A stretch of DNA of 64,000 nt. Origin: Planomonospora sp. ID67723. GTDB taxonomy: Bacteria > Actinomycetota > Actinomycetes > Streptosporangiales > Streptosporangiaceae. Position numbers and translations under genes: made by a program. Positions 1-64,000 of the stretch are shown here, piece after piece. The stretch lies in assembly GCF_015711605.1 (NCBI RefSeq), contig NZ_JABTEZ010000001.1, forward strand, positions 586,001 through 650,000, in the 5' to 3' direction. The first letter of the stretch is position 1; every line of letters begins with the position of its first letter. The notes below the pieces were generated by a model that saw nothing but the letters and a program-made list of their open reading frames with translations, made no database searches and had not been told where the DNA came from.

Positions 1-261
1 CACCGCGTCCACGGGGCGGCCGGACGCGGTGGCCCGGGTGTACAGCTCCTCGACGCCGTCCCGGTGAGCCAGGTCGACGCGCACGGTGGAGATCGCCGCG
101 CCGAGCTCCTCCAGCGACCGGGCGGCCTCGACGATGCCCTCGTCCTCCGCCGCGACGACGAGATCGAACCCGTGCTCGGCGAACTGCCTGGCGAGCTCGT
201 AGCCGATGCCGCTGGAGGCGCCGGTCACGACGGCCAGCGGCCGGGTCTCGGAGTTTTCCAT
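1..261 (-). CDS. SDR family NAD(P)-dependent oxidoreductase, cut by window edge
   Basis: Only the N-terminal 87 residues are present; the gene runs off the left edge. Translation from the ATG at 261 starts MENSETRPLAVVTGASSGIG, which is the Rossmann-fold dinucleotide motif TGxxxGIG of short-chain dehydrogenases followed by a typical first helix (ELARQFAEHGFDLVVAA). The acidic region after the second strand and the VDLAH segment also fit the family. The substrate cannot be inferred because the catalytic Ser-Tyr-Lys region lies outside the window. It is transcribed away from the diguanylate cyclase gene, so about 300 bp between them hold both promoters. Confidence 0.85.
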   Translation of the reverse strand, partial: MENSETRPLAVVTGASSGIGYELARQFAEHGFDLVVAAEDEGIVEAARSLEELGAAISTVRVDLAHRDGVEELYTRATASGRPVDAV

Positions 262-557
262 GGCGTTCCTTCCTCACTGTCACGTTCGGGCCCCGGCCGG
301 ATGGTCCGCATGCCGCGGACGGCAGCGGGCCCCGTCTCCCGCGTCTCCTTCCCGGTCCTTTTCGTCCTATCCGGACGGGGCATGGAGGGACCTGCTCCCG
401 AGGACGTCCTCAGGGAGTCCCCGCCGGGCTCTGGACGGCGCCGGGCGGGAGCCGGGAAACCTCTCAGCCGGGGGCAGGCCGTGCCGATGGGACCCCGACG
501 TGTTGGACCAGTCCCGTGACGGTCCCTGGACGGCGAAAGGACTGCGGACACGTGGGG
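262..557. other. Divergent intergenic region
   Basis: About 296 bp between the SDR gene and the diguanylate cyclase gene. Reading frames here continue from neighbours but lack a plausible ribosome-binding site and resemble no family I know. I see no convincing repeat or operator. Confidence 0.5.
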
Positions 558-2156
558 ATGCAATCTCTGGCCCTGCTCTTCGCGCTGTCGGCGCTCGTGG
601 CCACCGTGGTGGCGGTCACCGCCTGGCGCCGCCGCCGCGTGACCTCCGCCGTCGGCACGCTGGCGGCCGTCTCGGCGGCCATCGCGGTGTGGTCCCTGGC
701 GAGCGGGCTCCTGATCCCGTTCGGGGACGGCGCGCTCTCCCGCGCCCTGGTGATCCTCCTGTTCCTCGGCATAACCGCCGTCCCGCCGGGTTTCCTCTGC
801 CTGTCCCGGGCCCTGACCGACCGGGGGTGGCGGCTGCCGCGCCGTACCGCCCTGCTCCTGGCCGTCGAACCGCTGCTCGTCACCGCCCTGGTCGCCACCG
901 ACCCCTGGCACCGCTCGTTCTTCCCCCCGGCCGGAGGGGTCCTCGACCCGTCCGGCTACACCCCGCTCGCGTGGGCGCACATCGCCTACAGCTACGTCCT
1001 GCTGACGATCGCCACGGCACGGGTGTTCCGCGCGTGGGTGCGGGGCCCGCGCGGCCAGCGGGTGCTGTACGGCCTCACCCTGCTCGCCGCCGTCCCCCCG
1101 ACCGTCGGCAACATCCTCAACGTGACCGGAACCGTGCAGGGGGTGGACCTGAGCCCCGTCGGGTTCTGCGTCACGATGGTCGTGTCCTACTGGCTCTTCG
1201 TCCGCCGGTCCCTGCACGAGCTGGTGCCCGTGGCCCGGCAGAACGTCGTCGACATGATCGACGACATGATCGTGACCCTGGACCGGTCGTCCCGGATCCT
1301 CGACCTCAATCCTGCGGCGGACCGCATGGTGCGCCGGCTGATGCCGGACCTGCCCGCCCGGCTGGCCGGGCGGGCGATGAGCGAGGTGCTCTGCGACGTC
1401 ACCCTCACCGAGGGGACCGACACCGACCGGATCTACGCGGACTACCGGGGCAGCGGGCTGGACCTGAACGTGCGCGTCAGCCCGCTGCGCGACGACCGGG
1501 GCGACCGTGTCGGCTGGGCCGTGGTCGCCCGCGACATCACCGCGCTCAACCGCCACCGGCGCGCGCTGGAGCAGGCCAACGCCCGGCTGTCCGAGCAACT
1601 GCGCACCATCGAGGCGCTCCGCGCCGACCTGGCCGAGCAGGCCGTCCGGGACACCCTGACCGGGCTGCACAACCGCCGCCATCTGATGGACGCCCTGTGC
1701 AAGGGAGTGCAGCGGGCCGAGGAGGAGTGCTCGCCGCTCAGCGTCGCCGTCCTCGACATCGACCACTTCAAGCAGGTCAACGACCGTCACGGCCACCGCG
1801 CCGGAGACCGGGTCCTGGTCCGCTTCGCCGAGCTCCTCACCGCCGAGGCCCGCTCCGGCGAGGTCGTGGCGCGTTACGGCGGCGAGGAGTTCGTCGTCCT
1901 GCTTCCCGGCGTGACGGGCGAGCACGCGTCCGCACGGCTGGAGGAGCTGCGCCGGAAGGTGGCGGCCGACTGCATCCGGGCCGACGGCCACCTGCTGTCG
2001 ATCACCTTCAGCGCGGGCGTCGCCGCCCTCACTTCCGGGCGGAGCGCTGACGACCTGCTGCACATCGCCGACCAGGCGCTTTACGCCGCCAAGCGGGCCG
2101 GGCGGAACCGGATCGAGCAGGCCGCGGGGTCCGGTCCGTCCACCGCGGCGGCCTGA
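558..2156 (+). CDS. Membrane-anchored diguanylate cyclase (7TM-PAS-GGDEF)
   Basis: A 532-residue protein predicted to make cyclic di-GMP from two GTP at the membrane. Residues 1-215 are strongly hydrophobic and resemble the 7TM sensor region found on actinobacterial histidine kinases and cyclases. A PAS-like domain follows (about 230-330), then a short coiled linker, then the GGDEF domain. The active-site signature GGEEF is at about 441-445, preceded by DIDHFKQVNDRHGH, the usual metal and GTP-binding region. The inhibitory I-site position, five residues before GGEEF, reads RSGE rather than RxxD. No EAL domain is present. I chose the ATG at 558 because the membrane segment starts there; the frame stays open upstream to 516. 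Confidence 0.9.
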   Translation: MQSLALLFALSALVATVVAVTAWRRRRVTSAVGTLAAVSAAIAVWSLASGLLIPFGDGALSRALVILLFLGITAVPPGFLCLSRALTDRGWRLPRRTALLLAVEPLLVTALVATDPWHRSFFPPAGGVLDPSGYTPLAWAHIAYSYVLLTIATARVFRAWVRGPRGQRVLYGLTLLAAVPPTVGNILNVTGTVQGVDLSPVGFCVTMVVSYWLFVRRSLHELVPVARQNVVDMIDDMIVTLDRSSRILDLNPAADRMVRRLMPDLPARLAGRAMSEVLCDVTLTEGTDTDRIYADYRGSGLDLNVRVSPLRDDRGDRVGWAVVARDITALNRHRRALEQANARLSEQLRTIEALRADLAEQAVRDTLTGLHNRRHLMDALCKGVQRAEEECSPLSVAVLDIDHFKQVNDRHGHRAGDRVLVRFAELLTAEARSGEVVARYGGEEFVVLLPGVTGEHASARLEELRRKVAADCIRADGHLLSITFSAGVAALTSGRSADDLLHIADQALYAAKRAGRNRIEQAAGSGPSTAAA

Positions 2157-2196
2157 CGGGTGCGGGAAGCGTCCCCGGGGCCGCCGCCCGGCGGGA

Positions 2197-2640
2197 TCAG
2201 GGGTAGGAGGTGACCGTGGAGGGGATCGTCTCGACGCCGTACGCCGGGTCGCCGGTGTCGTTGACGACGTGGTTGTACCGGCCCTTGCCGCCGAGGGAGA
2301 CGGCCAGGAGGCTGTGGAACTTCACGCCCGGCTTCACCGGGGCCTCGAAGCCGCGGTCCACCTCGATGGTCGGGTCGCTGGTGAAGACGCAGTAGCTGCC
2401 CATGCCCCACCCCTCGTGGACGTTCACCGAGTCGGCCACCTTGTAGGCGGCCCAGCCCTTGACGGAGCCGTTCATGAACGCGGCCTGCACCGAGATCGGG
2501 TTGGCGGCGTGGTCGGTGTGGGCGCCCTGGCGCCCGATCTCCAGCAGCGTCGGCGAGTTGACCGCGCCGGCGTCGATCAGGAACCCGGCCAGCTTCACCC
2601 CGTCCACGTCGGCCACCTTTGTCCCCGGAGCCGCGAGGCT
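2197..2640 (-). pseudogene. Remnant of an adenylyl-cyclase-like secreted beta-helix protein
   Basis: The open frame encodes pieces of a large family of actinobacterial secreted beta-helix proteins, often called adenylyl cyclase or pectate-lyase-like. It retains VADVDGVKLAGFLIDAG and SPTLLEIG, then jumps to NGSVKGWAAYKVAD and the conserved C-terminus ending HVVNDTGDP ... TSYP. From memory of the family, full proteins have several hundred residues before this region and roughly 100 between HAANPISVQ and AAFMNGS. Homology can be read to about 2640, upstream of the only start codon (GTG at 2616), and the frame is blocked near 2682. I read this as a gene that lost its 5' part and an internal segment. 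Confidence 0.65.
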
Positions 2641-2720
2641 GAAGGGCGTCCCAGGGGACCCCGGCCGACCGGTGACCCCTCACCGCCGGGCCCACGGATC
2701 ACATTCCCGGACGAGGTGTC

Positions 2721-2734
2721 GGAGAGCGCTCTCC
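2721..2734. promoter_or_regulatory. LacI-family operator upstream of lacI-type gene
   Basis: GGAGAGCGCTCTCC is a perfect 14-bp palindrome 20 bp before the start codon of the LacI-type regulator. The same core recurs three times in front of the binding-protein gene at about 8.8-9.1 kb. Position and symmetry indicate autoregulation by the regulator at 2755. Confidence 0.85.
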
Positions 2735-2754
2735 CATCATGCTATAAAGATCCC

Positions 2755-3804
2755 ATGAACGATGGCCTCCCGCACGTGTCGGGACCCCCCACCTTGGAGG
2801 ACGTGGCACGGGCGGCGGGGGTCTCCCGCGCCACGGTCTCCCGGGTGATCAACGGGATCCGCAACGTCGATCCCGCGATCCAGGAGCGGGTCAGGCAGGC
2901 GATCGCCCTCACCGGCTACGCCCCCAACCAGGCCGCGCGCTCGCTGGTCACCCGGCGGACGGGCGCGATCGCCCTGATCGTCTCCGGGGCGGGCAGCGGC
3001 GAGGAGAACCCGTTCCCCGGCCAGGTCTTCGCCGACCCGTTCTTCGGGCGCGTGGCCGGCGGCGTCGTCGGCCACCTGCGCCCGCTGGGCGTGCATCCCA
3101 TCCTGATGTTCGCCGACACCCTGGAGAGCCGCGACCAGGTCATCGGCTACCTGCGCCAGGGCAATGCCGACGGGGCCATCCTGGTCTCCATCAGCGCCGA
3201 GGACACCCTGCCCAAACTGCTCGCCGACGCCTCGCTGCCCGCCGTGCTCTTCGCCAGGCCGGTCCGGCCGATCCCGATCAGCTACGTCGACGTCGCGCAC
3301 CGGGCCGGAGGCAAGCTCGCCGCCGACCATCTCGTCGCCCGCGGCTGCCGCCGGCTGGCCACCATCTCCGGCCCTCTCGACCTGCCCGCCGCCCAGGACC
3401 GCCTGGCAGGCTTCCAGGAGGCGATGGCCGTGCACGGCCACCCCTACATCCCCCACGCCGAGGGCAACTTCACCTTCGCCAGCGGCGAGGCGGCGATGGA
3501 GCGGCTGCTGGCCGAGCACCCCGACCTCGACGGCGTCTTCGCGGCCAACGACGTGATGGCCCAGGGCGCCATGGTGGTGCTGGGCCAGCACGGGCGCCGG
3601 GTGCCCGGCGACGTGGCCGTGGTGGGCTTCGACGACAGCAGCGCGGCCCTGGCCTGCCGCCCGCCGCTCACCACCGTCCGCCATCCCGTCGAGGACATGG
3701 CCGCCGAGATGGCGCGGCTGCTGATGGTCCACATCGAACAGCCGGACCACCCGGTGACCTCGAAGATCTTCGAGCCCACCCTGGTGGTCCGGGAGTCGGC
3801 CTGA
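2755..3804 (+). CDS. LacI-family transcriptional regulator of the sugar locus
   Basis: A 349-residue LacI/GalR protein. The N-terminal helix-turn-helix reads TLEDVARAAGVSRATVSRVI (about residues 11-30), followed by the hinge helix region NQAARSLV and a periplasmic-binding-protein-like effector domain to the end (GDVAVVGFDDS, PLTTVRHP typical of the family). The ATG at 2755 directly precedes the HTH. It is convergent with the GH1 gene, so regulator and transporter are separate transcripts joined by shared operators. The ligand is probably a beta-glucoside or short beta-glucan, inferred from the adjacent GH1 enzyme. Confidence 0.93.
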   Translation: MNDGLPHVSGPPTLEDVARAAGVSRATVSRVINGIRNVDPAIQERVRQAIALTGYAPNQAARSLVTRRTGAIALIVSGAGSGEENPFPGQVFADPFFGRVAGGVVGHLRPLGVHPILMFADTLESRDQVIGYLRQGNADGAILVSISAEDTLPKLLADASLPAVLFARPVRPIPISYVDVAHRAGGKLAADHLVARGCRRLATISGPLDLPAAQDRLAGFQEAMAVHGHPYIPHAEGNFTFASGEAAMERLLAEHPDLDGVFAANDVMAQGAMVVLGQHGRRVPGDVAVVGFDDSSAALACRPPLTTVRHPVEDMAAEMARLLMVHIEQPDHPVTSKIFEPTLVVRESA

Positions 3805-3849
3805 CCCGGCGGCCCGCCGTACCTGGAGCCGGCCGCCGTACCGGGAGGG

Positions 3850-5193
<1,344 letters not shown>

Positions 5194-5210
5194 GAACGGA
5201 GTCTCCTTGC

Positions 5211-6050
5211 TCACTTGACCGCGCCCGCGGTCAGTCCTTGTACGAGATAGCGCTGCAGCAGCAGGAAACCGGCGACCACGGGAACGCTGACCACCAGCGA
5301 GGCGGCCATCACCTGGTTCCAGTAGACGTCGTTCTGGGTCGCGTAGCCCTGCAGCCCCACGGCCAGGGTGCGGGTGCTCTCGTCGGTCATCACCGAGGCG
5401 AAGAGCACCTCGCCCCACGAGGTCATGAAGGCGTAGATGGTGACCGCCACGATGCCGGGCATCGCGGCGGGGATGACCACCCGGAGCAGTGCTCCGAGCG
5501 GCCCGCTCCCGTCGACCTGGGCGGCCTCGTCCAGCGCCGTGGGGATGGAGTCGAGATAGCCGACCAGCATCCAGATGGCGAACGGCAGGGAGAAGGTCAG
5601 ATAAGTGATGATCAGTCCGGTACGGCTGGCGGACAGCTCCAGGCCGATGAGGTCGCCCAGATTCGCGAAGATCATGAACAGCGGGAGCAGGAACAGGATC
5701 CCGGGGAACATCTGGGTGGACAGCACGGTGATGGAGAAGATCTTCCGGCCGGGGAAGCGGTAGCGGCTGATCGCGTACGCGGCGAAGATCGCCACCACCA
5801 CCGACGCCACGGAGGCGGCGGACGCCACGATCAGGCTGTTGACGAAGTAGTGGGCCAGCGGCACGGTCCGCCACATGTCGAAGAACGGCTGCAGGGTGAC
5901 CGTGGTGGGGATCCAGGAGAAGTCGCCCTGCACGTCCCCGAGCGGTTTGATGGCGGAGGTCGCCATCACGTACAGCGGGACGAGTGTGAACAGGCCCAGG
6001 GAGCCGAGGCCGATCCAGCGGGCCCAGGGCAGCCAGCGGGGCTCACGCAT
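5211..6050 (-). CDS. Carbohydrate ABC transporter permease (MalG type)
   Basis: A 279-residue inner-membrane permease of the CUT1 sugar importer class. It starts in a hydrophobic segment and has about six membrane helices. The EAA loop that docks the ATPase reads [21 protein letters not shown]. It overlaps the upstream permease by eight bases, which suggests translational coupling. No ATPase gene is in the locus, so a shared MsiK-type ATPase elsewhere would have to energise it, as in streptomycete cellobiose and maltose systems. Confidence 0.93.
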
Positions 6051-7062
6051 CGCTCCTCCTGCGGGAGGTCGCCACCAGGTACACCGCGGTCACCAGCAGC
6101 AGGAACAGCAGCAGCAGCACCGACATCGCCGAGCCGGAGCCGAAGTTCCAGGTGACGAAGGAGCTCTGGTAGATGTGAATGGAGATCAGGTCGGCCTCTT
6201 CCGGGGCTGACTTGCCGAACAGCACGTAGGGCGTGTTGAAGTCGTTGAAGGTCCACAGGAACAGCACGAGCACGAGGACCTGGTTGACCGGGCGCAGCAT
6301 GGGCAGCGTGATCGAGCGCAGCTGCTTCCACCAGCCGGCCCCGTCGATCGCGGAGGCCTCGTAGAGGTCTGACGGGATGTTCTGCAGCGCGGCCATGAGC
6401 ATCAGGAAGGCGAACGGCCAGGTCCGCCAGACGTAGGTCACCAGCAGGGCCACGAAGCTGTTGCCGCCGATGAGCCAGAACGGGCGGTCGTCCGCCAGGC
6501 CGAGCTGGTCGACCAGGACGTGGTTGACCATGCCGGAGTCGCGCTGGAACATGAAGCTCCAGGTGATCACCGCGGCGTAGGCGGGCAGCGCGTAGGGGAC
6601 CAGGAACAGCGTGCGCAGCAGTCCGCGCCCGCGGAAGCTCCCCTGCATCAGCACGGCCCCGGCGGTCCCCAGCAGCCAGGCCAGGCCGATCGCCAGCAGG
6701 GTGAAGGCGACGGTGACCGTGAAGGAGTGGAGCAGCCCGCGGCCCACCGCGGAGTCGAAGTCCACCGCGATCTCGTAGTTGGCCAGACCCGCGCCCGGAG
6801 CCGCGCTCCAGTTGCGGATGAAGAACTGGGTGAGCTTCAGGAAGCTCATCGCGATGCCGACCACCATCGGCACCAGGTGGATGAGGAGCTCCAGCAGGAT
6901 CGCCGGGAGGATCAGCAGGTACGGCAGGCCCAGGCGGCGCAGCCGTACCGGGATCAGTGCGGTGACGCGGTCCAGGCCCCTCCTGCCGGGCCGTGGCGGG
7001 CCGCCGCCCGGCGAGCGGGCCCCGCGCCGCGCGCCGGGGCGGGGCGTGGTGGACACGACCAT
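6043..7062 (-). CDS. Carbohydrate ABC transporter permease (MalF type)
   Basis: A 339-residue partner permease. An Arg/Pro/Gly-rich cytoplasmic N-terminus of about 40 residues precedes the first helix (LPYLLILPAILLELLIHLVP). The EAA loop reads YEASAIDGAGWWKQLRSITLP. With the MalG-type subunit it forms the transmembrane channel. The 289-bp gap to the binding-protein gene contains a strong hairpin and a 12-bp tandem repeat, so permease expression is probably lower than that of the binding protein. Confidence 0.93.
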   Translation of the reverse strand: MVVSTTPRPGARRGARSPGGGPPRPGRRGLDRVTALIPVRLRRLGLPYLLILPAILLELLIHLVPMVVGIAMSFLKLTQFFIRNWSAAPGAGLANYEIAVDFDSAVGRGLLHSFTVTVAFTLLAIGLAWLLGTAGAVLMQGSFRGRGLLRTLFLVPYALPAYAAVITWSFMFQRDSGMVNHVLVDQLGLADDRPFWLIGGNSFVALLVTYVWRTWPFAFLMLMAALQNIPSDLYEASAIDGAGWWKQLRSITLPMLRPVNQVLVLVLFLWTFNDFNTPYVLFGKSAPEEADLISIHIYQSSFVTWNFGSGSAMSVLLLLFLLLVTAVYLVATSRRRSDA

Positions 7063-7092
7063 CGTTCTCCTATCGAGGGGGCTGCCGGTTCG

Positions 7093-7188
7093 CCGGCAGG
7101 GGGACCGGCAGGGGGACCGGCAGGGGGACCGGCAGGGGGACCGGCAGGGGGACCGGCAGGGGGACCGGCAGGGGGACCGGCAGGGGGA
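7093..7188. repeat. Eight tandem copies of a 12-bp unit
   Basis: CCGGCAGGGGGA is repeated eight times head to tail without a mismatch. It lies between the binding-protein hairpin and the MalF-type permease start, on the transcribed leader of the permease genes. A multiple of three keeps every frame open, but no gene uses it. On the minus-strand transcript the unit reads as pyrimidine-rich TCCCCCTGCCGG. Confidence 0.97.
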
Positions 7189-7308
7189 ATCGCTTCGCCG
7201 TCATGGTTTCCGCGTCATGGTTTCCGCGCCGGGAACGGCTCCGTGTGCGGTCACCGGTCCGGTCACCGCGTGCGGAACGGCCGGGGCCCGGCCGGAGGAG
7301 GTCCGTCG

Positions 7309-7338
7309 CGGGGCCGGGCGGGGCACCGCCCGGCCCCG
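7309..7338 (-). terminator. Hairpin after the binding-protein gene
   Basis: A perfect 13-bp GC stem (7309-7321 pairing with 7326-7338) with a GGCA loop lies 13 bp downstream of the binding-protein stop. There is no T-run, so it may act as a partial terminator or as a 3' stabiliser of the binding-protein message. Confidence 0.75.
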
Positions 7339-7350
7339 CGACCGGGCAGG

Positions 7351-8676
7351 TCAGCTCCCCGCCTGCATCTTCTCGTTCGCCTCGGTCAGCTTCGCCTTGA
7401 TGTGCTCCTCGGTGACCGGCTTGCCGCTGGCCACGTCCGCGAAGAGCTGGTTCATCGCGGTGCCGACCAGCGTCTCGAACTGGCTCTCCTCGGGCACCTG
7501 GGGCAGGGGCGCCGCGGTGGTGGCGAGGATCTGCTGGAAGGCCTTGATGTGCTCGCTCTGGAACGCCGGGTCGTCGTAGGCGTCGGTGACGGTGGGCAGC
7601 GAGCCGTACGCCTTGTTGAGGTTCTGCTGCGCCTGCTTGCCCGTCATGAACTTGACGAACTCCGCGGCCGCGTCCTGGTTCTCGCTGTGCTTGAAGATCG
7701 CCAGGTTGATGCCGGCCACCATGCCGTTGACCTGCTTGCCGCCCTGGCTCGGGTCCGGGAGCGGGATCGGGGCGACGCCGTAGTCGTCCTCACTCATGCC
7801 GGCCGCCTTCGCCGAGGAGGTGATGGACTGCCACAGCAGCATTCCGGCCTTGCCCGAGGTGAAGTCCTGGACGGCCTGGGTGCCGTTGGCGTACTCCGCG
7901 TTGCTCGGGTTGACGATCTTGTGGACCGCCATCAGGTCGAGGAACTGCTTGGTCGCGGCGACCTGCTTGTCGGAGTCGAACTGCGGCCTGCCGGAGGCGT
8001 CGAACAGCTCGGAGCCGTGCTGCTGGCCGAAGATGAAGGCGTGGTGGGCGTTCTCGCTGACGCTGGCGCCCTCGACGGCCAGGCCCCACTTGCCGTCCTT
8101 GGTGAGCTTCTTGCCCGTGGCGATGAGCTCGTCCCAGGTCTTCGGCGGGGCCTCGATCCCCGCCTCGGCGAACATCTTCTTGTTGTAGATCAGGCCGTAG
8201 GTCATGCCGTAGATCGGCACCGCGGCGGGCGGCTGCCCCTGCGCCCCGGTCGCGGCGAGGCTCGGGCCGAGGAAGCGCTCCTTGCCGCCCAGCTTGGCCA
8301 GCAGCTCGTCGTCGAAGGGCACGAAGGCCCCGGTGGCCTGCAGCGAGGCCGACCAGGTGTTGCCGATGTTGACCACGTCCGGCCCCTTGCCCGAGGTGGT
8401 GGCGGCGAGGATCCGGTTGAGCAGGTCGGACCAGGGCACGACCTCGACGTTCACCTTGATCCCGGTCTCCTTCTCGAACCGGGCGAGCTCGGGCTTGAGC
8501 ACCTCCGCGTCGGCCTCCAGGCTGGGGCCCTGGTTCGAAGCCCAGTAGGTGAGCGTCTTGGGCGCGGCGGCCTCCGTGGCCGCCGCGCCTCCGCCCTCGC
8601 CGGCGCCGCAGGCGGCGATGGAGGTCGAGACGGCGAGCAGGAGCGCTCCCGCCTTGACGAGACTGCGCATACGCAT
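7351..8676 (-). CDS. Sugar ABC transporter substrate-binding lipoprotein
   Basis: A 441-residue extracellular solute-binding protein of family 1. The N-terminus MRMRSLVKAG is followed by a hydrophobic stretch and the lipobox SIAAC, so Cys23 should be lipidated and anchor the protein outside the membrane. The mature part has the family pattern (ELARFEKETGIKVNVE, GPDVVNIGNTW, YGLIYNKKMFAEAGI). The ATG at 8676 has GAGGA eight bases upstream; the frame is open further up but overlaps the operator region. It is the first gene of the operon and should deliver the sugar to the permeases at 6043 and 5211. Confidence 0.95.
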   Translation of the reverse strand: MRMRSLVKAGALLLAVSTSIAACGAGEGGGAAATEAAAPKTLTYWASNQGPSLEADAEVLKPELARFEKETGIKVNVEVVPWSDLLNRILAATTSGKGPDVVNIGNTWSASLQATGAFVPFDDELLAKLGGKERFLGPSLAATGAQGQPPAAVPIYGMTYGLIYNKKMFAEAGIEAPPKTWDELIATGKKLTKDGKWGLAVEGASVSENAHHAFIFGQQHGSELFDASGRPQFDSDKQVAATKQFLDLMAVHKIVNPSNAEYANGTQAVQDFTSGKAGMLLWQSITSSAKAAGMSEDDYGVAPIPLPDPSQGGKQVNGMVAGINLAIFKHSENQDAAAEFVKFMTGKQAQQNLNKAYGSLPTVTDAYDDPAFQSEHIKAFQQILATTAAPLPQVPEESQFETLVGTAMNQLFADVASGKPVTEEHIKAKLTEANEKMQAGS

Positions 8677-8835
8677 GGTGGTTCCTCGGGGGGTAGGTGA
8701 CGGGGTGTCGGCGGTCGTGCTGCCGGTGCCGCCGGCGTTGTCTCCGCCGGAGAGGGCCGTGACCGCGGAGAGCATCAGGGCGAGAACCGAGGTCGGGGAT
8801 CGCCCATGGGTCCTCCTGGGTCTGCCGTTCCATGG

Positions 8836-8855
8836 ATTGGAGAGCGCTCTCCAAT
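8836..8855. promoter_or_regulatory. LacI-family operator, perfect 20-bp palindrome
   Basis: ATTGGAGAGCGCTCTCCAAT is fully symmetric and sits about 160 bp before the binding-protein start. It contains the same core as the site before the LacI-type gene and is the best candidate for the main operator of the transport operon. Confidence 0.88.
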
Positions 8856-8972
8856 GAGAGTCGATTAAAACCCGGTTTCCTGTCAACGACCTCGGCGCAA
8901 CAATCGCCGCCAGAACGGTCACGAATTGGCATCGATGATGCGTATGCCCAGCTCAGCGACGTGACCCGCACG

Positions 8973-8986
8973 GGAGAGCGCTCCCC
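8973..8986. promoter_or_regulatory. Second LacI-type operator copy (one mismatched pair)
   Basis: GGAGAGCGCTCCCC matches the operator core with one asymmetric pair. Its centre is about 134 bp from the perfect palindrome, a distance that would allow looping. Confidence 0.6.
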
Positions 8987-9114
8987 TTCCCGGCGAGACG
9001 AAGCGGCCGGGCGCTCCCGCTATCGCGTGATCGGCGGCCCTCCGGCCGCGGGACGGCCCTCCCGGCCCTCAGACGCTCACGCGGCGCCCCTGTTCCCGGG
9101 GTCGCCGCCCTGAA

Positions 9115-9132
9115 TTGGAGAACGCTCTCCAA
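9115..9132. promoter_or_regulatory. Third LacI-type operator copy (one mismatched pair)
   Basis: TTGGAGAACGCTCTCCAA differs from the 8836 palindrome at one central base. It lies just beyond the stop of the SnoaL-like gene, about 278 bp from the first copy. Together the sites occupy the 530-bp gap between that gene and the binding-protein gene, which holds no other gene. Confidence 0.7.
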
Positions 9133-9207
9133 AGGTCCGGGCGCGGCGGTGAGACGCCGGCACGACCTCCGAAGAGCGTTCCTCGATGCGCGGGGAGACC
9201 CCGGTCC

Positions 9208-9600
9208 TCACCCCTGCGGCACCGTCCGGGTGATCGAGTCGACGCGGCGGATGCGCCCGTCGGAAGCGAACCGCGCGAACAGATGGATCTCCATCTCCAC
9301 GCGCTTTCCCGTCCGCATGACGGCGCGCAGGGTGTAGCGGGCGGCGGCCCGGTCGCCGCGGACCATCGCGTCGTGCACCTCGATCTCGAGCCCGCGCCCG
9401 TTCCTGCGCGCGGGACCGACGTGGGCGATGAGCCGGTCGCGGTCGAGCCGGATGCCGTCGTTGTGGTACTCGATGTCGCAGGTGTAGTACCGGTCCAGGA
9501 TCTCCGCCGGGTCCTCCCGGCCGAGACCCAGCTCGTGGGGGAGCCGGGTGAGGAAGTCGTGGAACCTCTTCTCGCGCTCCGTGTCGGCGCCTGCGGACAT
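9208..9600 (-). CDS. SnoaL-like / NTF2-fold small protein
   Basis: A 130-residue cytoplasmic protein with the shape of SnoaL-like polyketide-cyclase or limonene-epoxide-hydrolase folds: a helical start (REKRFHDFLTRLPHELG), DRYYTCDIEYHNDG, and three beta strands ending FARFASDGRIRRVDSITRTV. Such domains are enzymes or ligand-binding modules, and the activity cannot be read from sequence. The ATG at 9600 has a good GGAGAGGG site. It lies 56 bp after the multicopper oxidase gene and is probably in the same operon. Confidence 0.75.
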   Translation of the reverse strand: MSAGADTEREKRFHDFLTRLPHELGLGREDPAEILDRYYTCDIEYHNDGIRLDRDRLIAHVGPARRNGRGLEIEVHDAMVRGDRAAARYTLRAVMRTGKRVEMEIHLFARFASDGRIRRVDSITRTVPQG

Positions 9601-9656
9601 GTCCCTCTCCTCTGCAACGATCGGCGGCCCCGGACGGGGCCGCGCCGGGGACCGGC

Positions 9657-11126
9657 TCACACGACCTCGAAATTGGCCATCATGGCCATGTCCTCGTGCT
9701 CCAGGTTGTGGCAGTGCATGACGTACCGGCCGCGGTAGCCGGTGAACCGGGTGATGATCTCGACGATCTGTGCCTCGCGCAGCTCGACGGTGTCCTTCCA
9801 CTCCGGCGGACCCGCCGGGCGCTCGCCGTTGACTGTCAGCACCTGGAAGTGCGCCAGGTGCAGGTGCACGGGGTGGGCGACGTCGCTGGTCAGACGCCAG
9901 ATCTCGGTGTCGCCCAGCTTCGGCCTGGCCTCCGTCCGCGCGGCGTCGAAGGGATGGCCGTTGATCAGCCACCCGACGCCGCCGTGCAGGCTGCCGCTGG
10001 TGAACGCGAAGTCCCTCGTCGCGGCGGCCTTCGCCGGGTCGAGCCGCTCGATCCGCGAGAGCGTCTTCGGGATGGCCGAGTCGTCGCGCGCGTCGCGGTC
10101 GACGGCGAAGCGCATCACCCTGCCCTGCGGGCCCTCGTCGGCGAGATTGCGCAGTTCCACCAGGTCGCCGACCCGGTAGGCGGAGAAGTCGACGACCACG
10201 TCCGCCCGCTCCCCCGGCGCCAGCCGTATCCGCCGCAGCTCCCGCGGCGCCGTGAGCAGGCCGCCGTCGCTGCCGATCTGCACGACCGCTCCGCCCGTCG
10301 AGAGCGAGAGCTCGTACGGCCGGGCGTTCGAGCCGTTGAGCAGCCGCAGGCGGTAGCGCGCCCGCTCGACCCGCAGCTCCGGCCAGGGCGCCCCGTTGAC
10401 CAGGATGACATCGCCCAGCACCCCTCCCATGTACGGCTCGCGCACGCCGGGCCGGTCGGCGAACCCGGGGTAGGGCATCGAGCCGTCCTCGGCGAACGAG
10501 CGGTCGCAGATCATCAGCGGGACGTCCCGCTCGCCCCTCGGCAGCGGCAGTGCCTCCTCCTCGTCGTCGCCGACGAGGAAGAAGCCCGCCAGGCCGCGCC
10601 ACACCTGCTGCCCGGTGTAGTCCATGCGGTGGTCGTGGTACCACAGCGTGGCCGCCCGCTGGTCGAGCGGGAAGGCGTAGTCCCGCCGCGAGCCGGGCCG
10701 CACCAGGTCGGTCGGGTAACCGTCGGACTCCGGCGGGGTCCGGCCGCCGTGCAGGTGCGTCACCGTCGGCACGCCGAGCCCGTTGGAGACCCGCACGACG
10801 GTCCGGCGCCCGCTCCGCGCCTCGATCGTCGGGCCGGGGAAGCTCCCGCCGTACCCCCAGACCGGGGTGCGCAGGCCGGGCAGGATCTCCAGCTCGGCCG
10901 CACGCTGGACCAGCTCGTAGTGGTCCGTCGTGCCGTCGCTCCGGTACGGCCTGGCCACCTCCGGCAGCGGGAGCGGTACGGTGAACGGCGCGGGCAGCGG
11001 CGCGGTGCTGGGCAGCAACCTGGGCTGCGGGGTCCCGCCGAGCAGGGAGCAGCCGGAGGCCCCGGACACCGCGACGGCCGCCCCCAGGCCGAACAGGCGC
11101 AGCGCCTGCCGTCTCGTCACCGTCAT
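9657..11126 (-). CDS. Multicopper oxidase, Tat-exported, probable lipoprotein
   Basis: A 489-residue three-domain multicopper oxidase of the CotA/CueO type. The N-terminus TRRQALRLFG is a twin-arginine motif followed by SGASGC, a possible lipobox, so it probably folds in the cytoplasm and is anchored outside. Copper-ligand motifs are all present: THLHGG, WYHDHRMD, HPVHLHLAHF and, at the end, HCHNLEHEDMAMM, which holds the type 1 ligands. It oxidises phenols or metal ions such as Cu(I) or Mn(II) and reduces oxygen to water; the natural substrate is unknown. Its ATG overlaps the stop of the upstream membrane-protein gene (ATGA). Confidence 0.93.
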   Translation of the reverse strand: MTVTRRQALRLFGLGAAVAVSGASGCSLLGGTPQPRLLPSTAPLPAPFTVPLPLPEVARPYRSDGTTDHYELVQRAAELEILPGLRTPVWGYGGSFPGPTIEARSGRRTVVRVSNGLGVPTVTHLHGGRTPPESDGYPTDLVRPGSRRDYAFPLDQRAATLWYHDHRMDYTGQQVWRGLAGFFLVGDDEEEALPLPRGERDVPLMICDRSFAEDGSMPYPGFADRPGVREPYMGGVLGDVILVNGAPWPELRVERARYRLRLLNGSNARPYELSLSTGGAVVQIGSDGGLLTAPRELRRIRLAPGERADVVVDFSAYRVGDLVELRNLADEGPQGRVMRFAVDRDARDDSAIPKTLSRIERLDPAKAAATRDFAFTSGSLHGGVGWLINGHPFDAARTEARPKLGDTEIWRLTSDVAHPVHLHLAHFQVLTVNGERPAGPPEWKDTVELREAQIVEIITRFTGYRGRYVMHCHNLEHEDMAMMANFEVV

Positions 11127-11509
11127 GCCGCGACGGCCACGTCGGACCGGCGGACCGGCCAGACCTGGGTGAGCCGCATGACGCTCACCCCGAACATCAC
11201 CACGCCGACCGGCACGTGAAGGGCCTTCATGTGCGCCATGCCGAGGACCATCTGCACGAGCGTGAGAACCAGCAGGGCGGAGGCGGAGGCGATGGGGCCC
11301 GGCCGGCCGCCGCCGGGGCGCCACACCAGGATCGCGGCGACCAGGTGCAGCAGCCCGGTGAGGACCGCCGCGACGGCCGAGATGCCGTGCAGCATCCGCC
11401 CGTCCGGCGAGGACAGCAGCAGCCCGGCGGTGATCGCCTGGACCAGGAACGCGACCGCCTGCAGGACGATCGCGGTGCGGAGCAGCGGGAGGAAACGCGG
11501 TGTCGACAT
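11123..11509 (-). CDS. Small four-helix membrane protein coupled to the multicopper oxidase
   Basis: A 128-residue protein with about four membrane segments (TAIVLQAVAFLVQAITAGLLL, AVAAVLTGLLHLVAAILVW, ASALLVLTLVQMVLGMA, VPVGVVMFGVSVM). I do not recognise a named family. It has a conserved-looking histidine in two helices (GLLHLVAAI, KALHVPVG) that could be heme or metal ligands, which is inference only. It begins the probable three-gene unit with the multicopper oxidase and SnoaL-like protein, and its stop overlaps the oxidase start. Confidence 0.8.
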   Translation of the reverse strand: MSTPRFLPLLRTAIVLQAVAFLVQAITAGLLLSSPDGRMLHGISAVAAVLTGLLHLVAAILVWRPGGGRPGPIASASALLVLTLVQMVLGMAHMKALHVPVGVVMFGVSVMRLTQVWPVRRSDVAVAA

Positions 11510-11684
11510 GGGATCGGCTCCGTGAGGGGTCGGGGGAACAGCGGTGGGGGGATCTCCGGTACGGCGTGCGCCACGCCGTGCGTCATCTCTCTCCATGACC
11601 GGAATCGTCGCCCTCCGGGGCCTCGGCGGTCGTCGCACCGGGGGAGGCTCCTGGACTACCTCACCGGGCGCAGGCACGGCCGCT

Positions 11685-11722
11685 GTACGGCGCCGGGAGT
11701 AGCACAGAGATACGGCGCCGTA
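11685..11722. promoter_or_regulatory. Direct repeats in a divergent promoter region
   Basis: TACGGCGCCG occurs at 11685-11694 and 11711-11720 (26 bp apart). The second copy is part of the palindrome TACGGCGCCGTA. They lie 40-75 bp before the histidine kinase gene and 175-215 bp before the membrane-protein/oxidase unit, a plausible site for the NarL-type regulator encoded downstream. Confidence 0.45.
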
Positions 11723-11761
11723 CGGATGATCGACGTCGCATGCGGGCTCTAGGGTGCTGGA

Positions 11762-12991
11762 ATGAGGTTCGACCCTGGGTGGCGCCCGCGGACGGCGGAC
11801 GTGGCGCTCGCGGCGGTGATCGCCGCCCTGCAGGAGGCCGGAGCGCTGTCCGTCCCCGGTACGGGGCCCCTCGACCATCTGGCCGTCCTGGCCGGTTCGC
11901 TCGCGCTCGTCGCGCGCCGCCGGGCCCCGGTCGCGGTGCTGGCGGCGGTCACCGCCTGCATGCTGGTCTACGCGGTGGGGAGCGATCCGGGACCGCCGGC
12001 CGCCTTCCCCGTCCTGATCGCCGTCCACACCGCGGCGCGGGCGGGCCACCGGCTGCCCGCGGCCGCCGCCGGCGCCGCGTTCCTGGGCGGCACCCTGGCT
12101 TCCGCCCTCGTCGTGGTCTCCGACCCGGCCGCCGCGGGCGGGCGATCCGCTCAGGACACCGTCCGCGGCACGATCCTGCTGCTCGGCTGGTTCCTCGCGG
12201 CCGGAGTGTCGGGGACGGTCAGCAGGCACCGGCAGGCCTACCTGGAGCAGGCCGAGCAGCGGGCGGCCGAGGCCGAGCGCACCCGGGAGGAGGCCGCGCT
12301 GCGCCGGGCCGGCGAGGAGCGGCTGCGCATCGCCAGGGAACTGCACGACTCCCTCACCCACAGCATCTCGATCATCAAGGTGCAGGCCGGGGTCGCCGTG
12401 CACCTGGCGCGCAAGCGCGGTGAGGAGGTGCCGGAGGCCCTGCTGGCCATCCAGGAGGCCAGCGGCGAGGCGATGCGCGAACTGCGCGCCACCCTGGAGG
12501 TTCTGCGCGACCCTGCCGGCGACCCGGCCGGCGATGCGCGGGGCAGCGGCCTGGGCCGCCTCGACGACCTGGTGGACCGGGCCCGCGCGGCCGGCCTGAC
12601 CGCCACGGTGGCGGTCACCGGCGAGCGCCGGACCCTGCCCGCCGCCGTCGACCACTCCGCCTACCGGATCGTCCAGGAGGCGCTCACCAACGTCTCCAGG
12701 CACTCGGCGAGCGCGTCGGCCTCGGTGCGCATCGGCTACCACCTGGACAGGCTGGTCGTGCAGGTCGACGACGACGGCCGGGCGAGCCCCGGGACGTCCC
12801 CGGCGCCCGGCAACGGGCTGACCGGCATGCGCGAACGCGTCACCGCCCTCGGCGGGCGGCTGCACGCCGGGCCCCGCCCGCAGGGCGGCTTCACCGTCCG
12901 CGCCGAACTCCCCCTGGAGGAGACCGGGCTCCCTCCGGAGGAGACCGGGCGTGCGGAGCGGGCCGGGCTCTCCGCGGAGGGGGCGTCGTGA
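11762..12991 (+). CDS. Sensor histidine kinase, HisKA_3 / NarL type
   Basis: A 409-residue membrane sensor. Four to five hydrophobic segments occupy residues 15-155, a coiled region 158-187 follows, then the dimerisation domain with phospho-accepting His195 in ARELHDSLTHSISIIKVQAG. The C-terminal HATPase domain has AYRIVQEALTNVSRHS (N box) and GNGLTGMRERVTALGG (G box). The stop overlaps the response-regulator start (GTGA), so the pair is translationally coupled. The stimulus is unknown; no extracellular domain is visible. Confidence 0.95.
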   Translation: MRFDPGWRPRTADVALAAVIAALQEAGALSVPGTGPLDHLAVLAGSLALVARRRAPVAVLAAVTACMLVYAVGSDPGPPAAFPVLIAVHTAARAGHRLPAAAAGAAFLGGTLASALVVVSDPAAAGGRSAQDTVRGTILLLGWFLAAGVSGTVSRHRQAYLEQAEQRAAEAERTREEAALRRAGEERLRIARELHDSLTHSISIIKVQAGVAVHLARKRGEEVPEALLAIQEASGEAMRELRATLEVLRDPAGDPAGDARGSGLGRLDDLVDRARAAGLTATVAVTGERRTLPAAVDHSAYRIVQEALTNVSRHSASASASVRIGYHLDRLVVQVDDDGRASPGTSPAPGNGLTGMRERVTALGGRLHAGPRPQGGFTVRAELPLEETGLPPEETGRAERAGLSAEGAS

Positions 12992-13650
12992 TCCGCGTCC
13001 TGCTCGTCGACGACCAGGCCCTCATCCGCGCGGGCTTCCGCGCCCTGCTGGAGGCCGAGGAGGACATCGAGGTGGTCGCCGAGGCCGCCGACGGCGAACG
13101 GGGCGTCGCGCTGGCCCGCGAGCACCTGCCGGACGTCGTGCTCCTCGATGTGCAGATGCCGGTGATGGACGGCATCGAGGCGACCCGGCGGATCGCGGCC
13201 GACCCCCGCCTGGGCGGCGTCCACGTGGTGATCCTGACCAACTACGGGCTGGACGAGTACGTCTTCGACGCCCTGCGCGCGGGCGCGGGCGGGTTCCTGG
13301 TCAAGGACACCGAACCGGCGGACCTGCTCCAGGGGGTCCGGGTCGCGGCACGCGGCGACGCGCTGCTGTCCCCCGCCATCACCCGCCGCCTGATCGGCGA
13401 GTACGTCGCCCGCCGCCCCGCGACCTCGCCCGCCGGACTGGAGGTCCTCACCAACCGCGAGCGCGAGGTGACGGCGCTGGTCGCCCGCGGCCTGTCCAAC
13501 GACGAGATCGCCGCGCACATGATGATCAGCCCGGCCACCGCCAAGACCCACGTCAGCCGGTCCATGATCAAGCTGCACGCCCGCGACCGCGCGCAGCTCG
13601 TCGTGCTGGCCTACGAGTCCGGCCTGGTCGTTCCCGGCCGCCGGGGCTGA
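12988..13650 (+). CDS. NarL/LuxR-family response regulator
   Basis: A 220-residue partner of the kinase at 11762. The receiver domain carries the acidic pair VDD (8-9), phosphoacceptor Asp54 in VLLDVQMPVMDG and Lys in LVKDTEPADLL. The C-terminal LuxR-type HTH reads LTNREREVTALVARGLSNDE. Start is GTG, overlapping the kinase stop. Target genes may be its own promoter or the divergent multicopper oxidase unit, judging from the direct repeats at 11685. Confidence 0.95.
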   Translation: MIRVLLVDDQALIRAGFRALLEAEEDIEVVAEAADGERGVALAREHLPDVVLLDVQMPVMDGIEATRRIAADPRLGGVHVVILTNYGLDEYVFDALRAGAGGFLVKDTEPADLLQGVRVAARGDALLSPAITRRLIGEYVARRPATSPAGLEVLTNREREVTALVARGLSNDEIAAHMMISPATAKTHVSRSMIKLHARDRAQLVVLAYESGLVVPGRRG

Positions 13651-13679
13651 GCCCGGCCCCGGCGAGGAGCCCCCGCGGG

Positions 13680-14642
13680 CTACGCGGAGGCCTGCGCCAG
13701 CCGGTACCGGGAGGGCGGGATCCCGTACCGGTCGACGAACGCCTGACGCAGGGTCTCGGCCGTCCCGAACCCGCAGCGGGCCGCCACGGCGGCCATGGGC
13801 AGGGAGGTGGAGACGAGCAGGTGCGCGGCGGCCTCGGTGCGGGCCCGCCGTACGAACCTGCCCGGCGTCTGCCCGAGGTGCTTGAGGAACAACCGGGTCA
13901 GGTGCCGCTCGCTCACGCCCGCGCCGGCCGCCAGCGCCGCCGTGGCCAGGTCGGCGCCCAGATTGCCCGTGACATGGTCGACGACCCGCTTGACCAGGGT
14001 GTTCTCGGGCGACGGCGGGGCGGTGAACATGCTCATCTGCGCCTGGTTGCCGGGGCGCTGGAGGTAGGTCACCAGATTCCGTGCCACCTTCCGCGCGAGC
14101 TGGGAGCCGTTGTCCTCCTCGATGAAGGCGAGGGTGAGGTCCAGGGCGCTGGTGACGCCGGCCGCCGTGGAGATGTTCCCGTCCCGGATGAAGATCGGGT
14201 CGGGATCGACGGCGATCTCGGGGTGGCGGGAGGCGAGCCTCTTGGCCCACTCCCAGTGGGTGGTGGCACGGCGGCCGTCCAGCAGGCCCGCTGCGGCCAG
14301 GATGGTGGTGCCCGTGCACACCGAGGCGATGCGGCGGCTCTCTCGCGCCAGGCGGCGGACGTGGGCGACGATCACCCGGTTGGCCGCGGCGTCCTCGTGC
14401 CCGATCCCGCCGGAGACGATGAGCGTGTCGAGCGGCCCGGTGAACCGTTCGAGCGTCTCCTGGGCCTGCAGCGTCAGCCCGGTGCCGCAGGTGACGGGCA
14501 GACCCCCCGGGGTGAGCAGCCGCGTCTGGTAGGGGGGCTTGGCGCCGTACCAGTTCGCGCTCACCAGGCTCGTGGTCACGCAGGCGATGTCCAGCAGCTC
14601 CGCCGCCTCGTACCCGACGACGGCGACACGGCGTTCCCTCAT
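13680..14642 (-). CDS. GlxA-type AraC regulator (DJ-1/PfpI plus HTH)
   Basis: A 320-residue protein with an N-terminal DJ-1/PfpI-like domain (about 1-190) and a C-terminal AraC HTH pair (about 215-315). The segment SRRIASVCTGTTILAAAGLL contains the Cys at the nucleophile elbow of this family, which in regulators usually binds a ligand rather than acting as an enzyme. The C-terminus AARCGFGTAETLRQAFVDRYGIPPSRYR is a standard AraC signature. It is divergent from the four-helix membrane protein at 14740, a likely target. Confidence 0.92.
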   Translation of the reverse strand: MRERRVAVVGYEAAELLDIACVTTSLVSANWYGAKPPYQTRLLTPGGLPVTCGTGLTLQAQETLERFTGPLDTLIVSGGIGHEDAAANRVIVAHVRRLARESRRIASVCTGTTILAAAGLLDGRRATTHWEWAKRLASRHPEIAVDPDPIFIRDGNISTAAGVTSALDLTLAFIEEDNGSQLARKVARNLVTYLQRPGNQAQMSMFTAPPSPENTLVKRVVDHVTGNLGADLATAALAAGAGVSERHLTRLFLKHLGQTPGRFVRRARTEAAAHLLVSTSLPMAAVAARCGFGTAETLRQAFVDRYGIPPSRYRLAQASA

Positions 14643-14739
14643 ACGGCGACCCTATGTCGGAAAGACAGGGAACCCAAGTTTTCGGACCTGTAGGGGCGCC
14701 CGGCTTGGCGCGCCTCCGGCGCGGCAGCAGGGTGGGGCC

Positions 14740-15174
14740 ATGACTCAGACGGCACCGCACACCCCCGCCCGGACGGCACCGCACCCTCCTCGCCGCCGCT
14801 GGTCCCGGTTCGCCCGCCACTACGTTGAAATGATCATCTCGATGTTCGTCGGGATGTTCGCCCTCGGCATGCTCCTGGACGCCGTCGGCATCGGCTTCTC
14901 CCACGACCGCCAGCCCGAGTTGTCCTACCTGCTCATGGCGTTCAACATGTCCGTCGGCATGGCCGCCTGGATGCGCTACCGCGGCCACGGCTGGGCGAGC
15001 ACGCTGGAGATGTGCGCCGCCATGTTCGTCCCCGTCGTGCCGCTCTTCCCGCTGCTGTGGCTGGGCGTCATCGACAGCGGGGGCCTGATGCTCGTCGCGC
15101 ACGTCGCCATGTTCCCGCTCATGCTGGCCGCGATGCTCCGGCGCGTCGACGAGTACGCCGGATGCGCGGGCTGA
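14740..15174 (+). CDS. Four-helix membrane protein of unknown function
   Basis: A 144-residue protein. After a 25-residue Pro/Thr-rich N-terminus come about four membrane helices (YVEMIISMFVGMFALGMLLDAVG, LSYLLMAFNMSVGMAAWM, ASTLEMCAAMFVPVVPLFPLLWLGV, LVAHVAMFPLMLAAMLRR), rich in Met. I cannot assign a function. It starts about 100 bp from the divergent GlxA-type regulator, which suggests a regulator/target pair. Weak GGTGGGG ribosome site. Confidence 0.8.
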   Translation: MTQTAPHTPARTAPHPPRRRWSRFARHYVEMIISMFVGMFALGMLLDAVGIGFSHDRQPELSYLLMAFNMSVGMAAWMRYRGHGWASTLEMCAAMFVPVVPLFPLLWLGVIDSGGLMLVAHVAMFPLMLAAMLRRVDEYAGCAG

Positions 15175-15193
15175 CCCGGCGTGTCCCCGCCCG

Positions 15194-15254
15194 CCCGGAG
15201 CCGTAACGGCTCCGGGCCCGCCTCCGCGCACCGGGCTCCACCGGCCCGGTGCGC
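15194..15254. terminator. Two hairpins between convergent genes
   Basis: The first hairpin has a 10-bp stem (15194-15203 with 15207-15216, loop TAA). The second has an 11-bp stem (15226-15236 with 15244-15254, 7-nt loop). They separate the membrane-protein gene from the oppositely oriented secreted-protein gene and should terminate both. Confidence 0.75.
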
Positions 15255-15267
15255 CGGACGGGCCGGG

Positions 15268-16011
15268 CTACGCGTCCCCGAACACCTCCCAGACCTGGAG
15301 CAACTGGCCCCTGACCGGGTCGTACTCCACCTTGGCCAGGACGGGGTACTCGGCGCCCTTCAGCGCTTCGGTGAAGGCGGAGGTGGTGCACGCCTTGGTG
15401 CCGAGACCGTCGCGGTCGGCGTTCACGTGGCCGGCCAGCCAGGCGTCGCCGCACTTCCTGGTCACCCGCTTGAAGTCCAGCAGGGTGTAGCCCAGTTTGA
15501 CCGAGGTCCTGCCCTTCGCGAAGACGACCGTCGTGCCGTCGACGCGCTTGACCGTGCCGTAGGCGGTCTTCGAGGCGGTCGGCGTGGCGAGGAACTCGTG
15601 GATCCGCTTCTCCTGGCCGAGGAGCGAGATCCGGATCGGCACGGGACCGTTCCCGAGCGCGGCGGCCAGGTCGGCCGCCTGGCATCGGGTCCTGCCCAGC
15701 CCCTTCCTGTCGAGCTTGACGACGCCCTCGGTTTCCTTCAGGTCGCACTCGGCGGTGATCCGGCGGAACTCGGCGCCGGAGTAGTCGATGCGCCGCTCCT
15801 TGGCCCCCGGGACGGGCTTGAGCGTGTAGCGCAGGACGCCGTACTGCTTGACGAGCGTCGCCTTCGCCGGCGTGATGCGCAGGGTGCCGGTCCCGTCGGC
15901 CCAGGCGAAGCCGTACAGCACCGACGGAGCGGCTGCGGACGCGACGGCCGGACCTGCGGCGCAGAGGGCGAGAGCCGCGGTGAGGGCGGCGGTGGTGAGC
16001 GGGCGCGGCAT
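15268..16011 (-). CDS. Secreted protein with internal duplication, unknown function
   Basis: A 247-residue exported protein. The signal peptide covers about residues 1-26 (TAALALCAAGPAVASA). The mature part consists of two similar modules, about 33-131 and 151-235. Each has YG, a DGT turn, then [KR]RxT followed closely by Cys, then D-R-x-G-L-G and a second Cys. Cysteines are at 89/110 and 187/208, both pairs exactly 21 residues apart, so two disulfides are likely. I do not recognise a named domain or any enzyme motif. It resembles secreted subtilisin-inhibitor-like small proteins only in general features. Confidence 0.85.
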   Translation of the reverse strand: MPRPLTTAALTAALALCAAGPAVASAAAPSVLYGFAWADGTGTLRITPAKATLVKQYGVLRYTLKPVPGAKERRIDYSGAEFRRITAECDLKETEGVVKLDRKGLGRTRCQAADLAAALGNGPVPIRISLLGQEKRIHEFLATPTASKTAYGTVKRVDGTTVVFAKGRTSVKLGYTLLDFKRVTRKCGDAWLAGHVNADRDGLGTKACTTSAFTEALKGAEYPVLAKVEYDPVRGQLLQVWEVFGDA

Positions 16012-16107
16012 GGGGAGTCTCCCGGGTCGTGATCTCCTACACCCGTGAGACTCGCCGGAGCACGCAAAGGTTCACACCCCGCGGGCACCCGCGGACCGGC
16101 CCGCGCC

Positions 16108-16695
16108 TCACCTCCGGCCGGCCTCCTTCGCCGCACGCTCCAGCCGGTCCCGGTAGGCCTCCCACCACGTCCGGTCGCCCGGCGCCAGGTTGTCGTTGCC
16201 CTCCCGCAGCCCGGCGGCCCCGTCGACGAGCTCCCTGACGATGTCGGCGTGCCCGGCGTGCCGGTTGATCTCGGCGATCACGTGCACCAGGATCAGGTGC
16301 AGCGTCACCTGGCCCCGCTCGCCCCACCACGGCACCCGGCCGGGCGCGTCCAGCTCCAGCGCGTCGATCGTCGCGTCCGCGTGCGCCCACACCCGCCGGT
16401 AGAGGCCGACGATCTCCTCGCGGGACTCGTCGGCGGTCGCCCACATGTCCGCGTTGGGCTCGGCGTCCTCGCCGTACCAGGCGGGAGGATCGGCGAACGG
16501 CCTCGCAAAGGTGTCTCCGAAGTACCCCAGCTCGACGCCCGCCATGTGCTTGACCAGCCCCAGCAGGTTGGTTCCGGTGGGCGTCAGCGGGCGGCGGATG
16601 TCGTACTCCGACAGGCCGTCGAGCTTCCACAGCAGGGCTTCACGTGCTGTCTGGAGGTAGCGGCGAAGATCCGACTTCGCTTCCGATCCGATCAT
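16108..16695 (-). CDS. DinB-family protein
   Basis: A 195-residue four-helix-bundle protein of the DinB/YfiT superfamily (actinobacterial DUF664-like branch). The start region SDLRRYLQTAREALLWKLDGLSEYDIRRPLTPTGTNLLGLVKHMAGVELGYFGD matches the thiol-transferase-like family; metal-binding histidines are the one in VKHMAG and those in HVIAEINRHAGHADI. Related members use bacillithiol or mycothiol, or are uncharacterised. The ATG at 16695 is preferred because GAGAGG lies nine bases upstream. Confidence 0.88.
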   Translation of the reverse strand: MIGSEAKSDLRRYLQTAREALLWKLDGLSEYDIRRPLTPTGTNLLGLVKHMAGVELGYFGDTFARPFADPPAWYGEDAEPNADMWATADESREEIVGLYRRVWAHADATIDALELDAPGRVPWWGERGQVTLHLILVHVIAEINRHAGHADIVRELVDGAAGLREGNDNLAPGDRTWWEAYRDRLERAAKEAGRR

Positions 16696-16852
16696 GCCGG
16701 GCATCCTCTCACCCGACATCGGATCGGGGGCGGCGCCGGGGGGACCTCGCCGCGGCCCCACCGGGGCCCCGGACCCCGCCGGCCGACCCCGGAGGGCCGA
16801 AGATTCCGGCAGAGCGGGGCTAAACCGGCCCGTTCCGGGGAAGATGCGACGG

Positions 16853-18151
16853 ATGCGTTTCCATGCCGACCTGCACATCCACTCGAAGTACTCCCGAGCC
16901 TGCAGCAGGGACAGCGATCTGGAGCATCTGACGTGGTGGGCTCTGCGCAAGGGCGTCACGCTGATGGGCACCGGCGACTTCACCCATCCGGCCTGGTTCG
17001 GCCACCTGCGCGAGAGGCTCGTGCCCGCGGAGCCGGGGCTGTTCCGGCTGCGCGAGGATCCGGGAGCGGCGCCGGACGGGGACGCCCCCGGCACGCTGCC
17101 GTCCGGCGCGGACTCCGGCCGGGTGCGGTTCATGCTCTCGGTGGAGGTCGCCACGATCTACCGGCGCGGCGGGCGCACCCGCAAGCTCCACCACCTGGTG
17201 TACATGCCGGGCTTCGAGGCGGCCGAGGCGTTCAACCGCGCGCTCACGCGCTTCGGGGACCTGGCCTCGGACGGCCGGCCCGTCCTCGGCCTGGACTCCC
17301 GCGACCTGCTGGAGATCACTCTCGCCAGCGGCGACGGCGCCTACCTGGTGCCCGCCCACGTCTGGACGCCCTGGTTCGGGGTGTTCGGCTCCAAGTCCGG
17401 GTTCGACACGGTCGAGGAGTGCTACGGCGACCTCGCCGGGCACATCTTCGCCCTGGAGACCGGGCTCTCCAGCGACCCGGCCATGAACTGGCGGGTCTCC
17501 GGGCTGGACCGCTACCGGCTGGTCAGCCACTCCGACGCGCACTCGCCGCCCAGGGTCGGCCGCGAGACCACGGTCTTCGAGACCGACCTGGACTACTTCG
17601 CGGTCCTGCGCGCGCTGCGGACCGGCGACGGGCACGCGGGGACGGTCGAGTTCTTCCCCGAGGAGGGCAGGTACCACGTCGACGGGCACCGCAAGTGCGG
17701 CATCCGGATGGAGCCGAGGGAGACCCGTGCGCGCGGCGGGATCTGCCCGGCGTGCGGAAAGCCGCTCACCGTGGGCGTGCTGAGCCGGGTCGAGGAGCTG
17801 GCCGACCGGGTGGAGGGCGTCCGGCCGGACGGCGCCGCGGGCTTCCGCAGCCTCGTCCCGCTCCCGGAGATCGTGGGCGAGGTCCTCGGGGTGGGGCCGC
17901 AGAGCAAGAGGGTCCTCAGGGAGATCGACCGGCTCGTCGCCGCCCTCGGGCCCGAGCTGGCGATCCTGGAGGCCGTGCCGGTCGGCGAGATCGAGACCTG
18001 CTCCCCGCGGCTCGCGGAGGCCGTCGGCCGGCTGCGCCGTGGCGAGGTGATCCGGGACGCCGGGTACGACGGCGAGTACGGCACGATCCGGCTGTTCACC
18101 CCCGGTGAGCTGGAGCGGGCGGGCAGCGCCACCGTCCCGGCGCTCTTCTAG
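16853..18151 (+). CDS. Endonuclease Q-type PHP-domain protein
   Basis: A 432-residue protein matching the endonuclease Q family (EndoQ). EndoQ nicks DNA 5' of deaminated bases such as uracil and hypoxanthine in archaea and some bacteria. The N-terminus MRFHADLHIHSKYSRACS is the PHP metal-binding start, followed by GTGDFTHPAWF, SVEVATIY, HHLVYMPG, PAHVWTPWFG and SHSDAHSPPRVGRE, which supply the remaining ligands. A zinc-binding segment follows at about 280-310 (Cys-G-I ... GICPACGKPL), then a helical C-terminus with helix-hairpin-helix character. The ATG at 16853 has GGGGAAG nine bases upstream; ATG 16844 is also possible. Confidence 0.88.
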   Translation: MRFHADLHIHSKYSRACSRDSDLEHLTWWALRKGVTLMGTGDFTHPAWFGHLRERLVPAEPGLFRLREDPGAAPDGDAPGTLPSGADSGRVRFMLSVEVATIYRRGGRTRKLHHLVYMPGFEAAEAFNRALTRFGDLASDGRPVLGLDSRDLLEITLASGDGAYLVPAHVWTPWFGVFGSKSGFDTVEECYGDLAGHIFALETGLSSDPAMNWRVSGLDRYRLVSHSDAHSPPRVGRETTVFETDLDYFAVLRALRTGDGHAGTVEFFPEEGRYHVDGHRKCGIRMEPRETRARGGICPACGKPLTVGVLSRVEELADRVEGVRPDGAAGFRSLVPLPEIVGEVLGVGPQSKRVLREIDRLVAALGPELAILEAVPVGEIETCSPRLAEAVGRLRRGEVIRDAGYDGEYGTIRLFTPGELERAGSATVPALF

Positions 18152-18285
18152 GAGCCCGTGCCCCGGCCCTGACGGGGGCCGCCGCCCGGAAACCGTCACG
18201 CCTGCCACCCGGCCCCGCACCTGCGGCGCAGAGCATCCTCACGTTTGCGAAAAATCCAGATTTTTCCGTCGGAATTTCAGCAGAA

Positions 18286-18315
18286 TTGACACGCCCACAC
18301 ACCAGCGGGTATCGT
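18286..18315 (+). promoter_or_regulatory. Promoter of the cold-shock gene
   Basis: TTGACA at 18286-18291 and TATCGT at 18310-18315 are separated by 18 bp in an unusually AT-rich stretch (18240-18380). Transcription from here would give a leader of about 170 nt before the cold-shock start codon. Confidence 0.6.
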
Positions 18316-18491
18316 ATTGAAAGTTGCAGTCGCAGTTTTCCTCGAACGTCTTTCTTAGAAGCGCCCGCGGGAAGTTTTTGACAGCGGGCTTTCGCTTCTC
18401 CCGACCAAGGTCGGCTGATGCACACCAGCCCGCAGCGCAGCCCCGTGCCGTCGACTTGGCGGCTCGGCGAGGCTCCCTTGAAGGAGAAGCA
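18316..18491 (+). promoter_or_regulatory. Long 5' leader of the cold-shock gene
   Basis: The region between the likely promoter and the GTG start is about 170 nt, lacks a gene, and includes the inverted repeat CCGACC/GGTCGG (18401-18414). Long structured leaders of cspA-type messages act as temperature switches. Structure here is inferred from position and base composition. Confidence 0.45.
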
Positions 18492-18695
18492 GTGACCGAA
18501 GGTACCGTGAAGTGGTTCAACGCCGAAAAGGGTTTCGGGTTCATCGCGCCCGACGACGGTAGTGCCGACGTGTTCGTGCACTTCTCGGCGATCACTACCG
18601 GTGGCTACCGCAGCCTGGAAGAGAACCAGCGGGTTGTCTTCGAGACGACCAACGGCCCCAAGGGCCCGCAGGCGGAGCAGGTTACCGCGATCTGA
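18492..18695 (+). CDS. Cold-shock domain protein
   Basis: A 67-residue single-domain CspA-type RNA-binding protein. The RNP1 motif is KGFGFIAP and RNP2 is [12 protein letters not shown] precedes RNP1 as usual. It binds single-stranded RNA or DNA and melts secondary structure. Start is GTG with AAGGAG at 18481-18486. It is monocistronic, between its own promoter and a strong terminator. Confidence 0.97.
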
Positions 18696-18729
18696 TCGCC
18701 CGGTAATCCGCATCGGATAATTCCCTGAT

Positions 18730-18760
18730 CGAGCTCGCACCGCATCGCGGTGCGAGCTCG
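18730..18760 (+). terminator. Terminator of the cold-shock gene
   Basis: A perfect 14-bp stem (18730-18743 with 18747-18760) closed by an ATC loop starts 34 bp after the stop. No T-run follows, as is common in high-GC actinobacteria. Confidence 0.88.
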
Positions 18761-18989
18761 ACTGGTTTCACGGCACCCCCGGGATATCGGCTCACATTCT
18801 TTTCGCAAAGAACCGATAAAACACCACCGGAATCCCTGCCCCTCGGGCTTCCTCCGGCAGCGGGATTCCCGTCCGGCGGCTCTCCCGGCGAACGCCCCCA
18901 CCCTGTCCCGCGGGTTCTCCGGCCGCGGATCACCGGCGCAGGACCAGGACGAACGGGCCCGTCCCGGCCGGAACGACGCAGACTCCCGC
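18761..18989. other. Gap without a recognisable gene
   Basis: About 230 bp between the cold-shock terminator and the end of the rhodanese-CBS gene. I see no gene, repeat or further hairpin of note. Confidence 0.5.
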
Positions 18990-19682
18990 TCAGAGGTCCG
19001 AGTCGTTCTGCGGAGGCCGGACGACGTCGGTCGCGAGCAGGCCGGCGAGTGTCCCGTCCGTCCGTGTCACGACCATCGTGTGGATCTTCGCCTGGTCCAT
19101 CCGCTCCAGCAGCCCGCCCAGCTCCTCGCTGGGACGGACGGTGGTGACGCCGAAGCGCATGATCTCCTCGGCCGTGGCGTCCGGCGCGGCGCCCTTCAGT
19201 TCCCGGGCTCCGACGACGCCCTGGACGACCTTCCCTTCCCGCAGCGCCACCACGGCCATCCCCGCCGGATCGGTGACGACCCGGGGTTCGAGCTCCGCCA
19301 CCCGGTCGTCGGGGAAGGCGACCACCGGATCGCGTCGCATCACGCTGGAGACGAGGAGCGCCTCCCCCTCGTACGGCAGGTCCGCCGAGAGCCAGTCCAT
19401 CTTGCTCGCATCGTAGTCGTAGACCTCGCCGAACCCCAGGCGCTCCAGCCGGGAGGCGGCCCTCGAGCTCATGTCGCATATCGAGTCGTGACAGTAGACG
19501 ACGACCGGCCGGGAGCGGTCGAGCTCCGCGGCGGTCTGGGCGTCCAGCTCCTTGAGCGGCAGGTTCCGGGCGCCGGGCAGGTGGGCCCAGTCGTATTCCT
19601 TCCTGGGCAGCACCTCAACGAGCTGGGCATCGCGGGTCTCCAGTAGGTCGCGTACGGCGTCGCGGTCGATGTGCTGAACCAT
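18990..19682 (-). CDS. Rhodanese domain fused to a CBS pair
   Basis: A 230-residue cytoplasmic protein. Residues 1-110 are a rhodanese domain (VEVLPRKEYDWAHLPGARNLPLKEL) whose active loop is CHDSICDMSS with Cys64 as the catalytic residue. Residues 112-225 are two CBS motifs (VSSVMRRDPVVAFPDDRV, MRFGVTTVRPSEELGGLLERM), which usually bind adenine nucleotides. It is probably a sulfur-transfer or redox domain gated by energy state; the partner is unknown. The ATG at 19682 is chosen; a GTG at 19700 is possible. Confidence 0.82.
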   Translation of the reverse strand: MVQHIDRDAVRDLLETRDAQLVEVLPRKEYDWAHLPGARNLPLKELDAQTAAELDRSRPVVVYCHDSICDMSSRAASRLERLGFGEVYDYDASKMDWLSADLPYEGEALLVSSVMRRDPVVAFPDDRVAELEPRVVTDPAGMAVVALREGKVVQGVVGARELKGAAPDATAEEIMRFGVTTVRPSEELGGLLERMDQAKIHTMVVTRTDGTLAGLLATDVVRPPQNDSDL

Positions 19683-19789
19683 GGCGGGAGCCGTACCCAC
19701 AATGGCGCGTTCGACTCGGGACGCCTGACCCTCTCGCCGCTTACCCGCGGCAGCGCGGGTAGGGGGTCGTATACGGGGAGGAGGCCGTC

Positions 19790-20086
19790 ATGAGAAAGCA
19801 CCTGAGCGTCCCCCGCCAGGGACCCGCACGACCGGGCCCGGGTGAGGATTTCTTCTCGCGGGCGCTCCGGCGACGCCCCTGGTCGTATCTGTCCCCGACC
19901 GAGGAGCCGCCGCGGAGCGCGCTCACCCTCCGGCTGGTGCTGGCCGTCTTCGGCCTGGTGACCTGCGGCGCCTTCGCCGTCGTGGCCGCCCTCAACGGGA
20001 TTCCCCCGCTGGCTGCGGCGATGGCCCTGCTCGCGCTCGTCGCCGCCGTCGACCTGGTCGTGGTGATCCGCCGCCGGGCGCGGTGA
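19790..20086 (+). CDS. Small two-helix membrane protein, DUF6343-like
   Basis: A 98-residue protein. Its N-terminus is Pro/Arg-rich with GEDFFSRALRRRPWSYLSPTEEPPRSALTLRLVLA, a pattern I associate with the DUF6343 family of actinobacterial membrane proteins. Two helices follow (LVLAVFGLVTCGAFAVVAAL and LAAAMALLALVAAVDLVVVI) and an Arg-rich tail. GGGAGGAGG lies about seven bases before the ATG. Function unknown. Confidence 0.75.
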   Translation: MRKHLSVPRQGPARPGPGEDFFSRALRRRPWSYLSPTEEPPRSALTLRLVLAVFGLVTCGAFAVVAALNGIPPLAAAMALLALVAAVDLVVVIRRRAR

Positions 20087-20096
20087 CGGGCCGGGG

Positions 20097-20312
20097 TCAG
20101 TCTTTCGGCCGGACGAACAGTTCGAGGTGGGAACACCGGACGCACCGGAAGGCGTCGATGATCCAACGTGTCTTTCCCAGGCGTTTGGCTCCGCCGAACA
20201 GCCCGCGTTCCAGACTGCCCTGGATCCACCGGGCGTACCCCTTGGAGTGCTCACCGCTGTCCTCGATGAAGCCGGGTTCGAGGTCCTCGCCGTCGCACTG
20301 GGTGCATCGCAT
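20097..20312 (-). CDS. Small zinc-ribbon protein
   Basis: A 71-residue protein with CTQC near the N-terminus and CVRC near the C-terminus, a four-cysteine zinc ribbon around a basic middle (ARWIQGSLERGLFGGAKRLGKTRW). It is similar to small actinobacterial proteins of unknown function. The ATG at 20312 is chosen because CTQC directly follows; an upstream ATG at 20357 adds 15 residues. It is convergent with the gene at 19790, ten bp away. Confidence 0.7.
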   Translation of the reverse strand: MRCTQCDGEDLEPGFIEDSGEHSKGYARWIQGSLERGLFGGAKRLGKTRWIIDAFRCVRCSHLELFVRPKD

Positions 20313-20442
20313 GCCCGCATTGTGCCAGCGCCCTTCCCGGTGATCAGTGCATTTCACCGTAGAATCACCCTCGGCCGACCAGAGCGGACGAACCGCCGGA
20401 TGCGAGGCTCGGCCCGCCGGGTCCTCGATCGGAAGGAACTCA

Positions 20443-20865
20443 GTGGATCTGAACTACTACCGGACCCTGATCGTGGTCGCGGAGGACTGCCCGGTCTCCG
20501 CGAGCGTCGTGCCGCCGGAGCGGGGTGACAAGCCCACCGTCGCGAGCCTGCAGCACCGGATGATCGCGGAGGCTCCGGGCACGCTCACCCAGGAGGATGT
20601 GCTGTTCCATACGTGGCTGCGGCGGCAGGAGCCCGCGGAGAGATCGGCGAACGAGGTCGCCCGGCTGCGGGACGCCTTCTTCTCCAAGCCCCAGGCCTGC
20701 CTTCGCGCCTCACCGCTGCCGAAGAAGTTCGGCTGGGGACTGCTCTTCGACGCGGAGGGCAGGATCTCGCTGTGTCCCATGGAGTCGGACGCCTACCGGC
20801 GGATCGCCGCGGGGGACGAGGACGGCGTCACCGTTCTCAAGGCGATGCGCTCGCGCCGCGCCTGA
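20443..20865 (+). CDS. DUF6157-family protein
   Basis: A 140-residue cytoplasmic protein. NYYRTLIVVAEDCPVSASVVPPERG, TVASLQHRMI, LTQEDVLFHTW, ACLRASPLPKKFGWGLLFDAEGRISL are the conserved blocks of DUF6157, a family common in bacteria with no known activity. GTG start with GGAAGGA six bases upstream. Monocistronic. Confidence 0.85.
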   Translation: MDLNYYRTLIVVAEDCPVSASVVPPERGDKPTVASLQHRMIAEAPGTLTQEDVLFHTWLRRQEPAERSANEVARLRDAFFSKPQACLRASPLPKKFGWGLLFDAEGRISLCPMESDAYRRIAAGDEDGVTVLKAMRSRRA

Positions 20866-20897
20866 CGGCCGTCCTTCCCGGTCGGACGGGGAACCGG

Positions 20898-20935
20898 ACT
20901 CCGGCCGGGCCGCGGGCGGTGGACCCGGCCGGAGT
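20898..20935. terminator. Bidirectional hairpin between convergent genes
   Basis: A perfect 12-bp stem (20898-20909 with 20924-20935) and 14-nt loop lies between the DUF6157 gene and the zinc-binding small protein. Confidence 0.75.
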
Positions 20936-20944
20936 TCGGCCGTC

Positions 20945-21136
20945 TCAGGGGGTGCGCTGCAGCTCCGGCGGGATCCAGCCCGACGCCGACCGCCAGTTGC
21001 GCTCGGCGATCGGCATCCGCCGGGAGGGATGGACCTCCTCCAGCTCCGCGCCGTCCTGCAGGCAGCTCGTGCCGGGAAGCGCCCCGCACACCGGGCAGGA
21101 CAGATGATGACGTTCGGCTTCGGGCCGTCCACGCAT
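20945..21136 (-). CDS. Small zinc-binding protein (CPxCGAxPGxxC type)
   Basis: A 63-residue protein with HHLSCPVCGALPGTSCLQDG and a later HPSR, the pattern of short actinobacterial proteins with a Cys3His zinc finger that also occurs in phage proteins. The tail (RNWRSASGWIPPEL) has no known motif. AGGAG precedes the ATG. The role is unknown; nucleic-acid binding is plausible. Confidence 0.72.
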   Translation of the reverse strand: MRGRPEAERHHLSCPVCGALPGTSCLQDGAELEEVHPSRRMPIAERNWRSASGWIPPELQRTP

Positions 21137-21238
21137 TTCTCGGCTCCTCTCCCGACTTTCAGCCTCGGGATAAGCCGATCCTACGCATCAGCATCGCCCA
21201 ATGGAAGCTTAAAGTGACGGCAACATCACTCAGAGCGA

Positions 21239-22078
21239 TCAGGCGCGGGGGCCGGGGGCCCTGCGGAAGGCGAAAGGCTGACTCTCCCGGCCCGGGACCA
21301 CGAACCAGCACTCGCCGGTGTCGTCGCTGTCGAGCAGCCGGAAGAAGGTGTCGACCACTTCCGAGACCTCCAGGATCGGGAAGCCGATCTGCTCGAGCAG
21401 GGCTTTGCCCTCACCCAGGATCGCCGTGTCGGCGAACGACGGGCACAGCGCCTGCACCTTGACTCCCAGCGGCGCGAGATCCTGGGCGAGTGAGCGGACG
21501 AGCCCGACGACGGCGTGCTTGTTGGCGGAGTAGATGGGGTCGGACGGGATGCCGACGATGCCCGCCATGCTCGCGGTCGCCACGATCGTGCCGCCGCCCG
21601 CGGCCAGCAGCGCCGGGATCGCGGCGTGCGCGCCGAACACCACGCCGTCGAGGTTGACGCCCATCGCCAGCCGGTAGCGCTTGACGTCGAAGTCCTCGCG
21701 CAGTCCGCAGCCCGAGGCGATGCCGGCGTTGAGGAAGGCCAGGTCGAGCCTGCCGTACCGCTCGACGGCGGTGGCGACCGCGGCCTCGTTGTCCTCCAGC
21801 CGCGTCACGTCGCAGTGGGTGAACAACCCGCCGACCTCGTCGGCGACGCCCTTCCCCGCCGCGTCGTCGACGTCGGCGACGACGACCTTCGCCCCGCCCT
21901 GCGCGAGCCGGCGGGCCACCGCGGCGCCGATGCCGTTCCCGCCGCCCGTGACGAGCGCGACCTTGCCCTCCAGGCGGTCGCCGCGGACCGCGTTGAACGC
22001 GCCCGCGGGCCGGCTCTCCCCGATCCCGCTGAGCATTCCCGCGCCGTCTCCGGCGAACTGGTTTCCCGTCTCACTCAC
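21239..22078 (-). CDS. SDR family oxidoreductase
   Basis: A 279-residue short-chain dehydrogenase. Cofactor motif VTGGGNGIGAAVA at about 40; VVADVDD suggests NAD preference; NAGIA; catalytic Ser in ATASMAG, Tyr and Lys in YSANKHAVVG. A 37-residue extension precedes the Rossmann fold. It overlaps the acyl-CoA dehydrogenase stop by four bases and is last in a three-gene operon, so it probably oxidises a hydroxyacyl or alcohol intermediate. Confidence 0.93.
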   Translation of the reverse strand: MSETGNQFAGDGAGMLSGIGESRPAGAFNAVRGDRLEGKVALVTGGGNGIGAAVARRLAQGGAKVVVADVDDAAGKGVADEVGGLFTHCDVTRLEDNEAAVATAVERYGRLDLAFLNAGIASGCGLREDFDVKRYRLAMGVNLDGVVFGAHAAIPALLAAGGGTIVATASMAGIVGIPSDPIYSANKHAVVGLVRSLAQDLAPLGVKVQALCPSFADTAILGEGKALLEQIGFPILEVSEVVDTFFRLLDSDDTGECWFVVPGRESQPFAFRRAPGPRA

Positions 22079-23310
22079 AGTGGCAGCCCTCCGGTGGCGG
22101 CGTTGGTCGAACCCGTGGCCCGGTAGGCCGCGATCGTGCGTTCGGCGATGCGCATCTGGTGGATCTCGTCGGCTCCGTCGGCGAACCGCGCCCAGCGGGC
22201 GTGCTGGAACATGTGGGCCAGCGGGGTGTCGGTCGAGTAGCCCAGCGCGCCGTGCACCTGGATCGCCCGGTCGACGATCCGGTTGAGGCTGTTGGCCACG
22301 AAGTGCTTGGCCATCGAGACCTCGGTACGGAAGTCCTCACCCTTGTCGATCTTCGAGGCGGCGTGCAGGACCATGAGCTTGCACTGGTAGAGCTCCATGG
22401 CCGAGTCGGCGATGAGCCACTGGATGCCCTGCTTCTCGGCTAGCAGCGAGCCGTGGCTGTAGCGGCTGAGGGCCCGCCCGACCATCATGTCGAGCGCCGT
22501 CTCGGCCTGCGAGATCCAGCGCATGCAGTGCGCCAGCCGGGCCGGGCCGAGCCGGTACTGGCCCAGGCGGTGGCCGTTGCCGCGCCCGCCGAGGATCTGG
22601 CTGTCCGGCACTCGCAGGTCGGTGATGACGATCTCGCTGTGGCCGGTCGAGCCGTGCATCGTCTCGACCTCGCGGACGTCCTTCCAGCCCTCCTGCGGCA
22701 GGTCGACGAGGAAGGCGGTGTTGGCGCCGCGGGCCCCCTCGGGCATGTCGAGCTCGGTCTTGGCGATGAGGATGGCGAAGCTCGCGCGGCGGGCGTTGGA
22801 GATGAACCACTTGTGACCGTTGATGACCCACTCGTCGCCGTCCTTGACGGCGTGCGTGCGGATGAGCGTGGGGTCGGAGCCGGCGACCTCGGGCTCGGTC
22901 ATCGCGAAGCAGGACATCTTGACGCCCTGGAGCAGCGGCCTGAGGTACTTCTCCTTCTGCTCGTCGGTGCCCCAGTGCAGCAGCGTGTGCATGTTGCCCT
23001 CGTCGGGGGCCGCGCAGTTGAGGATCCACGGCCCGAGCCGGGTCTTGGCCGCCTCTGACTGCACCATCGCCAGCTCGACGTGGCCCAGGCCCATGCCGCC
23101 CCACTCCTTGGGCATGTGCGGCAGCCAGAGCCCCTCGGCCTGCGCCTTGCCGCGCAGCTCCAGGATGACCCGGATGTACTCCTCCCGGCTGGTGACCCTC
23201 TCCTCGTCGTCGAAGCCCTTGACGGCCGGGATGACGGTCTCCTGGATGAAGGCCCGTACACGCCGGCGAATCTCCTCGTGCTCGGGGGCGAGTGTGAAGT
23301 CGATGGCCAT
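22075..23310 (-). CDS. Acyl-CoA dehydrogenase
   Basis: A 411-residue flavoprotein of the acyl-CoA dehydrogenase family, feeding electrons to ETF. Conserved blocks: CFAMTEPEVAGSDPT, WVINGHKWFISNA, and the C-terminal QVHGALGYSTDTPLAHMFQHARWARFADGADEIHQMRIAERTI. It resembles the long-chain members that are encoded beside an aminoglycoside-phosphotransferase-like protein. The catalytic-base position must be assigned by alignment. Middle gene of the operon. Confidence 0.94.
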   Translation of the reverse strand: MAIDFTLAPEHEEIRRRVRAFIQETVIPAVKGFDDEERVTSREEYIRVILELRGKAQAEGLWLPHMPKEWGGMGLGHVELAMVQSEAAKTRLGPWILNCAAPDEGNMHTLLHWGTDEQKEKYLRPLLQGVKMSCFAMTEPEVAGSDPTLIRTHAVKDGDEWVINGHKWFISNARRASFAILIAKTELDMPEGARGANTAFLVDLPQEGWKDVREVETMHGSTGHSEIVITDLRVPDSQILGGRGNGHRLGQYRLGPARLAHCMRWISQAETALDMMVGRALSRYSHGSLLAEKQGIQWLIADSAMELYQCKLMVLHAASKIDKGEDFRTEVSMAKHFVANSLNRIVDRAIQVHGALGYSTDTPLAHMFQHARWARFADGADEIHQMRIAERTIAAYRATGSTNAATGGLPL

Positions 23311-23320
23311 GTGATCTCCT

Positions 23321-24406
23321 TCAGTACGGTCCGCGGGCGCTCGCCGGCGGCCTGCGGGCGAGGGATGAGGCGCGGTCGAGCAGAATCCGCACGGCGCCGC
23401 CGAACGAGGCGAACGCCGGGTTGGTGGTCTGGCCGGCCCGGTAGCGGAACCAGATCTGCTGGGCGATCACCGCCAGCCGGAACAGGCCGAACACCTCGTA
23501 GAACTCCCACCGCTCCATCCGAAGGCCGGTGCGGGTCAGGTAGCGCCGGACGAACTCCTCGCGCGTCGGCATCCCGGGCAGGTGGGTGGGCTGACCGCGC
23601 AGGAGGGCGTACATCTCGTCGTCGTCCGCCGTGATCCAGTAGGCCATGGCGGAGCCCAGCTCCATCAGCGGGTCGCCGACGGTGGCCATCTCCCAGTCCA
23701 GGACGCCCACGACGCGCGGCGGGCCGTCCAGGTCCAGGACCAGGTTGTCCAGCTTCCAGTCGTTGTGGATCAGGCGGGTCGCGGCGTCCTGCGGCTGGTG
23801 CGCGGCCAGCCAGGCCATCACGTCCTCGCCGTCGGGCACGTCGTCGGTCAGCGCGCCCCGGTAGCGCCGCGACCAGCCCTCCACCTGCCTGCGGACGTAT
23901 CCCGGCCCCCGGCCCAGGTCGCCGAGGCCCGCCCGGTCCGGGTCCACCGCGTGCAGGTCGGCCAGCGTGTCGACCACGGTGTGGCCCAGGGTCCTGGCCT
24001 GCGCCTCGTCGAGCACCACGCCGGGCGGGAGCTCGCGGCGCAGGATCGTGCCCTCGACGCGCTCCATCACGTAGAAGTCGCCCCCCAGGACCGCCGGGTC
24101 GTCGCAGAAGGCGACCATCTCCGGCACCGCGCCGAAGTGGGGCCGGAGCCGCTGCTGCACGGTGAACTCGCGCCGCATGTCGTGGGCGGAGGCGGCCTTG
24201 TGTCCGCGGGGCGGCCGGCGCATGATCAGGTCGCGCCCGCCGTACCGGAGCAGGTAGGTCAGGTTCGACACGCCCCCGCCGAACTGCCGCACCTCCGGCG
24301 GACCGGCCAGGTCCGGAACCCGGGCCGCGAGCCAGGCGTGCAGCGCGGCGACGTCGAACGCGTCCTCCTGCCGGACCTCTCCGGCCTCGTGCACCGTGGA
24401 GCTCAT
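23321..24406 (-). CDS. Phosphotransferase (APH) family protein, acyl-CoA-dehydrogenase-associated
   Basis: A 361-residue kinase-fold protein. VRQFGGGVSNLTYLLRYGGRDLIMRRPP is the nucleotide-binding start; LIHNDWKLDNLVLD is the catalytic loop (HND instead of HGD), and VLDWEMATVGDPLMELG holds the metal-binding Asp. In actinobacteria and in eukaryotic ACAD10/11 this kinase domain works with acyl-CoA dehydrogenases on 4-hydroxy acids, where phosphorylation precedes dehydration. That function is inferred for this operon. The ATG at 24406 has GGAGCG upstream. Confidence 0.92.
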   Translation of the reverse strand: MSSTVHEAGEVRQEDAFDVAALHAWLAARVPDLAGPPEVRQFGGGVSNLTYLLRYGGRDLIMRRPPRGHKAASAHDMRREFTVQQRLRPHFGAVPEMVAFCDDPAVLGGDFYVMERVEGTILRRELPPGVVLDEAQARTLGHTVVDTLADLHAVDPDRAGLGDLGRGPGYVRRQVEGWSRRYRGALTDDVPDGEDVMAWLAAHQPQDAATRLIHNDWKLDNLVLDLDGPPRVVGVLDWEMATVGDPLMELGSAMAYWITADDDEMYALLRGQPTHLPGMPTREEFVRRYLTRTGLRMERWEFYEVFGLFRLAVIAQQIWFRYRAGQTTNPAFASFGGAVRILLDRASSLARRPPASARGPY

Positions 24407-24491
24407 GGGCGCACGCTCCGGCGGCGGTGCTCGTGGCGGATGCTGGTCGCGATGTGCACGGGGAACTCCTTCGTCGAGGACGGTGACAACA

Positions 24492-24507
24492 TACCAAACG
24501 GTCGGTA
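24492..24507. promoter_or_regulatory. TetR-type imperfect palindrome between divergent genes
   Basis: TACCAAACGGTCGGTA has outer TACC/GGTA arms and mostly symmetric inner pairs, a common TetR-family operator form in actinobacterial fatty-acid loci. It lies between the APH gene and the phosphotriesterase-family gene. No TetR gene is adjacent. Confidence 0.5.
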
Positions 24508-24548
24508 CGTTCATAGGACGGCCGGTTCGACGGAAGGAAGGCCCCTCG

Positions 24549-25541
24549 ATGCCCCGGATCCACACCGCCCTCGGCCCCGTCGACACCGCCGAACTCGGCC
24601 GCACCTACATGCACGAGCACGTGTTCGTCCTCACCGCCGACGTGCAGCAGAACCATCCCGGCGAGTGGGGCGACGAGGACGAACGCGTCGCGGACGCGGT
24701 GGGCAGGCTCCGGGCCCTGGCCGCCCAGGGCGTGCGCACGATCGTCGACCCCACGGTCATCGGCCTGGGAAGGTACATCCCACGCATCCGGCGCATCGCC
24801 GAGCAGGTCCCGGAGCTCAACATCGTCGTCGCCACCGGCTGCTACACCTACGGCGACGTGCCGTTCTTCTTCCACCACCGGGGACCGGCGCTCAACGCCG
24901 CGCTCGGCACGGAAATCCCCGACCCCATGGTCGACATGTTCGTCGGGGACATCGTGGACGGCATCGCCGGCACCGGAGTGAAGGCCGCCTTCCTGAAGTG
25001 CGCCATCGACCGGGCCGGCATGACCGGAGGCGTCGAGCGGGTGATGCGGGCGGTCGCCAGGGCCCACCGGCGGACCGGCGCCCCGGTCACCGTGCACACC
25101 CATCCCGGCAGCCGGACGGGGCTGGAGGTCAGGCGGGTGCTCTGCGAGGAGGAGGGCGTCGACCCCGGCCGCGTCGTGCTCGGGCACAGCGGTGACACCA
25201 CCGACGCCGACCACCTCACCGAGCTCGCCGAGGCCGGTTTCATCCTCGGCATGGACCGCTTCGGCATCAACCTCGACACCACCTTCGAGGCCCGCGCCGA
25301 CATCGTCGTCGAGATGTGCCGGCGCGGCTTCGCCGGGCAGATGGTGCTCTCGCAGGACGCCTCCTGCTACATCGACTGGGTCGACCCGGCCGTCATGGCC
25401 TTCCTGCCGCAGTGGCACTATCTGCACATCGAACAGGATGTGCTGCCCTACCTCCGCGAGCACGGAGTCACCGAGCAGCAGATCACCACCATGCTCGTCG
25501 ACGTCCCCCGCCGCTACTTCGACACCACCGGCCCGTACTGA
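24549..25541 (+). CDS. Phosphotriesterase-family metal hydrolase
   Basis: A 330-residue TIM-barrel amidohydrolase. Metal ligands: HEH near the start (YMHEHVF), the bridging carboxylated Lys in KAAFLK, His in VHTHPGSRTG and GHSGD, and Asp in LSQDAS. Relatives are phosphotriesterases, lactonases and N-acyl hydrolases. Next to an acyl-CoA dehydrogenase and hydroxy-acid-type kinase, a lactonase role is the better guess. GGAAGGAAGG precedes the ATG. Confidence 0.93.
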   Translation: MPRIHTALGPVDTAELGRTYMHEHVFVLTADVQQNHPGEWGDEDERVADAVGRLRALAAQGVRTIVDPTVIGLGRYIPRIRRIAEQVPELNIVVATGCYTYGDVPFFFHHRGPALNAALGTEIPDPMVDMFVGDIVDGIAGTGVKAAFLKCAIDRAGMTGGVERVMRAVARAHRRTGAPVTVHTHPGSRTGLEVRRVLCEEEGVDPGRVVLGHSGDTTDADHLTELAEAGFILGMDRFGINLDTTFEARADIVVEMCRRGFAGQMVLSQDASCYIDWVDPAVMAFLPQWHYLHIEQDVLPYLREHGVTEQQITTMLVDVPRRYFDTTGPY

Positions 25542-25836
25542 ACTCCGGTCCGCGTCGAGCAGAGATCCGCCGAGAAGTCCGGATAGCGGCACGCTGACGT
25601 AAATCCTGTCCAACGGCCAGTGTGTCCCGGTCACCGGCCGGGGACCAGGACTGAAGATTCTCATGGTCCGCACCGGCATTCGGATGTCATGGATTCCGGC
25701 CTTCCGCGATCGGCGCGGGAGTCCTCTCCACTGACCGGCGGGAAGGCGCGCAGCCGGGGTCAGGGACACCCCGTAGGCGCCCCTCGCCGAGGTGGCGGCC
25801 ACGAGGCAATCAGGCAACGAGTTCAGGAGGACCTCA
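25542..25836. other. Gap without a recognisable gene
   Basis: Nearly 300 bp upstream of the CBM48 gene. I see no convincing open frame with a ribosome site, no strong hairpin and no repeat; it presumably holds the promoter for 25837. Confidence 0.5.
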
Positions 25837-26232
25837 GTGATCAAGCGCGCCAAGCCCACCAAGAACGGCCAGGTCAAGATCACCTTCACCGTGCCGGCGG
25901 ACCGCGTCTCCGGCGGAGTCTCCCTGGTCGGCGACTTCAACGGCTGGGACCCCTACGCCCACCCGATGCAGCCGAAGGACGACGGCATCTACCAGGTGAC
26001 CGTCACCCTCCCCGCCGATCGGGGCATCTGCTTCCGCTATCTCGCCGACGGCGGCCTGTGGTTCGACGACGACGACGCCGACCGCCACGACCAGCACGGC
26101 GGATACCTCGACGCCGCCGAGGCGAAGGCGCCGCGGCCCCAGGCCGTCAAAGCCCCCGCCAAGGCGCCCGCCCGGCGCGTCCCGGGGAAGCAGCCGCTCG
26201 TCTCCTCCGTCCCCGCCCTCGCCACGCCGTAG
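25837..26232 (+). CDS. Stand-alone CBM48 (glycogen-binding) protein
   Basis: A 131-residue protein. Residues 10-90 form an early-set beta-sandwich of the CBM48/isoamylase-N type: VKITFTVPADRVSGGVSLVGDFNGWDPYAHPM, GIYQVTVTLP, CFRYLADGGLWFDDDDADRHDQHGG. The Trp of NGW is the usual glucan-stacking residue. The C-terminal 40 residues are Ala/Pro/Lys-rich and probably disordered. There is no catalytic domain, so it may be a glycogen-targeting or regulatory subunit. GTG start with AGGAGGACCTCA just upstream. Confidence 0.87.
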   Translation: MIKRAKPTKNGQVKITFTVPADRVSGGVSLVGDFNGWDPYAHPMQPKDDGIYQVTVTLPADRGICFRYLADGGLWFDDDDADRHDQHGGYLDAAEAKAPRPQAVKAPAKAPARRVPGKQPLVSSVPALATP

Positions 26233-26382
26233 CACCCGGTACGGCTCCGCCCGGCGCTCTTCGCCTGCCACGTCGTCCTTCCCGGGCCCGCGGTTTCCTA
26301 CGAAGTCTTTGCCCGACGCCGAGATGAACCCGCGGGCCCGCCGGGGAGAAGCTGCGTATTGTCAGTGAGCTGGGGAGACGCG

Positions 26383-27444
26383 ATGAGCCGTCTGAGGATC
26401 AGCAGGACCGGCGTGGCGGTCGTGGCGGCAGGGGCCGCCCTGACCGCATGCATGCCGTGGCAGAGCGAACCTGAGGACAAAAAGGTCACGGCCGCCGCCA
26501 AGGCGTCGGCGGCCGCGGCGGAGAAGGCGACCGCACTGAAGGCCAGGAAGGCCAGGGCGGCCAAGGCCAAGGCCAACGAGCTGGGCCAGATTCCCGTCCT
26601 GATGTACCACCGGGTGATCGAGAAACCGACGAACACGGATGACCGCACCCCCAAGCAGTTCCGCACGGAGCTGGAGCGGCTGGCCAAGGAGGGCTACGTC
26701 CCGATCACGGCGGCCGAGTACGTCACCGGGAAGATCGGTATCCCGGAGGGACGCCACCCGGTCGTCCTCACCTTCGACGACTCGTCACCGTCGCAGCTCA
26801 CCTTGGACGGGTCGGGCATGCCGGCGCCGGACACCGCCATCGGCATCCTGCAGGACGTCGCCAAGAACAACCCGGGGTTCCGCCCGGTGGCCACCTTCTA
26901 CGTGACGCGCGACATGTTCGGCAAGGCCACGCCCGAGGAGCAGACGCAGATGCTGATGTGGCTCCACGAGAACGGCTTCGACATCGGCAACCACACCAAG
27001 AACCACGAGAACCTGCTCGGCAAGCCGAAGAAGCAGGTGCACGACGAGATCGCCGCGGGGCACCGGCTCATCACCGACCTGATCCCCGCCAAGCCGGTGA
27101 CGCTGGCGCTGCCGTACGGCAACCAGCCGAGCACCAAGGAGTGGGGCCGCAAGGGCGCGTCGGGGAAGGTCTCCTACGACTACGGCGGGGTGTTCCTCGC
27201 CGGGTACACGCCCGGGGCCTCGCCGTTCAACAAGGACTTCGACCCGCTCGGCATCCCGCGGATCCGGTCGATGGACAAGAAGGGCGACTGCGTCAAGTTC
27301 TGCTCCACCGCCTGGCTCGACTGGCTGGAGAAGAACCCCGGCGAGCGCTTCACCTCGGACGGCGACGTCAGGACGGTCGCCTACCCGAAGTTCAAGGCCC
27401 CCTTCATGGCCAAGCGTTTCACCGGCTACGCCGTCGCCTACTAA
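26383..27444 (+). CDS. Polysaccharide deacetylase lipoprotein
   Basis: A 353-residue exported NodB-domain protein. Signal peptide with lipobox LTAC places a lipid on Cys23. An Ala/Lys-rich linker (residues 30-65) leads to the catalytic domain: IPVLMYHRV, motif 1 VVLTFDDS, motif 2 GNHTKNH, and LALPYG. These supply the catalytic base Asp and metal-binding Asp-His-His of CE4 deacetylases. Likely substrates are peptidoglycan or another N-acetylated glycan. The ATG at 26383 has GGGGAG upstream. Ten bp before menB. Confidence 0.92.
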   Translation: MSRLRISRTGVAVVAAGAALTACMPWQSEPEDKKVTAAAKASAAAAEKATALKARKARAAKAKANELGQIPVLMYHRVIEKPTNTDDRTPKQFRTELERLAKEGYVPITAAEYVTGKIGIPEGRHPVVLTFDDSSPSQLTLDGSGMPAPDTAIGILQDVAKNNPGFRPVATFYVTRDMFGKATPEEQTQMLMWLHENGFDIGNHTKNHENLLGKPKKQVHDEIAAGHRLITDLIPAKPVTLALPYGNQPSTKEWGRKGASGKVSYDYGGVFLAGYTPGASPFNKDFDPLGIPRIRSMDKKGDCVKFCSTAWLDWLEKNPGERFTSDGDVRTVAYPKFKAPFMAKRFTGYAVAY

Positions 27445-27454
27445 TCTGTCCCGG

Positions 27455-28363
27455 ATGACAGGCATGATCTCTGAGCTGTTCGACCCGGCGGCGTGGCGTG
27501 AGGTCGAGGGATTCGACTTCACCGACATCACCTACCACCGCGCAGTGGACCACGGGACGGTGCGCATCGCGTTCAACCGGCCCGAGGTCCGCAACGCGTT
27601 CCGGCCGTCGACGGTGGACGAGCTCTACCGCGCGCTCGACCACGCCCGGATGAGCAGCGACGTGGGCTGCGTGCTCCTCACCGGCAACGGTCCCTCGCCG
27701 AAGGACGGCGGGTGGGCGTTCTGCTCCGGCGGCGACCAGCGCATCCGGGGGCGCGACGGCTACAGGTACGCCGCCGGGGAGACCGCCGAGAGCGTCGACC
27801 CGGCGCGCGCGGGCCGCCTGCACATCCTGGAGGTCCAGCGGCTCATCCGGTTCATGCCGAAGGTCGTGATCTGCGTGGTGCCGGGCTGGGCGGCGGGCGG
27901 CGGGCACAGCCTGCACGTGGTGGCCGACCTGACGCTCGCCAGCCGCGAGCACGCCCGGTTCAAGCAGACCGACGCCGACGTGGCCAGCTTCGACGGCGGG
28001 TACGGCTCCGCCTACCTCGCCCGCCAGGTGGGCCAGAAGTTCGCCCGCGAGATCTTCTTCCTCGGCGACACCTACAGCGCCGAGGACGCCCACCGGATGG
28101 GCATGGTCAACGCCGTGGTGCCGCACGCGGAGCTGGAGAAGACCGCGCTGGAGTGGGCCAGGAAGGTCAACGGCAAGAGCCCGATGGCCCAGCGCATGCT
28201 GAAGTACTCCTTCAACCTGGTCGACGACGGCCTCGTCGGCCAGCAGCTCTTCGCGGGTGAGACCACCCGCCTGGCCTACATGACCGACGAGGCGGTCGAG
28301 GGCCGCGACTCGTTCCTGGAGAAGCGGGATCCCGACTGGAGCCCCTTCCCGTGGTACTTCTGA
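27455..28363 (+). CDS. menB: 1,4-dihydroxy-2-naphthoyl-CoA synthase
   Basis: A 302-residue crotonase-fold enzyme that closes the second ring in menaquinone synthesis (o-succinylbenzoyl-CoA to DHNA-CoA). Signatures: FNRPEVRNAFRP, GWAFCSGGDQRIRGRDGYRY, VVPGWAAGGGHSLHVVADLTLAS, and FKQTDADVASFDGGYGSAYLARQVG, which includes the Asp/Tyr region specific to MenB. Length is normal for the family. No other men gene is in the window. It follows the deacetylase by ten bp, perhaps by read-through rather than function. Confidence 0.95.
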   Translation: MTGMISELFDPAAWREVEGFDFTDITYHRAVDHGTVRIAFNRPEVRNAFRPSTVDELYRALDHARMSSDVGCVLLTGNGPSPKDGGWAFCSGGDQRIRGRDGYRYAAGETAESVDPARAGRLHILEVQRLIRFMPKVVICVVPGWAAGGGHSLHVVADLTLASREHARFKQTDADVASFDGGYGSAYLARQVGQKFAREIFFLGDTYSAEDAHRMGMVNAVVPHAELEKTALEWARKVNGKSPMAQRMLKYSFNLVDDGLVGQQLFAGETTRLAYMTDEAVEGRDSFLEKRDPDWSPFPWYF

Positions 28364-28454
28364 CCTGCCGCGGCTGACCCGCCACAGCAGCCTGGCAGCG
28401 TCCCTTCGGCGCATGCCGTCCTCGCCCGCCGCGAGGATGCGGCAAGCTGGGGCG

Positions 28455-29492
28455 GTGGCGAAGCTTGACCGGCGGGTCGTGGAGGCGGCGGAGGCCGCCC
28501 TCGCGCAGCGGAAGTTCGTGACCGCGATCGACGTGCTCACCGGCGTGCGCTGGCTGCACGCCCGGCACGTGGACACCTGGCGGCAGGGCCGGGCGGCCGC
28601 GCTGGAGCAGCTCGCGGCCGTGGACGGCGCAAAGATGACCGACGCGGTGGCGATCCTGCGGCGGTGGGCCGAGGAGCGGGGGCTCACGCCCAGCGAGACC
28701 CCCTACCTCTCGGCTGCCCGCGACCGGGGCCCGCTCCGCTTCCTCTCGCAGGGAGACGACACCGCCTTCCGGGTGCACTGGATCTCCCCGGAGATGAGCG
28801 AGGCGCGGCGCAGGCGGCTCGCCGAACGGCAGAGCAAGGCGCCCGACCTGACGGTGGTCGAGCCGCTCACGGCGTGGGAGTGCGCGGACTGCCGCGGGAC
28901 CGGCCCCTACCTGATCATGGAGGACGGTGATCCCCGCTGCCTGACCTGCGCGGACCTGGACCACCTGGTCCTCCTCCCCGCGGGCAACGCGGCGCTCAGC
29001 CGCCGGGCGAAGAAGGAGAGCGGGCTGGCCGCCGTGGTGGTCCGCTTCAACCCCCGGCGCAAGCGGTACGAACGCCTGGGGATCCTGGTGGAGGAGGCCG
29101 CGCTGGCGCTGGCCGAGGAGCAGTGCCTGGCCGACGAGGAGGTACGGCTGCGCCGCCGCGAGCGCGACCGGGAACGGCGGGCCGATGAGGATGTGCGGTT
29201 CCAGGCCGGGATGGCCGGGGAGATCCTCCGGATGTTCCCCGGCTGCCCGCCCGAGCGGGCCGGGGAGATCGCCCGGCATGCCGGGGAGCGGGGCAGCGGC
29301 CGGGTGGGGCGTACGGCCGCCGCCCGGGTCCTCGACGAGAACGCCGTCACACTCGCCGTGATCGCCTCGGTGCGGCACCTCGACACCGACTACGACCGGC
29401 TGCTGATGGCGGGCGTGCCCCGGGCCGAGGCCCGGGACCGGATCCGGTCCGCCGTCGACCGGGTGCTCGCCGGCTGGCGGCGCTCCGGCTGA
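28455..29492 (+). CDS. DUF2293-domain protein
   Basis: About 345 residues. The C-terminal part EILRMFPGCPPERAGEIARHAGERGSGRVGRT is the DUF2293 signature. The middle has a zinc-ribbon-like pair (CADCRGTG and CLTCADLDH), followed by a basic, charged helical stretch. The mix suggests nucleic-acid binding but no function is known. The GTG at 28455 is favoured because homologous-looking sequence starts there; ATGs at 28437 and 28413 are in frame. Confidence 0.8.
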   Translation: MAKLDRRVVEAAEAALAQRKFVTAIDVLTGVRWLHARHVDTWRQGRAAALEQLAAVDGAKMTDAVAILRRWAEERGLTPSETPYLSAARDRGPLRFLSQGDDTAFRVHWISPEMSEARRRRLAERQSKAPDLTVVEPLTAWECADCRGTGPYLIMEDGDPRCLTCADLDHLVLLPAGNAALSRRAKKESGLAAVVVRFNPRRKRYERLGILVEEAALALAEEQCLADEEVRLRRRERDRERRADEDVRFQAGMAGEILRMFPGCPPERAGEIARHAGERGSGRVGRTAAARVLDENAVTLAVIASVRHLDTDYDRLLMAGVPRAEARDRIRSAVDRVLAGWRRSG

Positions 29493-29625
29493 CCCAGACC
29501 GCCCGGTCGACCGGCCGCGATGACGCCGGGCTCCGGATCCGTGGAGGACGCGGGGAGCTCACCGGGATCCGCGGGGTTCTGCGAGGATCCGGGAAACTGT
29601 CGGACCCCGTCCCCACAATGGGCCC

Positions 29626-30000
29626 ATGGAGAAGTGGCGTGAGATTCGCGAGACGCTGCGGGAGTTCGCCCTGCGGTTCCCCGAGGCCTACGAGGACCAC
29701 CCCTGGGGCGAGACGGTCGTCAAGGTCAACAAGAAGATCTTCGTCTTCCTCGGAGTCGAGGAGCCGACCGAGAAGTGGAGTCCCACGGTCGGGGTGAAGC
29801 TCCCGGAGTCGTCCGGTCACGCGCTGGCCGTGGAAGGTGTCACGCCCTCGGGATACGGCCTCGGCAAGGCGGGGTGGGTGACGATCCCGCTGACGGGCGC
29901 GCTGCCGGAGACCGAGGTGCTGCTCGACTGGGTCGAGGAGAGTTACCGGGCGGTGGCCCCGAAGAAGCTCGTCGCCAAGCTCGACCTCTCCGAGGGCTGA
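29626..30000 (+). CDS. MmcQ/YjbR-family protein
   Basis: A 124-residue CyaY-like fold protein: FPEAYEDHPWGETVVKVNKKIFVFL, GYGLGKAGWVTIPL, LLDWVEESYRAVAPKKL are the characteristic blocks. The family is called DNA-binding in databases from a structural similarity, with little experimental proof. Monocistronic; convergent with the TetR gene. Confidence 0.9.
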   Translation: MEKWREIRETLREFALRFPEAYEDHPWGETVVKVNKKIFVFLGVEEPTEKWSPTVGVKLPESSGHALAVEGVTPSGYGLGKAGWVTIPLTGALPETEVLLDWVEESYRAVAPKKLVAKLDLSEG

Positions 30001-30031
30001 CCCGCCCGGCCGGTCTTCGGAGTCGCGCAGG

Positions 30032-30628
30032 TCAGCCGGTTCGGAGCGCCTCCAGCATCCGGCCCAGCGCGGCTCTGGTGGAGGCCAGGTCCTCGGGGCC
30101 GGTCACGGAGGACGCCAGCCAGAGAGCCGCCTCGTTCATCGCCCCCGACAGCAGGTGGACCAGCGGTGCGACCGGCTGCGGGGCTACGATCCCCGCGTCG
30201 ACGAGGGCGGCCAGCTCGTCGGCGAGGTGCCGGGTCGAGTTGGCCTCGTCCATCGCCCGCCACTGGCTCCATCCCAGTACGGCGGGCCCTTCGACGAGCA
30301 TGATCCGCTGGATCTCCGGATCGGCCGTCGCGGTGAGGAATTCCTGGCAACCGGCGGTCAGCCGGACCCAAGGATCGTCGTGGGCGTCGGCGGCCGCGGC
30401 CACGCGCCGGCCCACCTCCTGCTGCGACTCCTCCAGGACGGCGCGGAACAGGTCGGCCTTGCCGGTGAAGTGGTGGTACAGCGCGCCCTTGGTCACCCCC
30501 GCGGCCCGGACGATCTCCGCCAGGCCCACCGCACCGTAACCGCGCTCCGCGAACAGGCGCCTGCCCTCCCGCAGCAGAGTATGCCGGGTCCGCTCCCGCC
30601 GCTGTGCGCGGACTCCGTCTTCCCGCAT
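30032..30628 (-). CDS. TetR-family transcriptional repressor
   Basis: A 198-residue repressor. N-terminal HTH: LFAERGYGAVGLAEIVRAAGVTKGALYHHFTGKADLFRAVLEE. The C-terminal ligand-binding domain has many Trp and Ala, with no assignable ligand. The ATG at 30628 has AAGGGA upstream. Two palindromes directly upstream, shared with the divergent VOC gene, make it an autoregulated local repressor. Confidence 0.94.
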   Translation of the reverse strand: MREDGVRAQRRERTRHTLLREGRRLFAERGYGAVGLAEIVRAAGVTKGALYHHFTGKADLFRAVLEESQQEVGRRVAAAADAHDDPWVRLTAGCQEFLTATADPEIQRIMLVEGPAVLGWSQWRAMDEANSTRHLADELAALVDAGIVAPQPVAPLVHLLSGAMNEAALWLASSVTGPEDLASTRAALGRMLEALRTG

Positions 30629-30648
30629 CGCGTCCCTTCCCATTGACA

Positions 30649-30692
30649 TACCAGTGGTACGTGAATAACGTCCTTCGCATACCAATGGTATG
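30649..30692. promoter_or_regulatory. Paired TetR operators
   Basis: TACCAGTGGTA (30649-30659) and CATACCAATGGTATG (30678-30692) are perfect odd palindromes sharing the core TACCANTGGTA. Their centres are 31 bp apart, about three helical turns, and they fill the gap between the TetR and VOC start codons. Confidence 0.9.
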
Positions 30693-30709
30693 TGAAATGG
30701 AGTTCAGGC

Positions 30710-31126
30710 ATGAAGTTGACCGGCTTCTATCCGGTGATCTGCACGGCGAGGCTGCAGGAGTCCCACGACTTCTACACTCGGCTGCTGGGTTTCGAGACGA
30801 CGTTCGAGGCCGACTGGTACGTCAGCCTGCGGCGGCAGGGGAATCCCGGCTACGAGCTCGCCCTCCTCGACCCCACCCACCCGACGGTTCCGGAGGGCCG
30901 CGGGACTCCCGCGCAGGGCCTGCTGCTCAACTTCGAGGTGGAGGACGTGGACGCGGAATGGGACCGGCTCGTCGTCGGCGAAGGGCTGCGCCCCGTCCTC
31001 GGACTGCGCAGCGAGGACTTCGGGCAGCGGCACTTCATCGTGGCCGACCCCGGCGGAGTCCTGATCGACGTCATCACGCCCATCGCCCCCGCCGAGGAGT
31101 ACGCCGGGCAGTACGTCGGCCGGTGA
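30710..31126 (+). CDS. VOC (glyoxalase-like) family protein
   Basis: A 138-residue protein of two beta-alpha-beta-beta-beta modules: [36 protein letters not shown] and [19 protein letters not shown]...[18 protein letters not shown]. Members are dioxygenases, lyases or drug-binding resistance proteins. Control by a TetR repressor suggests that a small molecule sensed by that repressor is sequestered or modified. The ATG at 30710 has GGAG seven bases upstream. Confidence 0.88.
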
Positions 31127-31327
31127 CGCCGATCGCCGCCTTTCGTGAGGAGTCCGGCCCGCGCCAGCAGTCCTAGGGTGCTTTGACCCGGCGGCCGTCG
31201 CATGACCGTGCGGGCGCGGGGGAAGGCGCGCGAGGTGACGGGCCCCGGCGCGCCGGCGCACATCACCACCGCGCCGGTCGGAGACCGCGGACCGGTGACA
31301 ATCCAAACGGCTATGAGGACCGCGGCA

Positions 31328-31981
31328 TCAGGGGGCGTCGTCCGGGCGGGCGGCGAGGATGCGGGTGAGCAGGCCCGTGAGGCCGGCCCGTTCCTCCGCC
31401 TCCAGCGGTGAGAACCACTCCCGTTCCCTGCGAGTCTGCTCGGCGAACGCCTCACGGACGGCCGTCTCGCCCCTGGCGGTCAGCGCGATCTCCACCGCGC
31501 GCCTGTCGTCGGGCACGGGACGCCGCTCGACGAGGCCGTCACGTTCCAGGGTGTTGACCGCGTTGGTCATCGCCGAGCGGGACATGGTGGAGATCTCGGC
31601 GAGCCTGGCCGGCTGGGTCGGGCCGAGCAGCCAGAGCTTGAACATCAGGCGGAAGCCGGCGAGCGTCCAGCCGCGCGGGCGGTGGATGCGCGTCTCCAGG
31701 TCCGTGACGAGCAGGTAGGCCAGCTGGAGCAGGCTGTAGGCCAGCTCGAAGGCCTCCGGGTCGGCCGGCGGCGGCATGGCGGCCAGCCGCTCCCGGGCGT
31801 ACGCGGCGTACCGGAGGTCCGGCCTGTCCCCCGTCCGCGCCTCCCCCGTCCGCGTCTCCCCTGCCCCCGCCCTCTCCGTCCGCGTGCCCCCCGCGCCCAC
31901 GGCCGCCGGGCCCGACGGCCCACCCCCGGCCCGTGCGTGCGGGCCTCCGTCCGGCGGCTCCACCGCTTCCGCTGATTCCAC
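31328..31981 (-). CDS. MarR-family transcriptional regulator
   Basis: The MarR core (about 145 residues) is clear: ELAYSLLQLAYLLVTDLETRI, LAEISTMSRSAMTNAVNTLERDGLVERRPVPDDRRAVEIALTARG covers the winged HTH, and SPLEAEERAGLTGLLTRIL the dimer helix. An Arg/Thr/Gly/Ala-rich N-terminus of about 60 residues is unusual. The start is uncertain: I use the GTG at 31981, while an ATG at 32032 lies inside the operator. It is divergent from the FAD monooxygenase operon that it probably controls. Confidence 0.85.
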   Translation of the reverse strand: MESAEAVEPPDGGPHARAGGGPSGPAAVGAGGTRTERAGAGETRTGEARTGDRPDLRYAAYARERLAAMPPPADPEAFELAYSLLQLAYLLVTDLETRIHRPRGWTLAGFRLMFKLWLLGPTQPARLAEISTMSRSAMTNAVNTLERDGLVERRPVPDDRRAVEIALTARGETAVREAFAEQTRREREWFSPLEAEERAGLTGLLTRILAARPDDAP

Positions 31982-32018
31982 CGGGCAAGTCTTGCGCAGA
32001 GGACCTCGCCGCGTGGAT

Positions 32019-32038
32019 ATTGTTATGGCCATAACAAT
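32019..32038. promoter_or_regulatory. MarR operator, perfect 20-bp palindrome
   Basis: ATTGTTATGGCCATAACAAT is fully symmetric and AT-rich in a GC-rich setting. It lies 15 bp before the monooxygenase start codon and upstream of the divergent MarR gene, so binding should shut both promoters. Confidence 0.9.
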
Positions 32039-32053
32039 CCGAAGGAGGCCTCC

Positions 32054-33223
32054 GTGCGCATCGTCATCGCAGGTGGCGGCATCGGCGGACTGGCCGCCGC
32101 GCTCAGCCTGCACGCCGCCGGGTTCGGGGATGTGACCGTCCACGAGGCCGCGCAGGAGATCCGCCCGCTGGGCGTGGGCATCAACCTGCTGCCCCACGCG
32201 GTGCGGGAGCTGACCGAGCTCGGCCTCGCCGACCGGCTGGCGGGGATCGGCGTGGCCACGGCCGAGCTGGCCTACTTCAACCGGTACGGCGCGGCCATCT
32301 GGTCCGAACCCCGGGGCTTGGACGCGGGTTACGCCTGGCCGCAGTACTCCGTGCACCGGGGACGGCTGCAGATGCTGCTGCTGGAGGCCGTGGCCGAGCG
32401 GCTCGGCCCGCAGGCCGTACGGACCGGGAGCAGGATCACCGGCCCGGGGGACGAGGACCTGCTGATCGGCGCGGACGGGATCCACTCGGCGGTCCGGGCC
32501 CGCCTGTTCCCCGGAGAGGGGCCGCCGCCGTGGAACGGACTGGTCCTGTGGCGCGGCATGACCTACGGCGAGCCCTTCCTGACCGGGCGATCCATGATCA
32601 TGGCCGGGGACGGCACGCAGAAGTTCGTGGCCTACCCGATCGAGACGGGCGGGCGCACGCTGATCAACTGGATCGCCGAGCGTCCCCTGGACCGCGAGGC
32701 CCCGGACCGGGGCGACTGGAACCGCCCGGCGGATCTGGCCGAAATCGGCCGGCACTTCGCGGACTGGCGCTTCGACTGGCTGGACGTGCCCCGGATCATC
32801 GCCGGAGCCGAGACCGCCTACGAATACCCCATGGTCGACCGCGACCCCCTGCCGCGCTGGACCTTCGGCGATGTCACGCTGCTGGGCGACGCGGCCCACG
32901 CGATGTACCCGATCGGCTCCAACGGCGCCTCCCAGGCGATCATCGACGCCCGCGTGCTGGCCCACGCGCTCGCCCGCGGCGACCTGGCGGCCTACGAGGC
33001 GCTGCGGCGTCCGGCCACGACCGCCCTGCAACTGGCGAACCGGCAGATGGGACCGGAGGTCGTGATGAAGCTCGCCCACGAGCGCGCGCCGGACGGGTTC
33101 GACGACATCGAGCAGGTCATCCCCCACGCGGAGCGCGCCGAGATCGCCGCCTCCTACAAGCGCACCGCGGGGTTCGACCCGGCCTCGCTCAACGAGCACC
33201 CGTCCTGGAGCGTCACGCGATGA
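32054..33223 (+). CDS. FAD-dependent aromatic-ring monooxygenase (PHBH-like)
   Basis: A 389-residue class A flavoprotein hydroxylase. FAD-binding GxGxxG is in IVIAGGGIGGLAAALSLHAAG; the DG motif is LLIGADGIHSAVRARLF; the second FAD motif is LLGDAAHAMYPIGSNGASQAIID. The C-terminus lacks an extra domain, as in 3-hydroxybenzoate or salicylate hydroxylase relatives. The substrate is unknown. GTG start behind AAGGAGG. It overlaps the DUF3237 gene (ATGA). Confidence 0.92.
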   Translation: MRIVIAGGGIGGLAAALSLHAAGFGDVTVHEAAQEIRPLGVGINLLPHAVRELTELGLADRLAGIGVATAELAYFNRYGAAIWSEPRGLDAGYAWPQYSVHRGRLQMLLLEAVAERLGPQAVRTGSRITGPGDEDLLIGADGIHSAVRARLFPGEGPPPWNGLVLWRGMTYGEPFLTGRSMIMAGDGTQKFVAYPIETGGRTLINWIAERPLDREAPDRGDWNRPADLAEIGRHFADWRFDWLDVPRIIAGAETAYEYPMVDRDPLPRWTFGDVTLLGDAAHAMYPIGSNGASQAIIDARVLAHALARGDLAAYEALRRPATTALQLANRQMGPEVVMKLAHERAPDGFDDIEQVIPHAERAEIAASYKRTAGFDPASLNEHPSWSVTR

Positions 33224-33726
33224 GACCCGATCCGTCCCCGGAACCGTCCCCCGGATCGGGCCGGAGCGCCGCCCCCGTGAACCTCGAACCGCTCGCCACC
33301 TTCCACGTGGAACTCGACCCGATCCTCGACCTGGGGGACTCGCAGTGGGGCCGCCGCCGGGTGATCAACATCGTGGGCGGTTCGTTCGAGGGCCCCCGGC
33401 TGTCCGGCGCCGTCCTGCCCGGCGGGGCCGACTGGCAGGTCGTGCACCCCGACGGCATGGCCAGCATCGACACCCGCTACACGCTGCGCACCCACGACGG
33501 CGCCCACCTCTACATCTCCACCACCGGGGTACGGCACGGCTCCCGGGAGGTCCTCGACCGCCTGGCCCGGGGGGAACCGGTGGACCCGGCGGAGTACTAC
33601 TTCCGGCTGTTCTGCCGCTTCGAGACCGGCGACGACCGCTACCTGTGGCTCAACCGGACCCTCGCCGTGGCCTCCGGGGCCCGCACCGCCGACGCCGTCC
33701 GCTACGACGCCTACACCCTCACCTGA
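33220..33726 (+). CDS. DUF3237-family protein
   Basis: A 168-residue protein. After a Pro/Ser-rich 20-residue start, the DUF3237 barrel runs to the end: LATFHVELDPILDLG, GRRRVINIVGGSFEGPRLSGAVLPGGADWQVVHPDG, DTRYTLRTHDGAHLYISTTGVRHG, YYFRLFCRFETGDDRYLWLNR. The family often sits next to flavin monooxygenases and esterases in aromatic-compound loci; its activity is not established. ATG overlaps the monooxygenase stop. Confidence 0.88.
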   Translation: MRPDPSPEPSPGSGRSAAPVNLEPLATFHVELDPILDLGDSQWGRRRVINIVGGSFEGPRLSGAVLPGGADWQVVHPDGMASIDTRYTLRTHDGAHLYISTTGVRHGSREVLDRLARGEPVDPAEYYFRLFCRFETGDDRYLWLNRTLAVASGARTADAVRYDAYTLT

Positions 33727-33800
33727 TCAGCCCACACCCGTCCGACCGACCCCGCATCCCAGCGCCCTCGTTCCGCCCCCCTCCCCCTGAGGAACCCGCG

Positions 33801-35408
33801 ATGCCGAAGCTGAACCGCTCCCCGCTGCCCCTCACCGCCGAGCACGACGCCCCCATGACCATGCGGGACGGCACGGTCCTGCGCGGTGATCTCTACCGAC
33901 CGGCGGAGGGCGGGCCGTTCCCCACACTGCTGGTCCGCACGCCGTACGGCGAACCCACGTTCCGGATGATCCCGAAGATCCCCGCGCTGGAGGCCGGGTT
34001 CGCGGTCGTGCTCCAGCACTGCCGGGGACGCGGCAGCAGTGACGGCGAGTTCCGGCCGTGGCTGGACGAGGGCCCCGACGGCCACGACACCATCGCCTGG
34101 ATCACCGCGCAGCCGTGGTCGAACGGCGAGGTCGTGATGAGCGGCATGTCCTACCTGGCGGGATGCGCGCTCCAGGCGGCGGCGACGCGCCCGCCGGGGC
34201 TGAAGGCGGTGGTCGCCTCGATGACCCCGCACGACTTCCACGACGGCCTGAAGTACCACGGCGGGGCGTTCGCGCTGGGCTCGGCCCTGGGCTGGGGCGC
34301 GGCGCAGGCGCTGCTCGGGCTGCTGCACGGCATGGAGGCCGGTGAGGACGCCGCGAAGACGGGCGCAGGGTTCGGCGCGCTCCTGCCCGTGCTGGGCGAC
34401 CAGGCCACCGCGGCCCGCACCCTCCCGACGGGCGACATCCCCGGCATCCCGTGGTGGCGCGACTGGACCTCGCACCCGGAGCGCGACGCGTACTGGCAGG
34501 AACTCGCCGAGACCCTGCGGCACGACCGGATCGAGGTACCGGTCATGCACGTCGCGGGCTGGTTCGACCTGTTCCTGGCCGGGACGCTGGAGAACCACCG
34601 CCGCCTGGGCGGCCCGCTGGTCATCGGCCCCTGGTCCCACCTGGCACCGGGCGCCTCGGGCACCGGGCGGCTGGACTTCGGGTTCTCCGCCTCGGCGCAG
34701 GCGATCCGGCTGGAGAACCGGCAGCTGGCCTTCCTGAAGGGTGAGGACACCGGCCCCGCCGTGAAGATCTTCGTGATGGGCGACAACGTCTGGCGGGACG
34801 AGGAGGCCTGGCCGCCGGCCCGCGCGGTGGAGACCCGCTACCACTTCCACTCCGACGGCCTGCTGTCGCCCGCCGCCCCCGCGGCCACGGCTCCGTGCAC
34901 GTTCACCTTCGATCCCCGCGACCCCGTCCCGACGGTCGGCGGCCCGCTCCTGCTGCCCGACCCCACCAACGTCGGGCCCCAGGACCAGCGTGACGTCGAG
35001 CTCCGCTCGGACGTGCTCTGCTTCACCACCGACGTCCTCACCGAGGACATCGAGGTCACCGGGCCGGTGGCCGTGACACTGCACGCCTCCACCTCGGCGG
35101 CGGGCACCGACTGGACCGCGAAGCTGGTCGACGTGTATCCCGACGGCCGGGCCATGAGCGTGATCGACGGCATCGTCCGGGCCTCGGCGCCGTCCGGGGT
35201 CCACGAGATCGACCTCGTCGCCACCAGTCAGGTCTTCAAGGCCGGTCACCGCATCCGCGTCGAGATCTCCAGCTCCAACTTCCCCCGCTTCGACCGCAAC
35301 CCCGGCACCGGCGGCCCCTGCGCCGGGGCGACCGAGGCGGACCTGGTGGTGCAGCACCAGACCGTCTTCCCCGGCTCCTTCATCACCCTTCCGGTCATCC
35401 CCCGCTGA
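33801..35408 (+). CDS. CocE/NonD-family serine hydrolase
   Basis: A 535-residue alpha/beta hydrolase of the cocaine-esterase / X-Pro dipeptidyl-peptidase type. MTMRDGTVLRGDLYRP opens the fold; QHCRGRGSSDGEF is the oxyanion region; nucleophile Ser lies in SGMSYLAG; the Asp in GWFDLFL; the His in GPWSH. The C-terminal jelly roll (about 340-535) completes the family architecture. No signal peptide, so it is cytoplasmic. It follows DUF3237 by 74 bp, third in the MarR-controlled unit, and could cleave an ester or amide before or after ring hydroxylation. Confidence 0.93.
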   Translation: MPKLNRSPLPLTAEHDAPMTMRDGTVLRGDLYRPAEGGPFPTLLVRTPYGEPTFRMIPKIPALEAGFAVVLQHCRGRGSSDGEFRPWLDEGPDGHDTIAWITAQPWSNGEVVMSGMSYLAGCALQAAATRPPGLKAVVASMTPHDFHDGLKYHGGAFALGSALGWGAAQALLGLLHGMEAGEDAAKTGAGFGALLPVLGDQATAARTLPTGDIPGIPWWRDWTSHPERDAYWQELAETLRHDRIEVPVMHVAGWFDLFLAGTLENHRRLGGPLVIGPWSHLAPGASGTGRLDFGFSASAQAIRLENRQLAFLKGEDTGPAVKIFVMGDNVWRDEEAWPPARAVETRYHFHSDGLLSPAAPAATAPCTFTFDPRDPVPTVGGPLLLPDPTNVGPQDQRDVELRSDVLCFTTDVLTEDIEVTGPVAVTLHASTSAAGTDWTAKLVDVYPDGRAMSVIDGIVRASAPSGVHEIDLVATSQVFKAGHRIRVEISSSNFPRFDRNPGTGGPCAGATEADLVVQHQTVFPGSFITLPVIPR

Positions 35409-35419
35409 GAGGGCGGACG

Positions 35420-35451
35420 CGCGGGACCCGCCGGGGCGGGCAGGTCCCGCG
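35420..35451. terminator. Bidirectional hairpin
   Basis: A 9-bp stem (35420-35428 with 35443-35451) lies between the CocE-type gene and the convergent LysE-type gene. Confidence 0.6.
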
Positions 35452-35453
35452 GA

Positions 35454-36074
35454 TCAGGGCTGCTGCCAGGCCAGGCGGACGGCGAAGCCGACCAGGAGCA
35501 GCCCGGTGACCTGCTCGATCCGGGCCCGGATCCGGGGCGTGCGGAGCAGCGCGCCGATCCGGGCCACGACCACGTTGTAGAAGCTGAACCAGAGGACGTA
35601 CAGCCCCGCGAAGATCGCCGACAGCAGGAGTGCCCGGCCCAGGGTGTTGCCGTGGGTGGGCAGGAACTGCGGCAGGAACGTCACGAAGAAGAGCGCGACC
35701 TTGGGGTTGAGCACGTTCGACAGCAGGCCGTTGCGGATGTGCTGGAGCGGGGAGCGCCGCTCCGGCGGGACGTCGGGGGCCGCGACGGCGGCGGCCGTAC
35801 GGCGGCTGGCCCGCAACGACTGCACGCCGAGCCAGAGGAGGTAGACCACACCCGCGACCTTCAGCGCGGTGAAGGCGGTCGCGGAGGTCAGCAGCAGGGC
35901 CGAGAGCCCGACGGCGGCGGCGGTGGCGTGCACGGCGAGGCCGATCAGGCCGCCGAGCATGGTCAGCAGGCCGGCGGTACGGCCGAAGGCGAGGGCGTTG
36001 CGGGTGATCAGGGCCTGGTCGGGCCCGGGAATCATGATCATTACAAACGCCGTGACCGCGAAGGTCGTCAGCAT
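35454..36074 (-). CDS. LysE/RhtB-family exporter
   Basis: A 206-residue six-helix translocator. The N-terminal FAVTAFVMIMIPGPDQALITRNALAFGRTAGLLTMLGGLIG contains the family PGP motif, and NVLNPKVALFFVTFLPQF the second conserved block. It exports amino acids or related metabolites. It is divergent from the LuxR-type regulator at 36209, a possible controller. Confidence 0.93.
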   Translation of the reverse strand: MLTTFAVTAFVMIMIPGPDQALITRNALAFGRTAGLLTMLGGLIGLAVHATAAAVGLSALLLTSATAFTALKVAGVVYLLWLGVQSLRASRRTAAAVAAPDVPPERRSPLQHIRNGLLSNVLNPKVALFFVTFLPQFLPTHGNTLGRALLLSAIFAGLYVLWFSFYNVVVARIGALLRTPRIRARIEQVTGLLLVGFAVRLAWQQP

Positions 36075-36208
36075 GGAACGGGGGTCTCCCTGAACGCGTG
36101 GTGAAACATGTGCCTTGTGGGCGCGTTCATCCTATTCATCCGAATACCCAGGAATTCACCCGGCCTAGGAAAATCAACGGGAATGTTCTCCGGCCACGAA
36201 GGAGGCGT

Positions 36209-36934
36209 ATGGACGAGAACGTGTCACTGGCCCGGCTTACCCACCGTCTGGAGGAGGTGGTGGGCGAGCTACGCGGCATCCCCGTCGACATCGAGCGACT
36301 GGAGGACGGCGAACTCATCCTGCGGCAGGTCGCCCACGCCCTCCGCACCTCCGTCGAACTGTGCGCCATGTACCCGGTGAGCACGCCGGAGGTGGGCCAG
36401 GAGGGCCGGAGAAACATGCCCGACCTCCTCGGCGCCCTGCGACGCGGCATGCGGATGCGACTGATCGTCCACACGAGCATGATGGACGACCCGCTCAAGG
36501 CGGGCCGGATCAGGGAGATGCAGGCCGCTGGCGCCCTGTACCGGGTCACCGACGAGCCGGTCCAGCAGATGCTCGTCTTCGACCGCTCCGTGGTGTTCAC
36601 TCAGATCACCCCCGTCGCCCACACACCGGGCGCCCTCGTCATCAGGCAGCAGAGTCTGATAGCCGCCTTCATCGACCTGTTCGAGAAGACCTGGGCCAGG
36701 AGCAGGGAGGCCACCGAAACCGCGTACCGGCTGACCCCGCGCGAGCGCGAGGTCCTCGCCCTGATCGCCGAGGGGCGTTCCAACAGCGCCGTCGCCCGTG
36801 CCCTGTCCATCACGGAGGCGGCCGTCGGCAAACACGTCGCCGGCGTGTTCACCAAACTCGGACTCCCCAGCACCGAGGACGACAACCGGCGGGTGCTCGC
36901 GGTACTGGCCTATCTGCGCGGCTCGGTGCAGTAG
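36209..36934 (+). CDS. LuxR-type HTH regulator with N-terminal sensor region
   Basis: A 241-residue regulator. Residues 170-235 are a LuxR HTH (YRLTPREREVLALIAEGRSNSAVARALSITEAAVGKHVAGVFTKLGL). The N-terminal 150 residues (VELCAMYPVSTPEVGQEGRRNMPDLLGALRRGMRMRLIVHTSMM, QMLVFDRSVVFTQITP) match the phospholipase-D-like or TrmB-like sensor part of orphan actinobacterial regulators. No receiver Asp is present. AAGGAGGCGT precedes the ATG. Confidence 0.88.
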   Translation: MDENVSLARLTHRLEEVVGELRGIPVDIERLEDGELILRQVAHALRTSVELCAMYPVSTPEVGQEGRRNMPDLLGALRRGMRMRLIVHTSMMDDPLKAGRIREMQAAGALYRVTDEPVQQMLVFDRSVVFTQITPVAHTPGALVIRQQSLIAAFIDLFEKTWARSREATETAYRLTPREREVLALIAEGRSNSAVARALSITEAAVGKHVAGVFTKLGLPSTEDDNRRVLAVLAYLRGSVQ

Positions 36935-36941
36935 CGGCGCG

Positions 36942-36969
36942 GGGGTAGGGGTAGGGGTAGGCCTACCCC
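36942..36969. repeat. GGGGTA repeats ending in a 16-bp palindrome
   Basis: Three GGGGTA units follow the LuxR-type gene and run into GGGGTAGGCCTACCCC (36954-36969), which is perfectly symmetric. The G-rich strand could form a quadruplex and the palindrome a hairpin, so it may act as a terminator or a promoter element of the next gene. Confidence 0.8.
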
Positions 36970-37015
36970 ATCCTCGCCCCAGCCTCCATGCGGACGGGAT
37001 CCGGTACGGACTTCA

Positions 37016-37630
37016 ATGGACGCCATGCAACGCATGACTGGATTACTGGTCGGCGCGGTCTTCGGCGCGGTCTTCGTCGTCATCAACGCGCAGAGCCCGC
37101 TGAACACCCTGACCGCCGACTTCCTGCGGGTGACCGCCTGCCTGGCGGCCGCGAGCGTCCTCGCCATGTGGTTCCTCGCCGTCCGGAGGGAACGATCCGC
37201 CGGAAAGCCCGCCGCGATACCCACTGAGACCGCCCAGCCCGCCACGACCGCCCAGCCCGGCACGCCGGGCATGTACGGCCGCGGCTACCTGATCATCCTC
37301 GTCGCCGAGGTGATCCTGCTCTACGGCGGACTCCAGGTGCTGGCCGCCTGGGAACGTCCCGAGCAGGCCAACGTCGCCTGGATCGCCCTCGTGGTCGGCG
37401 TGCACTTCATCGCGCTGGCGCCCGTGTGGAAGGACTGGATGATCGCCGTGCCCGGCACGGTCCTGTCCCTGCTCGGCGTCGCCGGGCTCGTCATGGTGTC
37501 CACCGGCGCCCTGGACTGGGTGCCGTTCGTCAGCGGAGTGCTCTCCGGGGTGGTGCTCCTGGCCGGGTGCGTCACCTTCGGCTGGCGCGTCATGACGGCC
37601 ACCCGGGCTCAGGCCGCCCAGACGGCCTGA
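37016..37630 (+). CDS. Multi-pass membrane protein, unknown function
   Basis: A 204-residue protein with about six membrane helices: two near the N-terminus (LLVGAVFGAVFVVINAQS, FLRVTACLAAASVLAMWFLAV), a Thr/Pro-rich loop (residues 62-85), then four more up to residue 195. I do not recognise the family. It may be transcribed with the LuxR-type gene or from the palindrome region before it. Confidence 0.75.
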   Translation: MDAMQRMTGLLVGAVFGAVFVVINAQSPLNTLTADFLRVTACLAAASVLAMWFLAVRRERSAGKPAAIPTETAQPATTAQPGTPGMYGRGYLIILVAEVILLYGGLQVLAAWERPEQANVAWIALVVGVHFIALAPVWKDWMIAVPGTVLSLLGVAGLVMVSTGALDWVPFVSGVLSGVVLLAGCVTFGWRVMTATRAQAAQTA

Positions 37631-37645
37631 GCCCGGGGCCCCGGC

Positions 37646-37695
37646 CCTCACCGTCACCTGAGAGCACCCGCAGCCGCCCTCAGGTGACGGTGAGG
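37646..37695. terminator. Perfect 17-bp inverted repeat at the kynU end
   Basis: Arms 37646-37662 and 37679-37695 pair perfectly around a 16-nt loop. The right arm contains the last codons and stop of kynureninase. It separates the convergent membrane-protein gene and the nine-gene kynurenine operon. Confidence 0.85.
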
Positions 37696-38924
37696 CGCTG
37701 CCGGTACCGCTCTTCGCGCCAGTGCTCCTTCTCCAGCACCTCCGCCAGCGTGACCGCCGCGTCGTAGACGTCGGCGAAGCGGATGTAGAGCGGGGCGAAG
37801 CCGAAGCGCAGGATGTCCGGGGCGCGGAAGTCGCCGTGCACGCCCCGGTCGATCAGGGCGCGCATCACCGGGTAGCCGTCGGGGTGGGTGAAGCTGACCT
37901 GGCTCCCGCGCCGCTCGGGGTCACGGGAGGAGGCGAGCGTGAGGCCGTACGGCGCGCAGAGCTCCTCGGCCAGGTCGATGAAGAGAGAGGTCAGCGCCAC
38001 GCTCTTGGCCCGCAGCACCGACAGGTCCACCCGCTCCCAGATGTCCAGCGAGGCGTTGAGCGCGGCGAAGGAGAGGACGTGCGGGGTGCTCACGGTGAAG
38101 CGCCGGATGCCGTCGGCCGGGCGGTAGCCGGGCTCGAACGCGAACGGCGCGGCGTGACCGTGCCAGCCGGTCAGCAGGTGCTCGGTCGCGTTCTGGTGGC
38201 GCGGATGGACGTAGATGAACGCCGGGGAGCCGGGGCCGCCGTTGAGGTACTTGTAGGTGCAGCCGACCGCGAAGTCCGCCGGGGACATGTCGACCTGGTA
38301 GGCGCCCGCGCTGTGGCAGAGGTCCCAGATCATCAGGGCCCCGGCCGCCTGCACCCGCGCGGTCACCCCGGCGGTGTCATGGCGGTCGCCGGTGCGGTAG
38401 TCGACCTCGGACAGCAGCACGCAGGCGACATCGCCGTCAGCGCCGTCTCCCAGCGCCTCGTCGAGGCCGTCGGTGCCGTTCACGTCGCGGATCTCGTAGT
38501 CGCCCAGCGCCTTGACCAGCCCCTGGACCATGTAGCGGTCGGTCGGGAAGTTCGCCAGGTCGGAGATGATCACCCGGCGGCCGGGGCGCAGGTTCAGCGC
38601 CGCCGAGACCGCCTTGACGATCGCGATGGAGGTGCTCTCGCCCACCACGACCTGGCCCGGCCCCGCGCCGATCAGCGGGGCGACCCGGTCGCCCGTGGTC
38701 TCCGGCAGGTCGAACCAGCCCGCGGTGTTCCATCCGCCGACCAGGCGTCCGGCCCACTCCTCCTCGACGACCCTGGCGAGCGCGGCCGAGGCGGCCTTGG
38801 GCGGGGCGCCCAGCGAGTTGCCGACGAGGTAGATCGTCCCTTCGGGGAGGACGAACTCGTCCCTGAAGTGCTTGAGAGGGTCGGCGGCGTCGAGCGCGAC
38901 GCAGTCCGCACGGCTGATTGTCAC
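37680..38924 (-). CDS. kynU: Kynureninase
   Basis: A 414-residue PLP enzyme that splits 3-hydroxykynurenine (or kynurenine) into 3-hydroxyanthranilate (or anthranilate) and alanine. PLP Lys lies in GCTYKYLNGGPGSPAFIYV; VLLSEVDYRTGDRHD and IWDLCHSAGAYQVDM carry cofactor-binding Asp and His. FALNA-type C-terminal blocks (GSQVSFTHPDGYPVMRALIDRGVHGDFR) fit the family and the length is normal. GTG start at 38924. It is last in the operon, 37 bp after the ACMSD gene. Confidence 0.95.
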   Translation of the reverse strand: MTISRADCVALDAADPLKHFRDEFVLPEGTIYLVGNSLGAPPKAASAALARVVEEEWAGRLVGGWNTAGWFDLPETTGDRVAPLIGAGPGQVVVGESTSIAIVKAVSAALNLRPGRRVIISDLANFPTDRYMVQGLVKALGDYEIRDVNGTDGLDEALGDGADGDVACVLLSEVDYRTGDRHDTAGVTARVQAAGALMIWDLCHSAGAYQVDMSPADFAVGCTYKYLNGGPGSPAFIYVHPRHQNATEHLLTGWHGHAAPFAFEPGYRPADGIRRFTVSTPHVLSFAALNASLDIWERVDLSVLRAKSVALTSLFIDLAEELCAPYGLTLASSRDPERRGSQVSFTHPDGYPVMRALIDRGVHGDFRAPDILRFGFAPLYIRFADVYDAAVTLAEVLEKEHWREERYRQRLTVT

Positions 38925-38961
38925 GAGTCGTCTCCGGAGTAGGTCCTTACCGATGACTCAA

Positions 38962-39969
38962 TCATCGGGCATGGGCGACGGGCGGGGCCTCACCGGGTGT
39001 GCGGCCGAGGAACCGCGCGGCGTTGCCGCCGAGCAGCTTGGCGCGGGCCGTACCGGAGAGGAACCCCGCCCCCCTGACCAGCGCGCCGACCGGTGACTCG
39101 CCCAGCGGGTAGGGGAAGTCGGAGCCGAGCATGACCCGGTCCTCACCCATCGTCTCCACCAGCAGCCGCAGCGCCCGCTCGTCGAACACCACCGAGTCGA
39201 CGCCGAACCGCTCCACGTAGCGCGACGGCGGCAGCTCGGAGACGCCGACCAGGTCGCTCCTGCGGTGCCAGGCGTTCTCGAACCGGCCCAGCCAGAAGGC
39301 GAACGAGCCGCCGCCGTGCGCGAAGCAGATCCGCAGCGACTCCGGCACCCGGTCGAAGACGCCGCCGAGGATCATCGCCAGCACCGACAGGTGGGTCTCG
39401 GCGGGCATGCCGACCAGCCACTGCGCCATCCAGCGCTCCAGGCGGGGACCGCCCGGCATGTCCCACGGATGGACGAAGACGGGCGCGCCCACGGCGGCGC
39501 AGTGCTGGAGGAACTGCACGACGCCCGCGTCGTCGAGGTCGCGGTCCCCGACGTGGTTGCCGATCTCGACGCCCGCATGCCCGGAGGCCAGGCAGCGGTC
39601 CAGCTCGGCGCAGGCCAGATCGGGATCCTGGAGCGGCACCTGGCAGAACGGGACCAGCCGCTCGTCCGCGCAGATCTCCAGGGCCAGGTCGTTGAAGATC
39701 TTCGACACCTGTACGGCCTGCGCCGCCGGGCGCTCGTAGGAGAAGAACACCGGGGTCGGCGAGACCACCTGCACGTCCACCCCGTCGGCGTCCATGGCCT
39801 CGATGCGGCGGGCCGGGTTCCAGCAGCCGTCCTGGATCCGGCGGAACTCCCGGTCGCCGAGGAGGATCATGGCCTCGCGCTCGGACTCCACCCGGAGCCG
39901 GGGGGCACCCGCCCACCCGAGCTCCGGCCAGCCCTTCGGGACGTGGTGGGTGTGCACGTCGACGATCAA
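38962..39969 (-). CDS. 2-amino-3-carboxymuconate-6-semialdehyde decarboxylase (ACMSD)
   Basis: A 335-residue amidohydrolase-fold decarboxylase that converts ACMS to 2-aminomuconate semialdehyde and so diverts it from quinolinate. Zinc ligands: HTHHVP near the start, His in VFVHPWD, His in CFAHGGG and Asp in GSDFPYPLG. WPELGWAGAPRLRVE and RRIEAMDADGVDVQVVSPTPVFFSY match the family. The start is TTG (39969) with AAGGGA upstream, three bases past the HAAO stop. Confidence 0.93.
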   Translation of the reverse strand: MIVDVHTHHVPKGWPELGWAGAPRLRVESEREAMILLGDREFRRIQDGCWNPARRIEAMDADGVDVQVVSPTPVFFSYERPAAQAVQVSKIFNDLALEICADERLVPFCQVPLQDPDLACAELDRCLASGHAGVEIGNHVGDRDLDDAGVVQFLQHCAAVGAPVFVHPWDMPGGPRLERWMAQWLVGMPAETHLSVLAMILGGVFDRVPESLRICFAHGGGSFAFWLGRFENAWHRRSDLVGVSELPPSRYVERFGVDSVVFDERALRLLVETMGEDRVMLGSDFPYPLGESPVGALVRGAGFLSGTARAKLLGGNAARFLGRTPGEAPPVAHAR

Positions 39970-39972
39970 GTG

Positions 39973-40488
39973 CTATCCCTTGCCCGGGTGGAGCGCGCCG
40001 CACTTCTCGCAGGTGCGGGCCTTCTCGTCGTCGTAGAACGCCTGGAAGATCGGGGGCAGGTCGGTCACGATGTCGCTGACCTGGAGTTCGACGTCGTGGA
40101 CCACGGAGTCGCACTCCTGGCAGTACCAGCGGAACCTCTCCAGCACCCCCTCCGGCCGGATGCGCTCCACCACCAGGCCGATCGAGCCCTCCTCCGGGCG
40201 CTGCGGCGAGTGCGGCGTGTTCGCAGGGAGCAGCCACATCTGTCCCTCGCGGACGTGCACGGTCTCCGGCCCGTCGGGGGTCATGATGTCGACGTGCATG
40301 TTCCCCCGGATCTGGTAGAAGAGCTCCTCGTAGGGGTCGATGTGGAAGTCGGTCCGCGCGTTCGGCCCACCGACGATCATCACGATGAAGTCGCCGGCCT
40401 CCTCGAAGAGGACCTTGTTGGCCACCGGCGGCTTGAGCAGGTGGGCGTGCTCGTCGATCCACGCGGTCAGGTCGATGGGAGCGATCAT
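39973..40488 (-). CDS. 3-hydroxyanthranilate 3,4-dioxygenase (HAAO)
   Basis: A 171-residue cupin that opens the ring of 3-hydroxyanthranilate to ACMS with Fe(II) and oxygen. Cupin ligands are in [24 protein letters not shown] and NTPHSPQRP. The C-terminus adds two CxxC motifs (CQECD and CEKCG) that form the rubredoxin-like second iron site known from bacterial HAAO. The ATG overlaps the upstream RidA-type stop (ATGA). Confidence 0.96.
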
Positions 40489-40913
40489 GGACTTTCCTCT
40501 CGGAGAGGCCGGTAGGCCACGGCCTGGATCTCGATGAGCAGGTGCGGGTGGGGCAACTGGTGAACCGCCACGGTGGTGCGGGCGGGGCCCGTCTCGTCGA
40601 AGTACTCGGCGTAGACCTTGTTGTACCCGCCGAAGTCGTTCATGTTCACCAGATAGGTGGTGACCTGGACGAGGTCGCGCAAGGAGGCCCCGGCGGCCTC
40701 GAGGATGTCGCCGATGTTCTCGATCACCGCCCGGGTCTGCTCGGCGATGTCGAGGGTGACGGTGCCGAACGCGTCGGCCTCCGCCCCGGCGATCGTGTTG
40801 TCCGGACGGCGGGCGCTGGTGCCGGAGACGTAGACGAGGTCCCCGGCCCGTTTGGCGTGCGGGAACCTCCCCCGCGGCACGGCCTTGCCCCCCACCACGA
40901 TCCCGTCGGTCAT
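40485..40913 (-). CDS. RidA-family 2-aminomuconate deaminase
   Basis: A 142-residue YjgF/RidA-fold protein: [82 protein letters not shown], and [24 protein letters not shown]. In 2-nitrobenzoate and tryptophan degradation a member of this family deaminates 2-aminomuconate, and the gene order here fits that role rather than general imine hydrolysis. Overlaps both neighbours by four bases. Confidence 0.9.
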
Positions 40914-41734
40914 GACGCCGCCTCCCCGCCTGCCGGCCCTGTCCCCCCGCCTGCCGGCCCTGTCTCCCCGCCTGCCGGCTCCGTGCCGAAGGAGACCCGG
41001 CCCAGGTGCTGGATCTCGACGCTGACGTGCGCCCCCGGGGCCAGCGGCTCGGCGGGCGTGGCGGCCCCGGCCAGCAGCACCCACCCGGGTTCGAGGACCA
41101 CGCCGTTCCGTACGGCGAGGCGCGCGGCTTCGGCGACCGCCCTGCGGGGATCGCCCAGGATGGCGGCCGTGGACCCGGTCCGCACGGGACGCCCGTCGAT
41201 CTCGAAGACGACGCCGAGGTTCCACCGGGTGGGGTCGTACGGTCGCCAGGGGCCGACGGCGTACCCTGCGGCCGAGGTGTTGTCGGCGACCACGTCCGGG
41301 AGCGAGAACCGGAAACGCTCGTAGCGCGAGTCGATAATCTCGATGCCCGGGGCGACGGCCGCGACGGCGTCCGGCGCGAGCGCGTCGGCGACCGAGGCGA
41401 TCCGCCGGCCGATCAGGTAGACGACCTCCGGCTCGACCCGGGGGTGGATGTACCCGGTGACCGGGATCGTGGCGCCGTCGGGAACGGCGGTGGAGGCGGT
41501 GACCCGGCCGAAGATGAGGTCGTGCACGCCCATCTGGCGGCGCTTGCCCTCGCTGGTGAAGCCCAGCTTCACCCCGGAAAGCCGGTCCCCCCGCCCCAGC
41601 CGCAGCCGCAGCAGCTCCTCCTGGACCCGGTAGGCGGTGGCCACGTCGTAGTCCTGCTCCGGCTGCGGCACGGCGCGGGCCGTACGGGCCGCCTCGTCCA
41701 GGATCTCGGCGAGCTTCCGGACGCCGGCGCTCAC
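40910..41734 (-). CDS. 4-oxalocrotonate decarboxylase
   Basis: A 274-residue member of the hydratase/decarboxylase family. [45 protein letters not shown] and [25 protein letters not shown] match the DmpH/XylI decarboxylase branch, which removes CO2 from 2-oxohex-3-enedioate. The last 24 residues are a 7-residue repeat (GPAGG) produced by three 21-bp DNA repeats and lie beyond the fold. Start is GTG overlapping the aldolase stop. Confidence 0.9.
40924..40984. repeat. Three 21-bp tandem repeats inside the decarboxylase C-terminus
   Basis: Units at 40924, 40945 and 40966 share CCCCGCCTGCCGGC; the first two match fully over 19 bases and the third has two changes. They encode the Gly-Pro-Ala-rich tail of the decarboxylase. 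Confidence 0.9.
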
Positions 41735-42762
41735 CGGCCCCCCTCCGCGCGAGCGCCGTCCCCGGCGCGGGCCAGGTCCAGTGCGATGTCCACGATCATG
41801 TCCTCCTGGCCGCCCACCATCCGGCGGCGGCCCGCCTCGCCCAGGATGTCCCGGGTGTCCACCCCGTACCTCGCCGAGGCGGCCTCGGCGTGCCGCAGGA
41901 AGCTGGAGTAGACCCCCGCGTAGCCCAGTGTCAGGGTCTCCCTGTCCACCCGGACCGGCCGGTCCTGCAACGGCCTGACCAGGTCGTCGGCCGCGTCCAT
42001 CAGGGCGTGCACGTCGCAGCCGTGCTCCCAGCCCATCAGGTCGGCCACCGCCGCGAACGCCTCCAGCGGGCAGTTGCCCGCACCCGCGCCCATCCCGGCC
42101 AGCGAGGCGTCCACCCGGGAGGCGCCGGCCTCCACCGCCACCACCGAGTTGGCCACGCCCAGCCCCAGGTTGTGGTGGGCGTGGATGCCGATCTCCGTGT
42201 CCTCGCCGAGGACCTCCCGGTAGGCCCGGACCCGGTCCCGGACCCCGTCCATGGTCAGCCTCCCGCCGGAGTCGGTCACGTAGACGCAGTGCGCGCCGTA
42301 CGACTCCATCAGCCCGGCCTGCTTCGCCAGCTCGGCGGGCTCGGCCATGTGCGACATCATCAGGAACCCGGCCACGTCCATGCCGAGCTCGCGCGCGGTC
42401 GCGATGTGCTGGGCGGAGATGTCGGCCTCGGTGCAGTGCGTGGCGACGCGGACCGAGGTGACGCCGAGCGCGTGGGCGCGCCGCAGGTCCGAGACGGTGC
42501 CGATGCCCGGCAGCAGCAGCGTCGTCAGCCTCGCCCGCCGTACGGCTCCCGCGACCGCCTCGATCCACTCGTCGTCGGTGTGCTCGCCCGCACCGTAGGT
42601 GAAGCTGCCCCCGGCGAGCCCGTCCCCGTGGGCGATCTCGACGGCCGCGACCCCGGCCGCGTCCAGCGCCGTCGCGATCGCGGCGGCCTGGGCGGTGGTG
42701 TAGCGGTGCCGGACGGCGTGCATGCCGTCCCGCAGGGTCACGTCCTGGACGTAGATCCTCAC
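41731..42762 (-). CDS. 4-hydroxy-2-oxovalerate aldolase
   Basis: A 343-residue DmpG/BphI-type class II aldolase giving pyruvate and acetaldehyde. [15 protein letters not shown] holds the catalytic Arg and metal Asp, [25 protein letters not shown] the metal His pair. Members form a complex with acetaldehyde dehydrogenase and channel acetaldehyde; here the partner gene overlaps upstream (GTGA). The length is normal. Confidence 0.96.
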
Positions 42763-43691
42763 GCGGTCGTCCTCCCCTCCGTGACCGGTGCGGCCGCCTC
42801 GGCGAGCCGCTCGGCGGTGCGCAGCGCGGCCGAGGTCATGATGTCCAGGTTCCCGGCGTAGGAGGGCAGGTAGTGGGCGGCGCCCTCGACCTCCAGGAAG
42901 ACGCTCACCTTGACCCCGCCGGTCCGCTCCCCGGTGGGCAGCGGCTCCCCCGCAGGGATCGCATCGAACTGCACGTCCTGCTTGAGCCGGTAGCCGGGCA
43001 CGTACGCCTGCACCTTCTCCACCATCTCCCGTACGGCTTCCGCCACCGCGGCCTCGTCGCACGCGTCCACCAGGCAGTAGACGGTGTCCCGCATGATCAG
43101 CGGCGGCTCGGCCGGGTTCAGGACGATGATCGCCTTTCCCCGGGCCGCCCCGCCGACCCGCTCGATCGCCCGGGAGGTCGTCTCGGTGAACTCGTCGATG
43201 TTGGCCCGGGTGCCGGGCCCGGCGGACCGCGAGGCGATCGAGGCCACGATCTCGGCGTACCGGACCGGGACCCGGGAGGCCACCGCCGCGACGATCGGGA
43301 TCGTCGCCTGCCCGCCGCAGGTGACCATGTTGAGGTTGGGCGCGCCGAGGTGGGCCTCCAGGTTGACCGGGGGCACGACGTACGGCCCGAGCGCGGCCGG
43401 GGTCAGATCGATCACCCGCTTGCCGTGCTCCCGCAGCACCCGGTCGTTGTGCCGGTGCGCCGCGGCCGAGGTCGCGTCGAGCACGACGTCCACGCCCGCG
43501 AACTCCGCCAGCCTCACCAGTCCCTCGACGCCCCCGGAGGTCGTGGCCAGCCCGCGCCGCCGGGCGCGGGCCAGGCCGTCGGAGCCGGGATCGACGCCCG
43601 CCACGGCGACGAGCTCGACCGTTCCGGAGAGCAGGGCCTTGAACATCAGGTCGGTCCCGATGTTCCCGGACCCGAGGATCGCGATTCTCAT
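42759..43691 (-). CDS. Acetaldehyde dehydrogenase (acetylating)
   Basis: A 310-residue DmpF/BphJ-type enzyme making acetyl-CoA from acetaldehyde, CoA and NAD. Cofactor motif [13 protein letters not shown]; catalytic Cys in [31 protein letters not shown] and [17 protein letters not shown] are family blocks. Directly coupled to the aldolase gene. The gap of 64 bp to the preceding hydratase gene is the longest inside the upper part of the operon. Confidence 0.96.
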
Positions 43692-43755
43692 TCGCCGCTC
43701 ACCGCTCGCCGCTCGTCCGCAGGCCGTCGGACGGTACCCGGACCGCGCGAGCCGC

Positions 43756-44553
43756 TCACTCGAACACCGCCCGCACCGAGCCGACCCCGTCCACGTGCGC
43801 CTCGAACACGTCACCGGGCTCGACCTCCACCACCGGGCCGAGCGCTCCGGTGAGCACGATGTCCCCGGCCCGAAGCGGGAAGTCCGTACCGGCCAGCGTG
43901 TCCGCCAGCCAGACGGCGGCGTTCAGCGGATGGCCCAGGCAGGCCGCGCCCGCGCCGGTGGAGACCTCCTGACCGCGCCGGCTCATGGTCATCCCGGCCA
44001 GCCTGAGGTCGAGGCCGGTCAGCGGGACCGGCGTGTTGCCGAGCACGAAGGCGCCGCTGGAGGCGTTGTCCGCGATCGTGTCCACGAGCGTGATGTCCCA
44101 TCCGGCGATCCGGCTGTCCACGATCTCGATCGCCGGCAGCACGAAATCCACCGCCCGGATGACGTCGGCCACCGTGAACGGCCCGTCCGTCAGGTCGCTC
44201 CGGAGCACCAGCGCGATCTCCGCCTCGGCCCTGGGCTGGAGGAAGCGCCCGGTCGGCACGGGCAGCCCGTCGAGGTAGGCCATGTCCGCGAACAGCATGC
44301 CGAAGTCCGGCCGGTCCACGCCGAGCTGGTCCCGAACCGCCTGCGAGGTCAGGCCGATCTTCCGGCCGACCGGCCGCCGCCCCTCGGCCAGCGCCCTGCG
44401 CGTGTTGATCTCCTGTACGGCGTAGCCGGCCTCCGCGGTCGGGCTCGGGAGCATCTCCCGGACCGGCGGGCAGGGCTTCCCGCTCCGTGCCGCCTCCAGT
44501 AGCCGGTCCGCCGCTTCGGCGAACACGTCGACGGCCTCGCTCCACTCAGTCAT
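43756..44553 (-). CDS. 2-keto-4-pentenoate hydratase
   Basis: A 265-residue MhpD-type hydratase that adds water to 2-hydroxypenta-2,4-dienoate. [33 protein letters not shown] and [17 protein letters not shown] are diagnostic of the hydratase branch, in contrast to the decarboxylase paralogue at 40910. [30 protein letters not shown] supplies the metal-site Glu and Asp. The first codons overlap the dehydrogenase gene by eight bases. Confidence 0.92.
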
Positions 44554-46000
44554 GTCCCGGCTCCAGCTTGATCGTGATGGTGGTCGGCTCGGAGTAGAAG
44601 TCCAGCGAGTGGGTGCCGCCCTCGCGCCCGATGCCGGAGAGCTTCACCCCGCCGAACGGGGTGCGCAGGTCCCGCAGGTACCAGGTGTTGACCCAGACCA
44701 GGCCCGTCTCCAGGGACTGGGCGACCCGGTGGGCGCGGCCGAGCGAGGACGTCCAGACCGTCGCGGCCAGGCCGTACTCGCTGTCGTTGGCCAGGGCGAC
44801 CGCCTCGGCCTCGGTGTCGAACGGCGCGACGTGGCAGACCGGGCCGAAGATCTCCTCCCGGTTCACCCGGGAGTCGTGCGGCAGGCCGGTGAGCACGGTC
44901 GGTTCGACGTAGTAGCCGCCGTCGCGCTCGTCCCCGAAGCGCGGCGCCCCGCCTCCCGCGTGGATCTCGGCGCCCTCGTCCCCGGCCAGCGCGTAGTAGG
45001 ACAGCACCTTGTCCCGGTGCTCCGCCGAGATCATCGGCATCATCACGGTGTCCTCGTCCTCGGGGCGGCCGAAGGCCAGCTCGCGTGCGCGCCCGGCCAG
45101 CCGCGCGACGAACTCCGCGAAGACCGGCCGCTCCACGTAGAGCCGCTCGGTGCACAGGCAGACCTGGCCGCCGTTGGTGAACACCGACCGCACGCAGCCC
45201 TCCACGGCCGCGTCCAGGTCGGCGTCGGCGAAGACCAGCCCGGCGTTCTTCCCGCCCAGCTCGAACGAGACCGGCTTGACCCGGTCCGCCACCGACTTCA
45301 TGATCGACGACCCGGTACGGCTCTCGCCGGTGAAGGTGACCGCGTCCACGCCCGGGTGCTCGACCAGGAACTGGCCGGTGGAGCCGGGGCCGAAGCCGTT
45401 GACGACGTTGAGCACGCCCGGCGGGAGTCCGATCGAGGCGGCGATCCCGGCCAGCACGGCCATCGAGCCCGGTGTGTGCTCGGAGGGCTTGACCACGACG
45501 GTGTTGCCCGCGGCGAGCGCGGGACCGATCTTCCAGGTGGCCAGCAGGAACGGCAGGTTCCAGGGGACGATGACCGCGACCACGCCGAGCGGCCTGCGCA
45601 CGGTGTAGCTGAGCACGTCCGCCAGGTGGAACGCGCTGTCCGGGCGCTGCGCGGCGATCTCGGCGAAGGAGCGGAAGTTGGCCGCGCCGCGGGGGATGTC
45701 CAGGGTGCGGGTCTGCGTGACCGACTTCCCGGTGTCCGCGATTTCCGCGGCGACCAGGTCCTCGAACCGCTCCTCGATCGCGTCGCCGAGCCGGCGCGTC
45801 CAGGCGGCCCGCTCGGCCGCCGGCAGCGCCGCCCAGCCGGGCAGGGCCGCGCGGGCGGCGGCGACCGCCCGGTCCACGACGTCCCGGTCCGCCTCGTGAA
45901 CCCGGTAGATCTGGCGCCCGGTCACCGGGTCGCAGGCGGCGAACGTCGCGCCCTCGGCGACCGGCACCCCACCGATGAAGTGGGTGACCTGGTCAGGCAA
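44546..46000 (-). CDS. 2-aminomuconate / 2-hydroxymuconate semialdehyde dehydrogenase
   Basis: A 484-residue aldehyde dehydrogenase. [32 protein letters not shown] binds NAD; Glu in [19 protein letters not shown] and Cys in [15 protein letters not shown] are catalytic. Operon context assigns aminomuconate semialdehyde as the substrate. I use a TTG start at 46000 because AGGAG lies five bases upstream and homology begins at once ([10 protein letters not shown]). It is the first gene of the nine-gene operon. Confidence 0.93.
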
Positions 46001-46026
46001 GGCTTCTCCTCGAAAAGAACCGCTCC

Positions 46027-46052
46027 GGCTCGTTACATACGGGTATAGAGCC
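46027..46052. promoter_or_regulatory. Candidate IclR operator
   Basis: An interrupted inverted repeat: GGCTC at 46027-46031 with GAGCC at 46048-46052, plus inner TAC/GTA. It sits in the 73-bp gap between the divergent dehydrogenase and IclR genes, so it must overlap at least one promoter. Confidence 0.5.
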
Positions 46053-46073
46053 GCAAGCCGCCGATGGGCAACA

Positions 46074-46847
46074 ATGCGTTCCGTGCCACGGAACCCCGAC
46101 CGTCTCTCGATGCTGGAGAAGTCCTGGCTCGTGCTGGACGCGTTCCGCCCCACGGGAGGACCGCTCCGCCTGGCCGACGTCGCCGAGCGCTGTCATCTTC
46201 CCAAGACCACCGCCTTCCGCCTGCTCACCGAGCTCACCGCGATCGGCGCGGTCGCCCGCCGCCAGGACGGCTACTACCTCGGCCGCAGGCTCTTCGAGCT
46301 CGGTTGCATCGTCCCCCTGGAGCGCGATCTCCGCCATGCCGCGCTGCCGTTCATGCACGACCTGTACGAGGCGACCCACGAGACCGTGCACCTCGGCGTG
46401 CGTGACGGCCTCGACGTCGTCTACGTGGAGAAGATCCGCGGCCAGGAGGCCTTCGCCCTGCCCTCCCGGGTCGGCGGCCGGCTTCCCCTCACCTGCACCG
46501 GGATCGGCAAGGCCCTGCTCGCCTACGCGGGCCCCGACCTCATCGAGGAGGTCCTCGGCCGGCCGCTGCGCCGCCTGACCCCGCACTCGATCGTCGACCC
46601 CCGGCGGCTGGAGGAGGCCATCGGCCAGATCCAGGCGGCGGGGCTGGCCTACGAACGCGAGGAGGCGCAAATCGGCGGCGCCTGCATCGCGGCCCCGGTG
46701 TTCCACGAGGGAGCCGCGGTGGCGGCCCTGTCCGTCTCGGTCCCCCTGCCCCGCTTCCACCCCACCCGCCTGGCCCCCGCCGTCAAGGCCGCCGCCCTGG
46801 GCATCTCCCGCGCCCTGTCCCGCCCCTTCCCGGCCGGTCCCGTCTGA
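46074..46847 (+). CDS. IclR-family regulator of the kynurenine operon
   Basis: A 257-residue regulator. The winged HTH covers about residues 14-75 (LRLADVAERCHLPKTTAFRLLTELTAIGAVARRQDGYYLG). The C-terminal GAF-like effector domain carries ETVHLGVRDGLDVVYVEKIRG, LPLTCTGIGKALLAY and a YEREEAQIGGACIAAPVF signature. Divergent from the nine-gene operon across 73 bp, so it very likely controls it with a kynurenine-pathway acid as ligand. The start is uncertain: ATG 46074, or GTG 46083. Confidence 0.92.
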   Translation: MRSVPRNPDRLSMLEKSWLVLDAFRPTGGPLRLADVAERCHLPKTTAFRLLTELTAIGAVARRQDGYYLGRRLFELGCIVPLERDLRHAALPFMHDLYEATHETVHLGVRDGLDVVYVEKIRGQEAFALPSRVGGRLPLTCTGIGKALLAYAGPDLIEEVLGRPLRRLTPHSIVDPRRLEEAIGQIQAAGLAYEREEAQIGGACIAAPVFHEGAAVAALSVSVPLPRFHPTRLAPAVKAAALGISRALSRPFPAGPV

Positions 46848-47020
46848 CCCGGACGGCCGCGCCGGACGCCGGGGGCCCGGAGCGCGCCGCCGGTCGGGGT
46901 GCGGGCATCCCGCGCGGGTGTTCACCGACCGGCCGGGACCTTACCCGAAAGCTAGGTTCTTGTGGTCCGCAAGGCTCCGCGCGCCTCTCATGCCGTCTGC
47001 CGTACCGGCATCATTGCCTC

Positions 47021-47539
47021 ATGGAGCAGGCGTGGGACATATGGGGAGATGTCGTTATAGCGGCTGTTCTGGCCGTTCCGCCGGCCATACTGGCCGCCGC
47101 CCTCCTGGCCCGCCACCGCACCCGCACCGGCCACCCCACCCCGACCCGTACGGCCGCCGCCGACGTGGCCGTCGTGGCCGGCACCGCCCCCTGGATCTGG
47201 ATGATCCTCACCCCGGGAACCACCCAGGGAGTGAACCTCGTCCCCCTGCTCGACCTGTTCGACCAGCTCGCACTGATGTCACCCGAGGGAGCGTTCGTGC
47301 AGGTCGGAGGCAATCTCCTGGTCCTCGCCGCGCTCGGCGCCATGCTTCCGGTCCGCTCGCCGCGCCTGGCCTCGCTCGGCGCGGTCGCCTGCGCGGCGGC
47401 GGCCGTCTCGCTCACCGTCGAGGTCCTCCAGTACGGCCTCGGCCTGGGCCGGGTCAGCTCCGTCGACGACGTGATCCTCAATACGGCGGGAGCCGTCCTC
47501 GCGGCACTCGTCACTCGCCGCTGGTGGGCCCGTCAATAG
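47021..47539 (+). CDS. VanZ-family membrane protein
   Basis: A 172-residue protein with four to five membrane helices. The VanZ signature is near the end: SLTVEVLQYGLGLGRVSSVDDVILNTAGAVLAA. VanZ of enterococci raises teicoplanin resistance by an unknown route; most actinobacterial relatives are uncharacterised. Preceded by 170 bp with no gene. Confidence 0.9.
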   Translation: MEQAWDIWGDVVIAAVLAVPPAILAAALLARHRTRTGHPTPTRTAAADVAVVAGTAPWIWMILTPGTTQGVNLVPLLDLFDQLALMSPEGAFVQVGGNLLVLAALGAMLPVRSPRLASLGAVACAAAAVSLTVEVLQYGLGLGRVSSVDDVILNTAGAVLAALVTRRWWARQ

Positions 47540-47712
47540 CGGCCGGGATCGTTCCATAGTTACGGACCGAGAGAACTCTCGAAGATCACCACAAAGGCAC
47601 GATCCTCTCAAAGGAAGCACGGGACCAACCTCTGTATCTGTGCGATCGTGGACAAGGCGGGGCAAGTTCTCTGGAGACGCCAAACCCGGTTGGTGACAGA
47701 GGGTGATTAAAC

Positions 47713-48465
47713 GTGCAGCAGTCCCCGGTACCTCCCGAGACCCCGATCTATCGGCGCATCGCCGACGGGCTCCGCGAAGCGATCCTGTCCGGCGAACTCC
47801 GAGACGGGGATCGGCTTCCGGGCGAGAACGCCCTCATGGCGCAGTACGGCGTGGCCCGTGCGACCGCCAGGCAGGCGCTCTCGGTGCTCATCAACGAAGG
47901 GCTGGCCGTACCCAAACGCGGCTCGGGAGTCTACGTCCGGCAGTTCCGGCCCATCCGGCGGCACGGCTCGCGGCGGCTCGCGCAGGGACACTGGGGCGGA
48001 GGGCAGGCCATCTGGGACGCCGACACCCGCGGTCGGCCGTACACCGTGGACGAGGTCCAGATCGGCAGGGAGCCCGCCGACGACGACGTCGCCCGGGTGC
48101 TGGGCAGCGCCGAGGTCTGGGTGCGGCGGCGGCGCTATTCGGTGGACGGGCGGCCGGTTCAGCTCTCAGTCTCCCACTTTCCCGCCGAACTGGTCGAGGG
48201 CACCGCGATCACACGGGAGGACACCGGCCCGGGCGGCGCCTACGCACGCCTGGGCGATCTCGGCCACGCCCCGGCGCACTTCACCGAAGAGCTGCGCGCC
48301 CGCATGCCCCATCCCCATGAGACGGTCCTGCTCGACCTGCCGGCGGGCACACCGGTCATATCGATCATGCGAACGGCCTACACCGCGAACGGCGCTCCCG
48401 TCGAGGTCAACGAGATGATCCTCGACGCCGCCTCATATGTACTTCAGTACGACTTCGACGCATAG
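47713..48465 (+). CDS. GntR-family (HutC-type) regulator
   Basis: A 250-residue regulator. N-terminal winged HTH: IYRRIADGLREAILSGELRDGDRLPGENALMAQYGVARATARQALSVLINEGLAVPKRGSGVYV. The C-terminal UTRA domain runs to the end (YTVDEVQIGREPADDDVARVLG, VISIMRTAYTANGAPVEVNEMIL). GTG start. The next gene is a 72-residue protein 126 bp downstream, a pairing seen in several actinobacteria. Confidence 0.92.
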   Translation: MQQSPVPPETPIYRRIADGLREAILSGELRDGDRLPGENALMAQYGVARATARQALSVLINEGLAVPKRGSGVYVRQFRPIRRHGSRRLAQGHWGGGQAIWDADTRGRPYTVDEVQIGREPADDDVARVLGSAEVWVRRRRYSVDGRPVQLSVSHFPAELVEGTAITREDTGPGGAYARLGDLGHAPAHFTEELRARMPHPHETVLLDLPAGTPVISIMRTAYTANGAPVEVNEMILDAASYVLQYDFDA

Positions 48466-48591
48466 ATCAAGGGCATTCGTCAACCGATAGGTTGACCTGA
48501 CCCTTAAGATCATTGATTTCTCTAGAGAGGTGCCTCACCTTCAGAAGTGGAACGTCACAGCGACGGCCCTGGGCGCGGGGAAGGTGCGTGG

Positions 48592-48810
48592 ATGTCTTTC
48601 GACCGGCATCTGGCGGAGATAGCCCGGGAGTTTCCCGACTGGACGATCTGGCGGAGCGACGCGGGCCGGTGGTGGGCGACCCGGCACCACCCGCTGACCT
48701 CCACCCAGCGTGAGGCCGGCTGCGCGATGACCGTCGACGCGGACGACCCCGAAGGGCTGCGTGAGCAGCTGCGGGACCAGGGGGAGCGTTTCGACGGAGC
48801 GGTCTCCTGA
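48592..48810 (+). CDS. Small conserved protein downstream of GntR
   Basis: A 72-residue protein: FDRHLAEIAREFPDWTIWRSDAGRWWATRHHPLTS then an acidic C-terminal helix (ADDPEGLREQLRDQGERFD). Trp-rich, no Cys pair, no known function. Similar small proteins occur beside GntR or XRE regulators in Streptosporangiales and streptomycetes. GGGGAAGG precedes the ATG. Confidence 0.72.
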   Translation: MSFDRHLAEIAREFPDWTIWRSDAGRWWATRHHPLTSTQREAGCAMTVDADDPEGLREQLRDQGERFDGAVS

Positions 48811-48871
48811 GGACCGCCCGGTGCCGGGTCCGCGTTCACGCGGCCCCGGCGCCGGGCCTCCAAGCGCGGAG

Positions 48872-48897
48872 GCCTCCGACCCATCGGGGGCGGAGGC
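48872..48897. terminator. Hairpin between convergent genes
   Basis: GCCTCCG (48872-48878) pairs with CGGAGGC (48891-48897), and an inner CCC/GGG extends the stem after one mismatch. It lies between the 72-residue gene and the coiled-coil gene. Confidence 0.55.
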
Positions 48898-48962
48898 TTC
48901 CGCTCGTTCGCGCGACCGCCCGCTCGTGTGACGTCACCCACCGCCGGTCGCCGGGACACCGA

Positions 48963-50054
48963 TCACTTGCGGGCGGCGAGCTCCTCTTCGTCCTCGCGGA
49001 CCCTCTTGAGGTTCGCCTCGGCGCCGTCGGAGACCACGACGCGGTTCTCGGCGGCGGGGGACGGCTCCTCGTCTTCGTCCTCCTCCACGATCACCCGGAC
49101 GGACTCGACGTCGGGGCCGTTCTGCGGGACGGGCTCGATGGCCGCCTGGACGGGGCTCGCGGCGGGAACCTGGGCGGGGCTCGCGGGGGGCAGGACCGCG
49201 TTCTCGTCGATCAGGGCTCCGGCGGCGTTCTCCCGGTGGATCAGGTCGCCGAGGACCGCTCCCATCTCGTTGAGGCGGCGCATCACCTCACGGTGGGTCT
49301 CGGTGAGGTAGGCGACGCGCCGGCCCGTGCTCTCGTCCAGGACCGCGGCGCGCTGCTGGGCGGAGGTCAGCGTGGTGTGCGCCTCGGTGTTGGCGGAGGA
49401 GAGGGTCGACTCCGCCTCGGCGCGGGCGGAGGTCAGCGTGGACTCGGCCTCGGCACGCGCACCCTCGATCGTCTGCTCGGCCTGGTGCCTGGCGGAGGCG
49501 AGCGTCTGCTCCGCCTCCGTGCGGGCGCTCCGCAGGGTCTCCTCGGCCTCGGCGCGGGCCGCGTTGAGCTTCTCCTCGGCGTCGTTGCCCGCCTGGGCCA
49601 GCATGTGCTCGGCGGTGGCGGTGGCCTCGCCGACCCTGCGCTCGGCCTCCTGCTGCGCGGCGGTCAGGATCCCCTCGGCGCGCTCGCGGGCCGAGGTGAC
49701 CAGGCGCTCGGCCTCGGCCGCGGCCTCGTCCCGGAGCCGGTGGGCCTCGGCCTCGGCGACCTCGCGCTTCGCCGACGCCTCCTCCTCTCCCAGCTTCAGG
49801 ATCTGGCTGAGCCGCTGGCCGAGCTCGTCGTAGTCCTGAGGGGCCTCGGAGAGCCTGCGGCGGGCCTCGGCGAGCTCCAGCCTTCCCTGCTCGGCCTGGT
49901 CGATGGAGCGTGCGACCCGCTCCTCCAGCTCACGGATCTGGTTGCGCGTCCGGATCATGTAGTCGTGGACCTGACGGCGGCTGTAGCCACGCATGACGAC
50001 CTCGAACGAGTCCTCATGCATCAGGTCGGGAAAGCTCTCGTGCTGGTTCGTCAT
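48963..50054 (-). CDS. DivIVA-like coiled-coil protein with 11-residue repeats
   Basis: A 363-residue cytoskeletal-type protein. Residues 10-65 resemble the DivIVA N-terminus (DSFEVVMRGYSRRQVHDYMIRTRNQIRELEERV). Residues 100-231 are twelve uninterrupted hendecads with pattern A-x-x-x-A-E-x-x-L-x-x, the last six nearly identical (ARAEAESTLTS type). After a helix with a conserved VLDESTGRRVAYLTETHREVMRRL comes a Pro/Ala linker and a very acidic segment. It resembles actinobacterial Scy/FilP and other polar-growth scaffolds, though shorter. Monocistronic, divergent from the carbonic anhydrase gene. Confidence 0.87.
   Translation of the reverse strand: MTNQHESFPDLMHEDSFEVVMRGYSRRQVHDYMIRTRNQIRELEERVARSIDQAEQGRLELAEARRRLSEAPQDYDELGQRLSQILKLGEEEASAKREVAEAEAHRLRDEAAAEAERLVTSARERAEGILTAAQQEAERRVGEATATAEHMLAQAGNDAEEKLNAARAEAEETLRSARTEAEQTLASARHQAEQTIEGARAEAESTLTSARAEAESTLSSANTEAHTTLTSAQQRAAVLDESTGRRVAYLTETHREVMRRLNEMGAVLGDLIHRENAAGALIDENAVLPPASPAQVPAASPVQAAIEPVPQNGPDVESVRVIVEEDEDEEPSPAAENRVVVSDGAEANLKRVREDEEELAARK
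49362..49757 (-). repeat. Twelve 33-bp (hendecad) coding repeats
   Basis: The stretch coding for residues 100-231 of the coiled-coil protein is a 33-bp periodic sequence. Conservation is highest at 49362-49559, which suggests recent unit duplication there. Confidence 0.8.
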
Positions 50055-50194
50055 AGCGGCTGCCCGTGAGGTCGTGTGGCGGGAAAGGAGACGTCAGGAG
50101 ACGACTTTGCTGCCATCCATCCGAGACCGCAACCGGAATGCGCGACCTGCTTGCGGAAATATCGGGCAGGCTCACTCCCCGTAACATGCTCCGC

Positions 50195-50737
50195 ATGAGC
50201 ATCGCCCCCTACGTTGCCGCTCTCGATGACGGCGCGTCTCCAGATATCCACCCGGAAGCATACGTAGCGCCCGGCGCAGTCGTCGTCGGGCGTGTACGGC
50301 TGGGCCGCTCGGCCAGCGTCTGGTACGGCTCGGTCCTGCGCGGCGACGACGAGGCCGTCGAGGTCGGCGAGGAGTGCAACGTCCAGGACCTGTGCTGCCT
50401 GCACGCCGACCCGGGCCAGCCCGCCGTCCTGGAGCCCAGGGTCAGCCTCGGTCACAAGGCCATGGTGCACGGCGCCCACGTGGAGACCGGGGCGCTCGTG
50501 GGCATCGGCGCGATCGTGCTGGGCGGGGCGCGCATCGGCGCGGGATCGCTGATCGCCGCCGGCGCCCTGGTGGCCCCGGGCAAGCGGATCCCGGCGGGAG
50601 TGCTCGTCGCCGGCGTCCCCGGGAAGATCGTCCGTGAGCTCACCGACGACGACCGGGCCTCCTTCGCACGCACCCCCGACAACTACATGGCCAAGGCCGC
50701 CCGCCACCGCGCCGCGACGCCCGTGCCGCCGGCCTGA
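50195..50737 (+). CDS. Gamma-type carbonic anhydrase family protein
   Basis: A 180-residue left-handed beta-helix (hexapeptide repeats from about 20 to 150). Metal ligands are at CLHADPGQP and GHKAMVHGAHV, the three His expected for gamma-carbonic anhydrases. Family members are active or degenerate anhydrases, or ferripyochelin-binding-like proteins. The ATG at 50195 is internal to a longer open frame and starts the conserved region. Confidence 0.92.
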   Translation: MSIAPYVAALDDGASPDIHPEAYVAPGAVVVGRVRLGRSASVWYGSVLRGDDEAVEVGEECNVQDLCCLHADPGQPAVLEPRVSLGHKAMVHGAHVETGALVGIGAIVLGGARIGAGSLIAAGALVAPGKRIPAGVLVAGVPGKIVRELTDDDRASFARTPDNYMAKAARHRAATPVPPA

Positions 50738-50769
50738 GCGCCTCCGCCGGCCGGGAGGCGTCGTCGTCC

Positions 50770-50813
50770 GGGCCCCGCGCCGCCTGGACGCCTCCGTCGG
50801 CGGCGCGGGGCCC
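50770..50813 (+). terminator. Terminator of the carbonic anhydrase gene
   Basis: A perfect 13-bp inverted repeat (50770-50782 with 50801-50813, 18-nt loop) follows the stop. A second 8-bp hairpin (50811-50818 with 50822-50829) partly overlaps it, so the two are alternative folds. Confidence 0.75.
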
Positions 50814-50862
50814 GTCCGCACCGGACGGGGCCGTCCGTCGTTCCCCGCCCGCGGACGGGGCC

Positions 50863-52281
50863 GTGAGTAACATGACCGCCGTGCGGCAGTGGGACGGTTT
50901 CGACGCCATCGAGAGCGACGTGCGCGCCATGGTCGCCGACCCCCGGTGGCCGGCTCTTCCGCTGTCCGCGCGCGCCCACGCCGTCGCCCTGCGCATGCTG
51001 GCCACGCCGGACGGCGGGCGGTGGCTGTTCGGCGCGCACGCCCGGTGGTACCGGCAGGACCCCGCCGACGGCCGCTGGCAGCTCTCCCCGCCCCCCGCGG
51101 ACACGGGCCTCCGCGCCGCGGCCCACGTCGTACACGCCACCTCCGTGGTCCTTCCGCACCTGGTGCCGGCCGGCCCCGACTTCACCGCGGACCGCGGGTC
51201 GGTCCAGGGGTTCGTCGGCCCGGACGTGCCGCAGGAGGTCACCGAACGGGTCCGCGCGCTGGTCGTCTCCCAGCGCGGCAGGCGCCGGGAGGACTTCCCG
51301 CTGCACGGCGCGTTCGCCGAGGTCTTCGCCGGGGAGGTCGCCAGCCCGATCGCCGCGATCTGGGGCACGCTCATGTGGTGCGCCTACGCCCCGGCCTTCG
51401 ACGGCAACGAGGTGCTGCTGTCGATGTTCGGGGAGTTCCTGGCCCGCCCGCTCCCGGGTGACGAGTGGGTCCGCTGGCTCCCCCCGGTCCCCCTCGACGA
51501 CCTGGCCGCCCTGTACGGCGAGCGGGTCAGGGCGGGCCATCCCGAGGCGGGGCGGCGGCTGGTCGCGCTGATGGCCGACACCGCCCACGCCGTCCGCGAC
51601 GACCCCCGGTTCCGGCCACGGGCCGACGCGCTGCCCGCGATGCTCGCACCGGTCCTCCAGCGGACCGGGCAGGACGTCCCCGCCGCCCACCGGGACGACG
51701 AGGCGGTACGGCAGGCGTGGCTGTCGCGCTGCCCGCCTCATGTGACGCTGGCCGAGTCCTCTCCCGGAGAGCACTTCCAGCACGCCGTCTACGACTTCGT
51801 GCAGGCCCTGGGCTTCCTCTCCGCCAAGGGGGCCGATCCCCGGGCGGTGGCGGCCTCGCTGCTCGCGGCCGACGTCGCGGCGCACGCCCCGCGGGCGGCC
51901 GAGCGGCTGTACGCGTGGCTGGAGCCCGAGCTCCGCCACGCCTTCCACGACGTGCTCACCGATCCCGCGCACCCGTTGCGGCGCTGCTGGCCGCGCTCCC
52001 GCGACTCCGCGTCCTCCTCGTCGGCGCCTTCCCCGGAACCCCTCGCGCCGCCCGCCGGCTCGCCCTCCACGCTGCCCTCGGCCCTGCATCCGCCGGATCG
52101 GGCGTCGGCGGCCGCGCTGCTGGGCACCGCCTACGCCACCGGGCTCGCCTGGTGCCGCCTGACCGGGACCGGGGTGCCGGAGCGGGGCTTCGCGACGGCC
52201 TCGGCGCTCGTGCACCGCCTGGCCCACGAGCGGGACGACCCCGTCCCAGGCTCATCGGAGACCTATCCGCGCCACTTCTGA
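50863..52281 (+). CDS. Large protein of unknown function
   Basis: About 472 residues, soluble, Ala/Pro/Arg-rich, with no signal peptide. Recognisable features are Trp-rich segments (GRWLFGAHARWYRQDPADGRW, GDEWVRWLPPVPL) and a low-complexity Ser/Pro-rich stretch near residues 380-405 (SASSSSAPSPEPLAPP). I do not recognise the family. Codon use is normal for the window and matches a real gene. Start GTG 50863 or ATG 50872. Confidence 0.75.
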   Translation: MSNMTAVRQWDGFDAIESDVRAMVADPRWPALPLSARAHAVALRMLATPDGGRWLFGAHARWYRQDPADGRWQLSPPPADTGLRAAAHVVHATSVVLPHLVPAGPDFTADRGSVQGFVGPDVPQEVTERVRALVVSQRGRRREDFPLHGAFAEVFAGEVASPIAAIWGTLMWCAYAPAFDGNEVLLSMFGEFLARPLPGDEWVRWLPPVPLDDLAALYGERVRAGHPEAGRRLVALMADTAHAVRDDPRFRPRADALPAMLAPVLQRTGQDVPAAHRDDEAVRQAWLSRCPPHVTLAESSPGEHFQHAVYDFVQALGFLSAKGADPRAVAASLLAADVAAHAPRAAERLYAWLEPELRHAFHDVLTDPAHPLRRCWPRSRDSASSSSAPSPEPLAPPAGSPSTLPSALHPPDRASAAALLGTAYATGLAWCRLTGTGVPERGFATASALVHRLAHERDDPVPGSSETYPRHF

Positions 52282-52514
52282 CACACCAAAGAAGACTTAA
52301 ACCACAAATCCAGTTATTTCATCCTTACTACCCCTATATCCTTCTATCCCCATCAGCGCCGGATAATTAGCTGAATTGTGATCTCCCATTCGGGAAATGA
52401 TCCTTCAGGGTGCACGGCGAGGTCGTACCGAATGGTCCCGATGGGCCATGGGCACGAAAGAACCTCCACCGTAACCTCGAAGTGGGTGTGGGCTGCGGAA
52501 GGAAGGACGACGCG

Positions 52515-52676
52515 GTGGGGCACGATGAGTTGGACCTCAGGGTCCACGACCGTGTCGCGTTGGACGAGATCGCGCTCTATGCCGAGGTGCTTACCGCCGT
52601 CGCCGACAGCGAACGGCCTCTGACCTTGGCGGAGCTCGACAACGCGCTCGGATTGAGCGCTTCGGCGACCTGCTGA
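52515..52676 (+). CDS. Small conserved actinobacterial protein
   Basis: A 53-residue acidic protein: DELDLRVHDRVALDEIALYAEVLTAVADSERPLTLAELDNALGL. Many actinomycetes encode a short protein with this LRVHDRVALDEI pattern; its function is unknown. GTG start with GGAAGGA seven bases upstream. The 230 bp before it are unusually AT-rich at 52285-52380 and hold its likely promoter. Confidence 0.75.
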   Translation: MGHDELDLRVHDRVALDEIALYAEVLTAVADSERPLTLAELDNALGLSASATC

Positions 52677-52701
52677 AGCGGTTGCGAAACCATACGAGCT
52701 A

Positions 52702-52731
52702 GTCCCGGACTCCCGCCAAGGGGTCCGGGAC
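52702..52731. terminator. Hairpin between convergent genes
   Basis: GTCCCGGAC (52702-52710) pairs with GTCCGGGAC (52723-52731), 12-nt loop, between the 53-residue gene and the CsoR-type gene. Confidence 0.75.
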
Positions 52732-52784
52732 GTGGTTCGAAAAGGCCGGTTGGTGACTAGTCATGACCGGACGGACGATCAGGA

Positions 52785-53066
52785 TCACGAACGGACGAGC
52801 CGGGCGATCGCCGCCGAGGCCTCCTTGACCTTCTCCTCCGCCTCCGGACCGCCGGTGTTGATGGCGTCGGCGACGCAGTGCCCGATGTGGTCCTCCAGCA
52901 GGCCGAGCGCCACCGCCTGGAGCGCCCGCGTCGCGGCCGACACCTGCGTCAGCACGTCGATGCAGTAGGCATCCTCTTCGACCATCCGCTGCAGGCCCCT
53001 GATCTGCCCCTCGATCCGCCGCAAACGGGTGAGATAGGCCTGCTTGTCTCCGCTGTACCCATGCAT
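52785..53066 (-). CDS. CsoR-family metal-sensing repressor
   Basis: A 93-residue all-helical repressor. Copper ligands of the CsoR type are all present: Cys35, His60 and Cys64 (AYCIDVL and EDHIGHCV), with RIEGQIRGLQRMVEED as DNA-binding helix. CsoR releases DNA on Cu(I) binding. No copper transporter is adjacent, so its targets are elsewhere or include the multicopper oxidase locus. 18 bp after the start lies the glycosyltransferase gene end, so the two are likely co-transcribed. Confidence 0.93.
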   Translation of the reverse strand: MHGYSGDKQAYLTRLRRIEGQIRGLQRMVEEDAYCIDVLTQVSAATRALQAVALGLLEDHIGHCVADAINTGGPEAEEKVKEASAAIARLVRS

Positions 53067-53084
53067 GACCCAAAGGTACCCGCG

Positions 53085-54161
53085 TCAGGGACGGCCGGAG
53101 GTGGCCGCGATCAGTTTCTCCCATCGTTCGGCCACCGAAGGGGCCTCGTACGCGGCCGCGGCGGCGAGCGCACCGGCCGCGAGCTTCCGGCGCCGGTGCT
53201 CGTCGTCGATGAGCGCGAGCAGCGCCGCGGCGTACGCCTCGATCTCGTCCTCCCCCTCGGGGACGAGAACCCCGCTGCTGCCGTCCGCCACGAACTCTCC
53301 CGGACCGCGCGAGCTGTCGAATCCGACCACCGGCACCCCGCTGGCCATCGCCTCGATCACGGTCATCCCGAGCACCTCGGCCCGTGACGTCACCGCCACG
53401 ATCGACGCCTTGGCGAACTCACCCGCCAGATCGGGGGTCGTGCCCATGAAATAGACGTGGTTGTGCAGATTCAGTCCCGTCACCAGGGCCCGCAGGCGCT
53501 TCTCCTCGGGGCCGCCGCCGTACAACCGCAGCCGCCAGTCAGGACGCTTGTCGGCGATGACGGCGAACGCGCGGATCAGCCGGTCGTACGCCTTCACCGG
53601 CACCCATCGGCCTCCGGCGGCGACGATGCGGTTGTCCATCCGGGAGCGCGGCCACGGCCCCCGGGGCAGGGCGTCGGGGATCAACTGGACCGGGGCGCCT
53701 CCGTCGAGCAGGCGCTCCCACTCCTGCCTGCCGGTCTCGGTGGCGACGGCCACCGCGTTCAGCCTCGGGTAGAACCTCCTGATCGGCCCCGGCACCGGCG
53801 GGCGGCCCCATTCGCGTGCGATCCGCACCGTCTCGCGCGGGGCGTGCCGGGCGGCCTGCACGCCCAGCCCCGGCCTGGTGGTGATCAGGGCGTCGGCCTG
53901 GAGCGTGCGCAGCCGCCGCCACAGGGCGACCTCGGTCCGTATCTGCCCCTGGGGCAGCAGGTGGCGCACCCCGGGCCTGGCGTCGACCACCCAGGAGAGC
54001 CGCACGTCCGAGTCCACCGGGAAGAACGGCCTGTCCTTGTGCCGGCGGACGCTGAGGATCTCGACCTCGTGCCGCCGCGCCAGCTCTCCCGCGAGGTTGA
54101 TGGCGGAGCGGACGTCACCGCGCATGCCGTACGCCGAGGGGACGAGCAGGCAGATCCTCAC
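53085..54161 (-). CDS. Glycosyltransferase family 4-type protein
   Basis: A 358-residue GT-B enzyme. The N-terminal acceptor domain starts MRICLLVPSAYGMRGDVRSAINLAGEL; the donor domain has GGRWVPVKAYDRLIRAFA, LYGGGPEEKRLRAL, VYFMGTTPDLAGEFAKASIVAVTSRAEVLGMTVIEAMASGVPVVGFDSSRGPGEFV (E-x7-E motif variant). The acceptor and sugar are unknown; cell-surface glycan or teichoic-type polymer is a reasonable guess. GTG start overlaps the upstream stop (GTGA). Confidence 0.92.
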   Translation of the reverse strand: MRICLLVPSAYGMRGDVRSAINLAGELARRHEVEILSVRRHKDRPFFPVDSDVRLSWVVDARPGVRHLLPQGQIRTEVALWRRLRTLQADALITTRPGLGVQAARHAPRETVRIAREWGRPPVPGPIRRFYPRLNAVAVATETGRQEWERLLDGGAPVQLIPDALPRGPWPRSRMDNRIVAAGGRWVPVKAYDRLIRAFAVIADKRPDWRLRLYGGGPEEKRLRALVTGLNLHNHVYFMGTTPDLAGEFAKASIVAVTSRAEVLGMTVIEAMASGVPVVGFDSSRGPGEFVADGSSGVLVPEGEDEIEAYAAALLALIDDEHRRRKLAAGALAAAAAYEAPSVAERWEKLIAATSGRP

Positions 54162-54964
54162 CCACCCACCTCGATCATGAGCGCGTCGTCGGCGGTGTAG
54201 CGGGGCCTGATCGGCACCCCGTCGATCCGGGCGGCCGGGTAGTGCAGGCGGCGGCGCTTGCCGTCCACGTCGTCCAGGCGCGAGCCCAGGCGGAGCGGCT
54301 CGGCCAGGCCGTCCACCTCCAGCGTGGGTTCCCAGGTGCCCGGCTGCTCGGGGGCGGCGCCCACCACGTCGCACAGGGAGAGCGCGGCGTGGAAGCGCAC
54401 CCCCTGGACCGTGGCCGCGGCGGTCAGCTCCGCATGGCTCCCGTTCCCGTTCCCGCTGCGGCGCAGCGCCAGGCGGGCCTCGTGCCGGGACTCGTCGTCG
54501 TCGAGTCCGGTGAAGGCGAGCAGCCCGGTGACCTCGAAGCGGCCCTCCCTGAACCAGACCGCGCGGACCTCGGCGGCCGGCTCCACCTCGTCGATCTTCA
54601 GGGCGAGGAAGCCGTTGCGGGTCCGGTAGGCCCGGTAGGCCAGCGCGCGGCGGCTCAGCGCGTAGGCGTCGAGGCGGTCGAGGGAGAAGCCCGGGTCGAC
54701 GCTGCGCAGCCGGGTCCGGCGGCCGTCCTGCGTCAGGTAGGCGTCCCAGCGGCCCGGGCCGAGTTCCAGCGGGGTCAGGGAGATCGCGAGCGTCGTGTCG
54801 CGGACCTGCGTGCCCGAGCCTCCCAGCGCCACCCGGCGCTCCTCGGAGGTGGCCCGGTGGCGCAGGGTCAGCTCCGCGCCCTCGGTGAGGGGGTCGTCGA
54901 CTGCCAGCCGAAGGGACAGGACGTCGGCCAAGGTGACCTCGGCATCAGTGACGACGACACGCAC
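54158..54964 (-). CDS. Beta-rich protein coupled to a glycosyltransferase, unknown function
   Basis: A 268-residue soluble protein composed of repeated short beta segments: ELTLRHRATSEERRVALGGSGTQVRDTTLAISL, GRWDAYLTQDGRRTRLRSVDPGFSLDRLDAY, GFLALKIDEVEP, WEPTLEVDGLAEPLRLGSRLDDV. The pattern recalls domains appended to actinobacterial glycosyl- and glycerophosphotransferases. It has no catalytic motif that I can see. Translationally coupled to the glycosyltransferase, so it probably acts in the same pathway. Confidence 0.78.
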   Translation of the reverse strand: MRVVVTDAEVTLADVLSLRLAVDDPLTEGAELTLRHRATSEERRVALGGSGTQVRDTTLAISLTPLELGPGRWDAYLTQDGRRTRLRSVDPGFSLDRLDAYALSRRALAYRAYRTRNGFLALKIDEVEPAAEVRAVWFREGRFEVTGLLAFTGLDDDESRHEARLALRRSGNGNGSHAELTAAATVQGVRFHAALSLCDVVGAAPEQPGTWEPTLEVDGLAEPLRLGSRLDDVDGKRRRLHYPAARIDGVPIRPRYTADDALMIEVGG

Positions 54965-55078
54965 CGCCAGCCCCCTCCCCGTCGAATGAGCTACGCGACG
55001 TTGAGGTTACCGTGATTTTTCCGTAATCAGAAGGAAGAGTTTCGGACCTGGCGTCCTTTTCAAGCAGATCTGACGAAA

Positions 55079-55114
55079 GTCAGGTACGGCCCGCAAGCGC
55101 GGGCCGTACCTGAC
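55079..55114 (-). terminator. Terminator of the EtfD-like gene
   Basis: A perfect 16-bp stem (55079-55094 with 55099-55114) with an AAGC loop, 28 bp past the stop, is one of the strongest hairpins in the window. Confidence 0.92.
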
Positions 55115-55141
55115 GCGCGGCCGGCGCTCCCGGCCGCCGGA

Positions 55142-57271
55142 TCAGGACGCCTCGACCGGCTCGCCCTTGATGGACTTGATCAGGAGTTGGGAGACGTCCA
55201 CGACCTCCAGCGTCTCCTTGGCCTCGCCCGAGTTCTTCTTCTCGTTGATCGAGTCACCCAGCATGACCAGGCAGAACGGGCAGGCGGTGGAGATGGTGTC
55301 CGGGTCGGTGGTCAGTGCCTCGTCCACGCGCTCGGTGTTGATGCGCTTGCCGAGCCGCTCCTCCATCCACATCCGCGCGCCGCCGGCGCCGCAGCAGAAG
55401 CCGCGGTCCTTGTGGCGGTGCATCTCCTGGGTCTTGACGCCGGGCACCTTGGCCATGATGTCGCGGGGCTGGGAGTACACCTTGTTGTGGCGGCCGAGGA
55501 AGCACGGGTCGTGGTAGGTGATCTTCTCCTCGATCGGCGTGACCGGGACCAGCCTGCCCTCGTCGACCAGCTTGGCCAGGAGCTGGGTGTGGTGCACGAC
55601 CTCGTAGGTCCCGCCGAGCTGCGGGTACTCGTTGGCGAGGGTGTTGAAGCAGTGCGGGCAGGTCGCGACGATCTTCTTGACCCCGGCCTCGTTCAGCGTC
55701 TCGATGTTCTGCTGGGCCAGCATGTTGAAGAGGAACTCCATGCCCAGGCGGCGGGCCGGGTCACCGGTGCAGGCCTCCATCGGGCCGAGCACCGCGAACT
55801 TCACGTCCGCGATGTGCAGCAGCTCGGCGACGGCCTTGGTGGTCTTCTTGGCCCGGTCCTCCAGCGCGCCGGCGCAGCCCACCCAGAACAGGTACTCGGT
55901 GTCCTCGGGCATCTTCTCGTCGATGAGCTGGACCTCGAAGTCGAGCTCCTCGATCCAGTCGGCCCGCTTCATCTCGGACATGCCCCACGGGTTGCCCTTG
56001 TTCTCCAGGTTCTTGACCATGACGCCGGCCTCGGACGGGAAGTTCGACTCCACCATCACCTGGTAGCGGCGCATGTCGAGGATGTGGTCGATGTGCTCGA
56101 TGTCCACCGGGCACTGCTCGACGCAGGCGCCGCAGTTGGTGCAGGACCACAGCACGTCCGGGTGGATGACGCCGTCCTCGCCGACCAGCGGCTTCTCCAG
56201 CAGGGCCAGCACGTCCTGACCGGCGTGGGCGCGCTGCTCCTCGCTCATCATCAGGTACGGCGCGACCGCGAAGGCGTGGTCGCGCTGGTCCAGGATGAGC
56301 ATCTTCGGCGAGAGCGGCTTGTCGGTGTTCCACGCCGGGCACTGCGACTGGCAGCGGCCGCACTCGGTGCAGGTGTAGAAGTCGAGGAAGCCCTTCCAGG
56401 TGGTCTCCTCGATCTTGCCGCGGCCCAGCCTGTCGCCGTCGAGGTCCTCGTCCTCGAAGTCGACGACCTTGCCGTCGATCCGCATCTCCTGCGCCGCGCC
56501 GAGGGCGTCGGGGCGGCGGGAGAAGAGCACGTTCAGCGGCGCGGTGAAGATGTGCAGGTGCTTGGAGTTCACCACGATGACCGAGAACACCAGCATGACG
56601 CCGATGTGCAGGAGCAGGCCGATCTCCTCCAGCAGGGTGCTGGTCGGCAGGATCGAGGCGACCGCCTCGGAGGCGAAGGCCCCCGACTCGTAGGGGAAGT
56701 TGCCGGTGTTGACCGCCGCGGCGCGGGCGAGGAACAGCGTCCAGATCACATTGAAGATCATGAACAGGACGAGCCAGGCGCCGCCCAGGTGCGAGCCGGA
56801 GAAGCGGGAGCCGCGGCCGAGCTTCTTCGGGGAGTTCTTGATCCGGATGACCGTGAAGGCGACCAGGCCCAGGAGGCAGGCGACGGCGATGAAGTCCTGC
56901 AGGAAGCCCAGGACCGGCCAGGTGCCGATGATCGGGATGTGGAAGTCCGGCTTGCCGGTGATCGCGCCCTGGATCAGCGCGCCGTACGCCTCCACGTAGA
57001 CCGTGATGAGGATGAAGAACGCCCACATGACGAAGAAGTGCGCGACGCCGGAGGGCGTCCACTTCAGCAGCTTCTTCTGCCCGAAGACCTCGACGAGCTG
57101 GGCCTTGACCTCGGCACCGATGTTGTTCCTGGCGTACTCGATCCGCTCGGGGGCTGGCGGGCCGATGACGGCGAGCTTGTACAGGAACAGGACGCGGCGC
57201 GCGGCGAGCGCGAGCGCGACGACTGTCATGACGAGCCCGATGATGGCTACCCAGAGCACGGGTCCTCCCAC
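55142..57271 (-). CDS. Membrane iron-sulfur oxidoreductase, EtfD-like (HdrD-related)
   Basis: A 709-residue fusion. Residues 1-240 are about six membrane helices of the NarI-like heme-b type; two 4Fe-4S motifs follow (CTECGRCQSQCPAWN and CTNCGACVEQCPVDIEH, about 300-410); then two CCG-type domains (FWVGCAGALEDR ... TCPHCFNTL, and DPCFLGRHNKVY ... FCCGAGGARMW). The architecture matches mycobacterial EtfD (Rv0338c), which passes electrons from ETF to the quinone pool during beta-oxidation. GTG start at 57271. Monocistronic, with the TetR gene upstream in the same orientation. Confidence 0.9.
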   Translation of the reverse strand: MGGPVLWVAIIGLVMTVVALALAARRVLFLYKLAVIGPPAPERIEYARNNIGAEVKAQLVEVFGQKKLLKWTPSGVAHFFVMWAFFILITVYVEAYGALIQGAITGKPDFHIPIIGTWPVLGFLQDFIAVACLLGLVAFTVIRIKNSPKKLGRGSRFSGSHLGGAWLVLFMIFNVIWTLFLARAAAVNTGNFPYESGAFASEAVASILPTSTLLEEIGLLLHIGVMLVFSVIVVNSKHLHIFTAPLNVLFSRRPDALGAAQEMRIDGKVVDFEDEDLDGDRLGRGKIEETTWKGFLDFYTCTECGRCQSQCPAWNTDKPLSPKMLILDQRDHAFAVAPYLMMSEEQRAHAGQDVLALLEKPLVGEDGVIHPDVLWSCTNCGACVEQCPVDIEHIDHILDMRRYQVMVESNFPSEAGVMVKNLENKGNPWGMSEMKRADWIEELDFEVQLIDEKMPEDTEYLFWVGCAGALEDRAKKTTKAVAELLHIADVKFAVLGPMEACTGDPARRLGMEFLFNMLAQQNIETLNEAGVKKIVATCPHCFNTLANEYPQLGGTYEVVHHTQLLAKLVDEGRLVPVTPIEEKITYHDPCFLGRHNKVYSQPRDIMAKVPGVKTQEMHRHKDRGFCCGAGGARMWMEERLGKRINTERVDEALTTDPDTISTACPFCLVMLGDSINEKKNSGEAKETLEVVDVSQLLIKSIKGEPVEAS

Positions 57272-57460
57272 AGACGGCGTTGGCTGCCAGCGTACGACCG
57301 CCGGTCATCCACGGTGACAAGGGGTCGCCCCGAATCCTACCCATGGGTAACTTCTGCCCGGGAGGGGACCCGCGGTGACCGTGGTCACCATATGGTTAAG
57401 TAATGCTCCGGAACAATGCTCTAGACGCTTCGAATCGCCGGAGACCCGGTCAGGCGGTCG

Positions 57461-58051
57461 TCAGGACCCGTCCACGTAGCGCTGGATCGTGGGGGCGAGC
57501 AGCGCGACCAGCTCCTCCAGCTCGGCCGAGGCGAGCGGTTCGAGCCGGATCACGTAGCGCACCAGGACCACGCCGAACATCTGCGCGAACGCCGCCTCCA
57601 TCCGGAGCGGTGAGACCCCCAGCGCCTGGGCCACCTTCCCCAGCAGCGCGTGCGTCATGAACTCCCGCATCATGCCGACGACCCGCTCGTTGGTCATCGC
57701 CGTGCGCACCAGCGCCAGCACCGGCTGCCGGGCCTGGGCGTCGGAGGTGATCGTGAGGATCAACCGGACCAGCCGCTCGCCCGCCTCCTCGCGCGGTCCC
57801 GCCAGGAGCAGGGAGACGACCGCCTCCGGGTCGACCGGCAGCTCCATCGCCGCGACGAACAGGCCCTCCTTGCTGGCGAAGTAGTGGTGGACCAGCGCCG
57901 GGTCCACTCCCGCCTCCCCGGCGATGCCCCGGATCGTCGCCTTGTCGAACCCCCGCTCGGCGAACGTCTTGCGCGCCGCCGCCATGATCTCCCCGCGCGT
58001 GTCAGCCGACCCCGGCCTGCGCCCCGGCCGCCGCCGCCCCGCCGCGGTCAC
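57461..58051 (-). CDS. TetR-family regulator
   Basis: A 196-residue repressor. [54 protein letters not shown], the VHHYF core being typical. The C-terminal domain resembles the TetR_C_17-like type ([27 protein letters not shown]). GTG start overlaps the stop of the isomerase-like gene (GTGA), so both are translated together. It may control that gene and/or the EtfD-like gene downstream. Confidence 0.93.
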
Positions 58052-58860
58052 GCGTTGGCCGAGGCCGCGAGGTGCAGGCGGGCGAAGGCCAGGGCCTCGG
58101 CCAGGTCGTCGACCCGCTCGGTGCGGCTGGCCGCCTTGCGCGTGTTGATCTCCAGCACGACCAGCCCGCCGAAGCCGTTGGCCGCCATCCGCTCCAGGAT
58201 CGGCGCGCACGGCTGGTTGCCCCGCCCGGGGACCAGGTGCTCGTCGCGGTTGGGGATGCCCACCCCGTCGGCCAGGTGCAGGTGGGCGAGGCGGTCGCCG
58301 AGCTTGGTGAACATCTCCCAGGCGTCGGACCCCGAGACCGCCGTGTGCGACAGGTCCAGGGTGACCTGCGGGAAGTCGTAGTCGACGGGATTCCAGTCGG
58401 GGGAGTAGGGCACGACCTTGTTGCCCCGGGCCCGCAACGGGAACATGTTCTCCACCGCGAAGATCACATCGGTCTCCTCGCGCATCCTGGCCAGACCGAC
58501 CTCGAAGTCGCGGGCGTAGTCGCGCTGCCAGCGGAACGGCGGATGCACCACCACCGTCTTCGCGCCGACCCGCTCGGCGGCGGCCTGGGCGCGCTTCAGC
58601 TTCGCCCACGGGTCCTTGCCCCACACCCGCTGCGTGACCAGCAGGCAGGGCGCGTGGATGGCCAGAATCGGGAGCTGGTAGTGGTCCACCAGCCGCTCGA
58701 GCACGTCGATGTCCTGGCTGACGGGGTCGGCGCCCACCATGATCTCCACGCCGTCGTAGCCCAGGCGCGCCGCCAGCTCGAAGGCGTCCGGAGTGCGCTC
58801 CGGATAGACCGACGCAGTGGACAGCGCGATCTTCGCGCTGGGCACCCGGATGACGCTCAT
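58048..58860 (-). CDS. Sugar phosphate isomerase/epimerase-type TIM-barrel protein
   Basis: A 270-residue xylose-isomerase-like barrel: [92 protein letters not shown] supply the metal-binding Glu, Asp and His positions. The substrate is unknown. The ATG at 58860 has GGGGAG upstream. Translational coupling to a TetR regulator suggests that its product or substrate is sensed. Confidence 0.88.
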
Positions 58861-59038
58861 CGCCACTCCCCGCATTCGCCTCCGCGACCGCGACCGCCTC
58901 GGTGCCCGCCGGCTCGCTCGCTTCGATCCCTCACAGTGTCAGACTAAGCGTGTCCGGAACGGAATGGCTTGCGGCCACCCCCGTGCGTCAGACATCACAC
59001 CCGTCCGCCCACCCGGATTCCCTGGCTACGGTGGAAGG

Positions 59039-59737
59039 ATGCCGCGGTTCGTGAAAGGGGCCATCCCCAGCCCCAACATCTGGAACGCCCCCCACGTCTA
59101 CGAACTGGAGAACCGGGCGGTCGACCCCGAAGGCCGGGCCGAGGCCGCGATGGCCGCCATCCGCCCGTGGACCGGCGCGACGGTCCTCGACATCGGCTGC
59201 GGCACCGGCTACCACCTCCCCCCGATGTCCGCCACGGCGGCCCGGGTGATCGGCGTCGAGCCGCACAACGACCTGGTCGAGCTCGCCAGGCGCCGCTGCC
59301 GCGCCCTGCCCAACGTGGAGGTCCACGCCGCCACCGCGCAGGCCGTACCGCTCCCCGACGCCTCGGTGGACGTCGCCGTCGCCCGCTGGGCCTACTTCTT
59401 CGGCCCCGGCTGCGAGCCCGGCCTGGCCGAGCTCTCCCGGCTCCTGCGGCACGGCGGCGCGGCCTTCGTCATCGACATCGACCCCACCCGCGGCGCCTTC
59501 GGCCGCTGGTTCAGCCAGTCCCTCCCGGCCTACTCCACCAGGTCCGTGGAGAGCTTCTGGTCCCGCCAGGGCTGGAGCACCCAGCGACTCGACCTGCGCA
59601 TGTCCTTCGACCGCCGCGCCGACCTGGAGGCCGTCCTGCGCATCGAGTTCGCCCCCGCCGTCGCCGAGCGCGCCATCGCCGAGACCCCCGGCCTGGAGAT
59701 CGCCTATCCCAACCTCCTGCGCTGGAGGCTCTTCTGA
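59039..59737 (+). CDS. Class I SAM-dependent methyltransferase
   Basis: A 232-residue methyltransferase. Motif I VLDIGCGTGYHLPP, acidic residue after strand 2 (VIGVEPHNDLVELARRRC), motif II-like PDASVDVAVARWAYFFGPG and LSRLLRHGGAAFVIDID. The N-terminal YELENRAVDPEGR helix caps the site. Acceptor unknown. GGTGGAAGG directly before the ATG. Confidence 0.9.
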   Translation: MPRFVKGAIPSPNIWNAPHVYELENRAVDPEGRAEAAMAAIRPWTGATVLDIGCGTGYHLPPMSATAARVIGVEPHNDLVELARRRCRALPNVEVHAATAQAVPLPDASVDVAVARWAYFFGPGCEPGLAELSRLLRHGGAAFVIDIDPTRGAFGRWFSQSLPAYSTRSVESFWSRQGWSTQRLDLRMSFDRRADLEAVLRIEFAPAVAERAIAETPGLEIAYPNLLRWRLF

Positions 59738-59758
59738 CGACCGCCTCCGGCTCCGCGG

Positions 59759-60319
59759 TCAGGACGCCCGGGAGAGGCCCAACCGGCGGACCAACGGCGT
59801 GACCGCTCCGATCAGGAGCAGGACGACCAGCGGAGCCAGGGTCGCGCCCATCAGGAAACCGGCCGCGACGTCGTGCGGGTAGTGCACGCCGACGAACACG
59901 CGGGAGAAGGCCATCAGCACGGCCAGCGGCAGCACGAAGGGGGCCAGCGCGCGCCAGGCGAGGACGAGGGTGCCGGCCGCCGCCGCGGCGATCACCGAGT
60001 GGTTGCTCGGGAAGGACCAGTCCCCGACCTCCGGACAGGCCGCGATGGTCTCCAGTCCCCGGCACGGCCGGTCCTCCCGGACGAGGATCTTGACGACCTC
60101 GCTGAGCAGGTAGACGAGGACCACGGCCACCGGGCCGAGCAGGGCCAGCGCCGTTTCGCGCGGCGACCGCCGCCGGGCCCGCCACCAGGCCAGGACGAAC
60201 AGCCCCGCGAAGACGAGCAGCCCCGCGTCGGTGCCGGTCTCGGCGAAGGCGTGCAGCCACGCGGGCGTGTCCCGGGCGAACTCGACGATGTCGCGGTACA
60301 CGTCCGGCCCCCTGAACAA
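59759..60319 (-). CDS. PAP2-family phosphatase
   Basis: A 186-residue membrane phosphatase with about five helices. The tripartite active site is complete: KILVREDRP, FPSNHS (catalytic His) and SRVFVGVHYPHDV. Likely substrates are undecaprenyl diphosphate or phosphatidate. Convergent with the methyltransferase gene, 21 bp apart. Confidence 0.93.
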   Translation of the reverse strand: MFRGPDVYRDIVEFARDTPAWLHAFAETGTDAGLLVFAGLFVLAWWRARRRSPRETALALLGPVAVVLVYLLSEVVKILVREDRPCRGLETIAACPEVGDWSFPSNHSVIAAAAAGTLVLAWRALAPFVLPLAVLMAFSRVFVGVHYPHDVAAGFLMGATLAPLVVLLLIGAVTPLVRRLGLSRAS

Positions 60320-60504
60320 TGATGAACAACAGATGAACGAACGATCCTAGATCATCACGCCGCGCCGCGCCCCGCATCCGCCGCAGGGCGGCGTCCCCGG
60401 CGGATGACGGCCTCCCGGTGCACGGCCTCCCGGTGCACGGCCCGGTCCTCCGGCTCCGGACGGCCCGCCCCGGCGCGGAACATCCGGTCCGGGCTTGACC
60501 TTGA

Positions 60505-60518
60505 CGTTGACGTCAACG
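60505..60518. promoter_or_regulatory. MerR-type operator before the MerR-thioredoxin operon
   Basis: CGTTGACGTCAACG is a perfect 14-bp palindrome, preceded by TTGACCTTGAC and followed by TTACGGT, 28 bp before the MerR start codon. MerR regulators bind such dyads between promoter elements. Confidence 0.75.
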
Positions 60519-60546
60519 ATTACGGTGACCGCGTAAGGAGGGCCGG

Positions 60547-60927
60547 ATGCGAATCGGCGAGCTCGCGCGGCGGGCGGGAATCAGCACCAGGGCGCTGCGC
60601 TACTACGAGCAGCAGGGGCTGATCACCGCGCGGCGGGCGGCCAACGGCTACCGGGAGTACGGCGAGGAGGACCTCAGGCTCGTCGCCGAGATCCGCTCGC
60701 TGCTCACGGTGGGGTTCACCCTGGAGGACGCCAGGCCGTTCGTGGCCTGCCTGCGGGCCGGGCACGCGTCGGGCGGCTCGTGCCCGGAGTCGGTCGCGGT
60801 CTACCGGCGGAAGCTGACCGAGATCGACGACGAGATCCGCACCCTGCTGGCCCGCCGGGCCGAGGTGGCCGCGCAGCTCACCACGGCCTGCCCCGGATGC
60901 CTACCGAGAGAGCAGGAAGACGAATGA
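60547..60927 (+). CDS. MerR-family regulator with C-terminal CxxC
   Basis: A 126-residue regulator. HTH: MRIGELARRAGISTRALRYYEQQGLITARRAANGYREYGEEDLRLV; a long dimerisation helix follows. Cysteines are in VACLRAG, GGSCPES and, near the end, TACPGCLP, which gives a CPGC pair like a thiol switch or metal site. Its stop overlaps the thioredoxin start (ATGA), so redox control of thioredoxin is likely. GTAAGGAGG precedes the ATG. Confidence 0.9.
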   Translation: MRIGELARRAGISTRALRYYEQQGLITARRAANGYREYGEEDLRLVAEIRSLLTVGFTLEDARPFVACLRAGHASGGSCPESVAVYRRKLTEIDDEIRTLLARRAEVAAQLTTACPGCLPREQEDE

Positions 60928-61238
60928 TCACACTGACCGCCGACAACTTCGCCGAGCAGGTGCTCGGCAGCGACAAGCCCGTCCTGGTGGACTTCTGGGC
61001 CGAGTGGTGCGGCCCGTGCCGGATGATCGCGCCGGTCCTGGAGGAGATCGAGGCCGAGTACGGCGACCGTCTCACGATCGCCAAGCTGAACGCCGACGAC
61101 TACCCGGAGATCTCCAGCCGGTACGGGGTCCTCGGCCTGCCGACGCTCAACCTCTACAAGAACGGCGAGGTCGTCCAGCAGATCAAGGGCGCCAAGCCCA
61201 AGCGCCTGCTCCTGGCCGACCTCGAAGGCCACATCTAG
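60924..61238 (+). CDS. trxA: Thioredoxin
   Basis: A 104-residue thioredoxin with active site WCGPC (Cys29/Cys32), cis-Pro in LGLPTLNLYKNGEVV and DFWAEW before the active site. It reduces protein disulfides in the cytoplasm with electrons from thioredoxin reductase. Coupled to the MerR gene; a terminator follows. It may be one of several thioredoxins in the genome. Confidence 0.94.
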   Translation: MITLTADNFAEQVLGSDKPVLVDFWAEWCGPCRMIAPVLEEIEAEYGDRLTIAKLNADDYPEISSRYGVLGLPTLNLYKNGEVVQQIKGAKPKRLLLADLEGHI

Positions 61239-61262
61239 GAGCGTCCCCGCCGGGACCGGCCG

Positions 61263-61288
61263 CCCGCCCGCGGCATGCCGCGGGCGGG
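61263..61288 (+). terminator. Terminator of the MerR-thioredoxin operon
   Basis: A 26-bp perfect palindrome with 13-base arms (CCCGCCCGCGGCA in the first arm), 24 bp after the thioredoxin stop. Confidence 0.88.
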
Positions 61289-61323
61289 TGAAAGTTGTCG
61301 GTGCGGGCCTGTAGCGTGCGGCC

Positions 61324-62721
61324 ATGGCGAAGAAGGTCGGCTATCGCTGCGGTGAGTGCGGTTGGCAGACCGCCAAGTGGGTGGGACGCTGCGGCGAGTG
61401 CCAGGCGTGGGGAACGGTCGAGGAGGAATCGGCCCGCTCCGGCGTGACCGTGGCCACCGGCGGGGCGGTCTCGGCTCCGGCGGTCCCGATCGGTCAGGTC
61501 AAGGCCGAGGTCGCGCACGCGCGCAGCACCGGGGTGCCCGAGCTCGACCGGGTGCTCGGCGGCGGCCTGGTGCCCGGCGCGGTCGTGCTGCTGGCCGGGG
61601 AGCCCGGCATCGGCAAGTCCACGCTCCTCCTGGAGGCGGCCTCCAAGATCGCCAACCAGCAGACCGTGCTCTACGTGACGGGCGAGGAATCGGCCGCCCA
61701 GGTCCGGGTCAGGGCCGACCGGATTGGCGCGATCCACGACGCCCTCTACCTCGCGGCGGAGACCGACCTGAGCGCGCTGGTGACCCACGTGGAGAAGGTC
61801 CAGCCCGGCCTGCTCGTCGTCGACTCGGTGCAGACGATCGGCTCCGCCCAGGCGACCGGCGTGCCAGGCGGGGTCACCCAGGTCAGGGAGGTCGCCGGCA
61901 ACCTCGTCCGGATGGCCAAGGAGCGCGGCATGTCCACCGTCCTGGTCGGCCACGTCACCAAGGAGGGCTCGATCGCCGGCCCCCGGACGCTGGAGCACCT
62001 CGTCGACGTGGTGCTCCACTTCGAGGGTGACCGCCACTCCCGGCTCCGCATGGTCCGCGCGGTCAAGAACCGGTACGGCCCGGTCGACGAGGTCGGCTGC
62101 TTCGACCTGCACGAGGGCGGCATCGAGGGCATCACGGACGCCAGCGGCCTGTTCGTCTCCCACCGCACCGAGCCGGTCCCCGGCACCTGCGTCACGGTCA
62201 CCATGGAGGGCACCCGCCCGCTCCCCGCCGAGGTCCAGGCGCTGGTCGCGCGGACCGAGGCCCAGCAGCCCCGGCGCTCCTCCTCCGGGCTCGACCCCTA
62301 CCGGGTGACGATGGTTCTGGCGGTGCTGGAGCGGCGGCTCAACGCCAAGCTCGGCGGCTGCGACGTGTTCACCGCGACCGTGGGCGGCATCAAGCTCAGC
62401 GACCCGGCGATCGACCTGTCGGTGATGCTCGCGGTGGCCAGCGCGGCCGGCGACCGGGCGCTCCCGCCCGGGCTGGTCGTGCTGGGCGAGGTCGGCCTGG
62501 CAGGGGAGCTCCGCCCGGTGCGCGACGTGCGCCGCCGCCTCTCGGAGGCGGCCCGGCTGGGCTTCACCCGCGCCCTGGTGCCGATGGGCTCCCTCGACGT
62601 CGGCAAGGGCCGGGGCGGGGGCTCCCTGGTCCGGGTCAACGGCCACGCGGCGAGTTTCGCCCCCGGCTTCGACGTCGTCGAGGCGGAGAACGTCTGGGAC
62701 GCGCTGACCCACGTCACCTGA
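61324..62721 (+). CDS. radA: DNA repair protein RadA
   Basis: A 465-residue RecA-like helicase that processes recombination intermediates. N-terminal zinc finger [18 protein letters not shown]; Walker [12 protein letters not shown]; the RadA-specific KNRYG motif ([11 protein letters not shown]); C-terminal Lon-like domain ([59 protein letters not shown]). Length normal. Located just before disA, as in most actinobacteria and firmicutes, where RadA and DisA interact. Confidence 0.97.
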
Positions 62722-62860
62722 GGCTCCGTACGGCGGTGCGCCTCGGGGCGATCTTCCCTCGGTCCCGGGCCCCGCGGGGCCGCCACCGGTAAGCTGGGCC
62801 CAGAGTCCGGTCGTGCGCCCCTGTTCGCGAACGGACTCCGACGCAGACCACGGGGGTCAT

Positions 62861-63946
62861 GTGGCAACGATTTACAAGGGGCTTGACGAGCGTCGAAGAG
62901 CCGTTCTGGCCTCGGTCGCACCGGGAACCGCGCTCCGCGACGGGCTGGAGCGCATCCTTCGCGGGCACACCGGCGGCCTGATCGTGCTGGGCTACGACAG
63001 CACGGTCGAGAAGATCTGCAGCGGCGGTTTCGAGCTGGACGTCGAGTTCTCCGCGACGCGGCTGCGCGAGCTGGCGAAGATGGACGGCGCCATCGTGCTG
63101 AGCTGCGACGACCACAGGATCGTGCGGGCGGCCGTGCACCTGATGCCCGACCCATCCATCCCGACCGACGAGTCCGGGACCCGGCACCGCACCGCCCAGC
63201 GGGTCGCGGTGCAGACGTCCTTCCCCGTCATCTCCCTCAGCAAGTCCATGCGGATCATCGCCCTCTACCTCGACGGCATCCGCTACGTCCTGGAGGAGTC
63301 GGCGGCGATCCTGTCCAAGGCCAACCAGGCGCTGGCCACCCTGGAGCGCTACAAGCTGCGCCTGGACGAGGTCTCCGGCACGCTGTCGACGCTGGAGATC
63401 GAGGACCTCGTGACGGTCCGCGACGTCGCGGTGGTCGTCCAGCGGCTGGAGATGGTCCGCCGCATCGCCGACGAGATCGCGGGCTACGTCATCGAGCTCG
63501 GCACCGACGGCCGCCTGCTCTCCCTCCAGCTGGACGAGCTGGTCGCCGGGACGGAGACCGACCGCGAGCTCGTCGTGCGCGACTACCTCCCCACGGCCGG
63601 CCGCCGCGTGCGCAGGCTCTCCGAGGCCCTGCACGAGCTCGACCAGCTCTCCCCCGCCGGGCTGCTCGACCTGTCCCAGGTGGCCCAGGTCTTGGGCCAC
63701 TCGGGTCCCGACGCGCTGGACGCCCAGGTGAGCCCCCGGGGCTACCGCCTGCTGGCCAAGGTTCCACGCCTGCCCGCCACCGTCGTCGACCGCCTGGTGG
63801 AGCAGTTCTCCGGGCTCCAGAAGCTCCTGGCCGCCAGCACCCACGACCTCCAGGAGGTGGGCGGGGTCGGTGAGACCCGGGCCCGCCACATCCGCGAAGG
63901 GCTCTCCCGGATGGCCGAGTCGTCCATCCTGGAGCGCTACGTCTGA
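62861..63946 (+). CDS. disA: Diadenylate cyclase DisA, DNA-integrity scanning protein
   Basis: A 361-residue cyclic di-AMP synthase. The DAC domain (about 10-150) has the active motifs DGA ([11 protein letters not shown]) and RHR (GTRHRTAQR). A helical spine and a C-terminal HhH DNA-binding domain ([30 protein letters not shown]) follow; the C-terminus SSILERYV is typical. GTG at 62861 is used, since the conserved region begins there and GGGGG lies upstream; an ATG at 62813 is in frame. 139 bp after radA. Confidence 0.96.
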
Positions 63947-64000
63947 CGACCGGGCCCGCCGAGCTCCGTGACCGCCTCCCGGACGCGTCCTCAGTCGTTG

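Follow-up and report, generated by a model that had tools for sequence, protein, structure and literature searches.

The window analysed here, a stretch of 64,000 nucleotides (64 kb) from Planomonospora sp. ID67723 (contig NZ_JABTEZ010000001.1), contains a compact cassette in which a divergent gene of a MarR-family repressor faces a putative operon encoding a group A flavin monooxygenase (FMO), a DUF3237 beta-barrel protein, and a serine hydrolase of the CocE/NonD family. Our preferred reading, held with somewhat more belief than doubt, is that this is a stand-alone, MarR-repressed module that breaks down an aromatic ester or amide; carried by soil actinobacteria, the cassette probably dismantles an aromatic ester of plant type. 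Judged by its conservation, the cassette is real and under selection. All of its parts belong to known families, and the logic of combining a MarR regulator with an aromatic hydrolase and an oxygenase is familiar; no description of the FMO, DUF3237, and CocE combination was found in the open-access papers searched.

Table 1. Features of the cassette, with positions in the window.
Feature	Position	Strand	Basis
MarR-family repressor gene, divergent	31328 to ~31981	-	Pfam MarR PF01047
Putative operator, perfect 20-bp palindrome ATTGTTATGGCCATAACAAT	32019-32038	strand-neutral	consensus core TTGTTAYGGCCRTAACAA
Ribosome-binding site AAGGAGG of FMO	32042-32048	+	sequence
Group A FAD monooxygenase (FMO), NF005720/PRK07538 family, PhzS-like	32054-33223	+	NCBIfam, PDB
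DUF3237 beta-barrel protein	33220-33726	+	PF11578, model, PDB
CocE/NonD-family serine hydrolase (Peptidase_S15 + PepX_C)	33801-35408	+	TIGR00976, cocaine esterase match

The span singled out in the original prediction, 31328-35408, extends exactly from the MarR gene through the CocE gene. The FMO gene starts with GTG, 15 bases 3' of the palindrome, its stop codon overlaps the ATG of DUF3237 at 33220 in the form ATGA, and the gap between the DUF3237 and CocE genes is 74 bases; given this overlap and this gap, the three genes are likely to share a single transcript. Two starts are ambiguous: the MarR gene may begin at GTG 31981 or 31963, with the conserved part running from about 31810, near 'YAAYAR', and DUF3237 may begin at ATG 33220 or GTG 33277. 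A convergent LysE gene is the next one downstream. FMO, DUF3237, and CocE make up the whole content of the operon, from which a CoA ligase and a hydratase/lyase of the hca type are absent; as it also holds no ring-cleavage gene, it would by itself encode only part of the pathway.

A search with a DUF3237 alignment returned 427 relatives, of which the best 80 loci were kept and their partner genes scored by tblastn; these 80 include several species per genus and are not independent. FMO adjoins DUF3237 in 33 of the best 80 loci, and within these 33 the MarR gene is present in 31 and CocE in 25. The eight cassettes without CocE (L062, L063, L066, L073, L077, L078, L084, and L086) come from two Streptomyces, one Kitasatospora, two Streptacidiphilus, two Nonomuraea, and one Actinomadura. 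One further locus, L085, in which only the last 39 FMO codons are present, was left out of the 33, and it carried the FMO label in the DUF3237 tree described below. The outer neighbours, called by simple open-frame heuristics, vary between genera, which argues that the cassette is autonomous. Co-occurrence of the three families had been proposed as a check, and it is observed both in the orthologous cassette and in one diverged operon with another gene order. As for the three-gene unit originally envisaged, the FMO-DUF3237 pair holds, while CocE is not obligatory; since eight of the 33 cassettes lack it, the pathway may start from something other than an ester.

The MarR protein matches PF01047 at 48.6 bits (cut-off 24.6), and its orthologues in the cassettes are 55-89% identical. 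The palindrome, earlier taken to govern the operon, is exact and lies between the divergent MarR gene and the operon. Its length by itself does not decide whether it is an operator: the 64-kb window contains three perfect 20-bp palindromes, against a mean of 0.42 in 60 letter shuffles. The upstream regions of 34 FMO genes with a readable start (the window and 33 loci) were scored against the 18-base core TTGTTACGGCCATAACAA, and 30 of the 34 retain it at 15 to 18 of 18 positions. Two loci with more diverged MarR proteins, L078 (55%) and L084 (63%), score 13 of 18, and the core is missing from L077 and L086, which alone among the 34 rows have no MarR gene. No second copy of the palindrome was found in the whole 8.3-Mb genome at up to three mismatches. 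Because the core is conserved together with MarR and the genome holds a sole copy, the palindrome exceeds what chance would leave; the pattern is that of a putative operator of a dedicated, single-target MarR regulator, as the governing role assigned to it had implied.

The FMO matches NF005720 (PRK07538) at 560.3 bits, with a cut-off of 400. Its best PDB matches, 2rgj/3c96 (326 bits, E ~1e-96, aligned over nearly the full length), are entries that we take to be PhzS of Pseudomonas aeruginosa, a phenazine hydroxylase (5-methylphenazine-1-carboxylate hydroxylase); in the window protein, the stretch preceding the second FAD motif is shorter by about 20 residues. The next PDB match, tropone 2-monooxygenase, reaches 120 bits. 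The motifs GGGIGG, GADGIHS, and GDAAHAMYP, which correspond to the FAD motifs GxGxxG, DG, and GD, show no or almost no variation in those of the 17 aligned cassette proteins that cover them. From its family, we infer that the substrate of the FMO is aromatic. It is highly improbable that the enzyme is a kynurenine-type monooxygenase of the 3-hydroxyanthranilate (kynureninase) pathway, whose genes follow 2-11 kb downstream. The region 37680-46153 does contain genes for kynureninase, 3-hydroxyanthranilate dioxygenase, and meta-cleavage, and kynureninase is found near the cassette in seven of the best 80 of 427 loci; however, this linkage is seen only in Planobispora, Planomonospora, and a single Streptosporangium, 26 of the 33 FMO cassettes have no kynureninase in the flank examined, and no kynurenine monooxygenase appears among the 38 PDB matches of the FMO. 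Among the 25 of 43 NCBIfam matches listed there is none either. The link to the 3-hydroxyanthranilate cluster was dropped as lineage-bound synteny.

The DUF3237 protein matches PF11578 at 177 bits (cut-off 24), and its structural model (pLDDT 92) resembles 3c5o (Z 25.8), 4pux (Z 23.3), and 6jjs (Z 19.4). Looser fold neighbours at Z 9-10 are Diels-Alderases, dirigent proteins, allene oxide cyclases, and pyocyanin demethylase; the barrel is a common fold, so that by itself it shows no function. A phenazine-type substrate for the FMO-DUF3237 pair is conceivable, given the role of PhzS and a weak fold match to pyocyanin demethylase, which at Z 9.9 is level with the other proteins of that group. 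Residues invariant in 33 aligned DUF3237 relatives include R46, R47, GGADWQ (68-73), D78, G79, R86, Y126, R129, and E135. Relatives from Alphaproteobacteria have enoyl-CoA hydratase, AMP-ligase, thiolase, and CoA-transferase genes as neighbours. Betaproteobacterial DUF3237 genes lie in housekeeping synteny, as in L111, where the neighbours are TldD, molybdopterin-binding, and thymidylate synthase genes; the family is therefore not always catabolic, and these contexts were dropped as evidence.

The closest relative of the window protein with a known pathway context is the DUF3237 protein of the Acinetobacter indicus plasmid pAI01 (NZ_CP044019; 54% identity), which itself matches the protein solved as 4pux at 352 bits over 159 residues. 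Its gene is accompanied by genes for a MarR regulator, a transporter, p-hydroxycinnamoyl-CoA hydratase/lyase, aldehyde dehydrogenase, feruloyl-CoA synthase, acyl-CoA dehydrogenase, a porin, a thioesterase, and a tannase/feruloyl esterase. We take this to be the hca operon, with HcaR as the MarR repressor and HcaG as the esterase; no paper confirming the name of its DUF3237 gene was found. This hydroxycinnamate operon and the cassette share a MarR-type regulator, an aromatic-ester hydrolase, and DUF3237. They differ in that the Acinetobacter operon has no FMO, includes a CoA ligase, a hydratase/lyase, an acyl-CoA dehydrogenase, and a porin, and encodes an esterase of the tannase/feruloyl type instead of CocE.

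The hydrolase of the cassette matches TIGR00976 at 392 bits (cut-off 66.3), and its nearest solved structure is cocaine esterase (E 4e-92), a member of the same family known from PDB 1ju3 and its mutants. The segments GMSYLAG, AGWFD, and GPWSH align with the catalytic Ser, Asp, and His positions of cocaine esterase, and the position of the oxyanion tyrosine is aligned as well. One of the tryptophans lining the benzoyl pocket is not kept. With a hydrolase near cocaine esterase and a DUF3237 relative encoded beside a feruloyl esterase in a hydroxycinnamate operon, the aromatic ester or amide pathway proposed originally appears plausible.

The statement that DUF3237 has no proven activity proved wrong, as the literature describes the decarboxylases PinX, PhcF, and PhcG (PMC12607616) and the hydroalkoxylase PhnH, a fungal DUF3237 homologue (PMC8704240). 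PinX is reported there to contain a DUF3237 domain and to be 42% identical to PhcG and 38% to PhcF, and deletion of pinX leads to the accumulation of lariciresinoate (PMC12607616). In a further report, all three are decarboxylases that introduce a double bond; decarboxylation by PinX opens the furan ring at the same time, and a quinone methide is the likely intermediate of the PhcF/PhcG reaction (PMC12997858). The likeness of these lignin-dimer enzymes to the cassette, which is drawn by description only, lies in the DUF3237 domain of PinX, homologous to PhcG and PhcF, and in their decarboxylating action on phenolic cyclic ethers (PMC12607616, PMC12997858). Their pathways use oxidases and lignostilbene dioxygenases and no PhzS-like FMO.

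PhnH (6jjs) and the window DUF3237 share one fold (129 residues superposed at 2.1 A, Z 19.4) and a weak sequence match (E 1e-5) at about 22% identity; PhnH, however, is fungal and biosynthetic and does not keep GGADWQ. This match in both sequence and fold, together with the presence of fungal biosynthetic monooxygenases among the FMO relatives at low similarity, raises the question of whether the FMO and DUF3237 tailor a natural product by forming or closing a ring in the way known from fungal phenalenone biosynthesis. We consider this unlikely, as the pair is accompanied only by MarR and, usually, CocE, with outer neighbours that vary between genera, and no biosynthetic core enzyme was seen among the neighbours scanned. 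A biosynthetic cluster was dropped as a candidate because the neighbours change between genera.

As the best 80 loci are not independent, linkage was also sought outside the orthologous group. A class-wide FMO search in 296 genomes (E up to 1e-60) gave 28 matches, six of them the cassette itself, and DUF3237 lies within 1.5 kb of the FMO homologue in three of the 22 others; by a rough hand estimate, about 0.002 chance neighbours would be expected among 22 loci of ~4 kb (28 matches in 149 genomes of ~7 Mb). When regions around diverged FMO homologues were extended, with genes called by the same open-frame heuristics, DUF3237 was present in four of 12 and was not found in the other eight (46-60% identical; 10-15 kb each). 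In L163, FMO, CocE (confirmed by Pfam), and DUF3237 follow one another in a row, with identities of 55%, 35%, and 46%; L160 and L161 have the order DUF3237-FMO-DUF3237, and in L162 the pair lies near an amidohydrolase and an oligopeptide-type transporter. Linkage of DUF3237 to a hydrolase also occurs without the FMO: L080 combines DUF3237 with CocE, and in L099 a CocE of 36% identity lies directly upstream of DUF3237. The source genome carries a second DUF3237 gene next to another CocE gene, within an oligopeptide-type ABC transporter operon, and a similar DUF3237-CocE pair occurs in a congener genome (L048 and L049 pairs). The hydrolase partner of DUF3237 thus varies, being CocE, an amidohydrolase (L092 and L162), or, in Acinetobacter, a feruloyl esterase. 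Because the FMO-DUF3237 pair persists without CocE and the hydrolase partner changes, we take the pair to be the fixed core and the hydrolase slot, the probable entry step, to be interchangeable.

In a tree of 105 DUF3237 proteins, whose deep joins and long branches are uncertain and whose bootstrap had not fully converged, FMO linkage accounts for 10 label changes, at least six of them forced by well-supported branches, against a mean of 33 for shuffled labels. FMO-linked proteins are clustered without forming a single clade, and one protein each of L160 and L161 groups with L048-L050, two of which (L048 and L049) are CocE-linked. Linked proteins fall into separate clades, so the association of the families appears to have arisen, or to have been kept, more than once.

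These distributions also bear on a detoxification role, a minority view in our assessment, in which the FMO would modify a toxic aromatic compound (a plant phenol, quinone, phenazine, or aromatic antibiotic) and DUF3237 would resolve the unstable product, without the carbon being used for growth. Such a role would fit a small, self-regulated unit without ring-cleavage genes in the operon, a patchy distribution combined with high identity between families (79-83% for the FMO across five Streptomycetaceae loci), and the nearest solved FMO structures, those of the phenazine hydroxylase PhzS. On the other hand, the CocE partner and the oligopeptide-type ABC transporter genes that recur in the vicinity of related genes (L048, L078, and L162) suggest uptake and use, and CoA ligase, thiolase, and enoyl-CoA hydratase genes occur in other DUF3237 operons.

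In the favoured catabolic model, MarR would bind the single palindrome, recognised as an operator by its conservation, and thereby keep its own gene as well as the FMO-DUF3237-CocE operon repressed; an aromatic ligand would release it. CocE, in line with its family and aligned catalytic residues, would cleave an aryl ester or amide, and the PhzS-like FMO would hydroxylate the resulting aromatic acid or phenol, possibly with loss of the carboxylate. The DUF3237 barrel may then carry out an acid-base step on the hydroxylated product, which, by analogy with PinX, PhcF, PhcG, and PhnH, could be a decarboxylation, the opening or closing of a cyclic ether, or a tautomerisation. The order of the three reactions is likewise a proposal.

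A broader conjecture, which we put forward only tentatively and regard as rather doubtful, is that the FMO-DUF3237 pair works as a two-step catalytic unit and that this unit came together on more than one occasion. The FMO would yield a reactive hydroxylated or dearomatised compound, taken over at once by the barrel and decarboxylated or cyclised/opened, as a bacterial catabolic counterpart of the chemistry of fungal PhnH, with an interchangeable hydrolase (CocE, amidohydrolase, or feruloyl esterase) providing the entry.

DUF3237 is a widespread family whose members mostly lack an assigned function, and the cassette links one of its branches to a named enzyme pair and a clean, single-target regulator. 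The operator motif is exact enough for a regulon search in any genome, and a substrate screen built on the MarR-operator pair could identify the pathway. An identified pathway could, in turn, give the DUF3237 barrel a second, oxygenase-linked kind of chemistry.

The MarR gene, divergent from the monooxygenase (FMO)-DUF3237-CocE operon, is preceded shortly 5' of its likely start by an 11-bp inverted repeat, GCAAGTCTTGC. Among seven regions compared, CAAGTCTTG is found at the same place upstream of marR in the related loci L031-L034, and the repeat may belong to the marR promoter. MarR carries an N-terminal extension (window 31800-31900, minus strand) made up of a degenerate Arg-Thr-Gly-Glu stretch that its relatives do not conserve, and the true marR start may lie elsewhere than assumed.

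Adjoining the cassette is a second small self-regulated pair: a TetR gene and, running divergently from it, a gene of the glyoxalase fold (VOC). A palindrome occurs twice in the DNA between them. The window also holds two perfect 20-bp palindromes additional to the cassette's own, and a 3-hydroxyanthranilate meta-cleavage gene set accompanied by an IclR-type regulator. This set comprises a kynureninase, an ACMSD-like amidohydrolase, 3-hydroxyanthranilate dioxygenase, a Rid protein, a decarboxylase, an aldolase, acetaldehyde dehydrogenase and hydroxymuconic semialdehyde dehydrogenase.

Features in the window and in the same genome (G000)
Feature	Position	Strand or location
ATTGGAGAGCGCTCTCCAAT, perfect palindrome	8836-8855	
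TetR gene and divergent VOC gene	30032-31126	
CATACCANTGGTANG, palindrome	30647-30661; 30678-30692	between TetR and VOC genes
GCAAGTCTTGC, inverted repeat	31985-31995	5' of likely marR start
3-hydroxyanthranilate meta-cleavage set	37680-46153	minus
GCCCGCGGCATGCCGCGGGC, perfect palindrome	61266-61285	
Locus L048, with the second DUF3237 gene	G000:C5 ~707906-711376	DUF3237 immediately 3' of CocE gene

In the second DUF3237 locus of this genome, CocE and DUF3237 are placed within an SBP_bac_5/permease/ABC operon, and a congener carries a pair of the same kind (L049). In Alphaproteobacteria (L113, L107 and similar loci), DUF3237 lies inside a conserved CoA-ester operon whose other members include one resembling MTHFR and one coding for a protein without any Pfam match, about 490 amino acids long.

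In single species the FMO has decayed, being reduced to its last 39 codons ahead of DUF3237 in L085 and interrupted by one stop within its frame in L056. In L160 and L161, a single FMO is flanked by two different DUF3237 genes, as if one product were handled by two barrels.
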